A stretch of DNA of 64,000 nucleotides from Arabidopsis thaliana (lineage: Eukaryota; Streptophyta; Magnoliopsida; Brassicales; Brassicaceae), in contig NC_003071.7 of assembly GCF_000001735.4 (NCBI RefSeq), forward strand, positions 1,809,001 to 1,873,000, written 5' to 3'. The first letter of the stretch is position 1, and every line of letters begins with the position of its first letter. Below, in pieces: positions 1 to 64,000 of the stretch. The notes under the pieces are model-generated. The model saw nothing but the letters and a program-made list of their open reading frames with translations. It made no database searches and was not told the DNA's origin. Both the position numbers and the translations under genes were made by a program.

Positions 1-2493
1 CATCGCATCCAAATACATGTTCCTCATATATCTAGGACCACCTGTAAAAGTAGCTGGCAAATAACATGCTAATCCTTGATATTTCAAATCACACTTTCCT
101 TCCTCTGAAGCCTTTTGCACGGAATTGTAATTATCTGCCCTCAAACTACTCTGGTTAAGTTTGATGTAACCAAGCCGGTTTGATTCTATTGCTATATAAG
201 AATCCACCAAGAATTGCTGCCATAGCCTTTTGGACCTAAGTAAAATATGCTTCTCATGTTTCCTTTCGTGAATTCTGAAGGCAAACCATTGCCTTATAGA
301 TATGAACTTGTTCTTCTTATCTTTACCAGCCCCTGTTTGATGTTTCTCAATTCCTGTTCTGAATCCATCTTCACCATAAGGGAACAAAAGAGGATATTGT
401 AGAGGAAGATAACACGGGAGAATTTCACTAATTCTTTGTAGTTTCCCTGATTTCTCTTCCACTATTATATCTCTGCATGGTATATCTATAGTGAAGTCTC
501 CAGGAATTAACATGGCTACCTCTGATGTCGTTGGTACATTATACACCCTGCCATCAGTTTCCCGTTTACTAACTATTCTCATATGCAAAGTCTCATCTGG
601 ATTAGCGTTGAACCTGCCCCTAGCAGTCCGTAAGTGATCAACATAAGGATTGACACTATACAACAATTTGATAACAGCATCAATAATTTCCTTTCTCAAC
701 TCTTTCTTTTTGTACTTTTCAGCATTAGCACCATTACTGGTAAGAATCAAATAAGTCAAATTTAAAACAGTAACAAAAACAACATCAACTTTATAAAATA
801 CAAATTAGTAACAATATAAGGAATTCACTAACCTGAGTGCTTCCGATCTGTTATCAACTTCATTCTCTGTGTCTACAATATATAACTGCATGAACTTTAG
901 AGGTATATCATTGTCTGATCTCAAACTCCCTATCCTATGGTAGTTCTCTGAAATGTTTACTGATTTCATCGTCATTGGTTAGCAATGCATAAAGTAATTC
1001 TGGTGAATTTTTAAGAAAAGGCAACTTCACTTGACCTTGCAAACAACATGATGTAAACTTGGGCTTCTTATTCTTAACTCTCTTTTCAATACGCTCACCA
1101 TGCCACATTATAGCTCCACAATATTCACATGAGTAAATAGGATCACCATGATCAATGTATATTGCATTCGAAAAAATAAATTGTTAAATTTAAAGGCTTT
1201 CCTTTCAAAATAATATATATTCATACCTGTTTTGTTTTTTCTTGAATTCATATTAAATTGACTCTCAAACTCTTCATGTTCTTTTCCTGCGAAAGATAAA
1301 TGTCAGTAGAGCTTATATATTTGTTACAACTTTGATTGAGGATTGGAACAAAGTTTCATATAATTCAATGAGAAAGTTATTGAATATAACACACCGTAAG
1401 AATGTTCCTCTATATTTTCATTAGAGGTACGACATCCCGGTCCAAAAGTGGCAAGTAGCCTCTTCTCAAGATCATCCAAAAACTCATAATTTTTTTTAAC
1501 CAGTTCAGTAATCTCGCCATCTTTTTTTTTTTGTAGTTGGTATATAGATCATAATCAACTTCGTCTTGAAAACCATTTTCAAGATCATCATGTATATTTT
1601 CCTCTGAACCTAACAAATAAGAAATTTATTTTGTTATACATCACATATTATAGTATTTTTAAACAGAGAAGAATATGTAAATGATTGCAGTTATGTTTAA
1701 TATTTACCATCAGATTCTCCATTACTGTCACATTCTCCTAAATTCATTTGATTTCCTGATTGCAGAAATTCAGGGAATATGGGATCATGTGTTCTGTCTC
1801 CTCGTCCACAATGTGTCAACTCATTTATCTGAAGAGGAATGTCATTGGTAAAGTTTCTAAACAATCTTTTATCCTTAGACGGGTTTGATGTCTCTCTTCT
1901 TCAAAAGTTGTTGTTGTGAATGGAGAACTAAGGTAGGAATTTGGTATATGATTTCCTGAATATAACAAAACGTTAGATAGTATAAAAGGTGACATGAGAT
2001 GTTTCAAGTTTGTAAACCATAACTTACCAAAGGGATACTGAGAATCATTTGCATCTGAAGGTAGATTATCATCATATGTTAAATGCCTTCGATATGATTG
2101 AATAGGACTTGAATGATCGATTCCTGCTGCATTGTTAACATTTCATAATAAATCTTGTTAAATCTAGTTATGTTATATAGGTCAACATATAAAGATAAAA
2201 TATATAATATACATTGATCTGTAAACTTAACTTGTTTTTGATGTTAAACATGACTGCAATGTGCCAGGCGTTTGACTAATGCTTGGTGTATGAACTCTTT
2301 GATTTGTAATATCACTTAGAACACTATTAAAAACAGAACTAACTGCCATTGATTTCTTCACACTTGGTCCATTGAATGACGATGGTGTATTTTCAGATGC
2401 TTCTCCATGTCTAAACCGCTTATCAAATGTGTTTTGAATAACATTAGACAAATCTGAATATTGACTTTCAAGAATTTTTTTCCTTTTTGACAT
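1..2493 (-). CDS. Helitron RepHel (Helitron-like N domain; C-terminal part outside window)
   Basis: The reverse strand of 1-730 translates into a clear Helitron-like N domain: the stretch PLLFPYGEDGF, then FRIHER, a long helical block, and ATFTGGPRYM close to the window edge. In the family this domain precedes the HUH Rep nuclease and the Pif1-type SF1 helicase, both of which would lie left of position 1. The gene is split by introns; upstream exons sit at about 840-1120, 1410-1610, 1730-2130 and 2240-2493, the last giving an N-terminal start MSKRKKILESQYSDLS at 2493. N-terminal exon limits are uncertain because this part is poorly conserved. Role: rolling-circle transposition of the surrounding element. 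I read no stop in the 1-730 exon, but completeness cannot be judged. Confidence 0.8.
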
Positions 2494-3133
2494 GGTGAAC
2501 AAAGAAAATGAAATACAGCAAAAATGATAGCTAAACACTCATAAACTTCATCATTGAGAAATGACTGTTCTATAACATGTTAACCTACTTATGTGCTCTT
2601 TTATTTGCTTTGCGGCCATAAAAGATTTTAAGAATATTTACTGTTATGTCATTTAACTAAACTGGTTAAGATTTTCACTATTTATATGGAAACAGTTATT
2701 AATTAGTTACATGATCGAATTGATTGATCTTTATCTTATGTAAATATGGTTATTTTGTTTTCTTAAAAAGAATTCTATTATTCAATTTATAATCTATGAA
2801 GATCTTTTTTCTTTGTATAGGATCAACTCGAGGACTACAGGGAATCATTGTGGTTGTGAGAGTTTCAAGTGATATGAATTCTTCTCAAGTCTATAAGCCA
2901 TTGACTACTTATTTTAAGTCATTAACTTCTTTTTTGATTTATAAGAACTAAGATATTAACATTTCATAGGAAATTTTTGGTTAGATACATAGATTAATAT
3001 ACATAAAATTAAGCATTCTTAAACCATTACAAAATATAATAGAATCCGAACATTAAGATAGATAGAAATGTACAAAAAGAACAGAGTTTAACTTCAAAAA
3101 ACAAAAAACAAACGCACAAACTTCATCATAGTT
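2494..3133. other. Helitron interior, no gene seen
   Basis: AT-rich spacer between the RepHel start and the first RPA-like gene. No open frame of note and no repeat recognised. Confidence 0.6.
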
Positions 3134-4420
3134 TTAGTTCTCATCAACGACCTCCATCATTACATCGTCCTCTTCATCTTCAATCATGTATCCGTGGCTG
3201 CATTTCAAAATCATCTTGGCAATTAGTAATTTTAGCAATTACAATATAGAACTAAGAAAAATATGTATACTTACAGCCATGTTGGTATGTCAATTTCCTC
3301 GAATTTAGGATCGATGTATAGCTTTGAAAAGCCCCAATCACTCATGAGAACATTATTACCTGTAATGTTTAAACAAAGTTTTCTATATTAAGATGAAGAC
3401 ACAATCTATAGTATTACTTAGAAGTAAAATTCAAAGTAATTACCATGATAATTTGTAATTCTCCAGTTTTGGAGAACAACAACGATAGGTTCATAATTGT
3501 AAGTAATCAAGTTGATTCTCTTTAACCAATGGTTCACAAACCAATCACATATCTGACCAACAGCAATACAGATTACCTCGTTTCCCCTATTACAGAAAAC
3601 TCAATACCATCACTAATAAGATTATCTATGGTTATATTCTAAGAGTATAAATAGACTACGATCTATCTCATAATGAAAATACTTACACATTGTCCGCAAT
3701 GGTGAATTTCACATATCTTGCTTCATAATCTGTCTCTCTTGGACGACATACAAATGGAAATCTCCTAATGTTAGAAACCCATTTTATAATACCCATTGCA
3801 TCTGAAACATTTAATATAGAGTAAGTTGTCAGGAATATATGACAATAAAAGTGTGTTTCGGCATAAGTTACAGAAAACAGAACATCATATGATCTCAAAT
3901 ATAAAATAATAGATTACCACAAAGAAACTCCATATCCTGCGGTGCAGCATTCTCAATATCAGACGGAGCCGCAAACTCAAAAACCCTACTTCTTGAAAGT
4001 GGAGGAACATGCCACATGGTTGTTTGTCTGAGAAACTTGATCTGTTTCGAGCAAAATGAGTATCTAACAGACATTGTATTAACGACAACTCGAAAGTCGG
4101 ACATGTAATACCAAAAACCATCTTTTAGTACATCCTTGTACTTCCACAGAATGGTTCCTTCTTGAATAGTAGCATCAATTCGATTATACTACATAAAAAT
4201 ATTCAAAATCAGTAAATTTAGAAATCTAGGGTTTCGAAATCCACCAAGTCACAGTATAAAATATGCTAATATATAAAATTACCTTTGAATCGATCAGCAT
4301 AAGCGTGGTTACAACACCATCTCTTGGTGGATTGTGATGGCAGATTCCAAGAATCTTCACATAGACACGTTATTTGGTGATGTGAACACCTATGTCAGAT
4401 AAAAGATGCATCCGCTCCAT
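3134..4420 (-). pseudogene. RPA70-like OB-fold gene, copy 1 (premature stop in exon 1)
   Basis: Six-exon minus-strand gene with the same layout as the two copies to its right. Exon 1 starts MERMHLLSDIGVHITK at 4420 and then meets TAA at 4370-4372 exactly where copies 2-4 continue into the conserved VKIL strand. Exon 2 (about 3918-4188) carries the DUF223-type OB fold with FWYYMSDFRVVV. Exon 3 gives DAMGIIKWVS ... YEARYVKFTIADN, exon 4 gives WFVNHW..NYEPIVVVLQNWRI, exon 5 a short block with WGFSKLYIDP, and exon 6 an acidic tail ending at 3134. The family binds single-stranded DNA; in Helitrons RPA-like proteins are thought to help replication of the transposon strand. Only one clear lesion is visible, so a downstream start is possible, but the first OB strand would be lost. 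Confidence 0.75.
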
Positions 4421-5206
4421 TGAAATTGATAACACCTATCGCACTCTAAGCCAGAAGAAGAATCTAAGAACTGAAAAGAAGTCTGTAAACAAACACACAG
4501 AATTGTCTATTTTATAGAAGATTGAAGAGTTGCAATCATTGAGAAAACAGTTCTAGAACATCCAAAAATCGAGAAACTGAAACGTTAAATACATTTTAAT
4601 ATTATTAATATATAAATATAATATAAGCTTCCATTCTTTGCTTATCATTTTTGTTATTTATATAAACTGAATATATTAGAGAGTATATTCTTAGAATGTT
4701 ATGGTTAAGATTTAAGATATTGTTATGGAATGATTATATACATATTGATACTATCATATGAAATTATAATTTAGGCTTGTATTGTTAATTTATATGTATT
4801 ACAATTTTTCTTTTTATGTATTAAAACTTGATTTAAATTACTTAGTTCATATGCTGAGTTTTTTTTTTCGTGTATACAGATAAAGAGCTAAAGAGTGGAA
4901 CTCATCATCTCCATATAAGGTTAGATACTAAGAACTCTTATAATGCATAGGTATATTTTCTGTAAATATTGCCACTTGATTCTTATCTGCTTAAATAAAA
5001 TACTAACTTGAAGATTAAAATAGGAAAAAGATTAAACTGAAATAATGTCTTCCAAAATGAACACAATGTAAAATAAGTCTTAGAAACTTTCCAACAATAG
5101 TTCAAAAGATAAAACCAAAATAAACTTAGAATCATTTCAGTTTGATTTTTAAAAGCAATGTAAATTGCTTATACAAATGCCTCTTTAGACGAATCTGACT
5201 CTAAGA
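4421..5206. other. Helitron interior spacer
   Basis: AT-rich intergenic DNA between RPA-like copies 1 and 2. No coding signal or clear repeat found. Confidence 0.55.
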
Positions 5207-6487
5207 TTAGTCCTGTGTAACATACTCGATCCTCCCATCAACAGACCCAACTGGTTCATCTGCAAAGAAATTGCTTTAACAAAAATGTAAAAGATGTCAA
5301 ATTTCTTGAATAACTTAGTATCTAAGTCACAAAAACAATAGTCGAATGTCTTTCACATACATGTAACATGATACATCAAAGTCTGAGAAATTTTCTTCAA
5401 TGAAGACTCTTGAACATCCATACTCACTGATTAAGGCCTTAGATCCTATAATATTTGTTATCATTCTGTTGATTAGTTATATATCACAGAATTTAACATT
5501 GTAAGTAAAGAGTATAACATATTAACATATTTCAACTAACCTTTAAACATAGAAGTTCTAAAGAACCGGAGCACTGTAGTGAGTGGCTCATAGTTGTAAC
5601 CTTTTGAACCAATAAGTTGATAAAACTTTGACAGAAAAGACTCACACACAGATCCTCTAGCAACACAAGTTATAATCCTCTCACTACAACCAAAGAAAAT
5701 ACAAATTTATCATACTACACATATATGTCTATTCCTAACTAATTTCAATACCAATATAAGTCCATGATTGTTAACTTACTGATTATCTCTGATGGTAAAT
5801 GTCACATATCTGGCCTCATAGTTTGATTCCCCTTCAGGACAGCAATATGGAAAACTCGACACAGTTGAGACAGTTGTTATAACTCCAATAGCATCTAACA
5901 ATAACAGAACAATAAGTCAGTATTAATCCAAATATTAGTACTAGGGAATTACAATTGCAAGAAACGTTATACTATAAAATTAAGACTTAAATTACCGACT
6001 ACATGATCGTCAGATTCTCCATTGACTTCATCTTGATGAATGAATTGGAGAGAACTTTCTTTTGCTCTATCACTTACATGCCACATTTTAGTGTGCCACA
6101 TAAACTCAATTTCATAATGAAAATCTGTGTACTTTGGTATTGTTGTTGCTCTCTTCAATCGAAAGTGTTGAAGGTAATACCACTTTCCTTCAAATAGAGT
6201 AGTCTTAAAATTGTTCATATACTCGCCCCAAGGTATTCTAGCATCGATTCTGTTTCCCTGAATAAAAAGAGAACCATATAAAATTCGTTGGTAAATAAGA
6301 GAAAGCTCAAACCAAAATAACAATTCAAATATACATCATAGATACTAACCTTCACGTCACAGAGGATCATGGTACACAGAGTTGGTTTGTTCATAGACTG
6401 CAGATCCCAGATGCTTAATATTTTCACATGTAGAACATGATTGTTCGTGTGTAAATTTAGATCTGGGATATAGTTTCTCTCGGCCAT
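5207..6487 (-). CDS. RPA70-like OB-fold protein, copy 2 (intact frame)
   Basis: Six exons read without a stop: exon 1 6348-6487 (starts MAERNYIPDLN, with the strand HVLHVKILSIWDL), exon 2 about 5995-6258 (KWYYLQHFRLKRA, HVSDRAKESSLQFI), exon 3 about 5780-5895 (DAIGVITTVS ... YEARYVTFTIRDN), exon 4 about 5541-5685 (NYEPLTTVLRFFRTS), exon 5 about 5361-5445 (EYGCSRVFIE), exon 6 down to TAA at 5207. Two OB folds corresponding to RPA70 DBD-A and DBD-B can be recognised; the C-terminal zinc-ribbon OB fold of full RPA70 is missing, so this is a short form of roughly 300 residues. It lies inside the Helitron, in the same orientation as RepHel. The function is inferred from family: binding single-stranded DNA. 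Confidence 0.8.
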
Positions 6488-6600
6488 TGGAAGTTAGGAT
6501 ATTAATTTTAGCAGATTTTTGTAAAAAGATAGATTGAGGGAAGTTAACCTAATATTGCTCTTATATATATATTGAAGTAGCACGAGGAAAGAGGAATATA

Positions 6601-6676
6601 GATTCACTGAATATATATGAAAGGTTTCTTGCTATATAGATTCAGTGAATATATATGAAAGGTTTCTTGCTATATA
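6601..6676. repeat. 38-bp tandem duplication
   Basis: Two adjacent copies of a 38-bp unit beginning GATTCACTGAATATATATGA (second copy GATTCAGTGAATA...), each ending in TTTCTTGCTATATA, just upstream of RPA-like copy 2. They differ by one base. The remainder of 6488-7162 is AT-rich without a gene. Confidence 0.85.
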
Positions 6677-7162
6677 TCCGTTCAAATCATTTAGTGAATA
6701 TAAGAATAGATACTAACCGATTCTGTAGCCAATCACCATATATAAAAGTCTTTTTGCTAATGATTGCTGATATGTTAAGTAGATAATGACTAAAAGAAAG
6801 TATTTGGATTAAGCAAGGATATAAATAATGGTTGATTATGGTTAAATTCCAAAACGAATTTTTAAATATTCTATCAAACCAAGTTAGTTAATACATACTA
6901 ACATTGTTGCCTTATTCAAATTTCAGGAATTTGAAGTCGGAGAAGATAGCACAATCCATTAAGGTTAGATGATTCTTCTTTTAATCTTGTCATTAAAGTT
7001 CTATAGTGTTGTAAAACATTTCATTTTAAAAATTGTTAAACATAAGGATGCATTAGCAAACAACTTTAAAGTAGTCACAAGAAATCCAACTTACATCATA
7101 TGAAAATAACATAGTTCAACAAACATAGCATCATTGATTGCTTATACAAATCAATGAGCATA

Positions 7163-8535
7163 TTACAACTTAGAAATTGGAATCAACACTCTCCATGAAA
7201 ATGTCATCATCCTCATCATCTGATCCTGCAAAGTTACTCCTATGAAACAGATACCAAATACATACGAAGTTAATGTATATATATACTTGTAATGGAAATT
7301 ACAATATAGGGAAGAAGGCTGTAAATTACAGATAATTGTTCTTGTCGATTCCTCGAAAATTTGGATCAATGTGAACCTTTGAACACCCATAAACACTTAT
7401 CAAGCATGGTTTTCCTGATAACCAAACAAAAGAATTTGAAAATCATAAATATCATGATCTCGAGATATTATCATCATCTGAAATCTGAAATGATTCAAAT
7501 AAGAAAAGTACCTTCAAACTCTGATATTTTCCAGAAACGAAGAATAATCATCACAGGCTCCATCTTAAAATTAGGTTCACTTATTTTCTTGTACCATTTT
7601 CTTTCAAACTCTTCACAAGAACTTCCTACAGCAACACATTTGATGTACTTGTGCCTATAATATTAAGTGTACTCAGAAAATATTAAGAATCTACTAACTA
7701 TCTTTCGAAATAATATAGAAAGAAAAAAATCTTACATAGAATCTTTCAAAGTGAACACCAAGTATCTTGATGCAAAGTCACTCTCCCAATCTCTAGCAAC
7801 CCAAGGTATCTTCCCGATGGGAGATACTGATTCAATTACTCCCATTGCATCTGAAATTGAACATACAAAGGTTCAATTGTTAAATGGTATTGATCTTCAT
7901 CCAAATCTTTTGTTTCAATGAACCGAATATCACTTACAAAAAACTCACCAACAACAAATTTCTTTTGAATAGGAGCTGCGTGTTTGATAGTATGGAAATC
8001 AACACACTCAATGAAATGGTATCTACTCTTAGGCGTAACAGGTTCCATTGTAGTCTTTTTCAAAAACTCAATTTGGAACACATGAGTAGAGAATCTTTCA
8101 AGTGGATTAGCTACAACCACTTTGAAGTTTGAGAGTATATACCATTTTCCTTCTCTTAATGTAGAAATCATTTCTTCTTTGTATGCATGTCTTGAAGACT
8201 TAGCATCGATTCGATGTCCCTGAGATCATATATAAATTCATAGTGAATCTATATGGAGTTTTCACAATGATAATCATAGTCTTTTTAAATATATAGAGTA
8301 TAAATATATGTAAAAATATTGCATGGATTTAAAATCTCCAAAAGATCAGGTAAATAACAACTGAATACAAAATATAACTGCAAATAGATTTTCATACCTT
8401 CTCATCAACTAAAATCATGGTAGGTTCTTCCCCGAAGTAATTAGGAGGCCAATTCCACAACCTCAGTATCTTAACAAATACAAAAGCACGGGTTTTTTTA
8501 GGACGCAAGTCAGAAAAGGTTTTGAAATTCAACAT
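7163..8535 (-). CDS. RPA70-like OB-fold protein, copy 3 (intact frame)
   Basis: Six exons, no stop found: exon 1 8398-8535 (MLNFKTFSDLRPKKTR, strand FVFVKILRLWNW), exon 2 about 7948-8220 (KWYILSNFKVVVANP), exon 3 about 7736-7852 (DAMGVIESVSPIG ... SRYLVFTLKDS), exon 4 about 7511-7655 (KWYKKISEPNFKMEPVMIIL), exon 5 about 7332-7417 (VYGCSKVHIDPNF), exon 6 with an acidic segment and TAA at 7163. The exon structure and the position of the conserved DAxGVI, FTLKD and YGCSKVHI blocks are the same as in copies 1 and 2, so the three are tandem paralogues created inside the element. The C-terminal zinc OB fold is absent. Predicted role: single-stranded-DNA binding during Helitron transposition. Confidence 0.8.
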
Positions 8536-9141
8536 TTCCAGAAGTTCTCTAACGCTTGAAAATGTTTTCTCTGTACAGGAAACTGAAAGAGATAAGGAGA
8601 GAGTCTATTGATCTTTCCAATAAACGTAAGTTCTCAAATTTTCGAAATAAATTAAATCTGATATGAATTTTCAGAGTTCAACCAATGAATGATTACTTTT
8701 TTTTGAATTTAGACAGATTCTTTTGAGTATTTCAAGATCCATTGATCTTTTAGATATATGCATAAGCTATATTTCACAATATTTATTATACATCACATCT
8801 TACTTTATATTATACACAACTACATAATATAGCTTAGGTAGGAAATTAGGATACCAGTCTTGAAGATTATTCTATAGTTTCATCTGTTCCAATTTAACCT
8901 TGAAACAGATATTCACAGTTGTTATGATAATGAATCTAGTATAAGAGTATAAATATGTAGTTGCATTCTAAAAATTAAAGTTTTTCAATAAAAACCATTG
9001 TAAATAGAAATACATGTAAAAATATAAAATTCTCTTAATACTTATTAAAAAACTTACTGAAAAAGGTAAACCAAATCAGAAATTCTGACTTTTATTAAAT
9101 CCAAAACAAAATAAAGAACATGAAAACAGAATACTAAAATG
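8536..9141. other. Helitron interior spacer
   Basis: AT-rich DNA between RPA-like copies 3 and 4; no gene or structured repeat recognised. Confidence 0.55.
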
Positions 9142-11701
9142 TTATTCCTTGTATCTTTTTGTCTTCACTTTGGTTAATCCTTTAGTTTTTGAGGCTAGAG
9201 GATCGATTTCGTCAACTACTCCTGCAGTCAGTAGACTTCCAGCGTCATCCTTGATAATTTTCAACTCATCAGCATTTTCTATTATCACGTTGGTTCCAAT
9301 CTCATCATCTCCATTTTCTAAGTTAACCCTAGAGCATAACTTCTTAGAAGTACTCGATTGATCAACTATATCTATTAAATCAGCTGAACCACACTTAGAT
9401 GAAGGAGTACTTAGTTCATTATTCGTAGCATCAGAAAAGTTCTCACAGCTATTTGTTAACATCAACGGACCCTAACTCACAAAATAGAGAAATATATAAG
9501 TTTTAGAGTACAAAACAGCAAAGAGCATCACAAATTGTATTAAGTTGTTTAGTCATACCTGTTCCTCAGAACCAATGGTTAGTGGATCATCCTGAGTGTT
9601 TTCAAGCAAACCTGATTCTTCTTTGGTTATATCTATTCCAAGATGCACCTTTGTAACTTTGTGAATATCTTTGCCACCATAAATATTGGCTTTCTCAACA
9701 CTTACCAGAAAATGGAATGTCTTTCCACACAAATTAGTGATTACATCAGGTTTGATGGTAGGATCTTCAATCTAAAAACATGACGGACATTATGATTAGT
9801 AATCTACATTAATAACATAAACGTATCTATACCACTAAGAGAGTGACAATTTGTATAACATATACCTCTTCGTATTGTCCATCTAATAACTCTTCAGAAG
9901 ACTTTCTAATGAGATTGGTTGCATTATTTTCAAACACCATGAGCTTAATTTCACCTGTCTGATCCATTACACGAATATGAAGCTTGTACCTGGAGTAAAG
10001 TGAATTGTACATATCAAAATAATCTACACTGGTAAACCTGTTTACTCTATTAAAGACTTCTAGGAGACATAATTATTTTATATCTTTTACAAATTATAAG
10101 AGTAAATCTTACCTTGCCTCAACATTTGTGATGCTCTCCTGATATTTGTCACACCAAAACTTAGGTTTCGTAGGTGCTTGGATCCTCTTAACAGTACTGG
10201 TTGATTCTTTAACCAACTCAATTTTTCTGTTACATTTAGGACATCCAAAATAGAACCATCCCCAGTCGGTATCAATGGCAAAAATGGAACCAAGTATTCT
10301 CCACTGCCCAACCTGATTTACAATTTCAAGACAATTGGTTAGTACATAAGCTAAACACAGTAATTGAGGATTTAATTCAATTATACTTACATCTCTCCCA
10401 TTAAGTAAATCAACAATTGTTTTGGCAGGATAATCGAAAAAATCAACTGATTTAGTCTTAATGATGTCACGGTTTACATAACTGTCCTGAATAGTTAGAG
10501 CAAGGCCATCACTTGGTAGTCTGTTAAGAAGCAGATGTTTGGTTAACATGTTTGTGAAGTTAAGCAGAACAATATAAGTCATAATTTAAATAAACACTCA
10601 CGATTTGACGAACAGATCCACCTCAGGAACATGAACCGGATGGATGATGACATCCGAAACATCAAAAGCACTTGTAATACTAATCTCACCTAGTTCACAG
10701 AATTAGACAATATATGTTAGACATGCAAATATACATCAATTATGATACTTTAGACATATTTAAGGGAAGAGTGGATACTTTTGAAGTTATTGATTTTAGC
10801 ATAGCGTATAAGGACAACTGTCTTCTGGTCATGCTTAACACTTTTTAAAGCACTGAATACTTTCTCAGCAAACACACCCCACAAAGTGCAAGACAAAAGC
10901 TCATTGCTTCAATATAGAAAACATGAACAATATTACTTCAACTGAACAAATAACTGCTATATTGCAAAATTATTGAACACGAACTCTGAAGACTTGCCTG
11001 ACATCTCTTATTTGAAACTCAAGTTTTTTGTTTGGTTTGTTTTGAGCAACAATCTCATCAACTTTACCAACACTGACCACTTGACCTAATATGTCTGCCA
11101 TTGTAAAGATTACTCTGTTACTATTAAAATACATAACAAAAGATAGAATTTGAGTTAAAACATGATAGGGAATTTAGAAAATACTAACCAATTAGAACAT
11201 TCTCATCATAACTCTCGGTCTTAATCCCTTCAAAGTCCGCAAGATCAAGAAAAACACTATCCGATACAGAATCACATTTACTCACTTCAGTGTTGTGCTT
11301 AAAGCCCATGGGATAGCTCAAACTCGATATCTTGTACTTGCCAGTGGAAGGACTCAAATTGAAGTTATCAATGATCTTCCAATCACCGACCTTCAATGAC
11401 CTGTGAAACTTGCCAATATAATGCTTTCTAAGAGTGACCTGCATCTTAGATCCCTATATCAAACGAAAGAAATAAGGAGAAACATTAGCATATGTTGTAA
11501 TGAAACTTCTTGAATTAATATAGATTCATATATATAATCAATAGCACTCAAGCATACATTTTCATCACATATGATGACATCTAACGTTTCTACATTATCT
11601 TTGGTTTGCCTCCACAGATGAAGAATCTTGACTCGCACACGCCAATTCGTTTTGAAAGGCTTGACATCACTAAGATACGTTAAGCCTAAAGGTAAACTCA
11701 T
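9142..11701 (-). CDS. Full-size RPA70-like protein (three OB folds, degenerate zinc ribbon), copy 4
   Basis: About ten exons on the minus strand, first ATG at 11701 (MSLPLGLTYLSDVKPF, strand WRVRVKILHLWRQ) and TAG at 9142-9144. Exons 1-5 supply the DBD-A and DBD-B type OB folds (KVGDWKIIDNF, LADILGQVVSVGKVDEIV, LEFQIRDV, TVVLIRYAKINNF). Exon 7 (10112-10312) is the zinc-ribbon OB fold of the third domain: WFYFGCPKCNRKI has the first Cys pair, but the second pair reads WCDKYQ, with Tyr where RPA70 has the last Cys. Exon 8 continues the fold (MDQTGEIKLMVFENNA). The last two exons give an acidic, low-complexity tail ending in basic KVKTKRYKE. It is the RPA copy closest to the Helitron 5' end. RPA70 family proteins coat single-stranded DNA; here a role in transposition is inferred. 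Confidence 0.8.
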
Positions 11702-12392
11702 TGATCCTATGTAGACTACGACGAAAAGTAATCCGAGTTGGTTTAGATTTGATGCTATTGATTCAATATTTATACTAAATTAATTACAGTTGAAGCCCTA
11801 AACCACACCCGAAATTTATGGTAATGGAAATCACAACTCAATATCTATCGTAATCGAATATAGGAATAATACATGTTTGGTTGTGATCGCAGAATATATT
11901 TTCGCAATATTGAATATCTAGGAGAAGCGGCAAAATATTGAACTTGGCAGGATCTTGAAGAGACCAGTTGGATTCGTCGAGTTGTAGGTAATATCCATTT
12001 AAGATATCAATCAGAGAATATTATATCTCTTACGGATTTGGGAAATTCAACTTATTAGTTGGGATTTGGAGAATATTGTAGTTCTTCAGAGAATATATTA
12101 GAGAAGAGGGAAAATCAAGATCTTCTCTGTGATTTTTTGAGGCGAGATTTCACGTGTTAATGGGCCAAATGACGCGTGAAGAAGAAAAAAAGAGGCCCAT
12201 TACGTCTAAATGAAGATCCGCGTGTTTCTGTTCAGGGTCGGATTCACGGACGGCTTGGGTCGGCTCAAACGCAGGAGGAAATTGACCTTTTTACCCTTAA
12301 TTCGTCTTTTTTTTTTCCTATAACGTGAAATTTAAAAACGGCTTATGTGGCTTGTAATTTTTCTGCCCCTCATTCTCTCTTAATAGTATAGA
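11702..12392. promoter_or_regulatory. Helitron 5' region, presumed promoter of the first cargo gene
   Basis: 690 bp between the first RPA ATG and the element terminus at 12392. It contains a GC-richer patch (12215-12285) unlike the surrounding AT-rich DNA. No core promoter could be fixed with confidence. Confidence 0.4.
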
Positions 12393-13566
12393 TTTTATTT
12401 TCTTTTTGATTTTTTTATTGTGTTCGTATATCTACGACGTTAACGTGGACCTTAATCCAATTTTTCTTTACAAAAATCTTAGCAATGGTTTTTCATAGAA
12501 AAAATGTTACAAAACCAAATATGATGGATCAAATGACAAAAAAATGTTACAAAACCAAATATGACAAAACCAAATTGACCTCGACGGCGATGAACCTTGT
12601 TTTCTCTGCTTTGTGTCGAGGAGAAGCTGAAGAAGAGATGTAGTTTTTGGTGTAATTCCATATATTAGATAAGGGTATTATTGACATTTTACAATTTTGG
12701 CTGAATCAGCTTCAGCAGAATGAACCGATCAAACTCAGTCAGATTTTCTTCATTCTTTGGATGAGTTTAGAAAAAATCATTCAACTAAATCATTTAGATG
12801 ATCTATGAAAAACAAACATCAGTTTTCATCTTCATTGAGATGGTTCATCCAAATGATCTATCCAAAAAATCCATTTCGATAATTCATCTTAATGATGTTT
12901 GTTTGACGCTAGCGACTCATGTTAGCGACTCATGTTAGCGACTCAAAAACAACTTTACTTTTAATTAAATTTGAAACGAGCGACAAGTAACAGGTTAAAG
13001 ACGGTGATCAATTAATGATTTTTCAGTCGCCGCGTTGGTATTATTGATCGCCGGAAATTTCAGCGACCAGCATCACCTTCAGCGAATCAGCGACATAAAA
13101 TTTAGAAAAGAAATTCTCTTTTCACCACAACCCATCGACATAATTAAAGAAGATACAATGTTATTTTTAGTCGTTGCAAGTTGTCGCTGGCGACAAGGAA
13201 AAGAACATAGTCGAACCTTTTTGTTTTTTGCGACTTGCGTGATTAAGAAGAAAGAGAGATCACAAGATCGAAAGAAGTATCGAGAGGGACCACAAAGTTC
13301 ACAAGTTCTTCGAAGAATTCACAGAAATACCATTGACTTTATATATTTTTTCAAAAAAAATAGAATATAAGGTTTCTCTTCAACGTGTGCGTGAGATGAA
13401 TGAGGAATCTAAGTAGGACGCTGATGAAGATCTCGTAGATATCACACGTAGAGAACTAAACATGATATTCTCAACCTGACCAGGGAAGATAAAGATTGCG
13501 CGAAAATTTAAATCTTTCTCCCAAAGTGGAAGATTTCTTTCCATTATTATTCCTTCTATGAAGACT
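12393..13566. other. Non-coding, repeat-derived stretch
   Basis: Short direct repeats are visible: a 28-bp unit beginning AAAATGTTACAAAACCAAAT at about 12501 and again at about 12540, and three copies of TTAGCGACTCA-like units at 12907-12945. The short words AGCGAC and GTCGCT recur on both strands to 13240, which suggests an old inverted-repeat transposon. I cannot name it. Short open frames here have no recognisable domain. Confidence 0.4.
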
Positions 13567-13570
13567 CCTA

Positions 13571-14217
13571 GGACTGGGCAAAATATTCGTTCGATCCGCT
13601 TCGAGTTGGTATTCGATTTGATTTGATTCGAAAAATCCGAATATCCGTAAGATTTTGGACCAAAGCAAATAGGAAAATGTATTATTCGTAAAAACCGAAG
13701 CAAATAACAAATTTTGTTTTTTTAAAAACCAAATATCCGCTTCGATCCTTATATTTTGATATATATTAGAATATATAGTTATATTTATATATATATATAT
13801 CATAAATAGTTTGTGTATTGTCGTTACTTTCTGTTTTTATGTTAAGATACTTGTTTGGTCATTTTTCTTTCATGTTATGTTTTGATCAATGACATCTTAA
13901 ACTATCGGGTTTTAGTTTTTAGAATTAGTTTGATAACATTTAGTTGACTGGTGATAACAACAATAGTTATGTGTGGTATTTGGAACTTGTTTTGAAAGGA
14001 TGTTACATAAAAACTTTGAATATCTGATATGATTATATAGTTTACAATTTTTTTTAATATTTATATTTATCAAAGCGGATATCCCCAAATATCACAAAAA
14101 AATCCAGATATCCGAAAATTTTCGAACCAAAGCAAATTACAAAATCAAGTATTCGGTTAAAACGAATCGAATAACAAATATCATAATTTTTTCGAATATC
14201 CGTTCCGTGTCCAGGCC
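13571..14217. mobile_element. Non-autonomous inverted-repeat element flanked by TA
   Basis: Left end GGACTGGGCAAAATATTCG and right end, read on the minus strand, GGCCTGGACACGGAACGG form imperfect terminal repeats, followed on both sides by many words of the type CGAATATCCG. Both ends are flanked by CTA/TA (13568-13570 and 14218-14220), consistent with a TA or CTA target duplication. No transposase frame. The family is common in crucifer genomes, but I do not assign a superfamily. Confidence 0.65.
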
Positions 14218-14448
14218 TACTTTTACGGATAATAACAGAGAACATAACAGGGTGGTGTGGTTCATTAAAGGTTTTTTCTGGTGCCAAAACAAACTCACCT
14301 GCATCTGTGAAACAAAATCTTTCATCACGATTCAAAAAAAAGTACCCACAAAATAAAAATCATTAAGTACCAAACTCACATAAAACACCAATAAGTACAT
14401 TCACGACTTTACAAAGCAGAGAGATTATGAAGCAAATACATAAGATAA

Positions 14449-15331
14449 TTAATTTCCGGGGACAAAGTTAGTAGCGTAAGACCAGGCGTTGTTAGCCACA
14501 GGATCAGCCAAATGATCAAATAAGTTCTCAATGGGACCTTTACCAGTAACAATGGCTTGGACAAAGAATCCAAACATAGAGAACATGGCAAGACGACCGT
14601 TCTTAAGCTCCTTCACCTTCAGCTCAGAGAAAGCCTCTGGATCCTCAGCCAAGTTCAATGGGTCGAACGCACCTCCGGGGTAAAGCGGGTCAAGCCCTTC
14701 TCCGAGAGGTCCACCTCCGATTCTGTAGCCTTCAATGAACCCCATGAGCACAACTTGAACAGCCCAGATGGCTAAGATGCTTTGCGCGTGGATCAAGTTA
14801 GGGTTTCCGAGGTAATCAAGACCTCCTTCTGAGAAAATCTGAGAACCTGCCTTGAACCACACGGCTTCTCCGAATTTAACACCGTTCTTGGAGAGAATCT
14901 CAGGGAATGTGCATCCGAGAGCACCCAACATAGCCCATCTGCTGTGGATTACTTCAAGCTCACGGTTCTTAGCGAATGTCTCCGGGTCAGCCGAGAGTCC
15001 AGCGGTGTCCCAGCCGTAGTCTCCGGGGTATTCTCCGGTTAGGTAGGACGGTGTATTCTCCGAGAATGGTCCTAAGTACTTGGGACGGTCTGGTCCGTAC
15101 CTGTTACAAGATGAATTTGGTGATTAGACATATCTGAAAAGTTAATGATAGGTTAGGTAAGAGCCAGAGAGAGTGGATTTGGTACCAGATGCTTTGAGGA
15201 GTAGACTTGACGGTACGACGCATGGTCACACGGCCACCACCGGATACACCAACCTTGCGGAGGAGTTCGTTGGAGGGCTTGAGAGCCGTTTGGCCGGCGA
15301 AGGAGGATTGCTGGATAGCTGATGTTGCCAT
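14449..15331 (-). CDS. LHCB2.1: Light-harvesting chlorophyll a/b-binding protein of LHCII, type II (LHCB2)
   Basis: Two exons, 15186-15331 and 14449-15100, joined by an 85-bp GT-AG intron, give 265 residues, the usual LHCB2 length. The N terminus [19 protein letters not shown] is a chloroplast transit peptide; the mature start contains [20 protein letters not shown] with the Thr phosphorylated in state transitions (family knowledge). Three membrane helices follow: helix B with [16 protein letters not shown], helix C with [20 protein letters not shown], helix A with [20 protein letters not shown], including the chlorophyll-ligand Glu and Arg ion pairs. It binds pigments in the thylakoid LHCII trimer. 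The frame is intact. Arabidopsis has three near-identical LHCB2 genes; position beside the Helitron helicase argues for LHCB2.1, but 2.2 cannot be excluded from sequence alone. Confidence 0.96.
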
Positions 15332-15560
15332 TATCGTAATCTTTTCGTTAACTACAATGAAAGGAAAGGAGATAAGAGAGAGTGTGAGTTATGGATGAGA
15401 TGGTGAAACCAATATGGTTTTATAACAGAGAAGGCGTTCATGTTAGAGGGTTATCAAATGTACATGTCAGTGAATTCTGATTGGTTGAGAGAGTTTAATC
15501 GAGATTTCGAAGATTTCCTTGGTCCTAATAGAAGATTGGTAGTGGCTGTGGTGGTGCCAT
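15332..15560 (-). promoter_or_regulatory. LHCB2 promoter and 5' leader
   Basis: On the minus strand: TATA box TTATAAAACC at 15416-15425, about 85 bp upstream of the ATG; a CCAAT motif at 15480-15484; an I-box core GATAA at 15451-15455; and two AAATCT words (15502-15507 and 15511-15516), the core of the CCA1 site known from Lhcb promoters. These fit light- and clock-controlled expression, known for the family. The window leaves only about 370 bp between the ATG and the next transposon. Confidence 0.65.
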
Positions 15561-15699
15561 CTGGCAGTTGAAGATCTTGTGGTTTGTAATAAGTGACACT
15601 GATTTTTAATTGGATTCTTTGTGATGATGATATCTCAATATCTTGTATTGTGTTTACTTTTTTCTTCTTTCTTTCTTTTTGCTAAATATGTGAATCTTA

Positions 15700-18479
15700 T
15701 CTTATATAATAAAGTAAGGTTTCTCCAAAATTATCTCTGATAAATGGTTACTTGGCATTCTATTCTTTCGACATTTGTCATTTTAAAATTTTTAGTCCAA
15801 TCTATTTATTATCGCAATTAATAAATTTAAATGCATTGATTTTAATAAGACAATTTACATCGTATACATTATTCTTAGTTTTTGGGCAAAACATTTTTCA
15901 TTATATAGATATTTATTTTGCTAATATTATTTAAAGCAAAAAATAAAATATATAAAGCTGTGTGATTACAAAATAATTCTTTCGACATTTGTCACTTTTT
16001 AAATTTTAGTCCAATCTATTTATTTATAACAATTAATAAATTTAAATGCATTGACTTTAACAAAGACAATTTACACAATTATATTTTTCATTATTATTTT
16101 TTTGGGCAAAAATATTTTCATTATTTTGATACATTTTTTATTATTTAGATCTTTATTTTCTTAATATAATTAAAAGAAAAAAATAAAGATATACGAAACT
16201 TATTTGACTACAAAATTCATCATTTAAACATACACATTATAAGATTGATGTCCAATACTTTTATTTAATAACCGTTTTACTTTTTACTTTTTGGCTCAGT
16301 TGAAACTTATGCTATTAATTATCAATAATAAATTAGTGGACGTTTCTATTGTTCAATTTGGTTTGTATTACCCAACTATGATGCATATAAATGACTAAAA
16401 CCCTTTAAATCCTTAATTTTGGTAATTGCATTTACTCTAAATTAGTGTGTACAAGCATGTTTAATTTACAAAATTAATTACTCCACCTTCTTCTATTATA
16501 AATAGTAAATAGTAAACATTTTACTTATGTCACATCATACTACACAAATTGTTTTATTTTTGATTTTGAATGTATATTTACAATTAAATTTGATGTTTAT
16601 ATCACCTTTGGTTATTTTATTTTGTGGTTGAAAGGTTTTTCATCCACATGGTTTTCAAACTGCTTATAGCCTATTAGATACCATGTGTTGCAGTGTTGGG
16701 AGTAGTGAATATATGACCATATTACACGATGATGAGTAAGATATTGCGTTGGTATGAAGGGGAAGAGTTGGCTGTAAAAAAAAGAAGTAGGTTGTCTAGG
16801 TGATGAATAAGTTCAGGATATGAGTCTTCAAAGCCCTACGATTTAGGTCAATTCTTTCATTTTTTGTTTTAAATTTCTTACACATTTTAGTCTTAATTAT
16901 GTTCTTTTATATTCGATATCGAATATATGTTCACAACATCATTGTTTGGGTCATAATGTGTATGAACTTATTTGTAATTTAGATCATTTTGTTAATTTAT
17001 TTAATATTCTTTATTGGTGGATTACGTTACATACTCGGTTGTAGTTGAAACAATATTAGATTCATGTTTTGCTTTTGATTTCCCCAAAACGGTTTCTAAG
17101 GCGAATAATTGAAGAAAAACCAGTTATGCTTGTTAAAACAATAAACATTAGTATAGCTTTAGTTTTTTTACCTACTTTTTAAATGGTTTTCTTTAATATT
17201 AAATTATACATATTTTTTTCTATTTTTCTTTTGTTTTATTTTCATTAAATTTAAAAACTTACAACAACTAAATTTTTAAACTATATATAAGATATATAAG
17301 GATTTCCCATTCATAAAAATAACATACATAAAGACATTAATTTTTCTATATTACACATTTAAAATCATATATATCCATGCATGTAAATAATGAATAGTGA
17401 ATTGACCATAACTTATCTTATCAATACAATTAGCAATGTAAACAATAAATCATCACTTAAAATGTCTTTTTATGTGTGTGTGTGTGTGTGTGAAAACTGA
17501 AAACTGTTCAAAAAGTATATTTTTGATTGGAAAACAAACAAGCATCAATACACCATAACTTAGCTTATTAATATAATATGCAATACCTAATATTTTAAAT
17601 GAAAATAAATTAATTATCACATTAATATAGTTATTAATTGAGAATTTATTTTTTGGATTCAAGTCTCTAAGAAGCAAACATATGATGATGCAGTAAAACA
17701 TATGTATATATGTTATACTAATTACAAGCCACAATTTAGAGTAAAAAAATCTTTCATTTAATTATCTGATATCATTTTCATTATCAAAATTTCATAAAAA
17801 AAATATATTTTTATTTTTATTTGAATGTCTAAAGAAACAATGTATCATAATGACCATCAATGTGATTGTATTTTTAAAGTCAGCCATAAATAAATTTTAC
17901 TTTTAAAAAACTCTTTATTTGTGGTATTTTGTGAACTTTCCAAAAGGTATGGTCCTCTAAAAAAAAAACTTATTTATCAATTTGTATTTTAGGGATTTTC
18001 CTCTATAGGTTTTGATTTATTATTTAAATAATCATCATACATTAATGTTTTAGACCTTTACTTCTTTAAATATTTGAAAAATGGTGTTAGTGAAATTTCA
18101 ATGAAAATGAACCCAAATAAATAAATAAAAAACTTTTTCTTATAATTATTTTCTTTTTTGTTCATTAAATGTGAAATTTTTACACGATCGTCATATATAT
18201 AATTTTAATCCATTTGAATTCAAAAAAACAAACAATATAAGTTTATTGAAGAAAAATGCATCATATCATACCATGATATAGAAAAATATCATCATTGCTT
18301 TTTCGTAAAATTTGAAAATCAATATTATTTTTCCGAATTCTTATGTAGTGTATCTTGAATAAATAAATAACATAAATCAAAAAAATAAAAATAAAATAAT
18401 TCAGTTACTTCATATTTAGTTAAAATATTACTTAGTTTATTATATTTATTTAAATTCACGCAACGCATGAGATTCCTAG
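15700..18479 (+). mobile_element. Non-autonomous Helitron, 2.78 kb
   Basis: The 5' end TCTTATATAATAAAGTAAGG starts at 15700 after an A. The 3' end has an imperfect hairpin TCACGC-AAC-GCATGA (18455-18469), then GATTC, then CTAG (18476-18479) followed by T. A|TC...CTAG|T is the full canonical Helitron signature. The interior is AT-rich, has no credible coding frame, and contains a (TG)10 run at 17473-17492 and a 213-bp internal duplication. It lies immediately upstream of the LHCB2 promoter. Confidence 0.85.
15762..16190. repeat. Internal tandem duplication (unit about 213 bp) in the Helitron
   Basis: The segment starting at 15762 with TTCTTTCGACATTTGTCA and continuing through TTTTAGTCCAATCTATTTAT and AATTTAAATGCATTGA recurs from 15977 with scattered substitutions. 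The divergence shows an old duplication, carried inside the Helitron. Confidence 0.8.
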
Positions 18480-18980
18480 TTTTCAATATATGAAAAGGCT
18501 TGTAGAAGCTACAAAGTTCTTAATACAAACAGATTAATCTTTGACAAAAAAATAATAGGGACTTTAATCTTTCTTTAATATTTTACTAGTGAGGGTTACA
18601 GATTTTAAGTTCTTTTGAAATCAATTATACAAAGAAAAAAAATGGTCATGTTAGAAGACGAAGAAGAAGAACCTTGCTCGAAAAGAATGCAATCACTTTC
18701 CGGAATTGTATATATCGGAAAATTACGCTGACAGAAATGGTCTGAGTGGAAACTCTTGCTGGGAATTAGCGATCACTTGTCGGAACCGAGTGATTACGAA
18801 AAGTTAATAGGTAAGAGGTTTGTGTATAGAAAAATTTTATTAGACAAAAGCCCAACAATCCAACATGGCCCATTCAATCTGGGTAAATATATTTCCATGG
18901 TTTATTAAGTTTTTATTTAAAAGTTTCTTTTCATCATTTTACACATATAAGACCATAATTTTCTATAGCATTTTACCTTA
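18480..18980. other. Short stretch without a recognised gene
   Basis: Plus-strand ATG at 18642 opens a 29-residue acidic frame that ends at a TGA, and coding-looking sequence seems to continue for about 100 bp beyond it. It may be a remnant of an unidentified gene; no domain recognised. Confidence 0.3.
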
Positions 18981-19030
18981 CCATGGTTTACTATTTTTTT
19001 TTTTTTTTCCTTCTAATAACTTTATTACTT

Positions 19031-22000
19031 TCAAAAGTTGATATCGTTGTGTACAAGAGATGCAAGGAAGAACGGACATGAATGATACAATTCCCAAAAA
19101 ATTGAAGACCCAACTGCTCGTTTAGCTAGTCTATCGGCACATCTATTTTGTTGGCGAGGTTTACAACTGAAGACGACCTGTGTAAAAGCTCTTTGCCAAT
19201 CCCAAATTGTTTGTAGGTAGTGCTGTAGTCGAGGAGTAGATTCATTGTTATTCAGAAGCCGGGTTATGTTGCAATTGTCACCCTCAAACACTACGTGACG
19301 ATAACCTAGGGCCCATGTAGATTGTAGCGCTCATAGAAGTGCCGAGCACTCTGCTTCTTCTGCTGAGATTCGACCCTGAAATTTGCCCTGTCCACAGTCC
19401 AAACATACACCATCGGAGTTACGAATTATCCACCCTAGTCCTGAGCAACGATCATTGAACTGATGAGACGCATCGTAATTGCACTTTACCCAGCCTCTCG
19501 GTGGGGTACTCCATTTTTGTTGACGATTAATCATTTGAGTAGGAGGGCCTGGTGGGGAAACAAAGTTTGGTTTATTGTCAAGCCATTCTTAGTATCAACG
19601 AGAGCTTGCTCGAATATCTCCAAAGGGGTGGTCATCTTATGATTGAAAAGTAGATTGTTACGTCCTTTCCATATTCTCCACATCAACCAAAATGCCGGGT
19701 GAGACGATCAACCGATGTATCGTTATGTAGTTGCATGAGGTGTTGTAGCTTATCTTCTAGTGACTTGTTGGGATCCCCGAGATAGTTCGTTGGAATACCA
19801 CTTGCTTTCCAAACTGCTTGTATTTCCTTGCAAGAGAAAAAGGTATGATCACTTGTCTCTGCTTCCGTACAACATCGTGAGCAATATGGGTTTACATTTA
19901 TATGTCGAAAACGTAAATTTTCTGCAACCCCAATCGCTCTTGAACCAATCCTCCAAAGAAAGTGTTTTAACTTCAGAACGATGTCTAGCTTCCATACGTT
20001 CTTGGCGATATCTGGAAAATCTGCCAAAGGAGGTCTCGGTGTCTCTTCATCCTCTTGAAGGTTGATTGCTGTCCAATATCCCGATTTCACTGAGTATTGA
20101 CCGTTTTTGGATTTACTCCAGATATATGAATCAGGAGTAGGTCTCTGGGGAAGATAGATCTTATAAATTAGGTGGTGGTCCTCTGGTTGTATCATCTTAG
20201 TAACTTGCTGCTCATCCCATTGATAGGTGGTTGTATCGATGAGGGTCTTGACCTCCGCCTCTGCATAAGTTTCATCGCGCAGTAGTGGAGCCCGCGGAGG
20301 TATGGTTGGGAGCCATTTATCAGATAAACTAGCAGTTTGCCCATCACCAATGCTAATTTGGACGTTGCTGGCCAATAGTTCTCTCCCGAATCGGAAAGAA
20401 TTCCAGCCATAAGAAGGTTGTGTCCCACGGTTAGTAGAGAAAAAAGTTCCGTCACGAAAGCATCTACCTTTTAGTACTCTGAATAGTAAATTTTGCGATC
20501 GTTGAAGTAGTTTCCAAGCTTGATTCGCAAGCAATGCTTGGTTGAACAAATGTAGATCTCTAAAACCTAGCCCGCCGCTTGTCTTGGATGTAACTAATTT
20601 GCGCCAAGCTACCCACGATATTTTGCGCTTCTCGTTAGTTGAGCCCCACTAGAATCTCGCCAACATCCTGTCTATTTCTGAACACAGTTCAATCGGTAGT
20701 TGAAAACAGTTCATAGAGTAAACCGGCATTGCGTAGGCAACAACTTTGATGAGTGTTTCTTTGCCTGCCGTTGATAGGAACTTTGTTTGCCAGCCCTCGA
20801 TCTTCTGTTGTATTCTTTCCTTTATGTAGTCAAGCATTTCTTTTTTCTTTCTCCCAAATTGCTCCGGTAGACCCAGGTATTTACCTCCCCCTCCAATATT
20901 TGGTATTTATAAAGTACTCATTATACTATTTCTAGTATGCTGGAAAACTTTATTGCCAAAAGTTATAGAAGATTTCTCTAAGTTAATCTTCTGACCGGAA
21001 GCGGCTTCATACTCCTTAAAGATACTTAGGAGATTTAAGCTATTTTTCTGATCTGCTTTGAGGAAAAACAAAGAGTCATCAGCAAAGAGGAGGTGCGAGA
21101 TCATGGGTCCTCCATTGCTCACCTGTATGCCTTGAATCTTTTTCTCCGCATTTGCTTGTGTCATTAAGGAACTCAACACATCTGAACACAAAATAAAAAG
21201 ATATGGGGACAAAGGGTCTCCTTGTCGTAAACCGCGACTTAATTGGAAATTTTCATATGGGCTGCCATTAATTAGAACCGAGAAGGAGACTGATCTGATG
21301 CATTCCATTACCCAAGTTATCCATTGATGAGCAAATCCTTTCTTCCGCAACACTTCTTCTAAGAAACGCCATTCAATGCGGTCATATGCTTTACTAATGT
21401 CCGTTTTAACTGACATATAGGAATTTGCGCATCTTTTCCGAACCCGCAGAGAATGTAGCACCTCATGTGCAATGAGCACATTATCTGTGATGATTCTTCC
21501 TGGAATGAAAGCCGCTTGATTCTCGGAAACAACTGAAGAGAATACCTCTTTTAATCTTTTAACGAGGATCTTGGAAATGATCTTATAAGTCACATTGCAG
21601 AGGCTGATCGGTCTGAAATCCTGCATCAGTTTTGGTTGTGTGATCTTTGGGATCAAGCAGAGATTTGTATGATTCCAGCGGGTAGGCATGACCCCATTGA
21701 CAAAGAAATTTTCGACTTCTAGGATAATTGTTGGCCCCACAATCTCCCAGTACCGTTGATAGAAAGCTGCATTGAAACCATCTGGCCCTGGTGCTCGAGT
21801 GCCCCCTATGGAAAATACAGCCTCTTTGATTTCCTCTATCGTAACACCCGCTGTCAAAAGAGCATTCATCTCTCCCATAACCACTTTTTGAATGTTTCGT
21901 AGTGTAGGCACTGGGTCCGTTTGCATATTGCTTGTAAACAGACCCGAAAAGTAGTGTGTAGCCTCCGTTGCAATAGCCTGATTTCCGAAAACTTCCATCC

Positions 22001-23120
22001 CTGAAGCATCCAATATTGAGGTTAATCGATATCGTGCTATTCTGTTTTTTATTGTAGCATGGAAAAATCATGTGTTCCCATCTCCTTCATTTAACCACAT
22101 ATTCCTGCTCTTAATTTTCCAAAAACTTTCTTCATCTCGATAAGCTTGAATTAACTCTCGTCTGAGACCATGAATTTGTTGAAGAGTTGAAGTTTGATCG
22201 GAGTGGGCTGCATCAATGGTTGTGGATAGCTCCTTAATTCGCAGTGCAGAATTTGTGTTATTGTTGCATTTCCAGGCTGAGATCTCTCTCCTGCAACAAA
22301 TAATCCGTTCCTGCACTGTCATGTCTTCAATTTCCCCAAATCGATTCCAACTCTGTTTTATCACATCTTCAAATTCCGGTATTTTACAAAGTCTCGTATC
22401 GAACTGAAACATTTTGAAACCTTTTTCCGTTGTTCTCTTAATCTTGATGATGGCTGGTCGATGATCAGATTCAATCATCTCCAAATATTCAACCTGAGAG
22501 GCCGGAAATTGTGCTCACCATTGGTCATTTGCCATCGCTTTATCTAACCAACTTTCAACTGTATGTGTTCTTCGTTTCCCAACCCAAGTCATATTGTTCC
22601 CTTGATAAGGTAAATCAGACACTCTGCAAACTTGAGTCATGTTTCTGAAATCGACTAGACTCCAAGGTTCTCTCGGTCTACCACCTCTTTTCTCATTAGC
22701 ATTGAGCACTTCATTAAAATCTCCACACATTAACCATGGCCCATCTCTTTTAATTGCTATGCGTTGAAGTCGTTCCCATAAGACATGTCTAAGTTGCCGA
22801 ATTGGATGCCCATAAACACAAGAAAAGTAGAAAGATATATCTTTATTACTTATCTTACAATCTATGAGTCTTGGATCAACATCATTAAAACATACAGAAA
22901 CAGATTTTTTCCATAACAAAGCTAGACCACCACCAATTCCCAACGGTAACACACACTTCACATAGTCATATCCCACTTGAGCTGCAACATCACGGACGAC
23001 ATCATCGGAGTTCTTTGTTTCGACCAAAAAGAGTAAGTCCGGGGAATAAGTTGCCTTAATTCCCTTGAGGCGTCGAACTACCAGGGACCGTTTAATATCC
23101 GGCAGTTCCAAAAGGATGTA
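19031..23120 (-). pseudogene. LINE ORF2: endonuclease, reverse transcriptase, zf-RVT, RNase H (disabled)
   Basis: Starts MNTSFWNCRILNGPW (about 23120), then a one-base frameshift. APE endonuclease blocks follow: LLFLVETKNS, WLMCGDFNEVL, GNNMTWVGKR and, after a TGA at about 22514, IESDHRPAIIKI. Another TGA falls after WLNEGDGNT (22068). The reverse transcriptase (20907-22013) has GPDGFNAAFYQ, SLCNVTYKIISKIL, GLRQGDPLSPYLF and the catalytic LLFADD. A stop follows, then KYLGLPEQFGRKK, a TAG after MLARF, the zf-RVT region (19683-20549, WRIGSRAIGVAENLRFR) and a broken RNase H (WVKCNYDAS; NRCADRLAKRA) ending at 19031. Most stops replace Trp or Arg codons, the pattern expected from cytosine deamination of methylated DNA. 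Confidence 0.9.
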
Positions 23121-23121
23121 T

Positions 23122-24222
23122 TCATTGCGGCTCCGGTGGCTTATTGCCCACCGTACCATCACCGTTGTTTGTTGGGGTAGTTGGAGCGTATCTCCCACTG
23201 TTGTTTCCTTGTGTGAAAGCGTTCTCTGGTACCAAAAAACAGTTGCGGACTTCGACTGCTTCAGATTGACGACATTCGCGTTTGATGACTTGATGTTCTG
23301 TCTCCTCTGTAGCATACCCATGTTTCATGTCACAACACACAAGTGGAAAAACTTGAAAATTCCCCGCAGAAGAAGAAGATGCCTCAGGCTCGACCTTCCT
23401 CTTCTTAGACGCAGGGGATTCATCATTTTTCCCACTATCCATGACATGTTTATCAGCGGGTCTTGATTCCTCTGGTGAACTCGCAGCAGGTGCCTCTGGA
23501 TTATAGTCTGGACCCTCATCATCATCATCATCATCTGCTGGTGGCGGCGGTGGAATATTGTTAGTTGTTGGGCACTTTGATGCTTCGTGACCTATCATCC
23601 CACATACTGAACAGAAATTCCTGAGTTTCTCATAACGAAACTTTAATACGCACGCCTCATCACCAAATTGGAACAAGCGTTGAAATCTCAAAGGGTCATC
23701 GATGTTCCATAAAATGCGAACACAAACGTAATCAACCAGAACGGCCCCATCACCACCAAAATCAGTCTCAAGGAAATGGCCCATTCTTCCTCCTATGGAT
23801 GTGATCATTCTGAGCGTGAGGAAGTGGAGGGGTATTCCCCTGATTTGAATCCAGAACGGAATCCGCTTAAGGTCTTGGTCTGTATGATTTGGATTCCAAC
23901 GTTGTGTAACACACATCCATTCATTGAAAGACCACGGTCCTCTCCGGAGAACAGAGCCCATCGATTCCTCTGATCGAAATAAGAATTGGATTTTCATATT
24001 TTCCAGGATTCGACCAGAAACTTCATCACCTACTCCCCAAAGGCGAGGCAACGCATTAAGCAATGCACGGAGATTCTGCTTCCGAGGATTGACGGGCTTG
24101 ACAATGAGACTGAACTGTGTCTCAGATATCGCCTCTTCACACAATTCAATTGGGAGATTGATCGCTTCCTCTTCAATTCCTAGTACAATTTCTTGCAGTT
24201 GTCGTCGGATATTGTCCATCAT
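23122..24222 (-). CDS. LINE ORF1 protein (DUF4283 plus CCHC zinc knuckle)
   Basis: The frame is open from 24429 to 23122; the likely translation start is the Met before DNIRRQLQEIVLGIEEEA (about 24222), the usual start in this family, although an in-frame Met lies further upstream. An N-terminal DUF4283 region (LRALLNALPRLWGVGDEV ... PFWIQIRGIPLHFL) is followed by a zinc knuckle CSVCGMIGHEASKC (C-x2-C-x4-H-x4-C), then a Pro- and Asp-rich linker with a basic KKRKVEP segment. It is the RNA-binding gag-like protein of plant L1 elements, acting in the retrotransposition RNP. Unlike ORF2 it has no stop. Confidence 0.85.
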   Translation of the reverse strand: MMDNIRRQLQEIVLGIEEEAINLPIELCEEAISETQFSLIVKPVNPRKQNLRALLNALPRLWGVGDEVSGRILENMKIQFLFRSEESMGSVLRRGPWSFNEWMCVTQRWNPNHTDQDLKRIPFWIQIRGIPLHFLTLRMITSIGGRMGHFLETDFGGDGAVLVDYVCVRILWNIDDPLRFQRLFQFGDEACVLKFRYEKLRNFCSVCGMIGHEASKCPTTNNIPPPPPADDDDDDEGPDYNPEAPAASSPEESRPADKHVMDSGKNDESPASKKRKVEPEASSSSAGNFQVFPLVCCDMKHGYATEETEHQVIKRECRQSEAVEVRNCFLVPENAFTQGNNSGRYAPTTPTNNGDGTVGNKPPEPQ

Positions 24223-24487
24223 TATTAAAATGAACAAAGGAAAAAGGAAAACTTCACTCTGATCAACCCGAGTAGAACAGAGACCATCGCAGGGTTTATA
24301 TAGGTTTGTATTGAAATCAGTTATTGAGATTACAACTGAATTACAGTTTCCATTCCCTGAAAAAACTGCCGGCAACCGGCGACAACCGCTCTCAGAAGAG
24401 ATGAAGAGACGCGAAGCTATGAACGCCAATAGAATCGCCTCTCTCTCATGTATAGTAAGTTTACATTGCCATGGTTTACTATTTTTT

Positions 24488-25441
24488 CTATAACTAATTT
24501 ACTATTAAAAAAAAAATTTGTCAAATATTTTACACATACAAAATAACAACAGTCCAAAAATATATCTAATTTGGAAGATAATGTATGTTATTTGTTATGT
24601 TGTAATATGAATTAAAACAAATTTGTCTCAAATAGTTTGTATTCAACCGCAATATATTACTTAAGTAAACAACTCTTCTCACTTTCTCAACATTAGCTCA
24701 TTTCAGCTTTATTAATTGAAGTTGTTAGCAAAAGAAAAAATGACTCAAAACATCCAAATTTGAACTTGTTAACTTCAGCTTCAGTAGTACAATTTTTTTT
24801 TTATTTTTTTTTACATCGGATTCACCTTTTTGGCCAAATTTTATCATCACTAAAAATAATGAAGCATGTTTATACATATCATCTGTTATGGTCATAATCA
24901 TCTACTAGTACTATGAGAAGCATAAACATATATACCTTTTGCAAGACTCTCAAACATTTTTGATTACATGGAGACGTAATAACAGTGATGTTATAGTGGA
25001 CCAAAAAATGAAGAAGATACATTTACATAGTGAGTCTCTTGAGTCTTGACAATTGCCGAATTTTTCCTAAATAGTTTCATTATTGTGATATATCTTGAGG
25101 TTAAAGTAACTCTAATTATAGAGAACTCCATCGAAAGAATTAGTGCTTGAACTATTTGTGGAGATATCCTGCAAATTTGACAATTCTTTAGTAGCCAACA
25201 GCTGGCAAAAGAGCCTACCATAAAGACCTAACTATTGCTTGGACAACTTGTGGATATATCCATCCAAATTCAAGACAAAGTTGGTAATGATTATTACATG
25301 AGCAGTAGCAATCACCAAGTAACATAAGAAAGACTTAAGTGCAATATTAGCTTGTGGCTCAAAGCCTAATATAGTCTCCTAGTATCAACTAATTTAACGA
25401 CCAAAAGATCAACCTTGACCAAAAAAAAGAAAACGAAATGT
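24488..25441. other. Intergenic, no gene seen
   Basis: AT-rich DNA between the LINE and the F-box pseudogene. A minus-strand 76-residue frame (24991-25221) has no domain or family I recognise. Confidence 0.4.
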
Positions 25442-26946
25442 TCAACCATATTTCTTTGTAGGAATGAAAGAACAATGGATTTGACATGTGCTAGAGCATA
25501 TTGGCATCGTAAGGACTTTTTGAAGGAAGGCACACTTGGCTTTTTTGGTAGAGTAAGTATGAAGCCTAAATTTCTTCAAAATTTTTGAATTCTTCAAGAA
25601 GTATCTTAGTAGCTCCATTTCTCCTGCATACCCTGAGAGCGCACGTGTCCATTCCACAAACTTGTGCGATGATACCAAACATTGAGGCACTTTAGAAAAC
25701 ATCACCTTTGGTTCTTTCTTCTTCTTACCACGAATGCAATACTACTTAACCAATTTCTGCAAAAACAGAAGAAAACAAATTGCATAGAGAAATATACATA
25801 AAAGATTTTCACAAACAATATGCATAAATTAGAGGCTTAAAGTCATTCATTATCAATATGAGAGATTCTAGTTTTGGGCAGCTTTCAAGAAGGGTTGGCA
25901 ATATTTTCATATCAGTTCCAGAAAATTTAGCATCCAAGCTGGATAGGTAACGAAACTGATGCATCGGTTCTGATTTTGAGTATTAAAAGATTAGAAGTAA
26001 ACAAGTAAAAAGGGAATGTTATGGTGAGAAACTTTTGTAAAACAATATTCATATATATACATATCAGCACAAAATTTGAGGTGTATACCTTCCAAATATC
26101 ATTACTAATAACTAGCTCCTTAACCCTGGATATGTCGCTGAGAATGTCAGGAATCGTGTTATTGTATGTCGCATGGCTATTATAGAAACCAATATCTAGT
26201 TTGGCAGAGGAACCCAAATTGATGATCTGAAAGTTCTTTGGTAAAGAGACATTAGCCCTCAAACACTGGAGTAGAGGTGCATAAATCACAACTTTAGACT
26301 CATCGATGTAGACTCTCTTTAGAGTACGAGAGCGCACTTGTAAAACATTTGTCTTATCATCATTCGAAGATCTGAGGATGGTTAAATCTTTCAGAAGTGG
26401 AGAGCCTGAGATAAGTTTCTGCAACGTGGTCTTGTTGGGGTATCTAATATATCGTAAATGCATGATCTTTAGACAAGGTAAGGAAACAAAGTCAGCATTA
26501 CACAAGGTGACCTCACAGAGTCATAAGTGTACCAGTGTCTCAAAGGTTTATAAACACGAGGGTATCTCACCACATCAAAAATATTCAACATCAAGATGCT
26601 GAATCCTACGCCTAGCCGCAACATTAATCCATGACGAGATATCACATCTATCTTGACGGTAAAAACTTAACCGTACTTTGTGTATCGATGACTCTATGTG
26701 GGAATTAAGGAACCTTTCAACAAAGATGTCTCCATCTTTAGAAGATGTGTAACGGACTAAGTCCAATTCAAGAGCAAATTGCCAAAGATGTCTCCATATT
26801 GTGGACAAAACACTTGTTTTGACAGTATCCTTAGTAGAAAGGTGAAATAGTATTTCAGATATCAAAGGTTCCGGTAACTGGCTTATCCTAACTTCCTCAT
26901 GTGACACTTTGTCACATATTTTTTGTTTCTTCTTTCTACCAACCAT
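25442..26946 (-). pseudogene. F-box / LRR / FBD protein gene, broken
   Basis: Exon 1 (26577-26946) encodes MVGRKKKQKICDK and an F-box (ISQLPEPLISEILFHLSTKD ... SVLSTIWRHLW). The next leucine-rich section (25927-26505) has LPCLKIMHLRYIRYP, LISGSPLLKDLTIL and LQCLRANVSLP. The end (25442-25705) is an FBD domain (VPQCLVSSHKFVEWTRAL ... EMELLRYFLKNSKILKKFRL). Between exon 1 and the LRR part, the expected family sequence is spread over frames: a TGA directly after HLDVEYF, then, in the frame that reads EIPSCL and FETLVHL, a TAA and a TGA. No splice pair repairs all three. In the family such proteins are SCF ubiquitin-ligase substrate adaptors. I judge this copy a pseudogene; a truncated F-box-only product is possible. 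Confidence 0.8.
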
Positions 26947-27571
26947 TCTTCACACAATTAATCTGCATTACAGAAATCTAAATCCGTTTGGTAGAGTTCA
27001 GAAAATTTCCAGTTAAGCCATACATTAATACTCGCCGGAATACTCAAATTTTCTCATCAATTGTTAGGTTTAGGGGTTTTCAAGGTTTCTGAAGAAGACT
27101 ATACGATAAACAATTAAAAAATTAAATAAAGTAGAAGAATAACTCATTAATATAGAGTTTAATTAGCACGGCAGATCAAACCCTCCACGCCCATGTAGCA
27201 GATGAACCCTAACGCACCATCAATCCAAGTGTCACCACTGTGCTTGAATTTGCCTTTTCGACTCCTTTTGACACGATTTCAAGTGTAAAACGCCTTGCCG
27301 TTTTTCACTTCCTTGGTGTTGATGAAATGGTGTGACGTGTTCGTGATTCAGTTTTGACTTTTGGTATATAACTAAATTCGACCAACTCGGTTTTGTTCTG
27401 TCTGAACATATTAAACCAACAAACAAAGAACCAAAAATCCTATTGGACTAAACCGGACATCCCCGTTTCACTGAGATTGTAAAAAATTGTTAATCCTGCC
27501 TTTTTTTTTGGACTCAAGTTAAGTTTAATCTCGACAAGAAGTTAGTTCGAGAGGGTTGTTTGACTCTTGTT
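26947..27571. other. Intergenic, no gene seen
   Basis: Upstream side of the F-box pseudogene and spacer to the next repeat. A 64-residue minus-strand frame at 27232-27426 has no recognisable domain. Confidence 0.4.
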
Positions 27572-27862
27572 GTATTGGGCCGAATCAAGCCTTTGATATT
27601 GGACATTCGATTAGACTTATATCAGGTCTTTGATTATAGGCTTTCTTAGGTTTAAGTTATGTGTTTAGGGTTAATATACCTTAACTTACTTTAAGTGAAT
27701 ATGTTCATATTATTGATGTAAGACAGCTACATACATATATATATACTAAGTTAGGGTACCTTAACCCTAAACATATAACTTAAACCTAATAAAGTCCATA
27801 ATCAAAGACCTGATATAAGTTATCGAAAGTCCAATATCAAATGCTTGATTCGGCCCAATATG
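27572..27862. mobile_element. Foldback element with about 110-bp inverted arms
   Basis: The left arm starts ATTGGGCCGAATCAAGCCTT (27573) and the right arm ends with its inverse, GATTCGGCCCAAT (to about 27861). The two arms match over roughly 110 bp with few differences, including GACCTGATATAAG/CTTATATCAGGTC and the inner ACCTTAACCCTAAACATATA, with a loop of about 70 bp. There is no coding capacity. A clean target duplication could not be assigned. Confidence 0.85.
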
Positions 27863-28840
27863 TTGTGATATTGATTGGAGTTTGGACGATTCTTGGAGAT
27901 AACGATATTGATGTAGTCAAAGTCCCTATCAAAGAGCTCTTTGGATCAAATCAGCCGTCTCTTCTGTTAACTAACAGTGGTGATGATAATAATGGCATAA
28001 GTTTGGTGACACGGAGTGTGAGTGTCACGGGTTCATCCAAAGAGAAAGGAACATTAAGCTTCACTTTTAGATTTCTTGTAGAGCAAGTTCCTCGACAATT
28101 TATTATAATCCTCGGCAATTTATTATAAATTTAGGATGCTACCCGATTGTTCAACCGGAAGCAAATGTTGGGACCAGAAATGGTTAAATGCAGTCACTGT
28201 ATCACCAGTCAGATGGATACCAAAACTATTCACCACCGCAAATGCAACCGCAACCACAAAATTGGCCATCTCAACTACAATCGCTCCACTGATACCTTTG
28301 GTCAAGCTTATTATCAAGAGAAGTGGTGACATGGATCTCATCAATGAGAAAGAGAAAGACCGGGGACGAAACAGAGGCTTTGCTGATAGAAAGACTTGGA
28401 GAGTACTAGAGGTGTTGCTGTTGAGGATTCAGAAAGTATAAGAGGGCGAGAGCAAGCTCATTTTGGATTCATGCTTTGATGTTGTGAGAGTTCTTTGTGA
28501 AACTTTGGCCAAGCAATGTGCTTGAAGAGAGATCAATGCTGATCTCTAGAGGAGATTGATGCAATCTCCTTGTTATTGTTCTTAGAGTGTGAGTTTGGGA
28601 TATCAACAATCTATCATCCACCCGCCACTACTACATACTTAATCGCATTCTCAATCACAACCACAACAATATTCTCCACCACAATTCCAAAAGTAACAAC
28701 ATCCAAAATTGTAATCACTGCCACAACAACTTCTATCAACACAATGAGAGTCACACACACAAACTGCTTGTGTCTGCGGCTATGTTTGAAGAGCTATTAT
28801 GAAATGATCCATAGTGTATGTAGTTCATTGTTTATAGTAA
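27841..28840 (+). pseudogene. C2-domain (SRC2-like) protein pseudogene, 5' end replaced by foldback element
   Basis: Directly after the foldback arm the plus strand encodes the C-terminal half of a plant C2 domain of the SRC2 type: ILGDNDIDVVKVPIKELFG, then VTGSSKEKGTLSFTFRF. The frame is lost at about 28125 and the Gln/Pro/Tyr-rich tail expected in this family survives only in pieces across frames (YQSDGYQNYSPPQMQPQPQN near 28205-28265; QPQQYSPPQFQ near 28660-28690), separated by stops. The N-terminal strands of the C2 domain, with the calcium loops, are missing, apparently because the foldback insertion marks the break. SRC2 proteins are small membrane-associated C2 proteins. The frame itself opens inside the repeat. 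Confidence 0.65.
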
Positions 28841-28885
28841 TCTAACATTTCTAGAAATAAATATCGTGAGCGCACTATCTTCTAA

Positions 28886-29122
28886 GAGCATCTCCATTGC
28901 CCAACTTTATTTTTTCCTCTATTTTAGAGGAAATATAGTTGATTTTGCTCCATTGTATTCCTTTAAAATAGAGTTACCTCTAAAATAGAGGAAAAATGTA
29001 AATATTGCTCTATATATAGTGTAAAAAAGAAGACTACTCTATATTTTTCTCTATTTTAGAGTCATACATTGGAGCAAAATCAACAATATTTCCTCTAAAA
29101 TAGAGGGGCATTGGAGATGGTC
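28886..29122. mobile_element. Tourist/PIF-Harbinger-type MITE, 237 bp
   Basis: Terminal repeats GAGCATCTCCATTGCC and, on the other strand, GACCATCTCCAATGCC are flanked by TAA on both sides (28883-28885 and 29123-29125), the three-base target duplication of PIF/Harbinger. Most of the interior folds back through repeated words such as CCTCTATTTTAGAGG and GATTTTGCTCCA. Confidence 0.85.
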
Positions 29123-29591
29123 TAATACCATATAATTTATTATCTAATATATAAATCATTTTCTTTAACAAAAAATATATGTAAATCATTTTCTTAAATT
29201 AACAAACTTAGAAAACGTGTAATTTGGAATTTCTTAAGGAATTGTATGTTTGCTACAAGGTTCTACACATTATAGTCAATTTATGTGTTATCTCTCGCGA
29301 TTTTGTTAAGTTGCATGCATAGCTAAATCTCGGTATTGAATTTTGAGGTAAAACGGATTAAATTTTGAAGTAAAACGGATTAGTTGCGAGAACTAACCTC
29401 ATAAAAAACGTGAAATTTCTTAAAGGTCTTAAAAGTAAAATAGAGCAATAGAATGAATAATCTCAGGAAAAATACCACTTGAAATCATTCAACACAAGTA
29501 TATGAGATCTAGGGTATCATCGGAGGCAAAATTCTAAAGTATAATTAAAATATATGCTAAAATTATTTAAATAATAACATACTTGTAGGTG

Positions 29592-30014
29592 TTAACTATT
29601 GCAAACAAATGAACATTCACAATAACGCTTGTTACCGGGCAGATCATTACAAGCGCAATTTTTAGGCATCACTCTTGCAGTATGTGCATCTAAGAAGTCA
29701 AAGAAACACATTGTTTGTGGATTACCTCTGTCTGAGCATGTTCCATTAAACGCATTTGTCCAACGACAATACTCTGGTTCCTTCATTGGTTCTTCTGTTG
29801 GTGCAACATTTGATTCTTTTGTTTTACAAGTCACAAGCAAATAGAGTATTAGTAATTATCCATACTTTTTTTTCTCAACCAAAATTGTATTTTTCCGGTG
29901 GACAAATATATGCATCTAATTAAGATGTAATGTATTGTTGTTACCATGTGATAAGTGGGCATGGATAAGAGAGAAAAGGACACAAGAAGCCAAAAAGATT
30001 ACTTCAACCTTCAT
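29592..30014 (-). CDS. SCRL9: S-locus cysteine-rich-like (SCR-like) secreted peptide
   Basis: Two exons: 29945-30014 and 29592-29815, joined by a 129-bp GT-AG intron in phase 1, give 97 residues. Exon 1 encodes only a signal peptide (MKVEVIFLASCVLFSLIHAH), exon 2 the mature peptide, the standard arrangement of this family. The mature part has eight cysteines: YC, GTC, TMC, NCAC, YCEC and VC, with an aromatic pair after the third Cys, which is the SCR/SP11-like pattern and not the plant-defensin one. Family members are secreted ligands; SCR itself is the pollen determinant of self-incompatibility, while SCR-like genes mostly have no known partner. The symbol rests on remembered locus order (AT2G05117) and is less sure than the family call. 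Confidence 0.82.
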
Positions 30015-30092
30015 CTTGCTTTGTTTCTCTTTTGACTATATTTTTTTCTCTTCTTTTAAAAATTGTATGCTATAGTTTCAGCTGTAAATTCA

Positions 30093-30101
30093 TTATATAT
30101 A
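30093..30101 (-). promoter_or_regulatory. Putative TATA box of the SCR-like gene
   Basis: TATATATAA on the minus strand about 80 bp upstream of the ATG at 30014, a normal TATA spacing if the leader is about 50 nt. Confidence 0.5.
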
Positions 30102-31148
30102 GCTATTTTCTAACTTCTTTGCATCTCACATTTTGGAAACACAATGTAAATGTTTGACCAATTTTTTTTAGTCATGTTAAAGAATATTGACCAATTTACT
30201 TTGTTTTGGTATATACAACCTCTTACTAATAAAAAAGCCCATTGACGCGTCTCAAGTCATCCACATTATTTTTTGATATTCTTTCTACTTGCCACATCAA
30301 CGTCGAGAATCATACTCATACTACAAAATTAAGATTGGCCCAACATACAAAACCTCATTAGCTCAATACCCAATATTAATCAGCCCAACTGAAAACCTAC
30401 ACCCCACTTCCTCATCTTCATTCCCCCATTTATATATTATGTTTTTATAGAGGTCAAATTTTTATATTCATAACAGTTGAAGATAAATGTTGAAAATTTG
30501 ACTAATATCTCTATTGTATTTCATTTGGAAAAAAGTATATTTGATATTTTTTTGAGAATTCTTTTTTTTTTTGTTATAATTGCAATATCAAATGTTTAAC
30601 TGTACTTAAAAAATTTATATGAAAATATTAAGTTTTTTTTTTCAAAACACTTAGACATCCAACATTTAAATAAGGTGGCTTCATCTTCATTCATAATAGT
30701 GGCATTGTGATTTCAGACCAATCTTTACCTTATCGCTTTTTATGATTTTAAATCGCTATTTGGTTTACCGTATTTTTGTTATTTTCAGATGTTAATCTTT
30801 TGATACAACATTTACATCGTCTTGTAAAAAATACATAATATACTTTAAAGTTGTTGTTTCCACCAACTTTTTGGATTAAAATCATTTGATTTAAATGACT
30901 CTCAGACATTTTTTTTCCTTCTATATTATGTTATAGAGTTGTAGTTCCACTTGAGATATATGTTACATAGTTTACATATCATTTTTTTTGTTAACAACTT
31001 ACATATCACATTCTGTTTATTTTGTTATACAACTCAAGAATGATATAACCACTATTATTATTATTTTATATTTTTGTTAATTACATATTAATTAAAAATA
31101 ACTCCATTATTGGTTGCCCAATTAGGAGAGGTAGTAAGTTCAAAAAAT
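30102..31148. other. AT-rich intergenic stretch, possible Helitron 5' end
   Basis: TCTTACTAATAAAAAAGCCC at about 30224 resembles a plus-strand Helitron 5' end, but it is preceded by C and not A, and no 3' hairpin with CTRR was found. No gene seen. Confidence 0.3.
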
Positions 31149-32163
31149 AAAAGTCTAGAATAAAAGGGGAACCGTAAAGTAATTTCCTCTCTCTCTTGCG
31201 ACACGAAAGGCGATCGTCAAAACAGTTTTTCTTCTTTGCTTTTTCTGGGCTGCCGGCATTTGCCGGTGGTTCCAGTTTGTTTAATCAGTCTAGTTTGCTT
31301 CTGTTTTCAATAATTATTATGGAAGACTTTCAATTATATCAGATACTTCTCAAATATATTTACTTCATCCTATTCTTTTTCACCTTTATGATGATGGTTG
31401 TTATTTTCTTTGTCGGTGATGTAGTTTTCTTGGGAAATCTTTTCTATTCTTCGGCAACAATCTCCACATCGGAACCCATGATTCGATGTGATGCAGTTTT
31501 TTTCTCGCATATCTACAATTACAAATTGAGATGTCAGGATTTGGTGTCTTCACAACTATTGGCACAATTCATGGTGGTTAATCAAACATTTGAAGCCAAT
31601 CAATTTGTCACAATGGGAAGACCCACAAATTCAAGGCGTACTGTCGTACCGTTACCCAAATTCTGGGGACAAGATCTGCTTTGGAGAAAACCTCCATGGA
31701 AACCACCTTGGAGAAAGAGACAATTCGGAAATATATGTGTAATGATAATAAGCAACTATCTATGGAGGAGAAACAGCAGAGGGTTTATACCATATAAACA
31801 ACATTGGATTTCAAGCACAACCAAGACAAATAAAATCTCATTCTTTATGAGAGTTTCGATCAATCTGAAAGGTGTGCGATGTAACAGATGGATCGCTGCC
31901 TATGATTTTCGAATGCGTTACCGGTATTTCATCAGTAGAAAAAAAAGATGATTCCCAAGCAAGAAAGTCACACAAGGTTGACAGAGATGACGAAGATGAT
32001 AAAGTATTTGAATAAGAACGCGGCGCGTAATTTGCTTCATCTTTTTTCGTTACACAAATTATTGGTTGTATTTGCAATCTCATTGATTGATTATGTATAC
32101 TCTAATTCATATTAATAAAGTTTGTTTAGACGGTAAAAAAAAAAAAAGTCTAGAATAAAAGGG
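31149..32163 (+). mobile_element. Sadhu-like retroposon (about 975 bp) with 20-bp target duplication
   Basis: Identical 20-bp repeats AAAAGTCTAGAATAAAAGGG occur at 31149-31168 and 32144-32163. The inserted DNA (31169-32143) starts with a CT-rich leader, has no introns visible, and ends in a poly(A) run directly against the right repeat, so it is a retroposed RNA. It is not a 5'-truncated LINE, because no LINE domain is present. Size, poly(A) and lack of conserved protein fit the Arabidopsis Sadhu family; that name is inferred, while the retroposon call is firm. An in-frame stretch from ATG 31319 to TGA 31951 encodes a hydrophobic N terminus followed by a basic region of no known domain, and is probably not a real protein. 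Confidence 0.8.
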
Positions 32164-33068
32164 CTAAACAGTTTTATTATTAATTCTTAGAAGATAAATT
32201 TTATCATTTTTGAATTTTCATGATTTGTTTCTATACTTTCACAAGAAAGTGTTACTCTTTCATTGTCTTTGAATTAAATTTTAAAATTTAAGTTGAGTTT
32301 AGTAATTTTTTCTTAAGTGAATATTTAATAATAAAGAAAATCTCTTTGTAGTATAGTGTTGTTACAAATTAATATTTTACTTTAAATTTTATTTTTCTCT
32401 TAAAACATTTAGAAACACAATTAAATAAATTGTTTTTACCATGCATTCCAATTTTATGCCCATACTAAAACTCATTAACACATTTCAAATGTGAAGTATG
32501 ATAATTTTTAATTTTGTTTATGTTTAAAAGTTAAATTATATTATTATTACTAATAAACTAATAATAATATCACTTCTTCTAAAATTTCATTTCTTTGATT
32601 TAATTTTCTTTTGTTTCACTAAAATTTCTATAGATTATAACTAACACTAATATAAATAAATATGAATTAAATAAACATTGTAATTAGACTTTAATGTAAA
32701 AAACAAAAAAAAATATTGACTAATGACTTGACTTTGTTTAATTGGATGTTTAACACGATGATGTGGATACCTTAACAAGAGAGAAAACTTTCTGATTTTA
32801 TACCGTGGTTAGTCTTGGTTTTTACGTAACTTTTTTTTTGGTTCGGTTATTCAATTTTTGGGTCTATATAAAGAAAACAAAATTATGAAAAAAACAAGGT
32901 TTCATTTTGGTAGATTCGATACATCATAAAGAGGTAAACTCAAAATCTTACAAACATCTCAGACTCTCAGTTCAATAAGTAACTCATAAACATAAAACAA
33001 GGTTCAATGCAATCATCTTCAACTAAAACTCATTTACATTGTCACTGTTACTTAAAAAGAAATTTTAA
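32164..33068. other. Intergenic, includes NUP133 3' region
   Basis: AT-rich DNA. The last 150 bp, up to 33068, probably holds the 3' untranslated region of NUP133 (minus strand). Nothing else recognised. Confidence 0.5.
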
Positions 33069-36000
33069 TTACTCCATTGGAGATGAGAACTCTTCTGCTA
33101 CAATACCCTCTTCTTCTACACAACCAAGCATGATTGCAGTTAGCATTAATTTCCCTGCCTCAGCGAAATCTTTATGACTCATCAAAACGTCCTCTACAGA
33201 AGAAGTTGAATCCTCAGGGTTCTCTCTTCTCAGAGGAAGGACTTGTGCAAAGTCACCATCAAAAGTGTTGACTCGGGTTGGTCCGTAACACCTTTTGGAA
33301 GCCTGGAAAAGGGCCGTGTTCCTTAGATTCTGTAATGTTTCTTCCTCGCTCCAACCTTCATTAGTAGAGGCTTGATGATGCCTGTCCCAGTCGTCTTGAT
33401 CCGCAGCATTTCTCCAGCATTCTTCCAAAAGACTCCTATGATTCTCACGGAACGAAGAGCTCGTCCATGCAAATACTTCGAAAGCCTTTATAGCTGTCCA
33501 TCGACCCTGGATATTGAGACAGGTTTCAATGAGCTCCTCTGGTCGGAAGAGCCGGTTTCTAGCTTCTCCATTTGGCAAAGCTTTTGTTATTTCTTCCTGC
33601 AAGATATAACACGGTAACACCGGTTATAGAGAGTATTTACGTAGCTGAGTTTACCATCAGGGTATACAGGATAAATATTAACACAGCTGAGAATATACCT
33701 GCAGCTTCAGTAAGTTGAGATCAGCTTCAATGCGCTTCACTTTCGATTCGGAATCAGCATCCTTATCTGCAATGCGAAAATTATCATGATTTTCAGAAAG
33801 AAAGACAAAGAAACAATAACATGTGGAATAATTATACCACCCATAGATAATTAACTAGTATACCTGCCACATAGGCTATCTTTGAAAGGTTCAGAAACCG
33901 CTTGCGGTCTGCGAATGTTGGTTGTACATCTTCAGGTTCTGGTCCCGTTCTTTCTTCAACAGTTGTCATAGACTCTTCATCTTGTGATAGAGCCAATGTA
34001 TGAAGAGTGTCAGACGCAGATGAGAATTGATGAAGAAACACCTGATGAAGCCACACCAGATCAGAATGGCGCTTTAGAAATATCAATAGCTCGTCCTGGA
34101 ATTCTTCTCCAAGCCGTAGAAGCTTAGAGAACTGTTTCATATCATAGAGTTGCTGGAAAACAAAGTAACTGAACCCTCCTTGTGGTCCCACACCCTCGTG
34201 CTGCACAGGAATTAAGGGTATTATCTAAGCAGGAACGTAGAAAAGAAGTAATGACAAGGTGAAAGATGTCCAAAAGCTGCCACACACAAAATCATACAAA
34301 AAATTCTCTGCTGTGCAATCTCAAGAGTAAAACAACCAGAAGAAATCTAACACGTTTGAGATTACTAGAGGAACAGGGTAAGAAGAAACCTGAGAACATA
34401 CCATTAAGTTTCTGAGCAGTCCTGTATCATTAAGATCATAACATATCTTCCACATAATTTTATAGCCTGCATGTCGCTTTGCAATGGAAATCAAATTTGA
34501 ACAACGGTTTCTGAAGATATCTTCATCTGTCGCTTCAGTTCTTTCTCTGATGCCCTACATATATAAAACCAATTCATGGTGTGATTGAACACAAAAATGA
34601 TATGCAGTGCACCACATGCAAAGAAGTGCTAACCTGGATTTCTGCTTCCATAAACTCTTTCGCTTGTCGATAAAGAGAGTCAAAAATAGTATCCCGCCGA
34701 GTCCAGTATTCATTAAGCAAACCTTTGTTCTCCTCTTCCCTCTCCAATTTTGCAAAGGTAGAACCGGCACAAGCCTCAAGTAAAACTTCAGTAAGCACTT
34801 CGAGATGCGTGTATATGTCTGATTTAGCAGAGATATCAATCCTAGATGCCTCAGTTAACAGATGAAGCATAAAGGACGCAATGCACCACAGTCCATTACA
34901 TACAACAGTCTGAGAGTGCCAAGGTATTAAACCTTCAAGTGGTGGATACCACATTTGATGCTCGTTTTTGTAATCTAAGGCAGTCTGAAGAATTGTAACA
35001 CATGCATTTGAGAGTTCGCAGGCTCTCTGCAGTTGAGTTCCTAGTGGTTGGTCAGCTCTGATTATGTATTCTAGTTGCCTGTTCAGACAGTAAAACACTT
35101 CCTCAAGTTCAGATACCTTGCTGTAGAAAACTTCAGCATTATCTCTGTCCATCAAAAGAACTGTATTTCTCCGGGCTCTCTCCCCTACAAATTGAATAAG
35201 ATCCCAAAGGGCACATGAAACTTGATCCTCTGAGCCAGCTTGCGGCGAGCCAAATCTAGCTGAGCGGTTTTGGTTAATCATATTCTGCAGTTCCCGGAGT
35301 TGAATCATGGCAGCAAGTTTTTCACCATTTTCCAGAATTATTTGCAAAGAATGTCCTGCCATAAAAGAGATGCATTAGCTCAGTTGTCAATTTTTATGCC
35401 AACCAGAATAATTTAACCATTCACGAAGTTCTTTTTATAAATTACTATCCAGTTGGGGGAGAAATTACTTATGAATTAGAGATTCATCTTCAAGCATAAA
35501 AATTCTGGTTTTGACCATGTATGCAATAATGAAGTAGAATCATGCTACAGTAGGAAGAAAAAACAAGTGAGAGATAAAAGTGAGTACTCTGTTTAGAACA
35601 CAGCTCCTCATGGCATTTGGATAGAGCAAGAAAGTGTAGAAAATTCTCATGCTTCTGTTGTTTCTCAACCAATTGTGAAGATATAACAGTCATAGCTACT
35701 ATCTCAGCCCCTCTAGTTGTTGTCCAATGCTTAGCTAATGTGTCAACTATAGATTTGCTTTTGCGAGCAAAAACATTGGCCTCTCCATCTCTATCAAATG
35801 CACCAGACTGACTAAGCTTCTCCAAGGATCCATCAACTTTCCCAGATAACAGAAACCCCTCAAAGAGCTGGCCAAGCAAAGCTTCTGATTCCTCATCACG
35901 GGCTGTTTGACGAGTAAAACCCATTTTAGGGTTTCCTTTGTCTTCAATATTCTGTATGTCAGAATTCTCCCTTCCGGCAGTTCTATCAACACCATATGGT

Positions 36001-37858
36001 GTTACCCTTGTCTCATCTCGTGTAGACCTCTCATTGGAGCTATTTTTGCGTGACAGACTTCTCTCTGGAGGTTCGACTCCACCAAGCACAACTGCTTTCT
36101 CTGGTATTGCCCACACTCCTGCTTTCTCAGTTAGTACAGTCCATGCACCATATTCATGTTCATCAGTGGAGGAAAGAACTGAAGCATCCAAAACCTTGCC
36201 AGCATCATAAGGTAAATCAAACTTATAGAGCCGGGTAGAACTTCCATGACAGTAGCAAACTGTGGCTGTTCCATCACCTGAAAGAATTATAGCTGACCCT
36301 GGGGGTCTACCACCAACTCTGAGTCTCATAGAGAATAAGAAGTCTTTATCCTCTACTCTTGCTTTTGGGATTATGACTTGGATTGGACCTTGTTTCTCCA
36401 GAACCTTTTCCTCTCTCCCATCTGCAAATCTCATCTCAGATTTATGTTGTAGGGTTAAAAGCGAATATTGTGTATAGCTAGAACTGCTGGCGCGGTCCAT
36501 GCAGATAGTGGCAACAAGAACTGTAATCACTTTACCCTGATCATCTACCTGCAAATCTAGAGGCCAAATCTGCTTTTGACTAGCTATATCTTTCTTGATA
36601 CCAGAATCACCATCAGTGCCAACAATCTCATGTTGCCAGACTTCTGAAACAGTCAGATCAGGATAAGGCTCAATAGTAAAACAATGTATGTCACAGTCTG
36701 TCAACATAAGAAATTCCCAACACGACTCTCTTGCCAATCCTTGCGAAAACCGCCAAATCAAGGACCTTGGATACCCCTCACTTACAGAGGAAGAGCTAAT
36801 GTTCAACTGTACTTGATTACTTTTAACGCCTGTAGGGCTACAGGTAAATTGCCATAGCTCACCGTTAGAACTGCAAGCAATAGCAATACAAAGACGCTCA
36901 GCTGCAGCTACTGCAGTAGTAATCAAAGAATTGAGATCGCTATTTTCAGCTCTACTGCTTCTAATCCCATTGCTTTGTCGCTTAATTAAATGACGAGCCT
37001 TTTCTGCCTACAGGCGAACTATAAACAACACTTTCATCAGAAGATCCAAGACTGATAACAGGTGCAGCTTCCTGACCAGAAAATATGTCTGACCAATACA
37101 CAACAGCTCGAGTTTTTCTATTACACATAACAACACCAACAGGACTACGAGACCGAGAAGCCCTCGTAGCTGCACCAGCAGAAGTATCCCAAGATACAAC
37201 ATTAACCAACCAACTTTTCCCATCTTGTAAACCACTACCAGACTCTTCATTAACCAAAACAACAACAGGAAGTTCAAGAACAACACATTTTCTCGACGGT
37301 AAAGTCGTCAAATGACTCCATACAAAAACTTTACTTCCAGTAATAAACCAAGAAAGACAGGTCTCTTTATCCATTCCACCGGATACACAAGCATCACCTG
37401 GAGAAGACGAATAATCAAAAACTTAAGTATACGTTCTGAATCATCTCTACTGCTTCAATCTAATGCAAAGAATACTAACCAGGATAACTTTGTTCATCGC
37501 GCAACAATTGAGGAAACTCTCCAACGAATACAGGCTTTAATTGATCTGAATCAACTCCTTTGTCACCATTGTTTCCAGGAGAAACTCTAACAACCATGAA
37601 CAGATAAATCAATACACCAAATGGAATGACTTAGAAATGAAAGGCAAAATTCATCACAGTGAGGATACTATACCTAGCTAGAACCGATAAACGAGGAGCC
37701 CAAGGAGCAGGAGTTCCAGTGGCGGGACGATCTGAGATGAAATTGTTCCGATTTTGAGTTGCCGGAGTTACTGGAGAATCCGGCGGAGGGACTCGATTGC
37801 GTGGAGTTTTTTCGTTGCGTGAGCTTTGCTTAGCTCTCTTCGTCAATGGAGAGAACAT
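33069..37858 (-). CDS. NUP133: Nucleoporin NUP133 (Nup133/Nup155-like), with one apparent frameshift
   Basis: Eight coding exons: 37674-37858, 37480-37586, 35588-37397, 34634-35355, 34402-34554, 33864-34200, 33699-33766, 33069-33596, all with GT-AG introns and consistent phases. The product, about 1300 residues, starts MFSPLTKRAKQSSRNEK. An N-terminal beta-propeller (CLSWFITGSKVFVWSH, VGVVMCNRKTRAVVYWSDIF, SSNGELWQFTCSP) is followed by the alpha-solenoid of the Nup133/Nup155 family. The protein is part of the Nup107-160 outer ring (Y complex) of the nuclear pore. In the third exon the frame is lost: one frame ends at a TAA at 36982-36984, and the continuing frame has a TAG at about 37008. Removing a single base in this 29-bp overlap restores the whole frame, and no intron of normal size can do so. 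Confidence 0.93.
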
Positions 37859-38099
37859 TTTAAACCAGGAAGAGAGCGAGAAAAAGGGGTTTAGGGTTTA
37901 TGTGAAGAAGATGAAGAAAGTGTAAGTAAGAGAAATATTTTGAATCGGAGAAGGTGAATGATTCGGCGTTGATGTCCAATTTGGTTTATCTAAAATCCGG
38001 TTCGAGATTTGACGATCGGTTCGGTTTACGATTTTGGGTAATAGATTTATTTTTTCATTTGGGCTCTGTTGTCGTCGGCCCACGTAAATAGTGCAGTCA
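37859..38099 (-). promoter_or_regulatory. NUP133 5' leader and promoter
   Basis: Upstream DNA of the NUP133 start; contains short conserved-looking GGTTCG/CCGGTT words but no clear TATA box. Confidence 0.4.
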
Positions 38100-38166
38100 G
38101 AAGAATTGATTGTTTTTTTTTTTTGATAGGAATGTGAATATCATATTAATGAAGAATTGATTGTTT
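38100..38166 (-). mobile_element. Ultra-short retroposed LINE tail (35 bp) with 16-bp target duplication
   Basis: GAAGAATTGATTGTTT occurs at 38100-38115 and again at 38151-38166. Only 35 bp lie between: on the minus strand ATTAATATGATATTCACATT, then CCTATC and a poly(A). This is the signature of target-primed reverse transcription that stopped almost at once, leaving just the 3' tail of a retrotransposon. Confidence 0.85.
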
Positions 38167-38224
38167 AACATGCGATGTAGTAATTTGTAAATATTTCCAA
38201 ATTAAATATTTACATATATATTTT

Positions 38225-38777
38225 TGATAGATTTTTTAGCCAAAAATTCTTATATTATTTATTAATAATATATAAATTTTTATTAATTTTATTTCAACCA
38301 AATGTTTTATTCCTATAAACTTATAAATCTTTAATTTGCATTAAATACTAGAATTAACTATTTTTTAAATTTTTATCTTTAATTAAATCTTTTTTTATTG
38401 AACTATATTCGATAAAAGTTAATTTTCTAAAATCTCTATATCGACATTAAATATAAATATATAATTTTTTATCATTATATTTGTTTTTATATCTAATTTA
38501 TTTTGATTTTATATATAAAATAAAAATAGTTAATAAAATATTATATTTTTCTGCATATAATGTGATTCAAACTTTTAAAAACAGACATATAATACTCAAT
38601 CAATGAAAACAAATAAATGTACAAGGTCTTTTATTGCTTAAAACTCTACATATACATTTTTGGTACACTTTTGGCCAAAAAATCCTTATACTATTTACTA
38701 ACAACATACAAGTCTTTACAAATTTTATCTCAAATATTATAATCCTAAAAACTTACAAATCGTTAATTTGCGTTTGA
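38225..38777. repeat. Diverged direct repeat pair, about 115 bp
   Basis: Segments 38225-38342 and 38665-38777 share GCCAAAAATTCTTATA, TTATTTCAACC.AATG-like and CTTATAAATC.TTAATTTGC words in the same order with many substitutions. They may be remnants of flanking repeats of an old element. The DNA between is AT-rich without a gene. Confidence 0.6.
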
Positions 38778-39172
38778 AATACCCAACCTCAGCAGCAGAG
38801 CTCGCGAGATGACAGAGAAGGCGACTGCTCGTCGGGTAAAATCTTGAACACATTTCTTCAGGAAGATTAAAGCCAGAATACCTGATTGTTAGAACACGTT
38901 GATCTCCATGGTTTCTTGTGAACACAGAAATTGTATTCGAAAATTCACAGTAGACGCTTGCGAACAAAGTGATGTCGTCTCTTCGAGCAAGCAATGCCCG
39001 GTTCCGAGAAATTTATAATACCAAGCCGGATCGACTCTTCCGTTGTAGTGAGTGAATCAATAAAGCAATAGAAAGTGCAAACCAAGTCGTGTCCCACAAC
39101 GCGAATTGCCATTTTCTTGCTTCTTACCGGAGCTTTTCTTTTCCTCTGTTTCTTGTCTTGTTTTGCTAGATT

Positions 39173-39481
39173 TGTTAAGAACACAAACAAGTTAAAGAAC
39201 TACTCTCTTTATTAGCTTTAGAAAACCAACTCAAAAACTAAAGCTCTCTTTGGTTCTCTCAAATCTCTCTCACAAAACTCACAAGTGTTATCACACCTCG
39301 ATAACTCCTTATATAAGAGATGATCTAGTCCTAATCCTATTAGGAATATATATTTAGATATCTCCTAAATATTCTCTAGATCTTTAGAACCTATCTCAAA
39401 CTCTAAACCATAACTCGGTTTGAGCTTTAACCATTTCTCGGTTTACTTCTTTCTCAAGCTTCCTTTAAGCTTAATCCAACA
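39173..39481 (-). mobile_element. Possible Copia-type solo LTR
   Basis: Read on the minus strand the segment begins TGTTGGATTAAGCTTAAAGG and ends CTTGTTTGTGTTCTTAACA, so has TG...CA ends, and contains a TATA-like TCTTATATAAGGAG followed about 100 bp later by an AATAAAG signal, the layout of a plant LTR. No internal gag/pol or primer-binding site is adjacent. No clean 5-bp target duplication was found (TCTTG follows the right end but sits 12 bp away on the left), so limits are approximate. Confidence 0.5.
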
Positions 39482-39810
39482 TCTTGCTCTGCTTTGTGCG
39501 TTGTTGTTTAGTTTTGGAGAAAACAGTAAAAAAAAGTAACACGAAACTCAAGTTTTATAAGGAATGAAGAAGACGTGTGTATTTAAAAAAATCACGTCAC
39601 CATCGGTAAATTTTTTTTGTTCATATGGTTTTTAAGGAAAAAGGGTCTATTCCCCCCTCCCCCCCCCCCCCCGAGAAAGAACTATCGTATCTTGCTAGAT
39701 AGAGCCCGATCTTTGACCTCTGCCCAAATGCCCATGAAACAGAAGTTATATGTTTATTTCCCCACCAATTAAAAATTCGAGAGCATGTCCATGAATCGTA
39801 AGTTCAAGAT
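39482..39810. other. Spacer with a long poly-C run
   Basis: Mostly AT-rich, except for a pyrimidine block TTCCCCCCTCCCCCC... at about 39650-39673 with some 15 consecutive C. No gene. Confidence 0.6.
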
Positions 39811-41861
39811 TTAAAACCCCATAGCACTAGGTTTAATCGGTTTACTGTATACTAAATCAATGATTTTTTCCATGATCACGAACATGAACCACATACTTAT
39901 TTTTTCCATGATCCACTTCATAAATGCCTCGTCCTTGGGTATGATAAGGCCTGTAACATTTTGCATCTCTTTGATCTTAACTAGGTTACTAGCCATAATA
40001 TGCCGTCTTTCAAAACAGCATTGTATGATTCACCGATATTATATCCTCTAGCAATGCAACCACTAGTTTTTCTAGAGTATCTTTCAAAACAGCATTGTAT
40101 GATTCACCGATATTATTTTCTACCGCAGCCGACTTTGTGATATCATTAAAAAATGCTCTACAAAAGGAGAAAATAATAAACCGATTAGATCAACTAAAAC
40201 TAGAGTGACAATTGCAAAGAACAAAACAAGAGTCAAACCAACCAAAACTAGAGACAAATACTAAGACAAAACCAGAGATAAATAAGAGACAATTTTTTTT
40301 CATACCTAGACCAGTTAGAACCGACACTTCGCTTCACTTCATCATAAGCTTCAAATGTTATGGTCTTCATCTTCTCGAGCTGTTTCCAAAAGACTGTTTC
40401 ATTATATGCGCGTGCACACTTCCAAAAAACCTTATGCAAAGGTCCCATCTGCTTGTGTCTTTTCTGTAAGTTAGCAAAAATGTGTCTAGCACACATTCTA
40501 TGCTCTGCGTAAGGTAGGACGTTTATTATAGCAGTCCCTTTTGCTGATCTGAAGATAATGCAAAACCATTACCAAGCTCCAAACGTAAGTCTTCTCCTAA
40601 TAACTCCATAAACCACTGCCAGTAGACCTTGTTCTCCACTGGTACAATAGCCCATGCGATGATAAACATTGCATCATTAGGATCCCTTCCCACAGCAGTC
40701 AACAATTGTCCTTTCATGCGTCCCTTTAGAAATGTTCCATCCAAATGAATTACACGTCGACATGCTGTCTTCCAGCCTGTTTTTGAGCTTCGAAGCAAGT
40801 TAGAATTTCTCAAAAAAACTATCTTTTGTACCTAAAATAACCGTTGAACCTGGATTAGTCTTTCTCATCTCTTCAACATAATCATACATTCTCGTAAACT
40901 GCTCAGCATACTCATCACTAATGATGTGTTTCATAATCTGCCTTGCACTCTGAGATTTAGTTTTTATGACTCGAAGACCATTTAGATACAAACTCTACAT
41001 TATTTGGCAACCTGACAAGTTCGAATTAGTCCTAAACTCATTTATAAAATAAACAGTTATCTTTGGTGCACTATAGAGATCCAAAACACCTATAGGATAA
41101 CAACTGTGAATTTCTTTGTAAGATTGAACAACCATTTCGTCTGAACGACTTGTTATTGATGCATATATTCTCCACTTGCAACAATCCTGAACACACACTC
41201 CTTCTATTTTATTTCTTTCGGATCTCTTAAAATGTATATTCACCTTCTCTCTAACAGCATACTTCTCAATCGTATCCTTTCTTTTTTTTTTTTTTTTTCT
41301 TTTTTGAATACTAGGAGGTTCTGGGCCGAAGCCCGTAATCCCACTAGACCGAAACCACAACATGTAATATTAGTTTCGTCCCAAACGTCAATCGAACCGG
41401 CGACCTCTAAGCTTTGTCTAGGATCTTTACCAATTGAACTAACGACACTTGATATTCGTATCCTTTCACTTCTCTTTAGAAACAAACTCTTGCCCTACAT
41501 AAAAATCTATTCTAGCACCATCATCATCTGAGTCATCACTCTCGACATAATCATCACGGTAAAAATCAAGTTGCTCACTCTCAGGTTCCTCTTCTTCCTC
41601 CCTTTCTCCAATAAGAACACCATCTAGATAAGGATCATTTGCCCTAACAACATATAAATTCTTGCTTTCCAACTCATATGTACACGTAATAATTTCGGCA
41701 ACATCACTATCACCACACAAATCCTTACGATTTTGACCTACTTTTCTAGATGGGAAGTAAGAAAACTTACTCATATTTTCTGTATAACCAACACTCAAAA
41801 TCATACTTGTCAACATTGCTAAACTCGGATCTTCAAAATCAAGCTGTAAGAGCATCTTCAT
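39811..41861 (-). pseudogene. Mutator-like (MULE) transposase gene, degenerate and interrupted by a SINE
   Basis: Family blocks occur in order on the minus strand but in broken frames. An N-terminal section (41466-41861) has an acidic stretch (REEEEEPESEQ, ESDDSDDDG). The MuDR DNA-binding region follows (40995-41270: NKIEGVCVQDCCKWRIYAS). The MULE catalytic domain (40526-40813) has HLDGTFLKGRMKGQLLTAVG and WAIVPVENKVYWQWFM; the next part reads CARHIFANLQKRHK, and the end IGESYNAVLKD and MASNLVKIKEMQNVTG. Frames change at about 40995, 40810, 40530 and 40050, and a 36-bp local duplication (40006-40042 and 40080-40116) adds another. A SINE at 41282-41455 splits the N terminus, and a MITE adjoins at 41850. 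Transposase activity is not expected. Confidence 0.85.
41270..41467 (-). mobile_element. SINE with 12-bp target duplication, inserted in the MULE transposase
   Basis: A perfect duplication TCGTATCCTTTC lies at 41270-41281 and 41456-41467. Between them the minus strand has a tRNA-like RNA polymerase III promoter: A box TTAGTTCAATTGG (41430-41442) and B box GGTTCGATTG (41389-41398), then a tRNA-unrelated body of about 100 bp and a poly(A) tail (T run at 41282-41299 on the plus strand). The body is about 174 bp. The exact duplication indicates a fairly young insertion. Confidence 0.92.
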
Positions 41862-42124
41862 TAGAAGTATCTCAATGAGATACCCAACAAAAAAAAAAAA
41901 ATTTTAAAAAAAAGTATGAGAGAAGGGAGAAAAAGTAGGAGAGAAGGAGAGTTGAGTTTCTCGGAGGAGAAACTTTGAGAAACTATTCTCATCCAATTTG
42001 GACAGGTGTCATCATACTATTAGTTCAACTATTAAATAATAATTAATATATTTGTTTTGATTAAATTATTAATATATTTTTTTTTGAGAAACTTTCTTTA
42101 TTTTTACTGATGGAGATGGTCTAA
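41847..42124. mobile_element. Tourist/PIF-Harbinger-type MITE, 272 bp
   Basis: Ends GAGCATCTTCATTAG (41850) and, on the other strand, GACCATCTCCATCAG (to 42121), both flanked by TAA (41847-41849, 42122-42124). The terminal motif and target duplication are the same as in the MITE at 28886-29122, so they are related families. It sits just upstream of the remaining MULE N-terminal exon. Confidence 0.85.
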
Positions 42125-42670
42125 ACATCTTGTCTCACCGCCATGGTATGAACCATCTGCTGCCCAATCTCCTCCGACATGCAATCGAAAGAAAAGCGTC
42201 CTAACAAATACAATTATCAAAAACTCTCTAAAAATCTGATAAATTTATGCGTCTGAAAACAATTTAAAAAATTGAGAGAACAATCTTATAATAGTTACCT
42301 TAAAAAGCTGAGAGAAATTTTCCTTTAATAATCTTTTCCTATTCGTTTAAATTTTATTTTTTCAGACTTTTGGAAATTTTATGTTCTGTTGTTTAATATA
42401 ATAATAAAATTTACATATAAAATGCTAATAATAAATTTTTTGCCTTTTTGTTTTTTGAAATTTTATTTTATTGAAAACTATTATTTTGTATATTCTAATA
42501 ATTATATTATACATTTTTACTATTTCCATATCTTGTTGAATTGAAGAGATCACTTAAGACTTTCATCACCTTCTAATTATTATTATAACTATTTGTATAA
42601 TAATAATTACTATATTGAGTTTATAATAATTGACACGTCATAATGTACTGGATCACGTGCATCGCATGTT
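42125..42670. other. AT-rich spacer
   Basis: A short minus-strand frame at 42130-42178 (MSEEIGQQMVHTMAVRQDV) borders the MITE and may be a displaced 5' piece of the MULE gene. The rest is AT-rich without features. Confidence 0.35.
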
Positions 42671-43290
42671 TTAGACGAGAGTATCATATGGCAACTCGTA
42701 AGAAGAAAAGCTGAAACCAGATCTTCCTTCGTTAACTGTTTTCAGCTCCAGCTTCTGAAACAAAATATCATCAGGGTTTTATCTCAAACAACAACAGATT
42801 ATATAGTTTGTAGATACGAGGAAGATCTTGGACTAACCTGCTGTTTGGATCATAATAGAAACCGCGCGCTGATGGATCCGTCGCTGCAGGAGAAGCATAC
42901 GTAGTAAAATCTAGCTATTGTTAGTCCACAATCTGTGCCAACATTTACAAAGTATTGCTCTTTCCATCTCTTGCACCACCACAAAAATTATCCGGAGTGA
43001 ATTATATAGGATATGTAAGAGTAAAGGATCATCGATATTGATACGAAAGCGAGAGTTATACCATAAATATATAAGGGTAAATGTTATGACCTGACACTCA
43101 CAGAATCAAGAATCGTTTCCCGTATTAGAAATTCAAAGGGAAACAACATGAAGAAAAATAAGTAAGAGTTTAAGGTCTTACAGGAGTGTCTGCCATGGGA
43201 ACGTTTAGAGCTTCCATGGTGCCACAAAGACAGCCATGTTCAAGGTCAATTCCCTGTATCTGGACATTAACTCTCCAAGCTTCCTCCTTG
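42671..43290 (-). pseudogene. GID4/VID24-like gene fragment (internally deleted copy)
   Basis: Three exon remnants on the minus strand: 43182 to about 43290 gives EAWRVNVQIQGIDLEHGCLC, then GTMEALNVPMADTP up to a GT donor; 42838-42883 gives ATDPSARGFYYDPNS; 42671-42754, after a good acceptor, gives KLELKTVNEGRSGFSFSSYE and ends at TAA. These correspond to the N-terminal, penultimate and last parts of plant GID4 (Vid24 domain) proteins, substrate receptors of the CTLH/GID ubiquitin ligase. The middle of the Vid24 barrel is absent, and the joint between the last two exons is out of phase because the expected SPFQ end of the exon is damaged. It is therefore a pseudogene. It lies head to head with the PUR6-like copy. 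Confidence 0.75.
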
Positions 43291-44177
43291 TGTTAATTAG
43301 AGACATTTTGCGTACCAGAAAATGCATGCAGCATAAAAACATGTGTGTTCCTCATCTTTAGGTTCAATATGAACAAACAATCTCTTGGAGCCAATGAATG
43401 TTATACAATCCCAACTAGATATAAATGCACTTGAATTAAGCATAGATGTCAACATGAAAAAGATATCAAGCCAATCAAAGCAGACAAGGCCAACTTCTAC
43501 TATTAGCTATTCTTGTGATTTCAAGTATTCATAAGTCAGAACTTGTCAAGTCTGAGAGAAATTTCACCTTTTACATATAAAAATCCCTAAGACAATGTCT
43601 TTATAGATATACTCAGATTCTGCTTACACATAAGGTTATGTTCATAAAAAGAGTGTGCATACATAACCACAGATGCACAAGCATAACTAATAAAGTTCTC
43701 TCTAGTCCTAACCAATATTCCCAAGACCTCTATGGTCAGACACTTATAAAATTCAATTTGTTAAACCAAATAAACAGAATCGAAAACCACATCTCATCAT
43801 ACCCGGTTCGGTTTTCTTAACCGAATCAAATTATATATAAAACGGATTAGGCTTCTCCGGTTTTCTACTGCGTTTTGTATAAAACCCTCACAAAAACCCT
43901 TTCTCCAAATCCTTCAACCTCTATTATCGAACTTGCTATATAACCTTTGGACCTGACTTTCCTACTTCTCTCTAACTCCAGGTTTGTCTTCCTCTCAAGT
44001 TGAAGCTGCGGCTTTATTAGTTTCCTGTTGACTTATGTTCCTTGAATCCATTCACATGAGCTTCTTACGCCGTTTTCATTGGTTTACCTATTGACGTTGA
44101 CTTGGGTCTACCATACTTTTTCATGTTACTTGATTGCATATTTATAAAACGGTGCTCCTTTTTGTATAGCATTCTAG
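43291..44177. promoter_or_regulatory. Shared upstream region of the divergent GID4-like / PUR6-like pair
   Basis: About 890 bp between the two outward-facing genes. Near the PUR6-like side it contains TTATATATAAAAC (43830-43843), a likely TATA element, followed by a CT-rich leader and AAACCCT words typical of Arabidopsis 5' regions. Nothing else coding is seen. Confidence 0.45.
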
Positions 44178-45903
44178 ATGTTGCTTCTGAAACAAAGCTC
44201 ATCTGCTGTTCTTGTCGTTGGGAATACAAAAACTCCAGTCCTTCACACTTGTCGCTCCACCTACAGAGTTGGAACCAGAACGCACTCGTTCAAGAGTTTG
44301 ACTATGGCAAATTTGCACAAGCACTTCTTCGTCTGGGAAACTGAATACGGCTTCATCTGTGCCTTGTAGCTCTCACGAGGCTTCTCCTATCAGGTACCTA
44401 TGCCCCCTGTATTGAGTATAATGGTGTCAACCATTCTTCTTAAGTATTTTCTCGATTCTTGTTATTTTCTTGGCTATTGTCAGTTTCATGGACATGAGAA
44501 GTTGCATAGCTGTTGTAGTTAAGATTGCATCACACCAATATAATAAAGAAACTAGCTGTGTGCTTCCCTGCTCGTTTCTCTGTTACTAGACACGAAGATT
44601 TGAAAATAGTAAGACTGGTTAAGGTATTTCTAATGTTCATTTTCTTTCCTCTTTGCAAGTGAGAATAACGAGAATAAACATGTCCATGGAGTTTCTGAGA
44701 CAATTGTGGGAGTTCTTGGGGTGGACAATTGGGTCAGTTTCCATAGCATCATTTGGTATCTATATTCCATTGGCTTTTAATTTCTGAATGCTTTGAAACT
44801 TATATCACCAAAATCTGTTGTATATAACCTTTTTATGAAACACTTGAACCCTTCATGAATCTTCAAAGTATCTGACTGAATTTGTGGTGCTTGTTGTTTA
44901 CCACATTGCAGAGACACCTCGTGTTGGTATCATCATGGGTTCAGACACGGATCTTCTTGTTATGAAGGATGCTGCCAAAATTCTGGACATGTTTGGTGTC
45001 ACACATGAGGTAAATATTAAGATCTGCTCGAATAATTGAACTTTGGCACGACTTACATGAATGAATTATAATCCACTGAAGACAGACAGAAGAAACCTTA
45101 AGTTTGTAATTTGGTAAAACTAACTGTGAAGAAGCTCAAACATATACTGTGCATCTTGAATGGTCCGATATGGTATCATTTGCTTACAGGTAAAGATAGT
45201 TTCTGCTCATCGCACCCCAGAGATGATGTATACATATGCAACCTCAGCTCATAGTCGAGGCGTTCAAGTCATCATTGCAGGTGCTGGTGGTGCTGCTCAC
45301 TTACCAGGTATGTCTTTAACATGCATGAACTCATCTTGTCACCTCCCAGAAGATTGTTACTGTAAAACAAAGGACTTTCTTGGAAATTAGGTATGGTTGC
45401 TTCACTCACTCCTTTGCCTGTGATTGGTGTCCCTGTCCAAGCTACCCGTTTGGATGGAGTTGATTCACTTCTCTCCATCGTTCAGGTACACTTTCATTGC
45501 ATCATAATTAACTTCAGCTATTGGTTTTTTGCACCATTTGAAAACTATTTAGGTCTGCGATTCTTAAACCTTTCCATTTATTCGTTTTTGTTACCAAAGA
45601 TGCCTAGAGGTGTTCCTGTTGCGACAGTTGCAATAAACAATGCGACCAACGCAGCCTTGCTTGCAGTCCGGATGTTGGGAATCTCTGATAATGATCTTGT
45701 CTCAAGGTTCTCTTTCTTATCTTTTCTTTTGTTACATAGAGTCAGATAGAAGAAGAATTAGGGAACCTTAATATAAATGAGATTTGTGGATTTTGATTTG
45801 GTTGATCAGGATGAGACAGTACCAAGAAGACATGAGAGATGAGAACCTGAATAAAGGAGAGAAACTTGAGACACAAGGTTGGGAATCATATTTGAACCAG
45901 TGA
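44178..45903 (+). CDS. PUR6-like phosphoribosylaminoimidazole carboxylase, PurE part only
   Basis: Five intact exons encode the whole PurE (AIR carboxylase) domain: 44912-45009, 45190-45307, 45391-45485, 45600-45706, 45810-45903, all in phase and ending [17 protein letters not shown]. Motifs: [19 protein letters not shown] (the usual GSDSD is GSDTD here), the catalytic-His motif [23 protein letters not shown] and [10 protein letters not shown]. Upstream, 44178-44393 resembles the PUR6 transit-peptide exon ([19 protein letters not shown]) but shifts frame after MANL, and 44660 to about 44738 resembles the start of PurK (SETIVGVLG) and shifts frame too. All further PurK (ATP-grasp) exons are missing. 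A product could start at ATG 44680 with a cryptic splice. The full enzyme makes CAIR in plastid purine synthesis; whether this copy acts is unknown. Confidence 0.8.
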
Positions 45904-45993
45904 GAGTGTTACTGGTCAGAGCACTCATTGGGAAATTGGGGAGTGAACCATCACCATTGATTTTACTGCTAGGAAGATCTTAAAGAGTGATAT

Positions 45994-46784
45994 GCCTGAC
46001 TGGTTTAAATGCAGCGGGTGCGGCTGCGGTTGCGGGAGTTTGCGGAAACGAGCGGTTGCGGTTTCAAGCGTTATCAAACGTTCTGAACGACTGGTTGAGC
46101 GTTTGATAATGGGTGCGTTTACGGGAATTTTATGACTGGTAAACCAGCGGGTGCGATAATAATTAAATAAAAAAATAACCAAAATAAATATAATATATTA
46201 CTATTAAAAAAAATGAAAAAAATCTATTATATAAATTGATAATATTAAAAAAAAATGATTTTCTGGCCAAATAAAAATACAATATATCATCTCGTGCGAC
46301 CAAATGATTTTCTAATCGAGAAAACAAATCGAAACATGTATTCAATCAAAAACTTCAAAAGAATACAAAATAAAATAAAATAAAACAATACCATGAAATA
46401 GTCGAAGAATTACACTAGCTAATGAATAAATAAAAGGATAGATGATACTTATGTTTGATTATTGATTTTGATTTTCATCGGATGCCATAATTGAGAGAAT
46501 ATGGTTACAATATATTGATTAGGGTTTTCTAATAAAAATAAGATATATAAAAGATTAGATTATTTGAATTATAGTGATTAGGGTTTGGGTGGAAGCCATA
46601 ATTATTTTAATTAATTAAAAAAATATTATTTTTTTTAGCCTAAACGCTTGCGGGAAGGAGCTTTTGAAAACTGGCGATTTCGAGCGGTCCAAAGCGATAT
46701 CTAGCGGCTTCTATGATTGGTGTCAATCGCTACCAACCGCAAACGCTCCGTTTACGGGTGGTAGAGAGAGAACCAATCAAGCCC
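45994..46784. mobile_element. Non-autonomous DNA transposon (hAT-like), GCGG-rich ends
   Basis: The left end (from about 45994) reads GCCTGACTGGTTTAAATGCA and the right end on the other strand GGGCTTGATTGGTTCTC. Both subterminal parts are rich in GCGGTTGCGG/GCGTTTGCGG-type words that can pair with one another; the core is AT-rich. No transposase frame. The hAT label is inferred from the end structure; a target duplication was not resolved. Confidence 0.6.
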
Positions 46785-46830
46785 TTAGACCATCTCCAAT
46801 GTATAGTTCTATTCTTAGGAATATTCTTTT
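46785..46830. mobile_element. One end of a further Tourist-type MITE
   Basis: TTA followed by GACCATCTCCAATGTATAG at 46785 is the same terminal motif as in the MITEs at 28886 and 41850. No matching partner end was found downstream, so this is a solo or eroded end, abutting the previous element directly. Confidence 0.5.
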
Positions 46831-48024
46831 TCTATTTTATATATTAATATCTTTTAATTATATAATTTATAATTTGACCCCATATATTATAGTTTTGGAA
46901 AATTCACATTAAATTAAATACTAATATATATTAAAAAAACATTACATCATAAAACAATAATAAAACATTACAAATTTTACTTTAAGCAACACCATTAAAA
47001 TATTTTGCCCACATATGATCGATTAAAGGACGAAAACAAAATTTTATTTTGTGATTTGAATTCCTTTCAAAACCCAAATGTTTGAGCATATTTTGAGACG
47101 GAACAAGCACGGATTTTACAAAAACGACGTGTCCAACAACAAGATCAAGAAACTCCTCCTCCATCTACTTCATTTGCACAATATATCATAATGTTATCAT
47201 CATAATGATAGCTATCATGACTATAGTATGTTGATATGATGATGATGAAGATAGTATGATGATGATGGTGATGATAATATGATATTATGAGAGGGTAATG
47301 ATGATGATAATATTGTGTTGATAATGAATAAATTGATGGGTTGATGAAGTCATTTGAAAAAAGATTGATTATATTCAATCTTTTTTAGAGATTTTGGTTA
47401 AACTCAAAATGATATCGGTTTAGAGATTTAAGTTGGTTTAATTCATTTTAACCACAATAGGTGGGTTCTCATTGCAACCCAACTCATTTGATCTATCTAA
47501 TCATTTGACCCAATAACTTATTTGAACCATCACTCATTTGAATTAAAAATTTCAACTCATTAGAGTTCATATTGAATTATATATATATATATATATTGTT
47601 ATATTAATAGATACACAAAACGTTAAGTACTTCCTTTTATATAGATTTGTATCTTTAAATTGCATATATTAATCGTATTTTTTTTAAATATAATTGAGTA
47701 AATTCAAAAGCATAAATTAATTGGAGAAAAAAACATAAGTAAAACTAATGGTAAAATTTGTAAATATCCTAACAAAATTTGGATGTTTAATCAAATAGAT
47801 TGAGAAGTTATGTGAGAACGACATATAAGCATGGCGTTTTCGTTAATCACCCGAAAGTATAAAGTTGTTTTAAGAAAATGTTTCTCAATTAATATATAAG
47901 GGATATTGGCAAAGAGAGACTATAATTATAATTACAAAATCTAACCACATAATTAAAATTAGAAAATGTAATCTCGAGGAAAAATCTATTGGCCTATGTC
48001 CAACCAAAATAAATTATTAAGGGT
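46831..48024. other. AT-rich stretch, possible transposase remnant and GAT-rich microsatellite
   Basis: A minus-strand frame at 46982-47164 (MEEEFLDLVVGHVVFVK ... HMWAKYFNGVA) weakly resembles the N terminus of Harbinger-type nuclease proteins; this is a guess. At 47190-47330 there is a degenerate (GAT)n/(ATG)n microsatellite, and at 47578-47595 a TA run. Confidence 0.3.
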
Positions 48025-48200
48025 CAGGCTGATTTAAATACAACGTTTGCAGTTATGAATGCGGGAGTCTGCGGAAGCGGACGGTTGTAGTTTCAAATGT
48101 TATGTTACATTTTGAACTACTAGTTTAATGGTTAAAAATTGGAGCGTTTGCAAGAGTTTTATGACTGGTTAACCAGCAGGTGTTATTACGGTTAAATTAA
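48025..48200. mobile_element. Partial second copy of the GCGG-type element
   Basis: CAGGCTGATTTAAATACAACG and then GCGGGAGTCTGCGGAAGCGGA, through TTTTATGACTGGTTAACCAGC (to about 48180), match the first 180 bp of the element at 45994 with many substitutions. The right end is missing. Confidence 0.65.
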
Positions 48201-50010
48201 AAATAACAAAAAAATATAATATATAGTAATACAAAGTATTAAAATGCCAAAAATATTATATTATTATGATAAAATGTGAAATTTAAATATAACGAATAAT
48301 AAAATACAATTATTCCTAATTATTCAAACTAATTAAATTTTATTTTCAAATATGCATTTGGTTCATAAAGACAAATTATCAAGTAATATGCAAATTACAA
48401 ACAAAAAAAAAAAGAATATGACAAACTAAAAAAAATATTTTCAATTTTTGGATCTTCCGGATAAATAATATTATTACAATACAGTATCTTATCATTTTTC
48501 AGTTTGGTTTGATGCTATGATTTTGATAGAGAAAAACCTAGCGTTTTCACGATAAAAATCATCAACATATTTGGAAGTTTTGGAGAAGAAGCTTACACTG
48601 AAAAATATTACAGATGACATTGTTGATGTATTGTGTAAACAAGGAAAAAATTATTACAACTAAGATGTCATTTTTGTTCTTTAAGGCCTAATGAAATTTA
48701 TCTCTGAGGTACGGTTACTCTCAAATCTCCAATGATCAATTCGATTTTCGTCCCTATTTTTTTTGTTCTTCAATGTGCATCTATTATCTTTTTTTTGGTT
48801 CAAAAGCTTATTTCCAAACTGAATGAAGTCTTAGCCGAAGGAAACATCGAGGAAGAAGGTCAATGGAAGAAGAATCTTAAAGAAGAGACATTAAAGATTT
48901 TTGAGTTTCTTCCTCAAAATATTCAAGGATCTTATCAGATTTACTAAGCGTTATTGTGGATCTTAATCAATAACGAATAATCATTTGAGTACGTTGTATA
49001 CTCCTATGAAAAAAAACAAAAATTTTAATTTTCAAATTCTGAAAAACAAACAAACATAGTTTTTAGCTTTTTATGTCTCTTCAACATATGAATCAAGTAT
49101 GCATGTGGAAGAACAAAATCAAAGATAATAACTCCATATAACATATTCTAAAGAATCTAAAATGACTTTAACTTCTCCAGAATTAGCACCTTTTAACTCT
49201 TTTCACTTTTATTTTTAACGACTCAATAGATGTTCATAAAGCAAAAAATTAGCTTCCAAAACTTATAAAGGCTATATAGATCTTACTAAAACAAAAATCA
49301 ACAAATGCATTGTGTTCTCAATCACTTTCTAATGAATCTCTTTTTCTATATATATATATCATGAATCATGAAAAAGAACATTCAATACTTACATACAACT
49401 TAACAAAATTACATTAAAAAAAAAGTCTACTGCTTGGTGCGGGTTTCGCCCAAGTAATAATAAAAAGTTATACAAGAGCGCCTTCATTCATTGATGCCTT
49501 GATGGCAATATTTCTAAATTTTGCGGAAACCACTTTATAAATGTTTAAATTTCAATTATTATTATTATTATTTTATATATATACAAGAAAACCTTTTTTT
49601 CTTAAAACTAAAAAGGATATGATACAATGAAATATGATGAAGTAGCATAAAAAAAGTTGAAAAGAAAAAGAACAAATAGAAAATTAACCTTCATAAAACA
49701 TTCCAAATGTTATTATAATTATTATTATACCCCTTTACTTAATGTTTCTCAAACTGCTCGGCTCTTTTTGTAAACCTGAAGCTAACAGCTCTTCTTTGTG
49801 TGTTTCTCTGTCACTTTTTATTTCCTTTTCTTTGTGGTGTTATTGCTAAAGAACCTAAAAGTCTCCATGCCATCGATCAGTCTAAAACCGAAAGAAGATA
49901 ATGAAAAAACAAATCTCTTTTTTGCCGATTGATTAGATCTTTGGGGATTCCCTCTAACCTTTATGCTCCTATGTTTTTCTCTCCCTTTGGTTAGGTATCA
50001 GTCTTTCTCT
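48201..50010. other. Intergenic, no gene seen
   Basis: AT-rich. A 71-residue plus-strand frame (48732-48947) with a hydrophobic start and a charged, Glu/Lys-rich end has no family I recognise. The last 250 bp probably contain the 3' untranslated region of C3H18. Confidence 0.4.
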
Positions 50011-51931
50011 CTATGTAACCGTTGAAATCTCCTTCCCCGAAAGGGAAGAAAACGGACTCTCGGGTAGATTCAGGACTTGACTGTCCAACGATTCACAATG
50101 AGTTCTCCTGAATAAAAACATCATATATATGATTAAATCAAGATTACAAAAATCACAAAATGTGTTTGTTAAAGATCTAAACATACCGATCATTGTCTCT
50201 GTAGTTAGTGGTTATGTTCATGACATTATCTTCCGTGTTCAAATAGTCCAGTAGGTAGCTCAACCGTTCTGCTTGTTCCTCTTGCTCCGCTACAAGTAAA
50301 AAAATCAAGCAACTAATAGTAAATTTCTAAACCTATGATTACCAGGTTTAAGTTGAAAGTGTAATTACCATTTGATGTTAACTTGAAGTCATCCGAGGAG
50401 AAGCCGAGGTAGGAGTAATTAGTAGGTAAGGACTTAGAAACTGATTGTTCAGGCTCACTAAGAAATGGCTTCCTCATTCTTGAGCTCTCACTAACCCGCG
50501 GTGGCACTAAAAACAACACAAAAGAAAAACCATTATACAAAAGATTAACACACACATAAATTGATTTTGTTAATTACTTACATGTGTTCATCTCTATGTC
50601 TCTCTCAATAAATTTAGAGCCATATCGCATGCCGTGTAGAGGCTTGTAATTGTCGAGGTATCGACTAGAGCGTGATTTTTCCCGGTAAGGCTTGACTAGA
50701 ACACGTGCATTGCAAATGAAATGAGGATTGCCTTTAGCAAGAATGTGTTTAACTGTTTCTGAGGAAGCAAATGTTACAAATCCATACATTCTTTTCTGCT
50801 GGCAAGGAATCCTCACATCTTCCACATGTCCATATGAGGTGAAGTAGATTGAGACATCATGTTCAGTGAAACTACTCTCTGCCGGAAACGTTAAGTAAAT
50901 CTGTCTAGAACCAGCAAGGATTGCTCCATGTTCATTTCTCTCTCCAGTGTATTCCACAAACTTTGATGCATCCTCTGCTAATATAACTGAATGTTGCCCA
51001 TGAGGCCTACAAATTCAAACACTATAAGAAAACAATACTTTAGATTGAAATAGAAAGAGTACTATTATAACTAATTAACAAACCTGTCGACGAGGCGAAT
51101 CGTGTTCTTCAAGCGAGCAAGAAGCTTGGTGAGACTATAGCCAGCTTTGCCATGTCTTTGTGACTCAGTGAGATATCCTTCAGCTTGAAGAGTCCTACCG
51201 TATTTTTCGTAGTACATCATTGGCAATGAAGCTATGGAGATTGGAGCTCCTCTTCTTAACTTGAGTAACTCAATGATCTCACCTTCTAGCTTCTCAAGAG
51301 ATACAGGGGAAACAACATGCTCTTCGTCACTTAGGTTGTTGTTTGGATTAAACATCTGAGCAAAACTCTCCCTCTCCGGTATAATCTGCCCGTGGAAGTA
51401 CCTACAGTTGTTGCCGTGTTTGCAGAACCCTTTGTTGAAGTAATGGCAGATTTTTACCGGGAACTCGGGTAAACTCGGGGATCTTCGGCTAGTTCGCAAA
51501 GGCAAACATTGACGTTCTTGAGAGAAGAACCCGTTAGAGAATTCAGGGCTGGTCAAAGGATCCTCAAAATTCAAGAACTGAAGATTGTTCTGCAAGGTAT
51601 CCATCTCGGTTGAATTCTCCCAAAAACCGGTTTTCATGGGAGGAGAAACCGAAACCGAAAGAGGCGATGAACCGGTGAATGATCCAAATTTGGGAGTAGG
51701 AATGTGATCAGAAGGAGGGCTGTGGTAATGATGAGAATTCCTAGCTAACTCGTATTTAACGCAATTGATGACAGAACACATAACAGAATCAGGACAGAAC
51801 GCGAGACGGATCATGTCGCGGTTGCCATTTTCTTGCATCAACAAGAGATAACCAAAGATCTTTGCTGCATTCTCTGGTTCAAGTTGTTGGATTCTGGCGT
51901 GCACAACGTTCATTGATTCTGTGAAATTCAT
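50011..51931 (-). CDS. C3H18: CCCH zinc finger protein with winged-helix region and RRM
   Basis: Five exons (51084-51931, 50582-51006, 50369-50506, 50187-50289, 50011-50107) give 536 residues with all junctions in phase. Residues about 10-70 form the helical N-terminal region shared by plant CCCH-RRM proteins ([20 protein letters not shown]). The single zinc finger [19 protein letters not shown] is C-x7-C-x5-C-x3-H. A LOTUS/OST-HTH-like winged helix follows ([20 protein letters not shown] ... [11 protein letters not shown]), then an RRM with RNP2 [11 protein letters not shown] and RNP1 [11 protein letters not shown]. The tail is Ser-rich. The architecture indicates an RNA-binding regulator, cytoplasmic or nuclear; its target is unknown. 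The start was chosen as the first Met after a leader that seems to contain an intron. The symbol rests on position (AT2G05160). Confidence 0.92.
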
Positions 51932-52940
51932 CTCTAAAAAACTTCTTATCTTAAAAACTTCTCTGCAAAGCAAAATCATTCACAAACTTTCATTATTATT
52001 AGTTCCAAAAGATTTAGTCAAAACGATATGAATCAAAAGTTACATAAACTACAAGTTGATACCAAAAAGAGGTAGAAGAGTGATACTCACTCATGAACCC
52101 ACATGTTCCATACTTTACCCAAAAAAATAAAAATTGCATTGTAAGTCAAAACAAAGAAAACAAAATCTGCAATGTTATGGCTAAGAAGAACAATGAGCAA
52201 GATCTAAATCAAAATTATACACAATCAAAAACAACAGTTTGACCCCACACACAAAAAAAAAAAAAAAAAAAAAAAACATTAATCTTCTAATCTCTTATAC
52301 AATGCAGACAAATGCAAACAAAGTTAATGATCTTTGTACATAACTGTATTGAAAAAACCGAACATGATAAACTACATTTGTCTTGAAGAAGAAATGTTTT
52401 TTTTTTTTTCACATGGAAACAAAACATTCACCAATGATTAGAGAGAGGATCTACGAAAATTTTACCTTGGTGAAAAATTATCCGTCAGCAAATGATTTTC
52501 CGAGAAGGATTAGTCATAATCTCTGTTAATCCAAAATACCAGATTATAGACTCAAATTATCTCTCAGTGTTGTTGACGACAATCGTAAAAACATGCAAGA
52601 GAATTCTTCAAACTTTTCTGAACAGAAAAAAGAAAGAATACAAAAACCATAAAGAAGAATGCATTGAGATCAATCATTGAGCCAATAGAGAGCTGAAAAA
52701 AAAGAAAACAAAACAACTCACATTGATAGATTCATTGTTGAATAAACTAAAACATAAGAGCGTGAGAGCCACAAACGAAAGAGAAGAAGAAGAGGGCAGA
52801 GTGAGAAAACAATTAAGAAAAAACTTTAAAGAGATCGTGCAAATTTTTAATATATATTTGCAGAGTTTTAGTAACTGTAAAACAGATAAGATCTCAAAGA
52901 ATCTTGGATGGTGGAGAAGAAAAACTAGGTTAAAATATTA
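51932..52940 (-). promoter_or_regulatory. C3H18 5' leader (probable leader intron) and promoter
   Basis: A CT-rich leader (minus strand of 52740-52815, with CTTCTTCTTCTC) is followed by a GTGAGT donor at about 52715-52720, and TTTTGCTTTGCAG at about 51965-51977 would be an acceptor 33 bp before the ATG. An intron of about 750 bp in the 5' untranslated region is inferred. A 23-base A/T homopolymer lies at about 52254-52277. Confidence 0.45.
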
Positions 52941-53449
52941 ATTAATAACAAATAGTTTTCTTGTTGCGAAGAATATTGCATAAATAAATTTTTAATTTTG
53001 GTTTGACAACTCGTTCTATTCAATATTGTTACAGCGAATATCGGGAATTTAGTTCGAAAAAAACCTGGAGACTTTAGTTAATTAATGGCTAATCACGATA
53101 CGTGTATTAATAATTTTTAGCCGTGGGATCGAGATGACTTTTGGTGGTTTTGACTTTTGTTATTCCTTTTTTGAGTTAATGGACGGTTCAGATTTCAAAC
53201 GTTGAGAATCCACGTGGCGTCCATGTTGTTGTGTTTGGATAAGGATAATGCATACAACTGTGACCGTTTAATAGAAACGTAAGGTCGCATGGTCTGGTTA
53301 ATTGGTTACGGTTTTGGAGGAAGAGGTTACGGTTAGGGATGAACCCGGTCTACACGGACCAATGAAGTGATCTTAGATAAGTAGTATCTAGTAAAATCCG
53401 GCTGATACCTGAATCCAAATATAAACAACTGAGATATCAATAATCTCAT
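52941..53449. other. Intergenic, no gene seen
   Basis: Spacer between the C3H18 promoter and the next Helitron; contains a palindromic-looking CACGTGG at 53209-53215 (G-box core) but no identified target gene. Confidence 0.4.
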
Positions 53450-56023
53450 ATAGTTTTATGCATTTTAATCCGCGTTACACCGCGGGACTATTTTGTTTTT
53501 TAAGAATCAAAATTTAATTGTTTAGTCGATTAAAAATATATATAATGTAATATTTTGTATTTTCTGAATGTACAACTTTTATATCTGTATATTATTTAAT
53601 ATACAATTACTATGTTTGATTTTTACTGTTAAAAAATATAGGAACAATAACGTACAGTTCATTAATTTAAAATCTACGTTATAACTAAATAATTTAAATT
53701 TAAATTATATTTATTTTATTAATATTATTTGTTAGATTCTGACCCGCACAATTACTATGTCATATTTTTTAAAATGTGTTGTAATAATTTTTTATTAAAT
53801 ATATGATTATTTTGTTGTTTTAGTAGTATATACTGTATTGAATAATTATAATGTACACATAAAAATATAAAATATTATTTATGTTTGCTTATGACATAAT
53901 TATAACCATAAGTCTATTTTTGGAGTTTGAAACTGAAGAGTAAATTAGAAAAAAAATCTTAGATTGAAATATAATATAAGTTAGATTGATCTTAACAAAT
54001 TATTTATATAGTTATAGTATATATATATATAACCTAAACTATATTAGTTGGTTGAAATATTTGAAATAATAATGATTTTAATAGTATTTTAAAATTCTTA
54101 ACAATCAAACGGTCGAACCGAGAACAAACTGAATCAAGTTAATGGTCAGGTAGATTTTTATTAAACTTGTAAACTATCAAACCGTATATAAAACCATTAA
54201 AATGATTAAATACGTTTGCGAGAAATATAAATATTTAGATATAGGCGTAATTCTCATTCAATTTTATCATGTTCCATTATATCTTACATGTTCTCCAATT
54301 TATATCTCATAAGAGAATGTATTTCTAGTATAAGACAAATTTTGTATTCCGATTAGAAACAGAACGTGACGGAAGCAAAAATTCGTTTGGGACAAACACA
54401 AATGTAATTCATAGTATATTTTTATATGATATGATATAATAAAAATATTACAAAATTAATTGACTTCTTTCTTCTTATTGTTTTATATTTTGTTCATAAA
54501 TATTAAATTACATTTGTTTGTTTCTAAATTTTAACTATTATAGAGCATACTATAATAACATTTATTATTTTGAACATTTTTATGCTGTATAAATTGAAAA
54601 CACATGTTACATATTTGATTGCAAACTAAAATTTGCTTAAATTGTAACTTGTTGTAATCTAAAATTTGCTTATTCCATGTCGTTCCTTTTTCGCAATTTC
54701 TATTCTCGTTATATTACATTAAATATCATATTCCGAGTTATTTTTGCTTATCGTTAAACACAATACCAAATACAGCTGTAACTTTTGGGGATTAACATAT
54801 GCTTTGTTAAAATTTGTAAACATACCATAAATTAAAACATGAAAACAAATTGAAAAAATAAATGATCTATCAACTATAATATGTCATACTCATACATTTG
54901 TTCATGTGTACGCGCACATATATGAAAACAAAATTATATTTACTATTTAATATAAATAATAAACACCGACTTGATATATTATCTCAAATCCAGAAATCCT
55001 CTGGTTGATATAATATATAATTAATCAAATATATATTTGAATTTATTTGATAAACTTGCTTAACTTCAAGAAACGAATCTTAACAAAATCATAAAACTAA
55101 GAGATAGTTTAATGTGAGTAAATTTAGAGAATTATTTTGAACTAATTGCAAAAACTGTGTAAATTAAAAAATAGCTTGTAATTAGTTAAATTAGTCATCT
55201 TGATCTAAATTCAATAGTTTCTTAAATTTGCATTAAAATTAAAACATTGGTATTTAAATTTATTTTAATGTTATTTCAAAAAGAAAATAATCAATTTTAG
55301 AAGAATGTGTATTCCAAAATCTTGTAACAATATGATACAAAATAAAATAAATTATTTGATTTGAAATTGAATAATTTATCTGGCTCTAAATAAAATAATC
55401 TTGAGATATAGAATTATTATAATTCTTTTTAAAAATATATTAAAAATTTGGGTTAGTTATATATATTTAAAATAATGAAACTACCCGTTTAAAAAACAAA
55501 AAATATATTCTAAAACTTTAAATCATTGAAACTCTAATGAAATGTTAAAATATTTTAATATACCTTGGAAATATTTTCTAGATATTTAGAATCCAAAAAA
55601 TAAGCTTTTGAATAAGCTGTATTTTAAATGATATAAGTATTTCGTTTAGATTATATACGACAAATATAATAAAAAAAATTCATATCTGAAAAATTATAAT
55701 TGAAAAAGTCTTTTTTGTCATGTACACAAATGAGATTTAATCAGCATAGTTTTGTTAAGGAAATTATTAAATCTAAACAAAATGATAATTTGTTATTAGA
55801 TTGCCATATTCGAAAATATCTAATAATATCTTACGAAAATAATTTAGTTAACATATATGCATTTTTGAATTAAACATACAATATATTTGCATGTTTAAAG
55901 ATATTCCTATATTTTAGTAGTTGTTAATTTACTAAATTACCCATGCAAAAATTTATTTACTTAGTTTTAAACTACCCTTACAATGTTGTAGTTCACAAAA
56001 TGCTTCCTAATTAATAGTATAGA
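53450..56023 (-). mobile_element. Non-autonomous Helitron, 2.57 kb
   Basis: The minus-strand 5' end TCTATACTATTAATTAGGAAG starts at 56023 after A. Near the other end the minus strand has the hairpin CCGCG-GTGTAA-CGCGG (53470-53485), a classic Helitron 3' stem, followed 16 nt later by CTAT where CTRR is expected, so the last bases may be mutated or the limit slightly off. The interior is very AT-rich with no coding frame. Confidence 0.75.
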
Positions 56024-56280
56024 TAATTGTATTTTGATTGTTATATCTACCCTTACTAATGGATTCGAGTCTATAACCATGGGTTCCAGTGCACGAGATC
56101 TTGTAGACCATAGCATGTTACATGAGGAAAAAAAAAACTTGTAGTTGTCACATAGCTGCCCACCAGGTATAACTTCTCGTATTACAATAGACCCAAACTC
56201 GTCTTACCACCTAATCCCGTTCAGTCAAACTAAACATATCTAATGAAGTTCACATGTGGTATACAGTCTCGTATTACTGA

Positions 56281-56620
56281 CTCAAACCCGTCCTACAATC
56301 TAACGCCGTTAAGTGAAATTAAACATCTTTTTTTTTGTTATTTTTGTTTTAATAATATTTTAATTTAAAAGATATATAATTCAAATTTATTTAAAATTTT
56401 TCTTTTAAGTATGTTATTTAATTGTTATAAATTCACTGAACTGTAATATTCTAAACCCATCCCACCATCTAATCAAGTTCGGTAAAAGTAAACATTATAT
56501 TTTAATTTTTGGTCTAGTAATATTTTTATAAAAAGATTTATAATTCAAATCTATTTAAAAGTTTTCTTTTGAAATGGTTATTTAATTTTATAGATTTCAT
56601 ATATTATATATATTCTAAAC
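56281..56620. repeat. Tandem duplication, unit about 168 bp, with a third partial copy
   Basis: ACTCAAACCCGTCCTACAATC at 56280 and CTAAACCCATCCCACCATCT at 56451 start two diverged copies, each continuing through TTAAACAT-like, AATATTTT, GAT.TATAATTCAAAT.TATTT and TTTCTTTT blocks. A further partial copy of the first 45 bp lies at 56191-56236. The surrounding 56024-57178 has no gene. Confidence 0.65.
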
Positions 56621-57048
56621 GTTTTTTCGTTAAATATTCTAAACATTTTTTAAACTTTAAATAACTACAATATTTATTTTTAATAAAGTATAATATTAAT
56701 AAAGTTCTAAGATTTCTCCTTTTTAAAAGTAATTAGAATTGATGGAGATATATTAGATAAAAAAATACTAATAATTAGGAATATTAATTAATTGATAATA
56801 ATTAATGTCAATGACATTCCTTGTAAATAAGTCCTAACTAAAGGATTTATTTTACAAAATGGCTGAAAAATGTATATGTAGATAAAAAAAAACGGTTTAT
56901 ATAGCGATAAAATGTCCGTCTAGATTCTTATGAGTTTTTTGATGTTTCAATTTTAGTAAAATTAATGAACTAAATCGGTTTAACGATTTTAGCTTTCAGA
57001 ATTGGTACTAAAAAAATATGACATTGTTTGAAATAAATAAAAATGAAG

Positions 57049-57049
57049 A

Positions 57050-57076
<27 letters not shown>
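57049..57076. repeat. (AT)n microsatellite
   Basis: About 14 AT units; a second run of about 12 units lies at 57796-57820. Confidence 0.8.
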
Positions 57077-57080
<4 letters not shown>

Positions 57081-57178
57081 TACAACTAAGAACTTTAGTT
57101 TTAGCTGTACAAGGGTAATTGGCAGAAAACTTTGAAAACTTTAAAATCAATATACGGTACCAAAGAAGTGGTGGCTTA

Positions 57179-57727
57179 GAGCAGCCCTAATGGTTGGTCC
57201 CTTAATTGGGCTCTTCCAATTTTTTACCCTTAAATTTGGAGAATTTAAAGTTTAAAACAGGTGTGTTGCAAGAAAGTTTTTAAGAACTTATAGGACTAAG
57301 CATTGCAAGAGACGTTTGTTCTAAAAGCATGCAAATAGTTGGTATTTATAGAGTATCATCAACAATTTTTTATTATTAATTTTAATGTTTGTTTATTGTT
57401 TAAGTTTTTTTTATGATACTGATAATAATCTGTTTTCATTGGTAAGATCAGTATTGGTATCATTAAAAAACAAAATTTATTTGTAAAATCGAAATTACAT
57501 GCTAGCATCAGCTACTGGAGCGATAGTCGAGAGCAAATAATTTTTTTTTTCTCTCATTTTCCACAAAAACGCGTTTTTCCGACTAATTACAAGCCGCCAC
57601 GTCATTAGAGACTAGTATCAGAAATATCACTCCAGTGATAATTCTCAAGTCCAAATCAGTTGCTTTGTCTATTAATTTAATATTTTAGGCTTATGATACC
57701 CACAAAAAATCTCTTCTGTACATGGTC
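57179..57727. mobile_element. Possible PIF/Harbinger-like MITE
   Basis: TTA then GAGCAGCCCTAATGGTTGG at the left; GACCATGTACAGAAGAG then TTA on the other strand at the right (plus strand GGTC then TAA). The ends resemble the GAGCATCTCC/GACCATCTCC family loosely and the flanking triplets are TTA and TAA, so not a clean target duplication. Non-coding. Confidence 0.4.
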
Positions 57728-58678
57728 TAAGAGGTAAGAACCAATAAGAAATGACTATGATCGATCTTTGTTATACTATAATAATCTATTCTTTTATATA
57801 TATATATATATATATATATGTGAACAGGTACAAGCTAGTATGACAACATGCATTTAGCAAGTAATGGAGTTACTGATATCAGTTTCCACAGAAAAAAATA
57901 AAGTGTTTAGAATCGCCTATCAGTTAATTTCATTTTCTTTTCCATAAAGTCTCAAACAATAAAAACAAAATACCTTAACTTTGTTTTCGAAAAGTTAAAA
58001 TGTTTTTATAACTTTATATTGTGGAATTGTCAGTTAATGTTTTCATATACATAATCAATAGCCTAGTTAAAATATTATCAAACAATAAGAGAAGTTAATG
58101 GATGGCTACTCACTAATTTAGGTAACTCAATTAAAATGACTGCCAAAAAAATAATTCTACAACAGTTTTACAAAATCTAAATTTATAACAACAGATATCT
58201 AAACTAACATTAATCAACGTCTCAGAGTAGTTTTCATTTCACTAACCTTTAACATTATATAAGGATGTGTTAAGTTCTCCTAAGACGAAATCAATAGAAG
58301 CCTCCTCCATGGGAATGTTACGCTGAGATTATGCTTGGCTTGTATACATTTTACATTTCCAAACTCAAATTTTGTAAAATCAGTTAATATACAATAAAAG
58401 ACGTCAAGCCTATACCTTTCTCTCAAAATAAAATGGGTAAACAGTAGCTAACATGTTCTTATCAAATAAACAAAGTGTTATTATTAACATATCAATAACT
58501 ATTAGAATTGCCCTAGGATTCTAAATAGCTTAGAAGATGACACTGAAATCCCATTCTTTAAAAGAATTTAACTCTTAAATGAAGCACTACTGTAAAGATA
58601 ATCTGCTCATTAACCTGTGACATTTATATTTCTGGATAGCTCTATTGATAAGATTTCTCTTCCCTCTTCATAGTATAG
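57728..58678. other. AT-rich stretch, no gene seen
   Basis: No coding frame with a recognisable domain. May belong to an eroded Helitron whose 5' end is at 58679. Confidence 0.35.
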
Positions 58679-58679
58679 A
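58640..58679 (-). mobile_element. Lone Helitron 5' terminus
   Basis: On the minus strand TCTATACTATGAAGAGGGAA starts at 58679 after A, matching the terminal motif of the Helitrons at 12392 and 56023. No 3' hairpin with CTRR could be placed to its left with confidence, so the element extent is unknown. Confidence 0.55.
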
Positions 58680-59329
58680 TGTTATTTGCAAAGGTTCATC
58701 ACCTTAAACAGAGACTTACTACTTTGCTTTTAACATACTAGGGCACAACTATATGGTACATTACATATGATATGCCTTAACTTAAACTTCCTACCAGTAA
58801 GTAAATCTGATACACAATAGTGTTGTTTTCTATAAATTGATGTCTCACTAATCTGTTAAATCGAGATTTCAGAATAGCTATGATGACGAAATCTCAGCAG
58901 CTCTTCCAAAGTCTCATGTTACTTCCAAACCTCATTCATCTGAATAAATATACATTGATTTTCACTATAACATAAAAGGACAAATCAATGTGCCATATAT
59001 ATGAAACAACTTTTTTGTTATATATATATATATAAATATGTATATATGAAGTATCTTAACTTTAACTCAATAACAATATCAAAATCTACAAATCTATAAA
59101 ACTAAAATTCAAAAATAGAGATAAAAAAAACTAACCTTAACATATATATTTCGGAATACCTACAATGACAAAAACTATAAAAGAATAAATATGATTCAGT
59201 ATGAAGCTTACCTCTTCATACGGTTCACGAATTATAAAAATAGAAGTATAAAGCGAGTTGCAGTAACAATTTTTCTATGATAATCGCGCAAGTGATTTTT
59301 TCTTCTTCTAGAGATATTCTTCATTTTGT
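58680..59329. other. AT-rich stretch, no gene seen
   Basis: Contains only short A/T runs and TA microsatellite (59018-59036). Confidence 0.5.
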
Positions 59330-59344
59330 TCGGTGAATTTTTTC

Positions 59345-59880
59345 TCTTTTTTGCTAATAAGACAACAAATTTCTACAGATGGATTATGGATTGATTCTAA
59401 TAGCAAGGCGGGAATCAGATGGGGACTTTTTAACGCTCAAGGTCGTTGCCTTCTCAAAGGCTCCACGTCAATAGAGCCAACAAACTCAGCTTTGGATATG
59501 GAGGCCATTGCACTACGGGAAGCTCTACTGCAGATGAGACGGGTCAGCTATCAGAAAGTCATATTTTGAGGGAACTCGCGCATGCTATATGGTCATTTAG
59601 AGTAGGTAATTCAATAACGTCAACCTATTGGGGACCCTTAGAAAATCCAAGAATACATTAAGGATATAGTCGTTATGTCCAAAAACTCTTATGCCTTTCT
59701 ACATGTAAATCGACAAGAGAAAACAGTAACGGACACACTAGCTAAAACAGTTAGACATCAGAACTTGGTTTGTGTTGTCTCTTGGATTTTTTAAATGTAT
59801 GTCAATGTTATATCTAGTGAACACTTCTTATACTGTGTTTCCTTGATTAATGGAATATTTGGCCGACAAAAAAACGAAAA
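59345..59880 (+). mobile_element. 5'-truncated LINE fragment (RNase H region to poly(A))
   Basis: The plus strand encodes the end of an L1-type ORF2: GLWIDSNSKAGIRWGLFNAQ, then GRCLLKGSTSIEPTNSALDM, then, with frameshifts and stops from about 59566, NSYAFLHVNRQEKTVTDTLA. This is the plant RNase H-like domain (reverse-transcriptase-like). It ends TTAATGGAATATTTGGCCGA and a poly(A) at about 59868-59880. The 5' portion is absent, as usual for LINE insertions. It comes from a different LINE subfamily than the element at 19-24 kb. Confidence 0.8.
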
Positions 59881-60002
59881 ACACAAACGAATTTCAAGAC
59901 AACATATATTTGTCCACAAATAAACACTAACATCAAATGGCATATGACTAAATGGCTTCAAAATCTGTTACTATTGGATCTATTAAAATATGGAACAATT
60001 CT

Positions 60003-60050
60003 TGGGTTCACCCTTTAGGGGGTGAATCCATTCATTCACCGCCTTTTAGT
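60003..60050. repeat. Short palindrome, probable transposon end
   Basis: GGGTTCACCC-TTTA-GGGGGTGAATCC (60004-60029) forms an inverted repeat, followed by another GTGAAT-type word (60034-60040). It looks like a terminal or subterminal repeat of a DNA transposon, not identified further. Confidence 0.4.
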
Positions 60051-60098
60051 TGACTAATGAGAATTTGACATGTCATCTATTTAAAAAATAAATAATTT

Positions 60099-60305
60099 AA
60101 TCACAAAATTTAAATCTTAATCACTATTTTATCAACCCAAACCAAAATATAATTTCGTTTAATCACAAAATCTAAACCCTAACAGCTATTTTATCAACCC
60201 AAACCGAAATATAATTTTGTTTTAATCACAAAATCTAAACCCTAACCACTATTTTAACAACCCAAACCAAAATATAATTTCGTTTTAATCACAAAATATA
60301 AACTG
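60099..60305. repeat. Minisatellite, unit 62-63 bp, 3.3 copies
   Basis: Copies start at 60099, 60161, 60224 and 60287 with AATCACAAAATCTAAACCCT and contain ACTATTTTATCAACCCAAACC and AAATATAATTTCGTTTT. Units differ by a few substitutions. The remainder up to 60900 is AT-rich with no gene. Confidence 0.9.
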
Positions 60306-60905
60306 CTGGAATCTGTAAGTTTAATCACAAATATAATGTGAATTTAACAAGATGTTAGTTTACAATTATTAAATTGTTTAGTTCCGTAAAAAATTGAACT
60401 TTTAAATTTTCACATCTACACATTTAATTTCTGAAAATTTTAAAATTCTCTTTTGTTAACTAAATAATTTTTTATTTGGTATATAAAAAATTATAACGTT
60501 TTAAATAAAACTATAAATATTTGTATTATATTACATTCTATTCTAAATACTATTCTAAATACATGTCTATATTGCTACTATAATATAAATATACTATTAT
60601 AATTTCATAAAACAGAAATAAATACATAATATTTTTCATAAAACAATATATAAAAATACTATTGTATTTTCACTAAATAAGTGCGGATTAGGATCTAATA
60701 TGCAATAAAACCTAATTTTTCCTTTATACGATTAACTTTATAAAATCTCAGTTTATAAGTTAAATTAAATTTTGTAAATTTAAAAATTGTTTATAAATTC
60801 CTATGAATTGCCAAATTTTATTTTAAACTAAAATTTCACATGTTAATATAGAAAAAAACATTAATTTTTGTATTTGTTTTCATCAAATGCAAATACAAGA
60901 TTTCT

Positions 60906-61019
60906 CCATTGAGACCTTTTCGACCGTAAACCGATTGCGATCAAATTAGCTGATCTGATCGGAAAATCACAAGAAAACCCTAGAAAACTCCTCCGGATTC
61001 GAATTCTCGACTCGATTCA
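60906..61019 (+). promoter_or_regulatory. VPS11 5' leader
   Basis: The DNA composition changes sharply from AT-rich repeat to mixed sequence at about 60900, including AGAAAACCCTAGAAAACTCC, an Arabidopsis telo-box-like (AAACCCTA) leader word common in housekeeping genes. No TATA box at the expected place. Confidence 0.45.
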
Positions 61020-64000
61020 ATGTATCAATTGAGAAAATTTGACTTCTTCGAGGAGAAATACGGAGGCAAGATACCTGAGGATGTAACCGGAGATATACAA
61101 TGTTGTTCCAGTGGCCGTGGCAAAGTCGTCATCGGCTCTAACGACGGATCCGTCAGCTTCCTCGATCGCGGTGTAAAGTTCGATTCCGGTTTCCAAGCTC
61201 ACTCTTCCTCCGTCCTCTTCCTTCAACACCTCAAGGTATATTGATCCAATCCATTCATCAAATTTTACAATTCTTCTGCAAATTGAGATTGTGTTTGTTG
61301 TTTATCAATTCATGCTCATCGATTTCACAATTCCTGTTGATTTTGATGTTTTTACGCTTGTCGTTGTTTCTTTCAATAGCAAAGGAACTTTCTCGTCACC
61401 GTCGGAGAAGATGAACAAATATCGCCGCAACAGTCAGGGATGTGTCTTAAGGTTTTTGATCTTGACAAAGTTCAGGAGGAAGGTACTAGTTCCTCGGCTC
61501 CTGAATGCATTGGTATTCTTAGAATTTTCACCAATCAGTTTCCTGAAGCTAAGGTAATAATCTCTTCCCTGTTATAATACTTGACGTATATACTGAGGTT
61601 TGATGATGGAATATCATGTGTAATTGCAGATTACTTCTTTTCTAGTCTTGGAGGAAGTTCCACCAATATTGCTTATAGCCATTGGCTTAGATAATGGCTG
61701 CATTTATTGTGTCAAAGGAGACATTGCACGAGAGCGTATCACTCGGTTTAAGCTTCAAGTGGATGGACGGTCCGCTATTACAGGCTTGGGGTTCAGGATG
61801 GATGGCCAAGCGCTTCTGTTGTTTGCAGTCACTCCAGAGTCAGTCAACTTGTTTAGTATGCAGGCGCAGCCACCGAAATTGCAGACTTTGGATCATATTG
61901 GGGGCAGTGTGAATACTGTTACAATGAGTGACCGCTCGGTATATACTTCGCTTCTTCTGACTTGTTGATTTTAGAATATGTTCTTCTATATCTTCTAGCC
62001 AGTTGAAATATGTTGTGTTCTACAGGAATTAATAGTTGGTCGACCTGAGGCTGTTTACTTCTATGAAGTTGATGGACGTGGTCCTTGCTGGGCTTTTGAA
62101 GGAGAGAAAAAATTCATGGGGTGGTTCCGTGGCTACCTTTTATGTGTCATTGATGATTCTAAAACTGGGAACACTGTTTTTAATGTCTACGACCTCAGGA
62201 ATCGGCTTATAGCATATAGCATTGTCGTTGATAAAGTCTCCAACATGCTCTGCGAATGGGGAAACATAATACTTATAAAGGCTGACAAATCCTTATTGTG
62301 CATTACCGAGAAGGATATGGAAAGCAAGTTAGATATGCTGTTCAAGAAAAACCTGTACACAGTAGCTATTAATCTTGTCCAGAGTCAACATGCCGATGCT
62401 GCTGCTACTGCCAATGTGATGAGGAAGTATGGAGATCATTTATATGGCAAACAGGACTTTGACGAAGCTATGTTACAGTACATTAACACAATTGGTTATC
62501 TTGAACCATCATTTGTGATACAAAAGTTTCTGGATGCACAGAGGATCTACAATCTTACTAATTACCTGGAGAAGTTGCATGAGAAGGGTCTAGCATCAAA
62601 AGACCACACAACTCTTTTGCTAAACTGTTACACTAAGTTGAAGGATGTAGAAAAGCTGAACACGTTCATTAGAAAAGAAGATGGCATCGGTGAGCTCAAG
62701 TTTGATGTGGAAACAGCCATTAGGGTCTGTCGTGCAGCTAATTACCATGAGCATGCAATGTACGTTGCAAAAAAGGCAGGAAAACATGAGTGGTATTTGA
62801 AAATTTTGCTTGAAGATCTTGGAAACTACGATGAAGCCCTGCAATATGTTTCAAGTCTTGAACCCAGTCAAGCTGGGGTAACAATTGAACAGTATGGTAA
62901 GATTCTTATAGAGCACAAGCCAAAAGAGACTATTGATATACTCATGCGACTTTGCACTGAGCAAGGGATTCCTAATGGTGTGTTCCTGTCCATGTTGCCA
63001 TCACCTGTGGACTTCATCACTGTGTTTGTTCAGCATCCACATTCATTAATGCATTTTCTCGAGAGATATGCTGAAATAGTTCAGGATTCTCCTGCTCAAG
63101 CAGAAATCAATAACACACTCTTGGAATTATACTTGTCTAGGGACTTGAATTTTCCATCAATCTCTCTATCAGAAAATGGTCTAGATAAGGACTTAATAGA
63201 TCATTCGGTAGCAGCTGCGGTGTCTAAAGCCGATCCTGAAAAGAAGACAAATGCTGATTCGAAGGATGCAATGGAGAAGGATTGTACGGAAAGACAACAG
63301 AAGGGACTGGAGTTACTTAAAATGGCATGGCCGTCAGACCTAGAGCAACCCCTCTATGATGTTGACCTTGCTGTAATTCTTTGCGAGATGAATTCGTTCA
63401 AGGATGGACTTCTGTATCTGTATGAAAAAATGAAATTTTACAAGGAGGTTATTGCTTGCTACATGCAGAATCATGATCACGAGGGACTGATTGCATGCTG
63501 CAAAAGATTAGGTGATTCTAGCAAGGGAGGGGATCCATCTCTTTGGGCAGATCTTCTCAAGTATTTCGGTGAAATTGGAGAGGACTGCACCAAAGAGGTG
63601 AAGGAGGTTCTCACTTATATTGAACGGGATGATATTTTACCTCCTATCATTGTTCTTCAGACCCTGGCAAAGAATCCATGCCTCACACTTTCTGTCATCA
63701 AAGACTACATAGCTCGGAAACTTGAGCAAGAGTCAAAAATAATTGAAGAGGACCGGCGAGCTGTAGAGAAGTATCAGGTTAGTGTTTCATCATTAATTTC
63801 TTGCCTGATATTTCAAGTCAACAAGAAAAATTGTTCTCTTAATGCTGATCCTACTTCTTATCAAAAAGCCAGTTGTCTATCACAATCCTCTCCCAGTGTA
63901 AATTCCTAATCAGATTTTTGAACGATGCAGGAAACGACTAAAAACATGAGAAAAGAGATTGAAGATCTCAGGACCAATGCCAGAATATTTCAACTTAGCA
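61020..64000 (+). CDS. VPS11: Vacuolar protein sorting-associated protein 11 (VPS11), C-terminal part outside window
   Basis: Exons 61020-61235, 61380-61553, 61630-61938, 62026-63777 and 63931 to the window edge, all phase 0, give about 840 residues starting MYQLRKFDFFEEKYGGKIP. The first 350 residues form the VPS11 beta-propeller (VVIGSNDGSVSFLDRG, LLIAIGLDNGCIYCVKGDI, VGRPEAVYFYEVDGRGPCW). Then comes the alpha-solenoid with the clathrin-heavy-chain repeat (YTVAINLVQSQHADAAATAN, KHEWYLKILLEDLGNYDEAL) and the start of a coiled coil (EEDRRAVEKYQ). The RING finger that ends VPS11 lies beyond position 64000. VPS11 is a core subunit of the HOPS and CORVET tethering complexes, which drive vacuole and endosome fusion and are essential in plants. 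The frame is intact. Confidence 0.96.

Follow-up and report, generated by a model that had tools for sequence, protein, structure and literature searches.

A decayed Arabidopsis thaliana Helitron from a family with one full-size and three short RPA-like genes ahead of RepHel

The window analysed here is a stretch of 64,000 nucleotides of Arabidopsis thaliana contig NC_003071.7 (positions 1,809,001 to 1,873,000; this contig is called C2 below). We found that its left end is occupied by a Helitron on the minus strand, which extends beyond the window and spans C2:1804018-1821392 (17,375 bp). From the 5′ end, the element carries four RPA-like genes, here named D, C, B, and A, and then RepHel, all on the same strand. 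With a probability of roughly 0.85, it represents, in decayed form, an Arabidopsis Helitron family with the genes D, C, B, A, and RepHel, a 3′ hairpin, and a CTAG end, whose own RPA proteins would coat the single-stranded intermediate of transposition.

Ends and insertion site

The 5′ terminus of the element (TCTATACTATTAAGAG..., window 12363..12392, minus strand) starts with TC at window position 12392, and its outer neighbor is a host A. On the minus strand, this host A is followed by TCTATACTATTAAGAGAGAATGAGG from position 12392, and a longer read of the same boundary gives TCTATACTATTAAGAGAG after the host A. The preliminary description, made from the letters of the window, had placed a canonical Helitron 5′ end at this base, and the placement was right. 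It had also expected a Helitron 3′ end within some 10 kb to the left. Such an end, CTAG with a hairpin, was found 4,983 bases beyond the window: at C2:1804018, the element closes with ...CCCGGGCGAAGCACGGGTTATCCATCTAG, and a host T follows. The 3′ stem-loop has a folding energy of -6.8 kcal/mol (z -3.28), and an equal or better fold was obtained in 2 of 200 shuffles. In sum, the element has the TC and CTRR ends of a Helitron, a hairpin shortly before the 3′ end, and an insertion between A and T with no target-site duplication.

Searches were made in the window's own genome (119.66 Mb, seven contigs), the sole plant genome used. The 5′ 100 bp had 11 genome matches, namely the copy itself and 10 others with 78-91% identity over 44-100 bases; four family members besides the window copy contain this stretch, at 91, 88, 86, and 78%. 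Similarly, the 3′ 100 bp had 11 matches, including its own copy, with 89-91% identity in four other family members. When the two flanks were joined (140 bases), 22 matches were found. Two were the flanks themselves. The other 20, with 71-82% identity, crossed the joint, and in one case the crossing extended just 7 bases; several exceeded the query in length and hold insertions. Since these 20 paralogous sites are uninterrupted, the window element lies within a dispersed repeat whose other copies are without the insertion. With identities of 71-82% and some length differences, the joined-flank matches do not locate the joint to a single base, and the ends were placed at this precision by TC, CTAG, and the A/T neighbors. 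A chance 5′ end was ruled out by the recurring 5′ 100 bp together with the joined-flank matches.

Several repeats were also noticed around the element. The stretches L009:338-1613 (in L009, a region to the left) and window 14352-15620 lie on either side of it in the same orientation and are 90% identical over 1,290 bp; we take them to resemble LHCB2 chlorophyll a/b-binding genes. Two pairs of shorter patches, L009:4674-4767 with window 12571-12664 and L009:2763-2822 with window 12847-12906, flank the element at 90-93% identity. Because their order is reversed, they are probably copies of another repeat and lie outside the gene duplication. In addition, there is a long GA microsatellite at L009:4441-4613, about 400 bases beyond the 3′ end of the element.

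The four RPA genes

Gene D (9142..11701, minus strand) is the full-size form, with 10 exons and an open frame of 572 aa. It is RPA70-like, as known for plant Helitrons with RPA, and contains DUF223 (DBD-A), REPA_OB_2 (DBD-B), and Rep_fac-A_C (DBD-C); no RPA70N domain was listed for D by Pfam. The three short genes lie on the same strand. Gene C (7170..8535) has six exons and an open frame of 278 aa, with a DBD-A/B-like part and an acidic C-terminal tail. Gene B (5207..6487) has six exons and an open frame of 269 aa. Gene A (3134..4420), also short and with an acidic tail, follows the same six-exon plan as C and B and contains an in-frame stop at codon 17, in exon 1. This codon is sense in all four other copies compared, and the copy L045 has lost that part of the exon. 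The splice models of D, C, and B use GT/GC-AG introns, including one GC-AG intron in D. Thus, the four same-strand OB-fold genes of the preliminary description, three short six-exon paralogues and one full-size form, are all present as spliced models, one of the short genes (A) being broken.

DUF223 was found in all four genes, and Rep_fac-A_C and REPA_OB_2 passed the Pfam cut-off only in D. REPA_OB_2 was below the cut-off in C and B and was unlisted for A. Among solved structures, D matched those of RPA70 DBD-A/B, 4gnx, 1fgu, 1jmc, and 8rk2 (7e-15 to 2e-6), and a profile of C, B, and A matched 1jmc and 1fgu at 1e-3 and 4gnx at 0.019. The short genes of the window are far from each other: B is 33% and A is 38% identical to C. 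Furthermore, the acidic tail is kept in slot C (GSDDEDDDIFMESV-D/E-SNF) and in slot A (IEDDEDDVMMEVVEEN, with variants), and the short gene of element L053 has a tail similar to those of slots C and A. No clear acidic tail was seen in slot B of the copies compared. The fourth cysteine of the D zinc ribbon is a tyrosine in the window copy and a cysteine in all 10 other loci covering the site.

RepHel and decay of the window copy

RepHel starts at window position 2493, and its 5′ part, with the start of the Helitron_like_N (Rep) domain, occupies 1..2493 on the minus strand and continues left of the window; its last long open stretch runs to about L009:6415 (C2:1805415). The Helitron_like_N domain had been named earlier at the left edge of the window, and the search leftward for Rep and helicase located both. 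In a Pfam scan that covered three pieces of RepHel, the Rep domain (PF14214) was at C2:1808642-1809288 and the PIF1 helicase (PF05970) at C2:1806365-1807030. A RepHel protein is recognized by an HxH motif and two tyrosines in its Rep part. Reading the translation by eye, we found PHAHILIWL (HxH), KYIFKYIHKG (two tyrosines), and GFGGTGKT. The protein therefore combines an HUH Rep with two tyrosines and a PIF1-like helicase.

However, the uninterrupted coding capacity expected of an autonomous Helitron is absent: there are stops in A exon 1 and in the helicase, and a Cys-to-Tyr change in D. The helicase stop is in frame, between L009:6754 and 6750, upstream of an MTINKSQG motif. The same helicase region is stop-free in three helicases of other lineages, and at a fourth locus, L042, the search motif found no match. 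Because of the stop in A, the helicase stop, and the lost zinc-ribbon cysteine of D, we regard the window copy as decayed and probably no longer autonomous. Over the exons compared it is nevertheless the best kept of six copies, as each of the other five has stops in four to eight of its matched exons. This ranking is biased toward the window copy, from which the exon queries were derived, and the queries do not cover the sites of its two stops, in A exon 1 and in the helicase.

Other elements and their RPA genes

Exon-by-exon tblastn on fetched regions showed the D-C-B-A order in six elements, the window copy and five more. These are at C5:14.66 (L045; A exon 1 unmatched), C1:15.77 (L046), C3:13.01 (L047; D without its 5′ part), C4:4.16 (L048; no match for the last exons of B and A), and C5:12.89 (L049 and L050; about 8.7 kb, mostly unfetched, between C and the matched B). 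Both ends were matched in four of the six, namely in the window copy and in the C1, C4, and C5:12.89 elements, so the further copies with the same boundaries that had been looked for do exist. The 5′ end was unmatched in the C3:13.01 element, and the 3′ match was only partial in the C5:14.66 element. A seventh member is likely at C2:4.55, judging from search matches alone. The recurrence of D-C-B-A in at least five other copies makes it a family trait and no oddity of the window copy. The preliminary description was correct that the four-gene array exists, but the arrangement that it called unusual is shared by five further elements of the same genome, and uniqueness to the window copy was ruled out. 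In addition, the two ends of the family were matched (86% and 80%) on one strand, about 3.1 kb apart, at C2:2118114-2121245, which is possibly a non-autonomous derivative.

The RPA content of other Helitrons varied, as had been assumed for plant Helitrons in general. For instance, D alone lies ahead of RepHel in L054 (weak matches), L059, and L060, and D with one short gene in L053, L055, and L058. Two further elements have the order D-B′-C-B ahead of RepHel (L056 with L051, and L057 with L052, the last gene of the latter being incomplete). These counts come from 14 elements, a sample relative to the 67 genome matches of the Rep domain, which are matches and not elements. In the L055 element there was an additional short-gene match downstream of the helicase. 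We also noted short RPA matches downstream of a helicase on the same strand at C1:13384813-13385534, C5:12687507, C3:11767352, C3:11508655, and C5:13244891. Such matches 3′ of the helicase indicate that the position of RPA genes relative to RepHel varies, too.

Phylogeny and origin of the RPA slots

In a tree of 42 rows, the short genes grouped together (100/98), and so did the D genes (98/98). Within the short genes, slot A of six elements (100/99), slot C (100/100), and slot B with B′ (99/100) formed groups of their own. The tree program issued a warning about two long branches, leading to C and to D, that meet. Left out of the RPA trees were B of L050 (fewer than 120 residues matched), L054, and the D stretch of L052 (exons 7-10), for which L057 was used. 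Because a gene in any of the four slots groups with its counterparts in other elements, the duplications are older than the dispersal of the family. This contradicts the earlier suggestion of tandem growth inside the window element.

The tree also bears on a host origin of the array, in which ordinary genes of the plant, or pieces of host RPA70 taken up by capture, would happen to lie next to or within a Helitron. Helitrons do capture gene fragments, according to the excerpts of one study (PMC3288121), and the genome has host RPA70-type genes. However, the Helitron copies are separated from the three host RPA70 genes used by a 100/100 branch, D-C-B-A is found in six elements together with the family's ends, and 20 repeat copies matched by the joined flanks are uninterrupted. 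A host origin of the array is hardly tenable, and we considered it ruled out by the shared order and ends, the branch, and the empty sites; the view of the preliminary description that these RPA copies are not host genes is upheld.

The history of the D-B′-C-B elements is less simple. In the Rep tree (24 of 30 loci, each with at least 250 residues matched), the Rep of the C2:3.91 element (L036), 53% identical to the window Rep, grouped with two-gene elements (99/97), and its placement in the window-family clade was rejected (AU p 3.5e-6). The D genes of both D-B′-C-B elements, whose rows fill 41% and 44% of the columns, behaved like Rep, at a p value that was not significant (AU p 0.055). By contrast, C and B are close to those of the window family. 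The C exons of the C2:3.91 element are 56-86% identical to the window family, half of exon 2 matching B better (44%), and its B exons are 70-82% identical except the last (40%). Its B grouping received 100/98, and the nesting of B of the D-B′-C-B elements within the window family was not significant (AU p 0.19). From these comparisons we propose, with moderate confidence, that a C-B cassette was exchanged between Helitron lineages, a reading that leans mainly on Rep.

It is also conceivable, and in our judgment rather unlikely, that the C-B cassette goes back to a common ancestor and that relatives of the C2:3.91 and C3:14.52 elements have since lost it. The AU tests for the D and B slots, both not significant, agree with this. 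On the other hand, the Rep of the C2:3.91 element is only 53% identical to that of the window at C exon identities of 56-86% and B exon identities of mostly 70-82%. Within the family, RPA diverges more than Rep, so shared ancestry predicts a lower identity for RPA. The number of RPA genes appears to have grown stepwise in some Helitron lineages. Between the window copy and L045, synonymous divergence is about 0.28-0.33 in the four RPA slots and 0.10 in Rep, a mismatch that may reflect mosaic elements or a mutational effect.

Selection on the RPA slots

Pairwise dN/dS was calculated with the Nei-Gojobori method and a codon bootstrap. Between the window copy and the other five elements, dN/dS was 0.24-0.38 for D, 0.27-0.40 for C, 0.33-0.57 for B, and 0.29-0.39 for A, and between the window Rep and three others it was 0.36-0.43. 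The bootstrap interval was below 1 in all 23 comparisons with the window copy (20 for RPA, from four slots and five elements, and three for Rep). When all 60 RPA pairs were taken, including those among the five more decayed copies, 39 had an interval below 1 (14 of 15 for D, 13 of 15 for C, 7 of 15 for B, and 5 of 15 for A). Point estimates above 1 occurred in 5 of the 60 pairs, every one in A or B. Judged from these ratios, the four genes look constrained by purifying selection between the window copy and the others, and comparisons among the other copies show this less clearly in A and B.

One may ask whether C, B, and A are mutually redundant and, without separate roles, only raise the dosage, more RPA simply coating more single-stranded DNA. 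We regard this as a serious possibility, short of even odds. The exon plan is common to the three short genes, their number differs between lineages, and the constraint on A and B is weaker than that on D and C over all pairs. Against this, the slots are old separate clades, with B and A just 33% and 38% identical to C, the tails are slot-specific, and each slot is constrained in comparison with the window copy.

Proposed mechanism and relation to known Helitrons

For the reading that we prefer, a family whose own RPA proteins coat its intermediate, established knowledge of Helitrons suggests that RepHel would nick the TC and CTAG ends and unwind one strand. The resulting single-stranded intermediate, about 17 kb long, would be coated by the RPA proteins that the element encodes. 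In host RPA70, DBD-C mediates trimer formation, and D, with its DBD-C zinc ribbon, may resemble the trimer-forming RPA70 core. Because the short forms A, B, and C are without DBD-C, they should coat independently of RPA32/14. The acidic tail of bacterial SSB contacts partner proteins; by analogy, the acidic tails of slots A and C may contact or recruit RepHel. A division of labor among the slots, as the preliminary description had raised, is plausible, and it fits both the selection on each slot in comparison with the window copy and the differing domain make-up. A more elaborate version would be a modular coat of single-stranded DNA, in which short two-OB paralogues, two of the three slots having an SSB-like tail, act beside a three-domain RPA, with slot roles kept and C-B cassettes swapped in a phage-like manner. 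We offer this version as tentative and on the doubtful side.

The short RPAs could also be anti-host or regulatory factors, acting for example against host RPA, silencing, or repair, and not proteins that coat the intermediate. Being without DBD-C, they might compete for DNA with host RPA and yet form no trimers. However, the short genes remain near RepHel inside the element in several lineages, and we consider such a role improbable.

Several known systems are similar to the window family. Host RPA70 of the same genome has the same DBD-A/B/C OB-fold architecture as gene D and lies on the opposite side of the 100/100 branch. We found no description of a four-RPA Helitron array in the literature searched, which did not include the founding paper of 2001 or Repbase, and an earlier description is possible. 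The window family is, we presume, very probably catalogued already. In 2001, Kapitonov and Jurka reportedly described Helitron families of the same plant, with the same kind of ends and with RPA-like proteins. Maize ZmhelB1/B2 (PMC3288121) and the sister family of rice Mothra (PMC4683698) share with the window family, in the excerpts of these papers, the TC/CTRR ends, the 3′ hairpin, the A/T insertion, and RepHel with an RPA70-like gene. However, the same excerpts describe each element with a single RPA gene or set of RPA domains, and the window family has one three-domain and three two-domain genes with separate models. Excerpts of another study (PMC4067079) mention, in the plural, additional RPA-related ORFs in plant Helitrons, which weighs against the novelty of the array. 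The same excerpts describe Helentrons as rolling-circle elements with an RPA gene, and the mite RPA treated there resembles the short forms of the window family in comprising DBD-A and DBD-B. The defining feature of Helentrons is an endonuclease domain fused to RepHel; the likeness noted here concerns the rolling-circle type and the RPA gene. Arabidopsis Helitrons were treated in general terms in the excerpts of a further paper (PMC7385966). The D-C-B-A Helitron is new at most as a variation on the known RPA-carrying plant Helitrons.

If the cassette exchange is true, element trees built on RepHel only would miss part of Helitron history. The acidic-tailed short forms are concrete candidates for RepHel partners. 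Furthermore, Helitron lineages with one, two, and four RPA genes, whose slots form clades, offer natural comparisons for asking why plant Helitrons need an RPA of their own.
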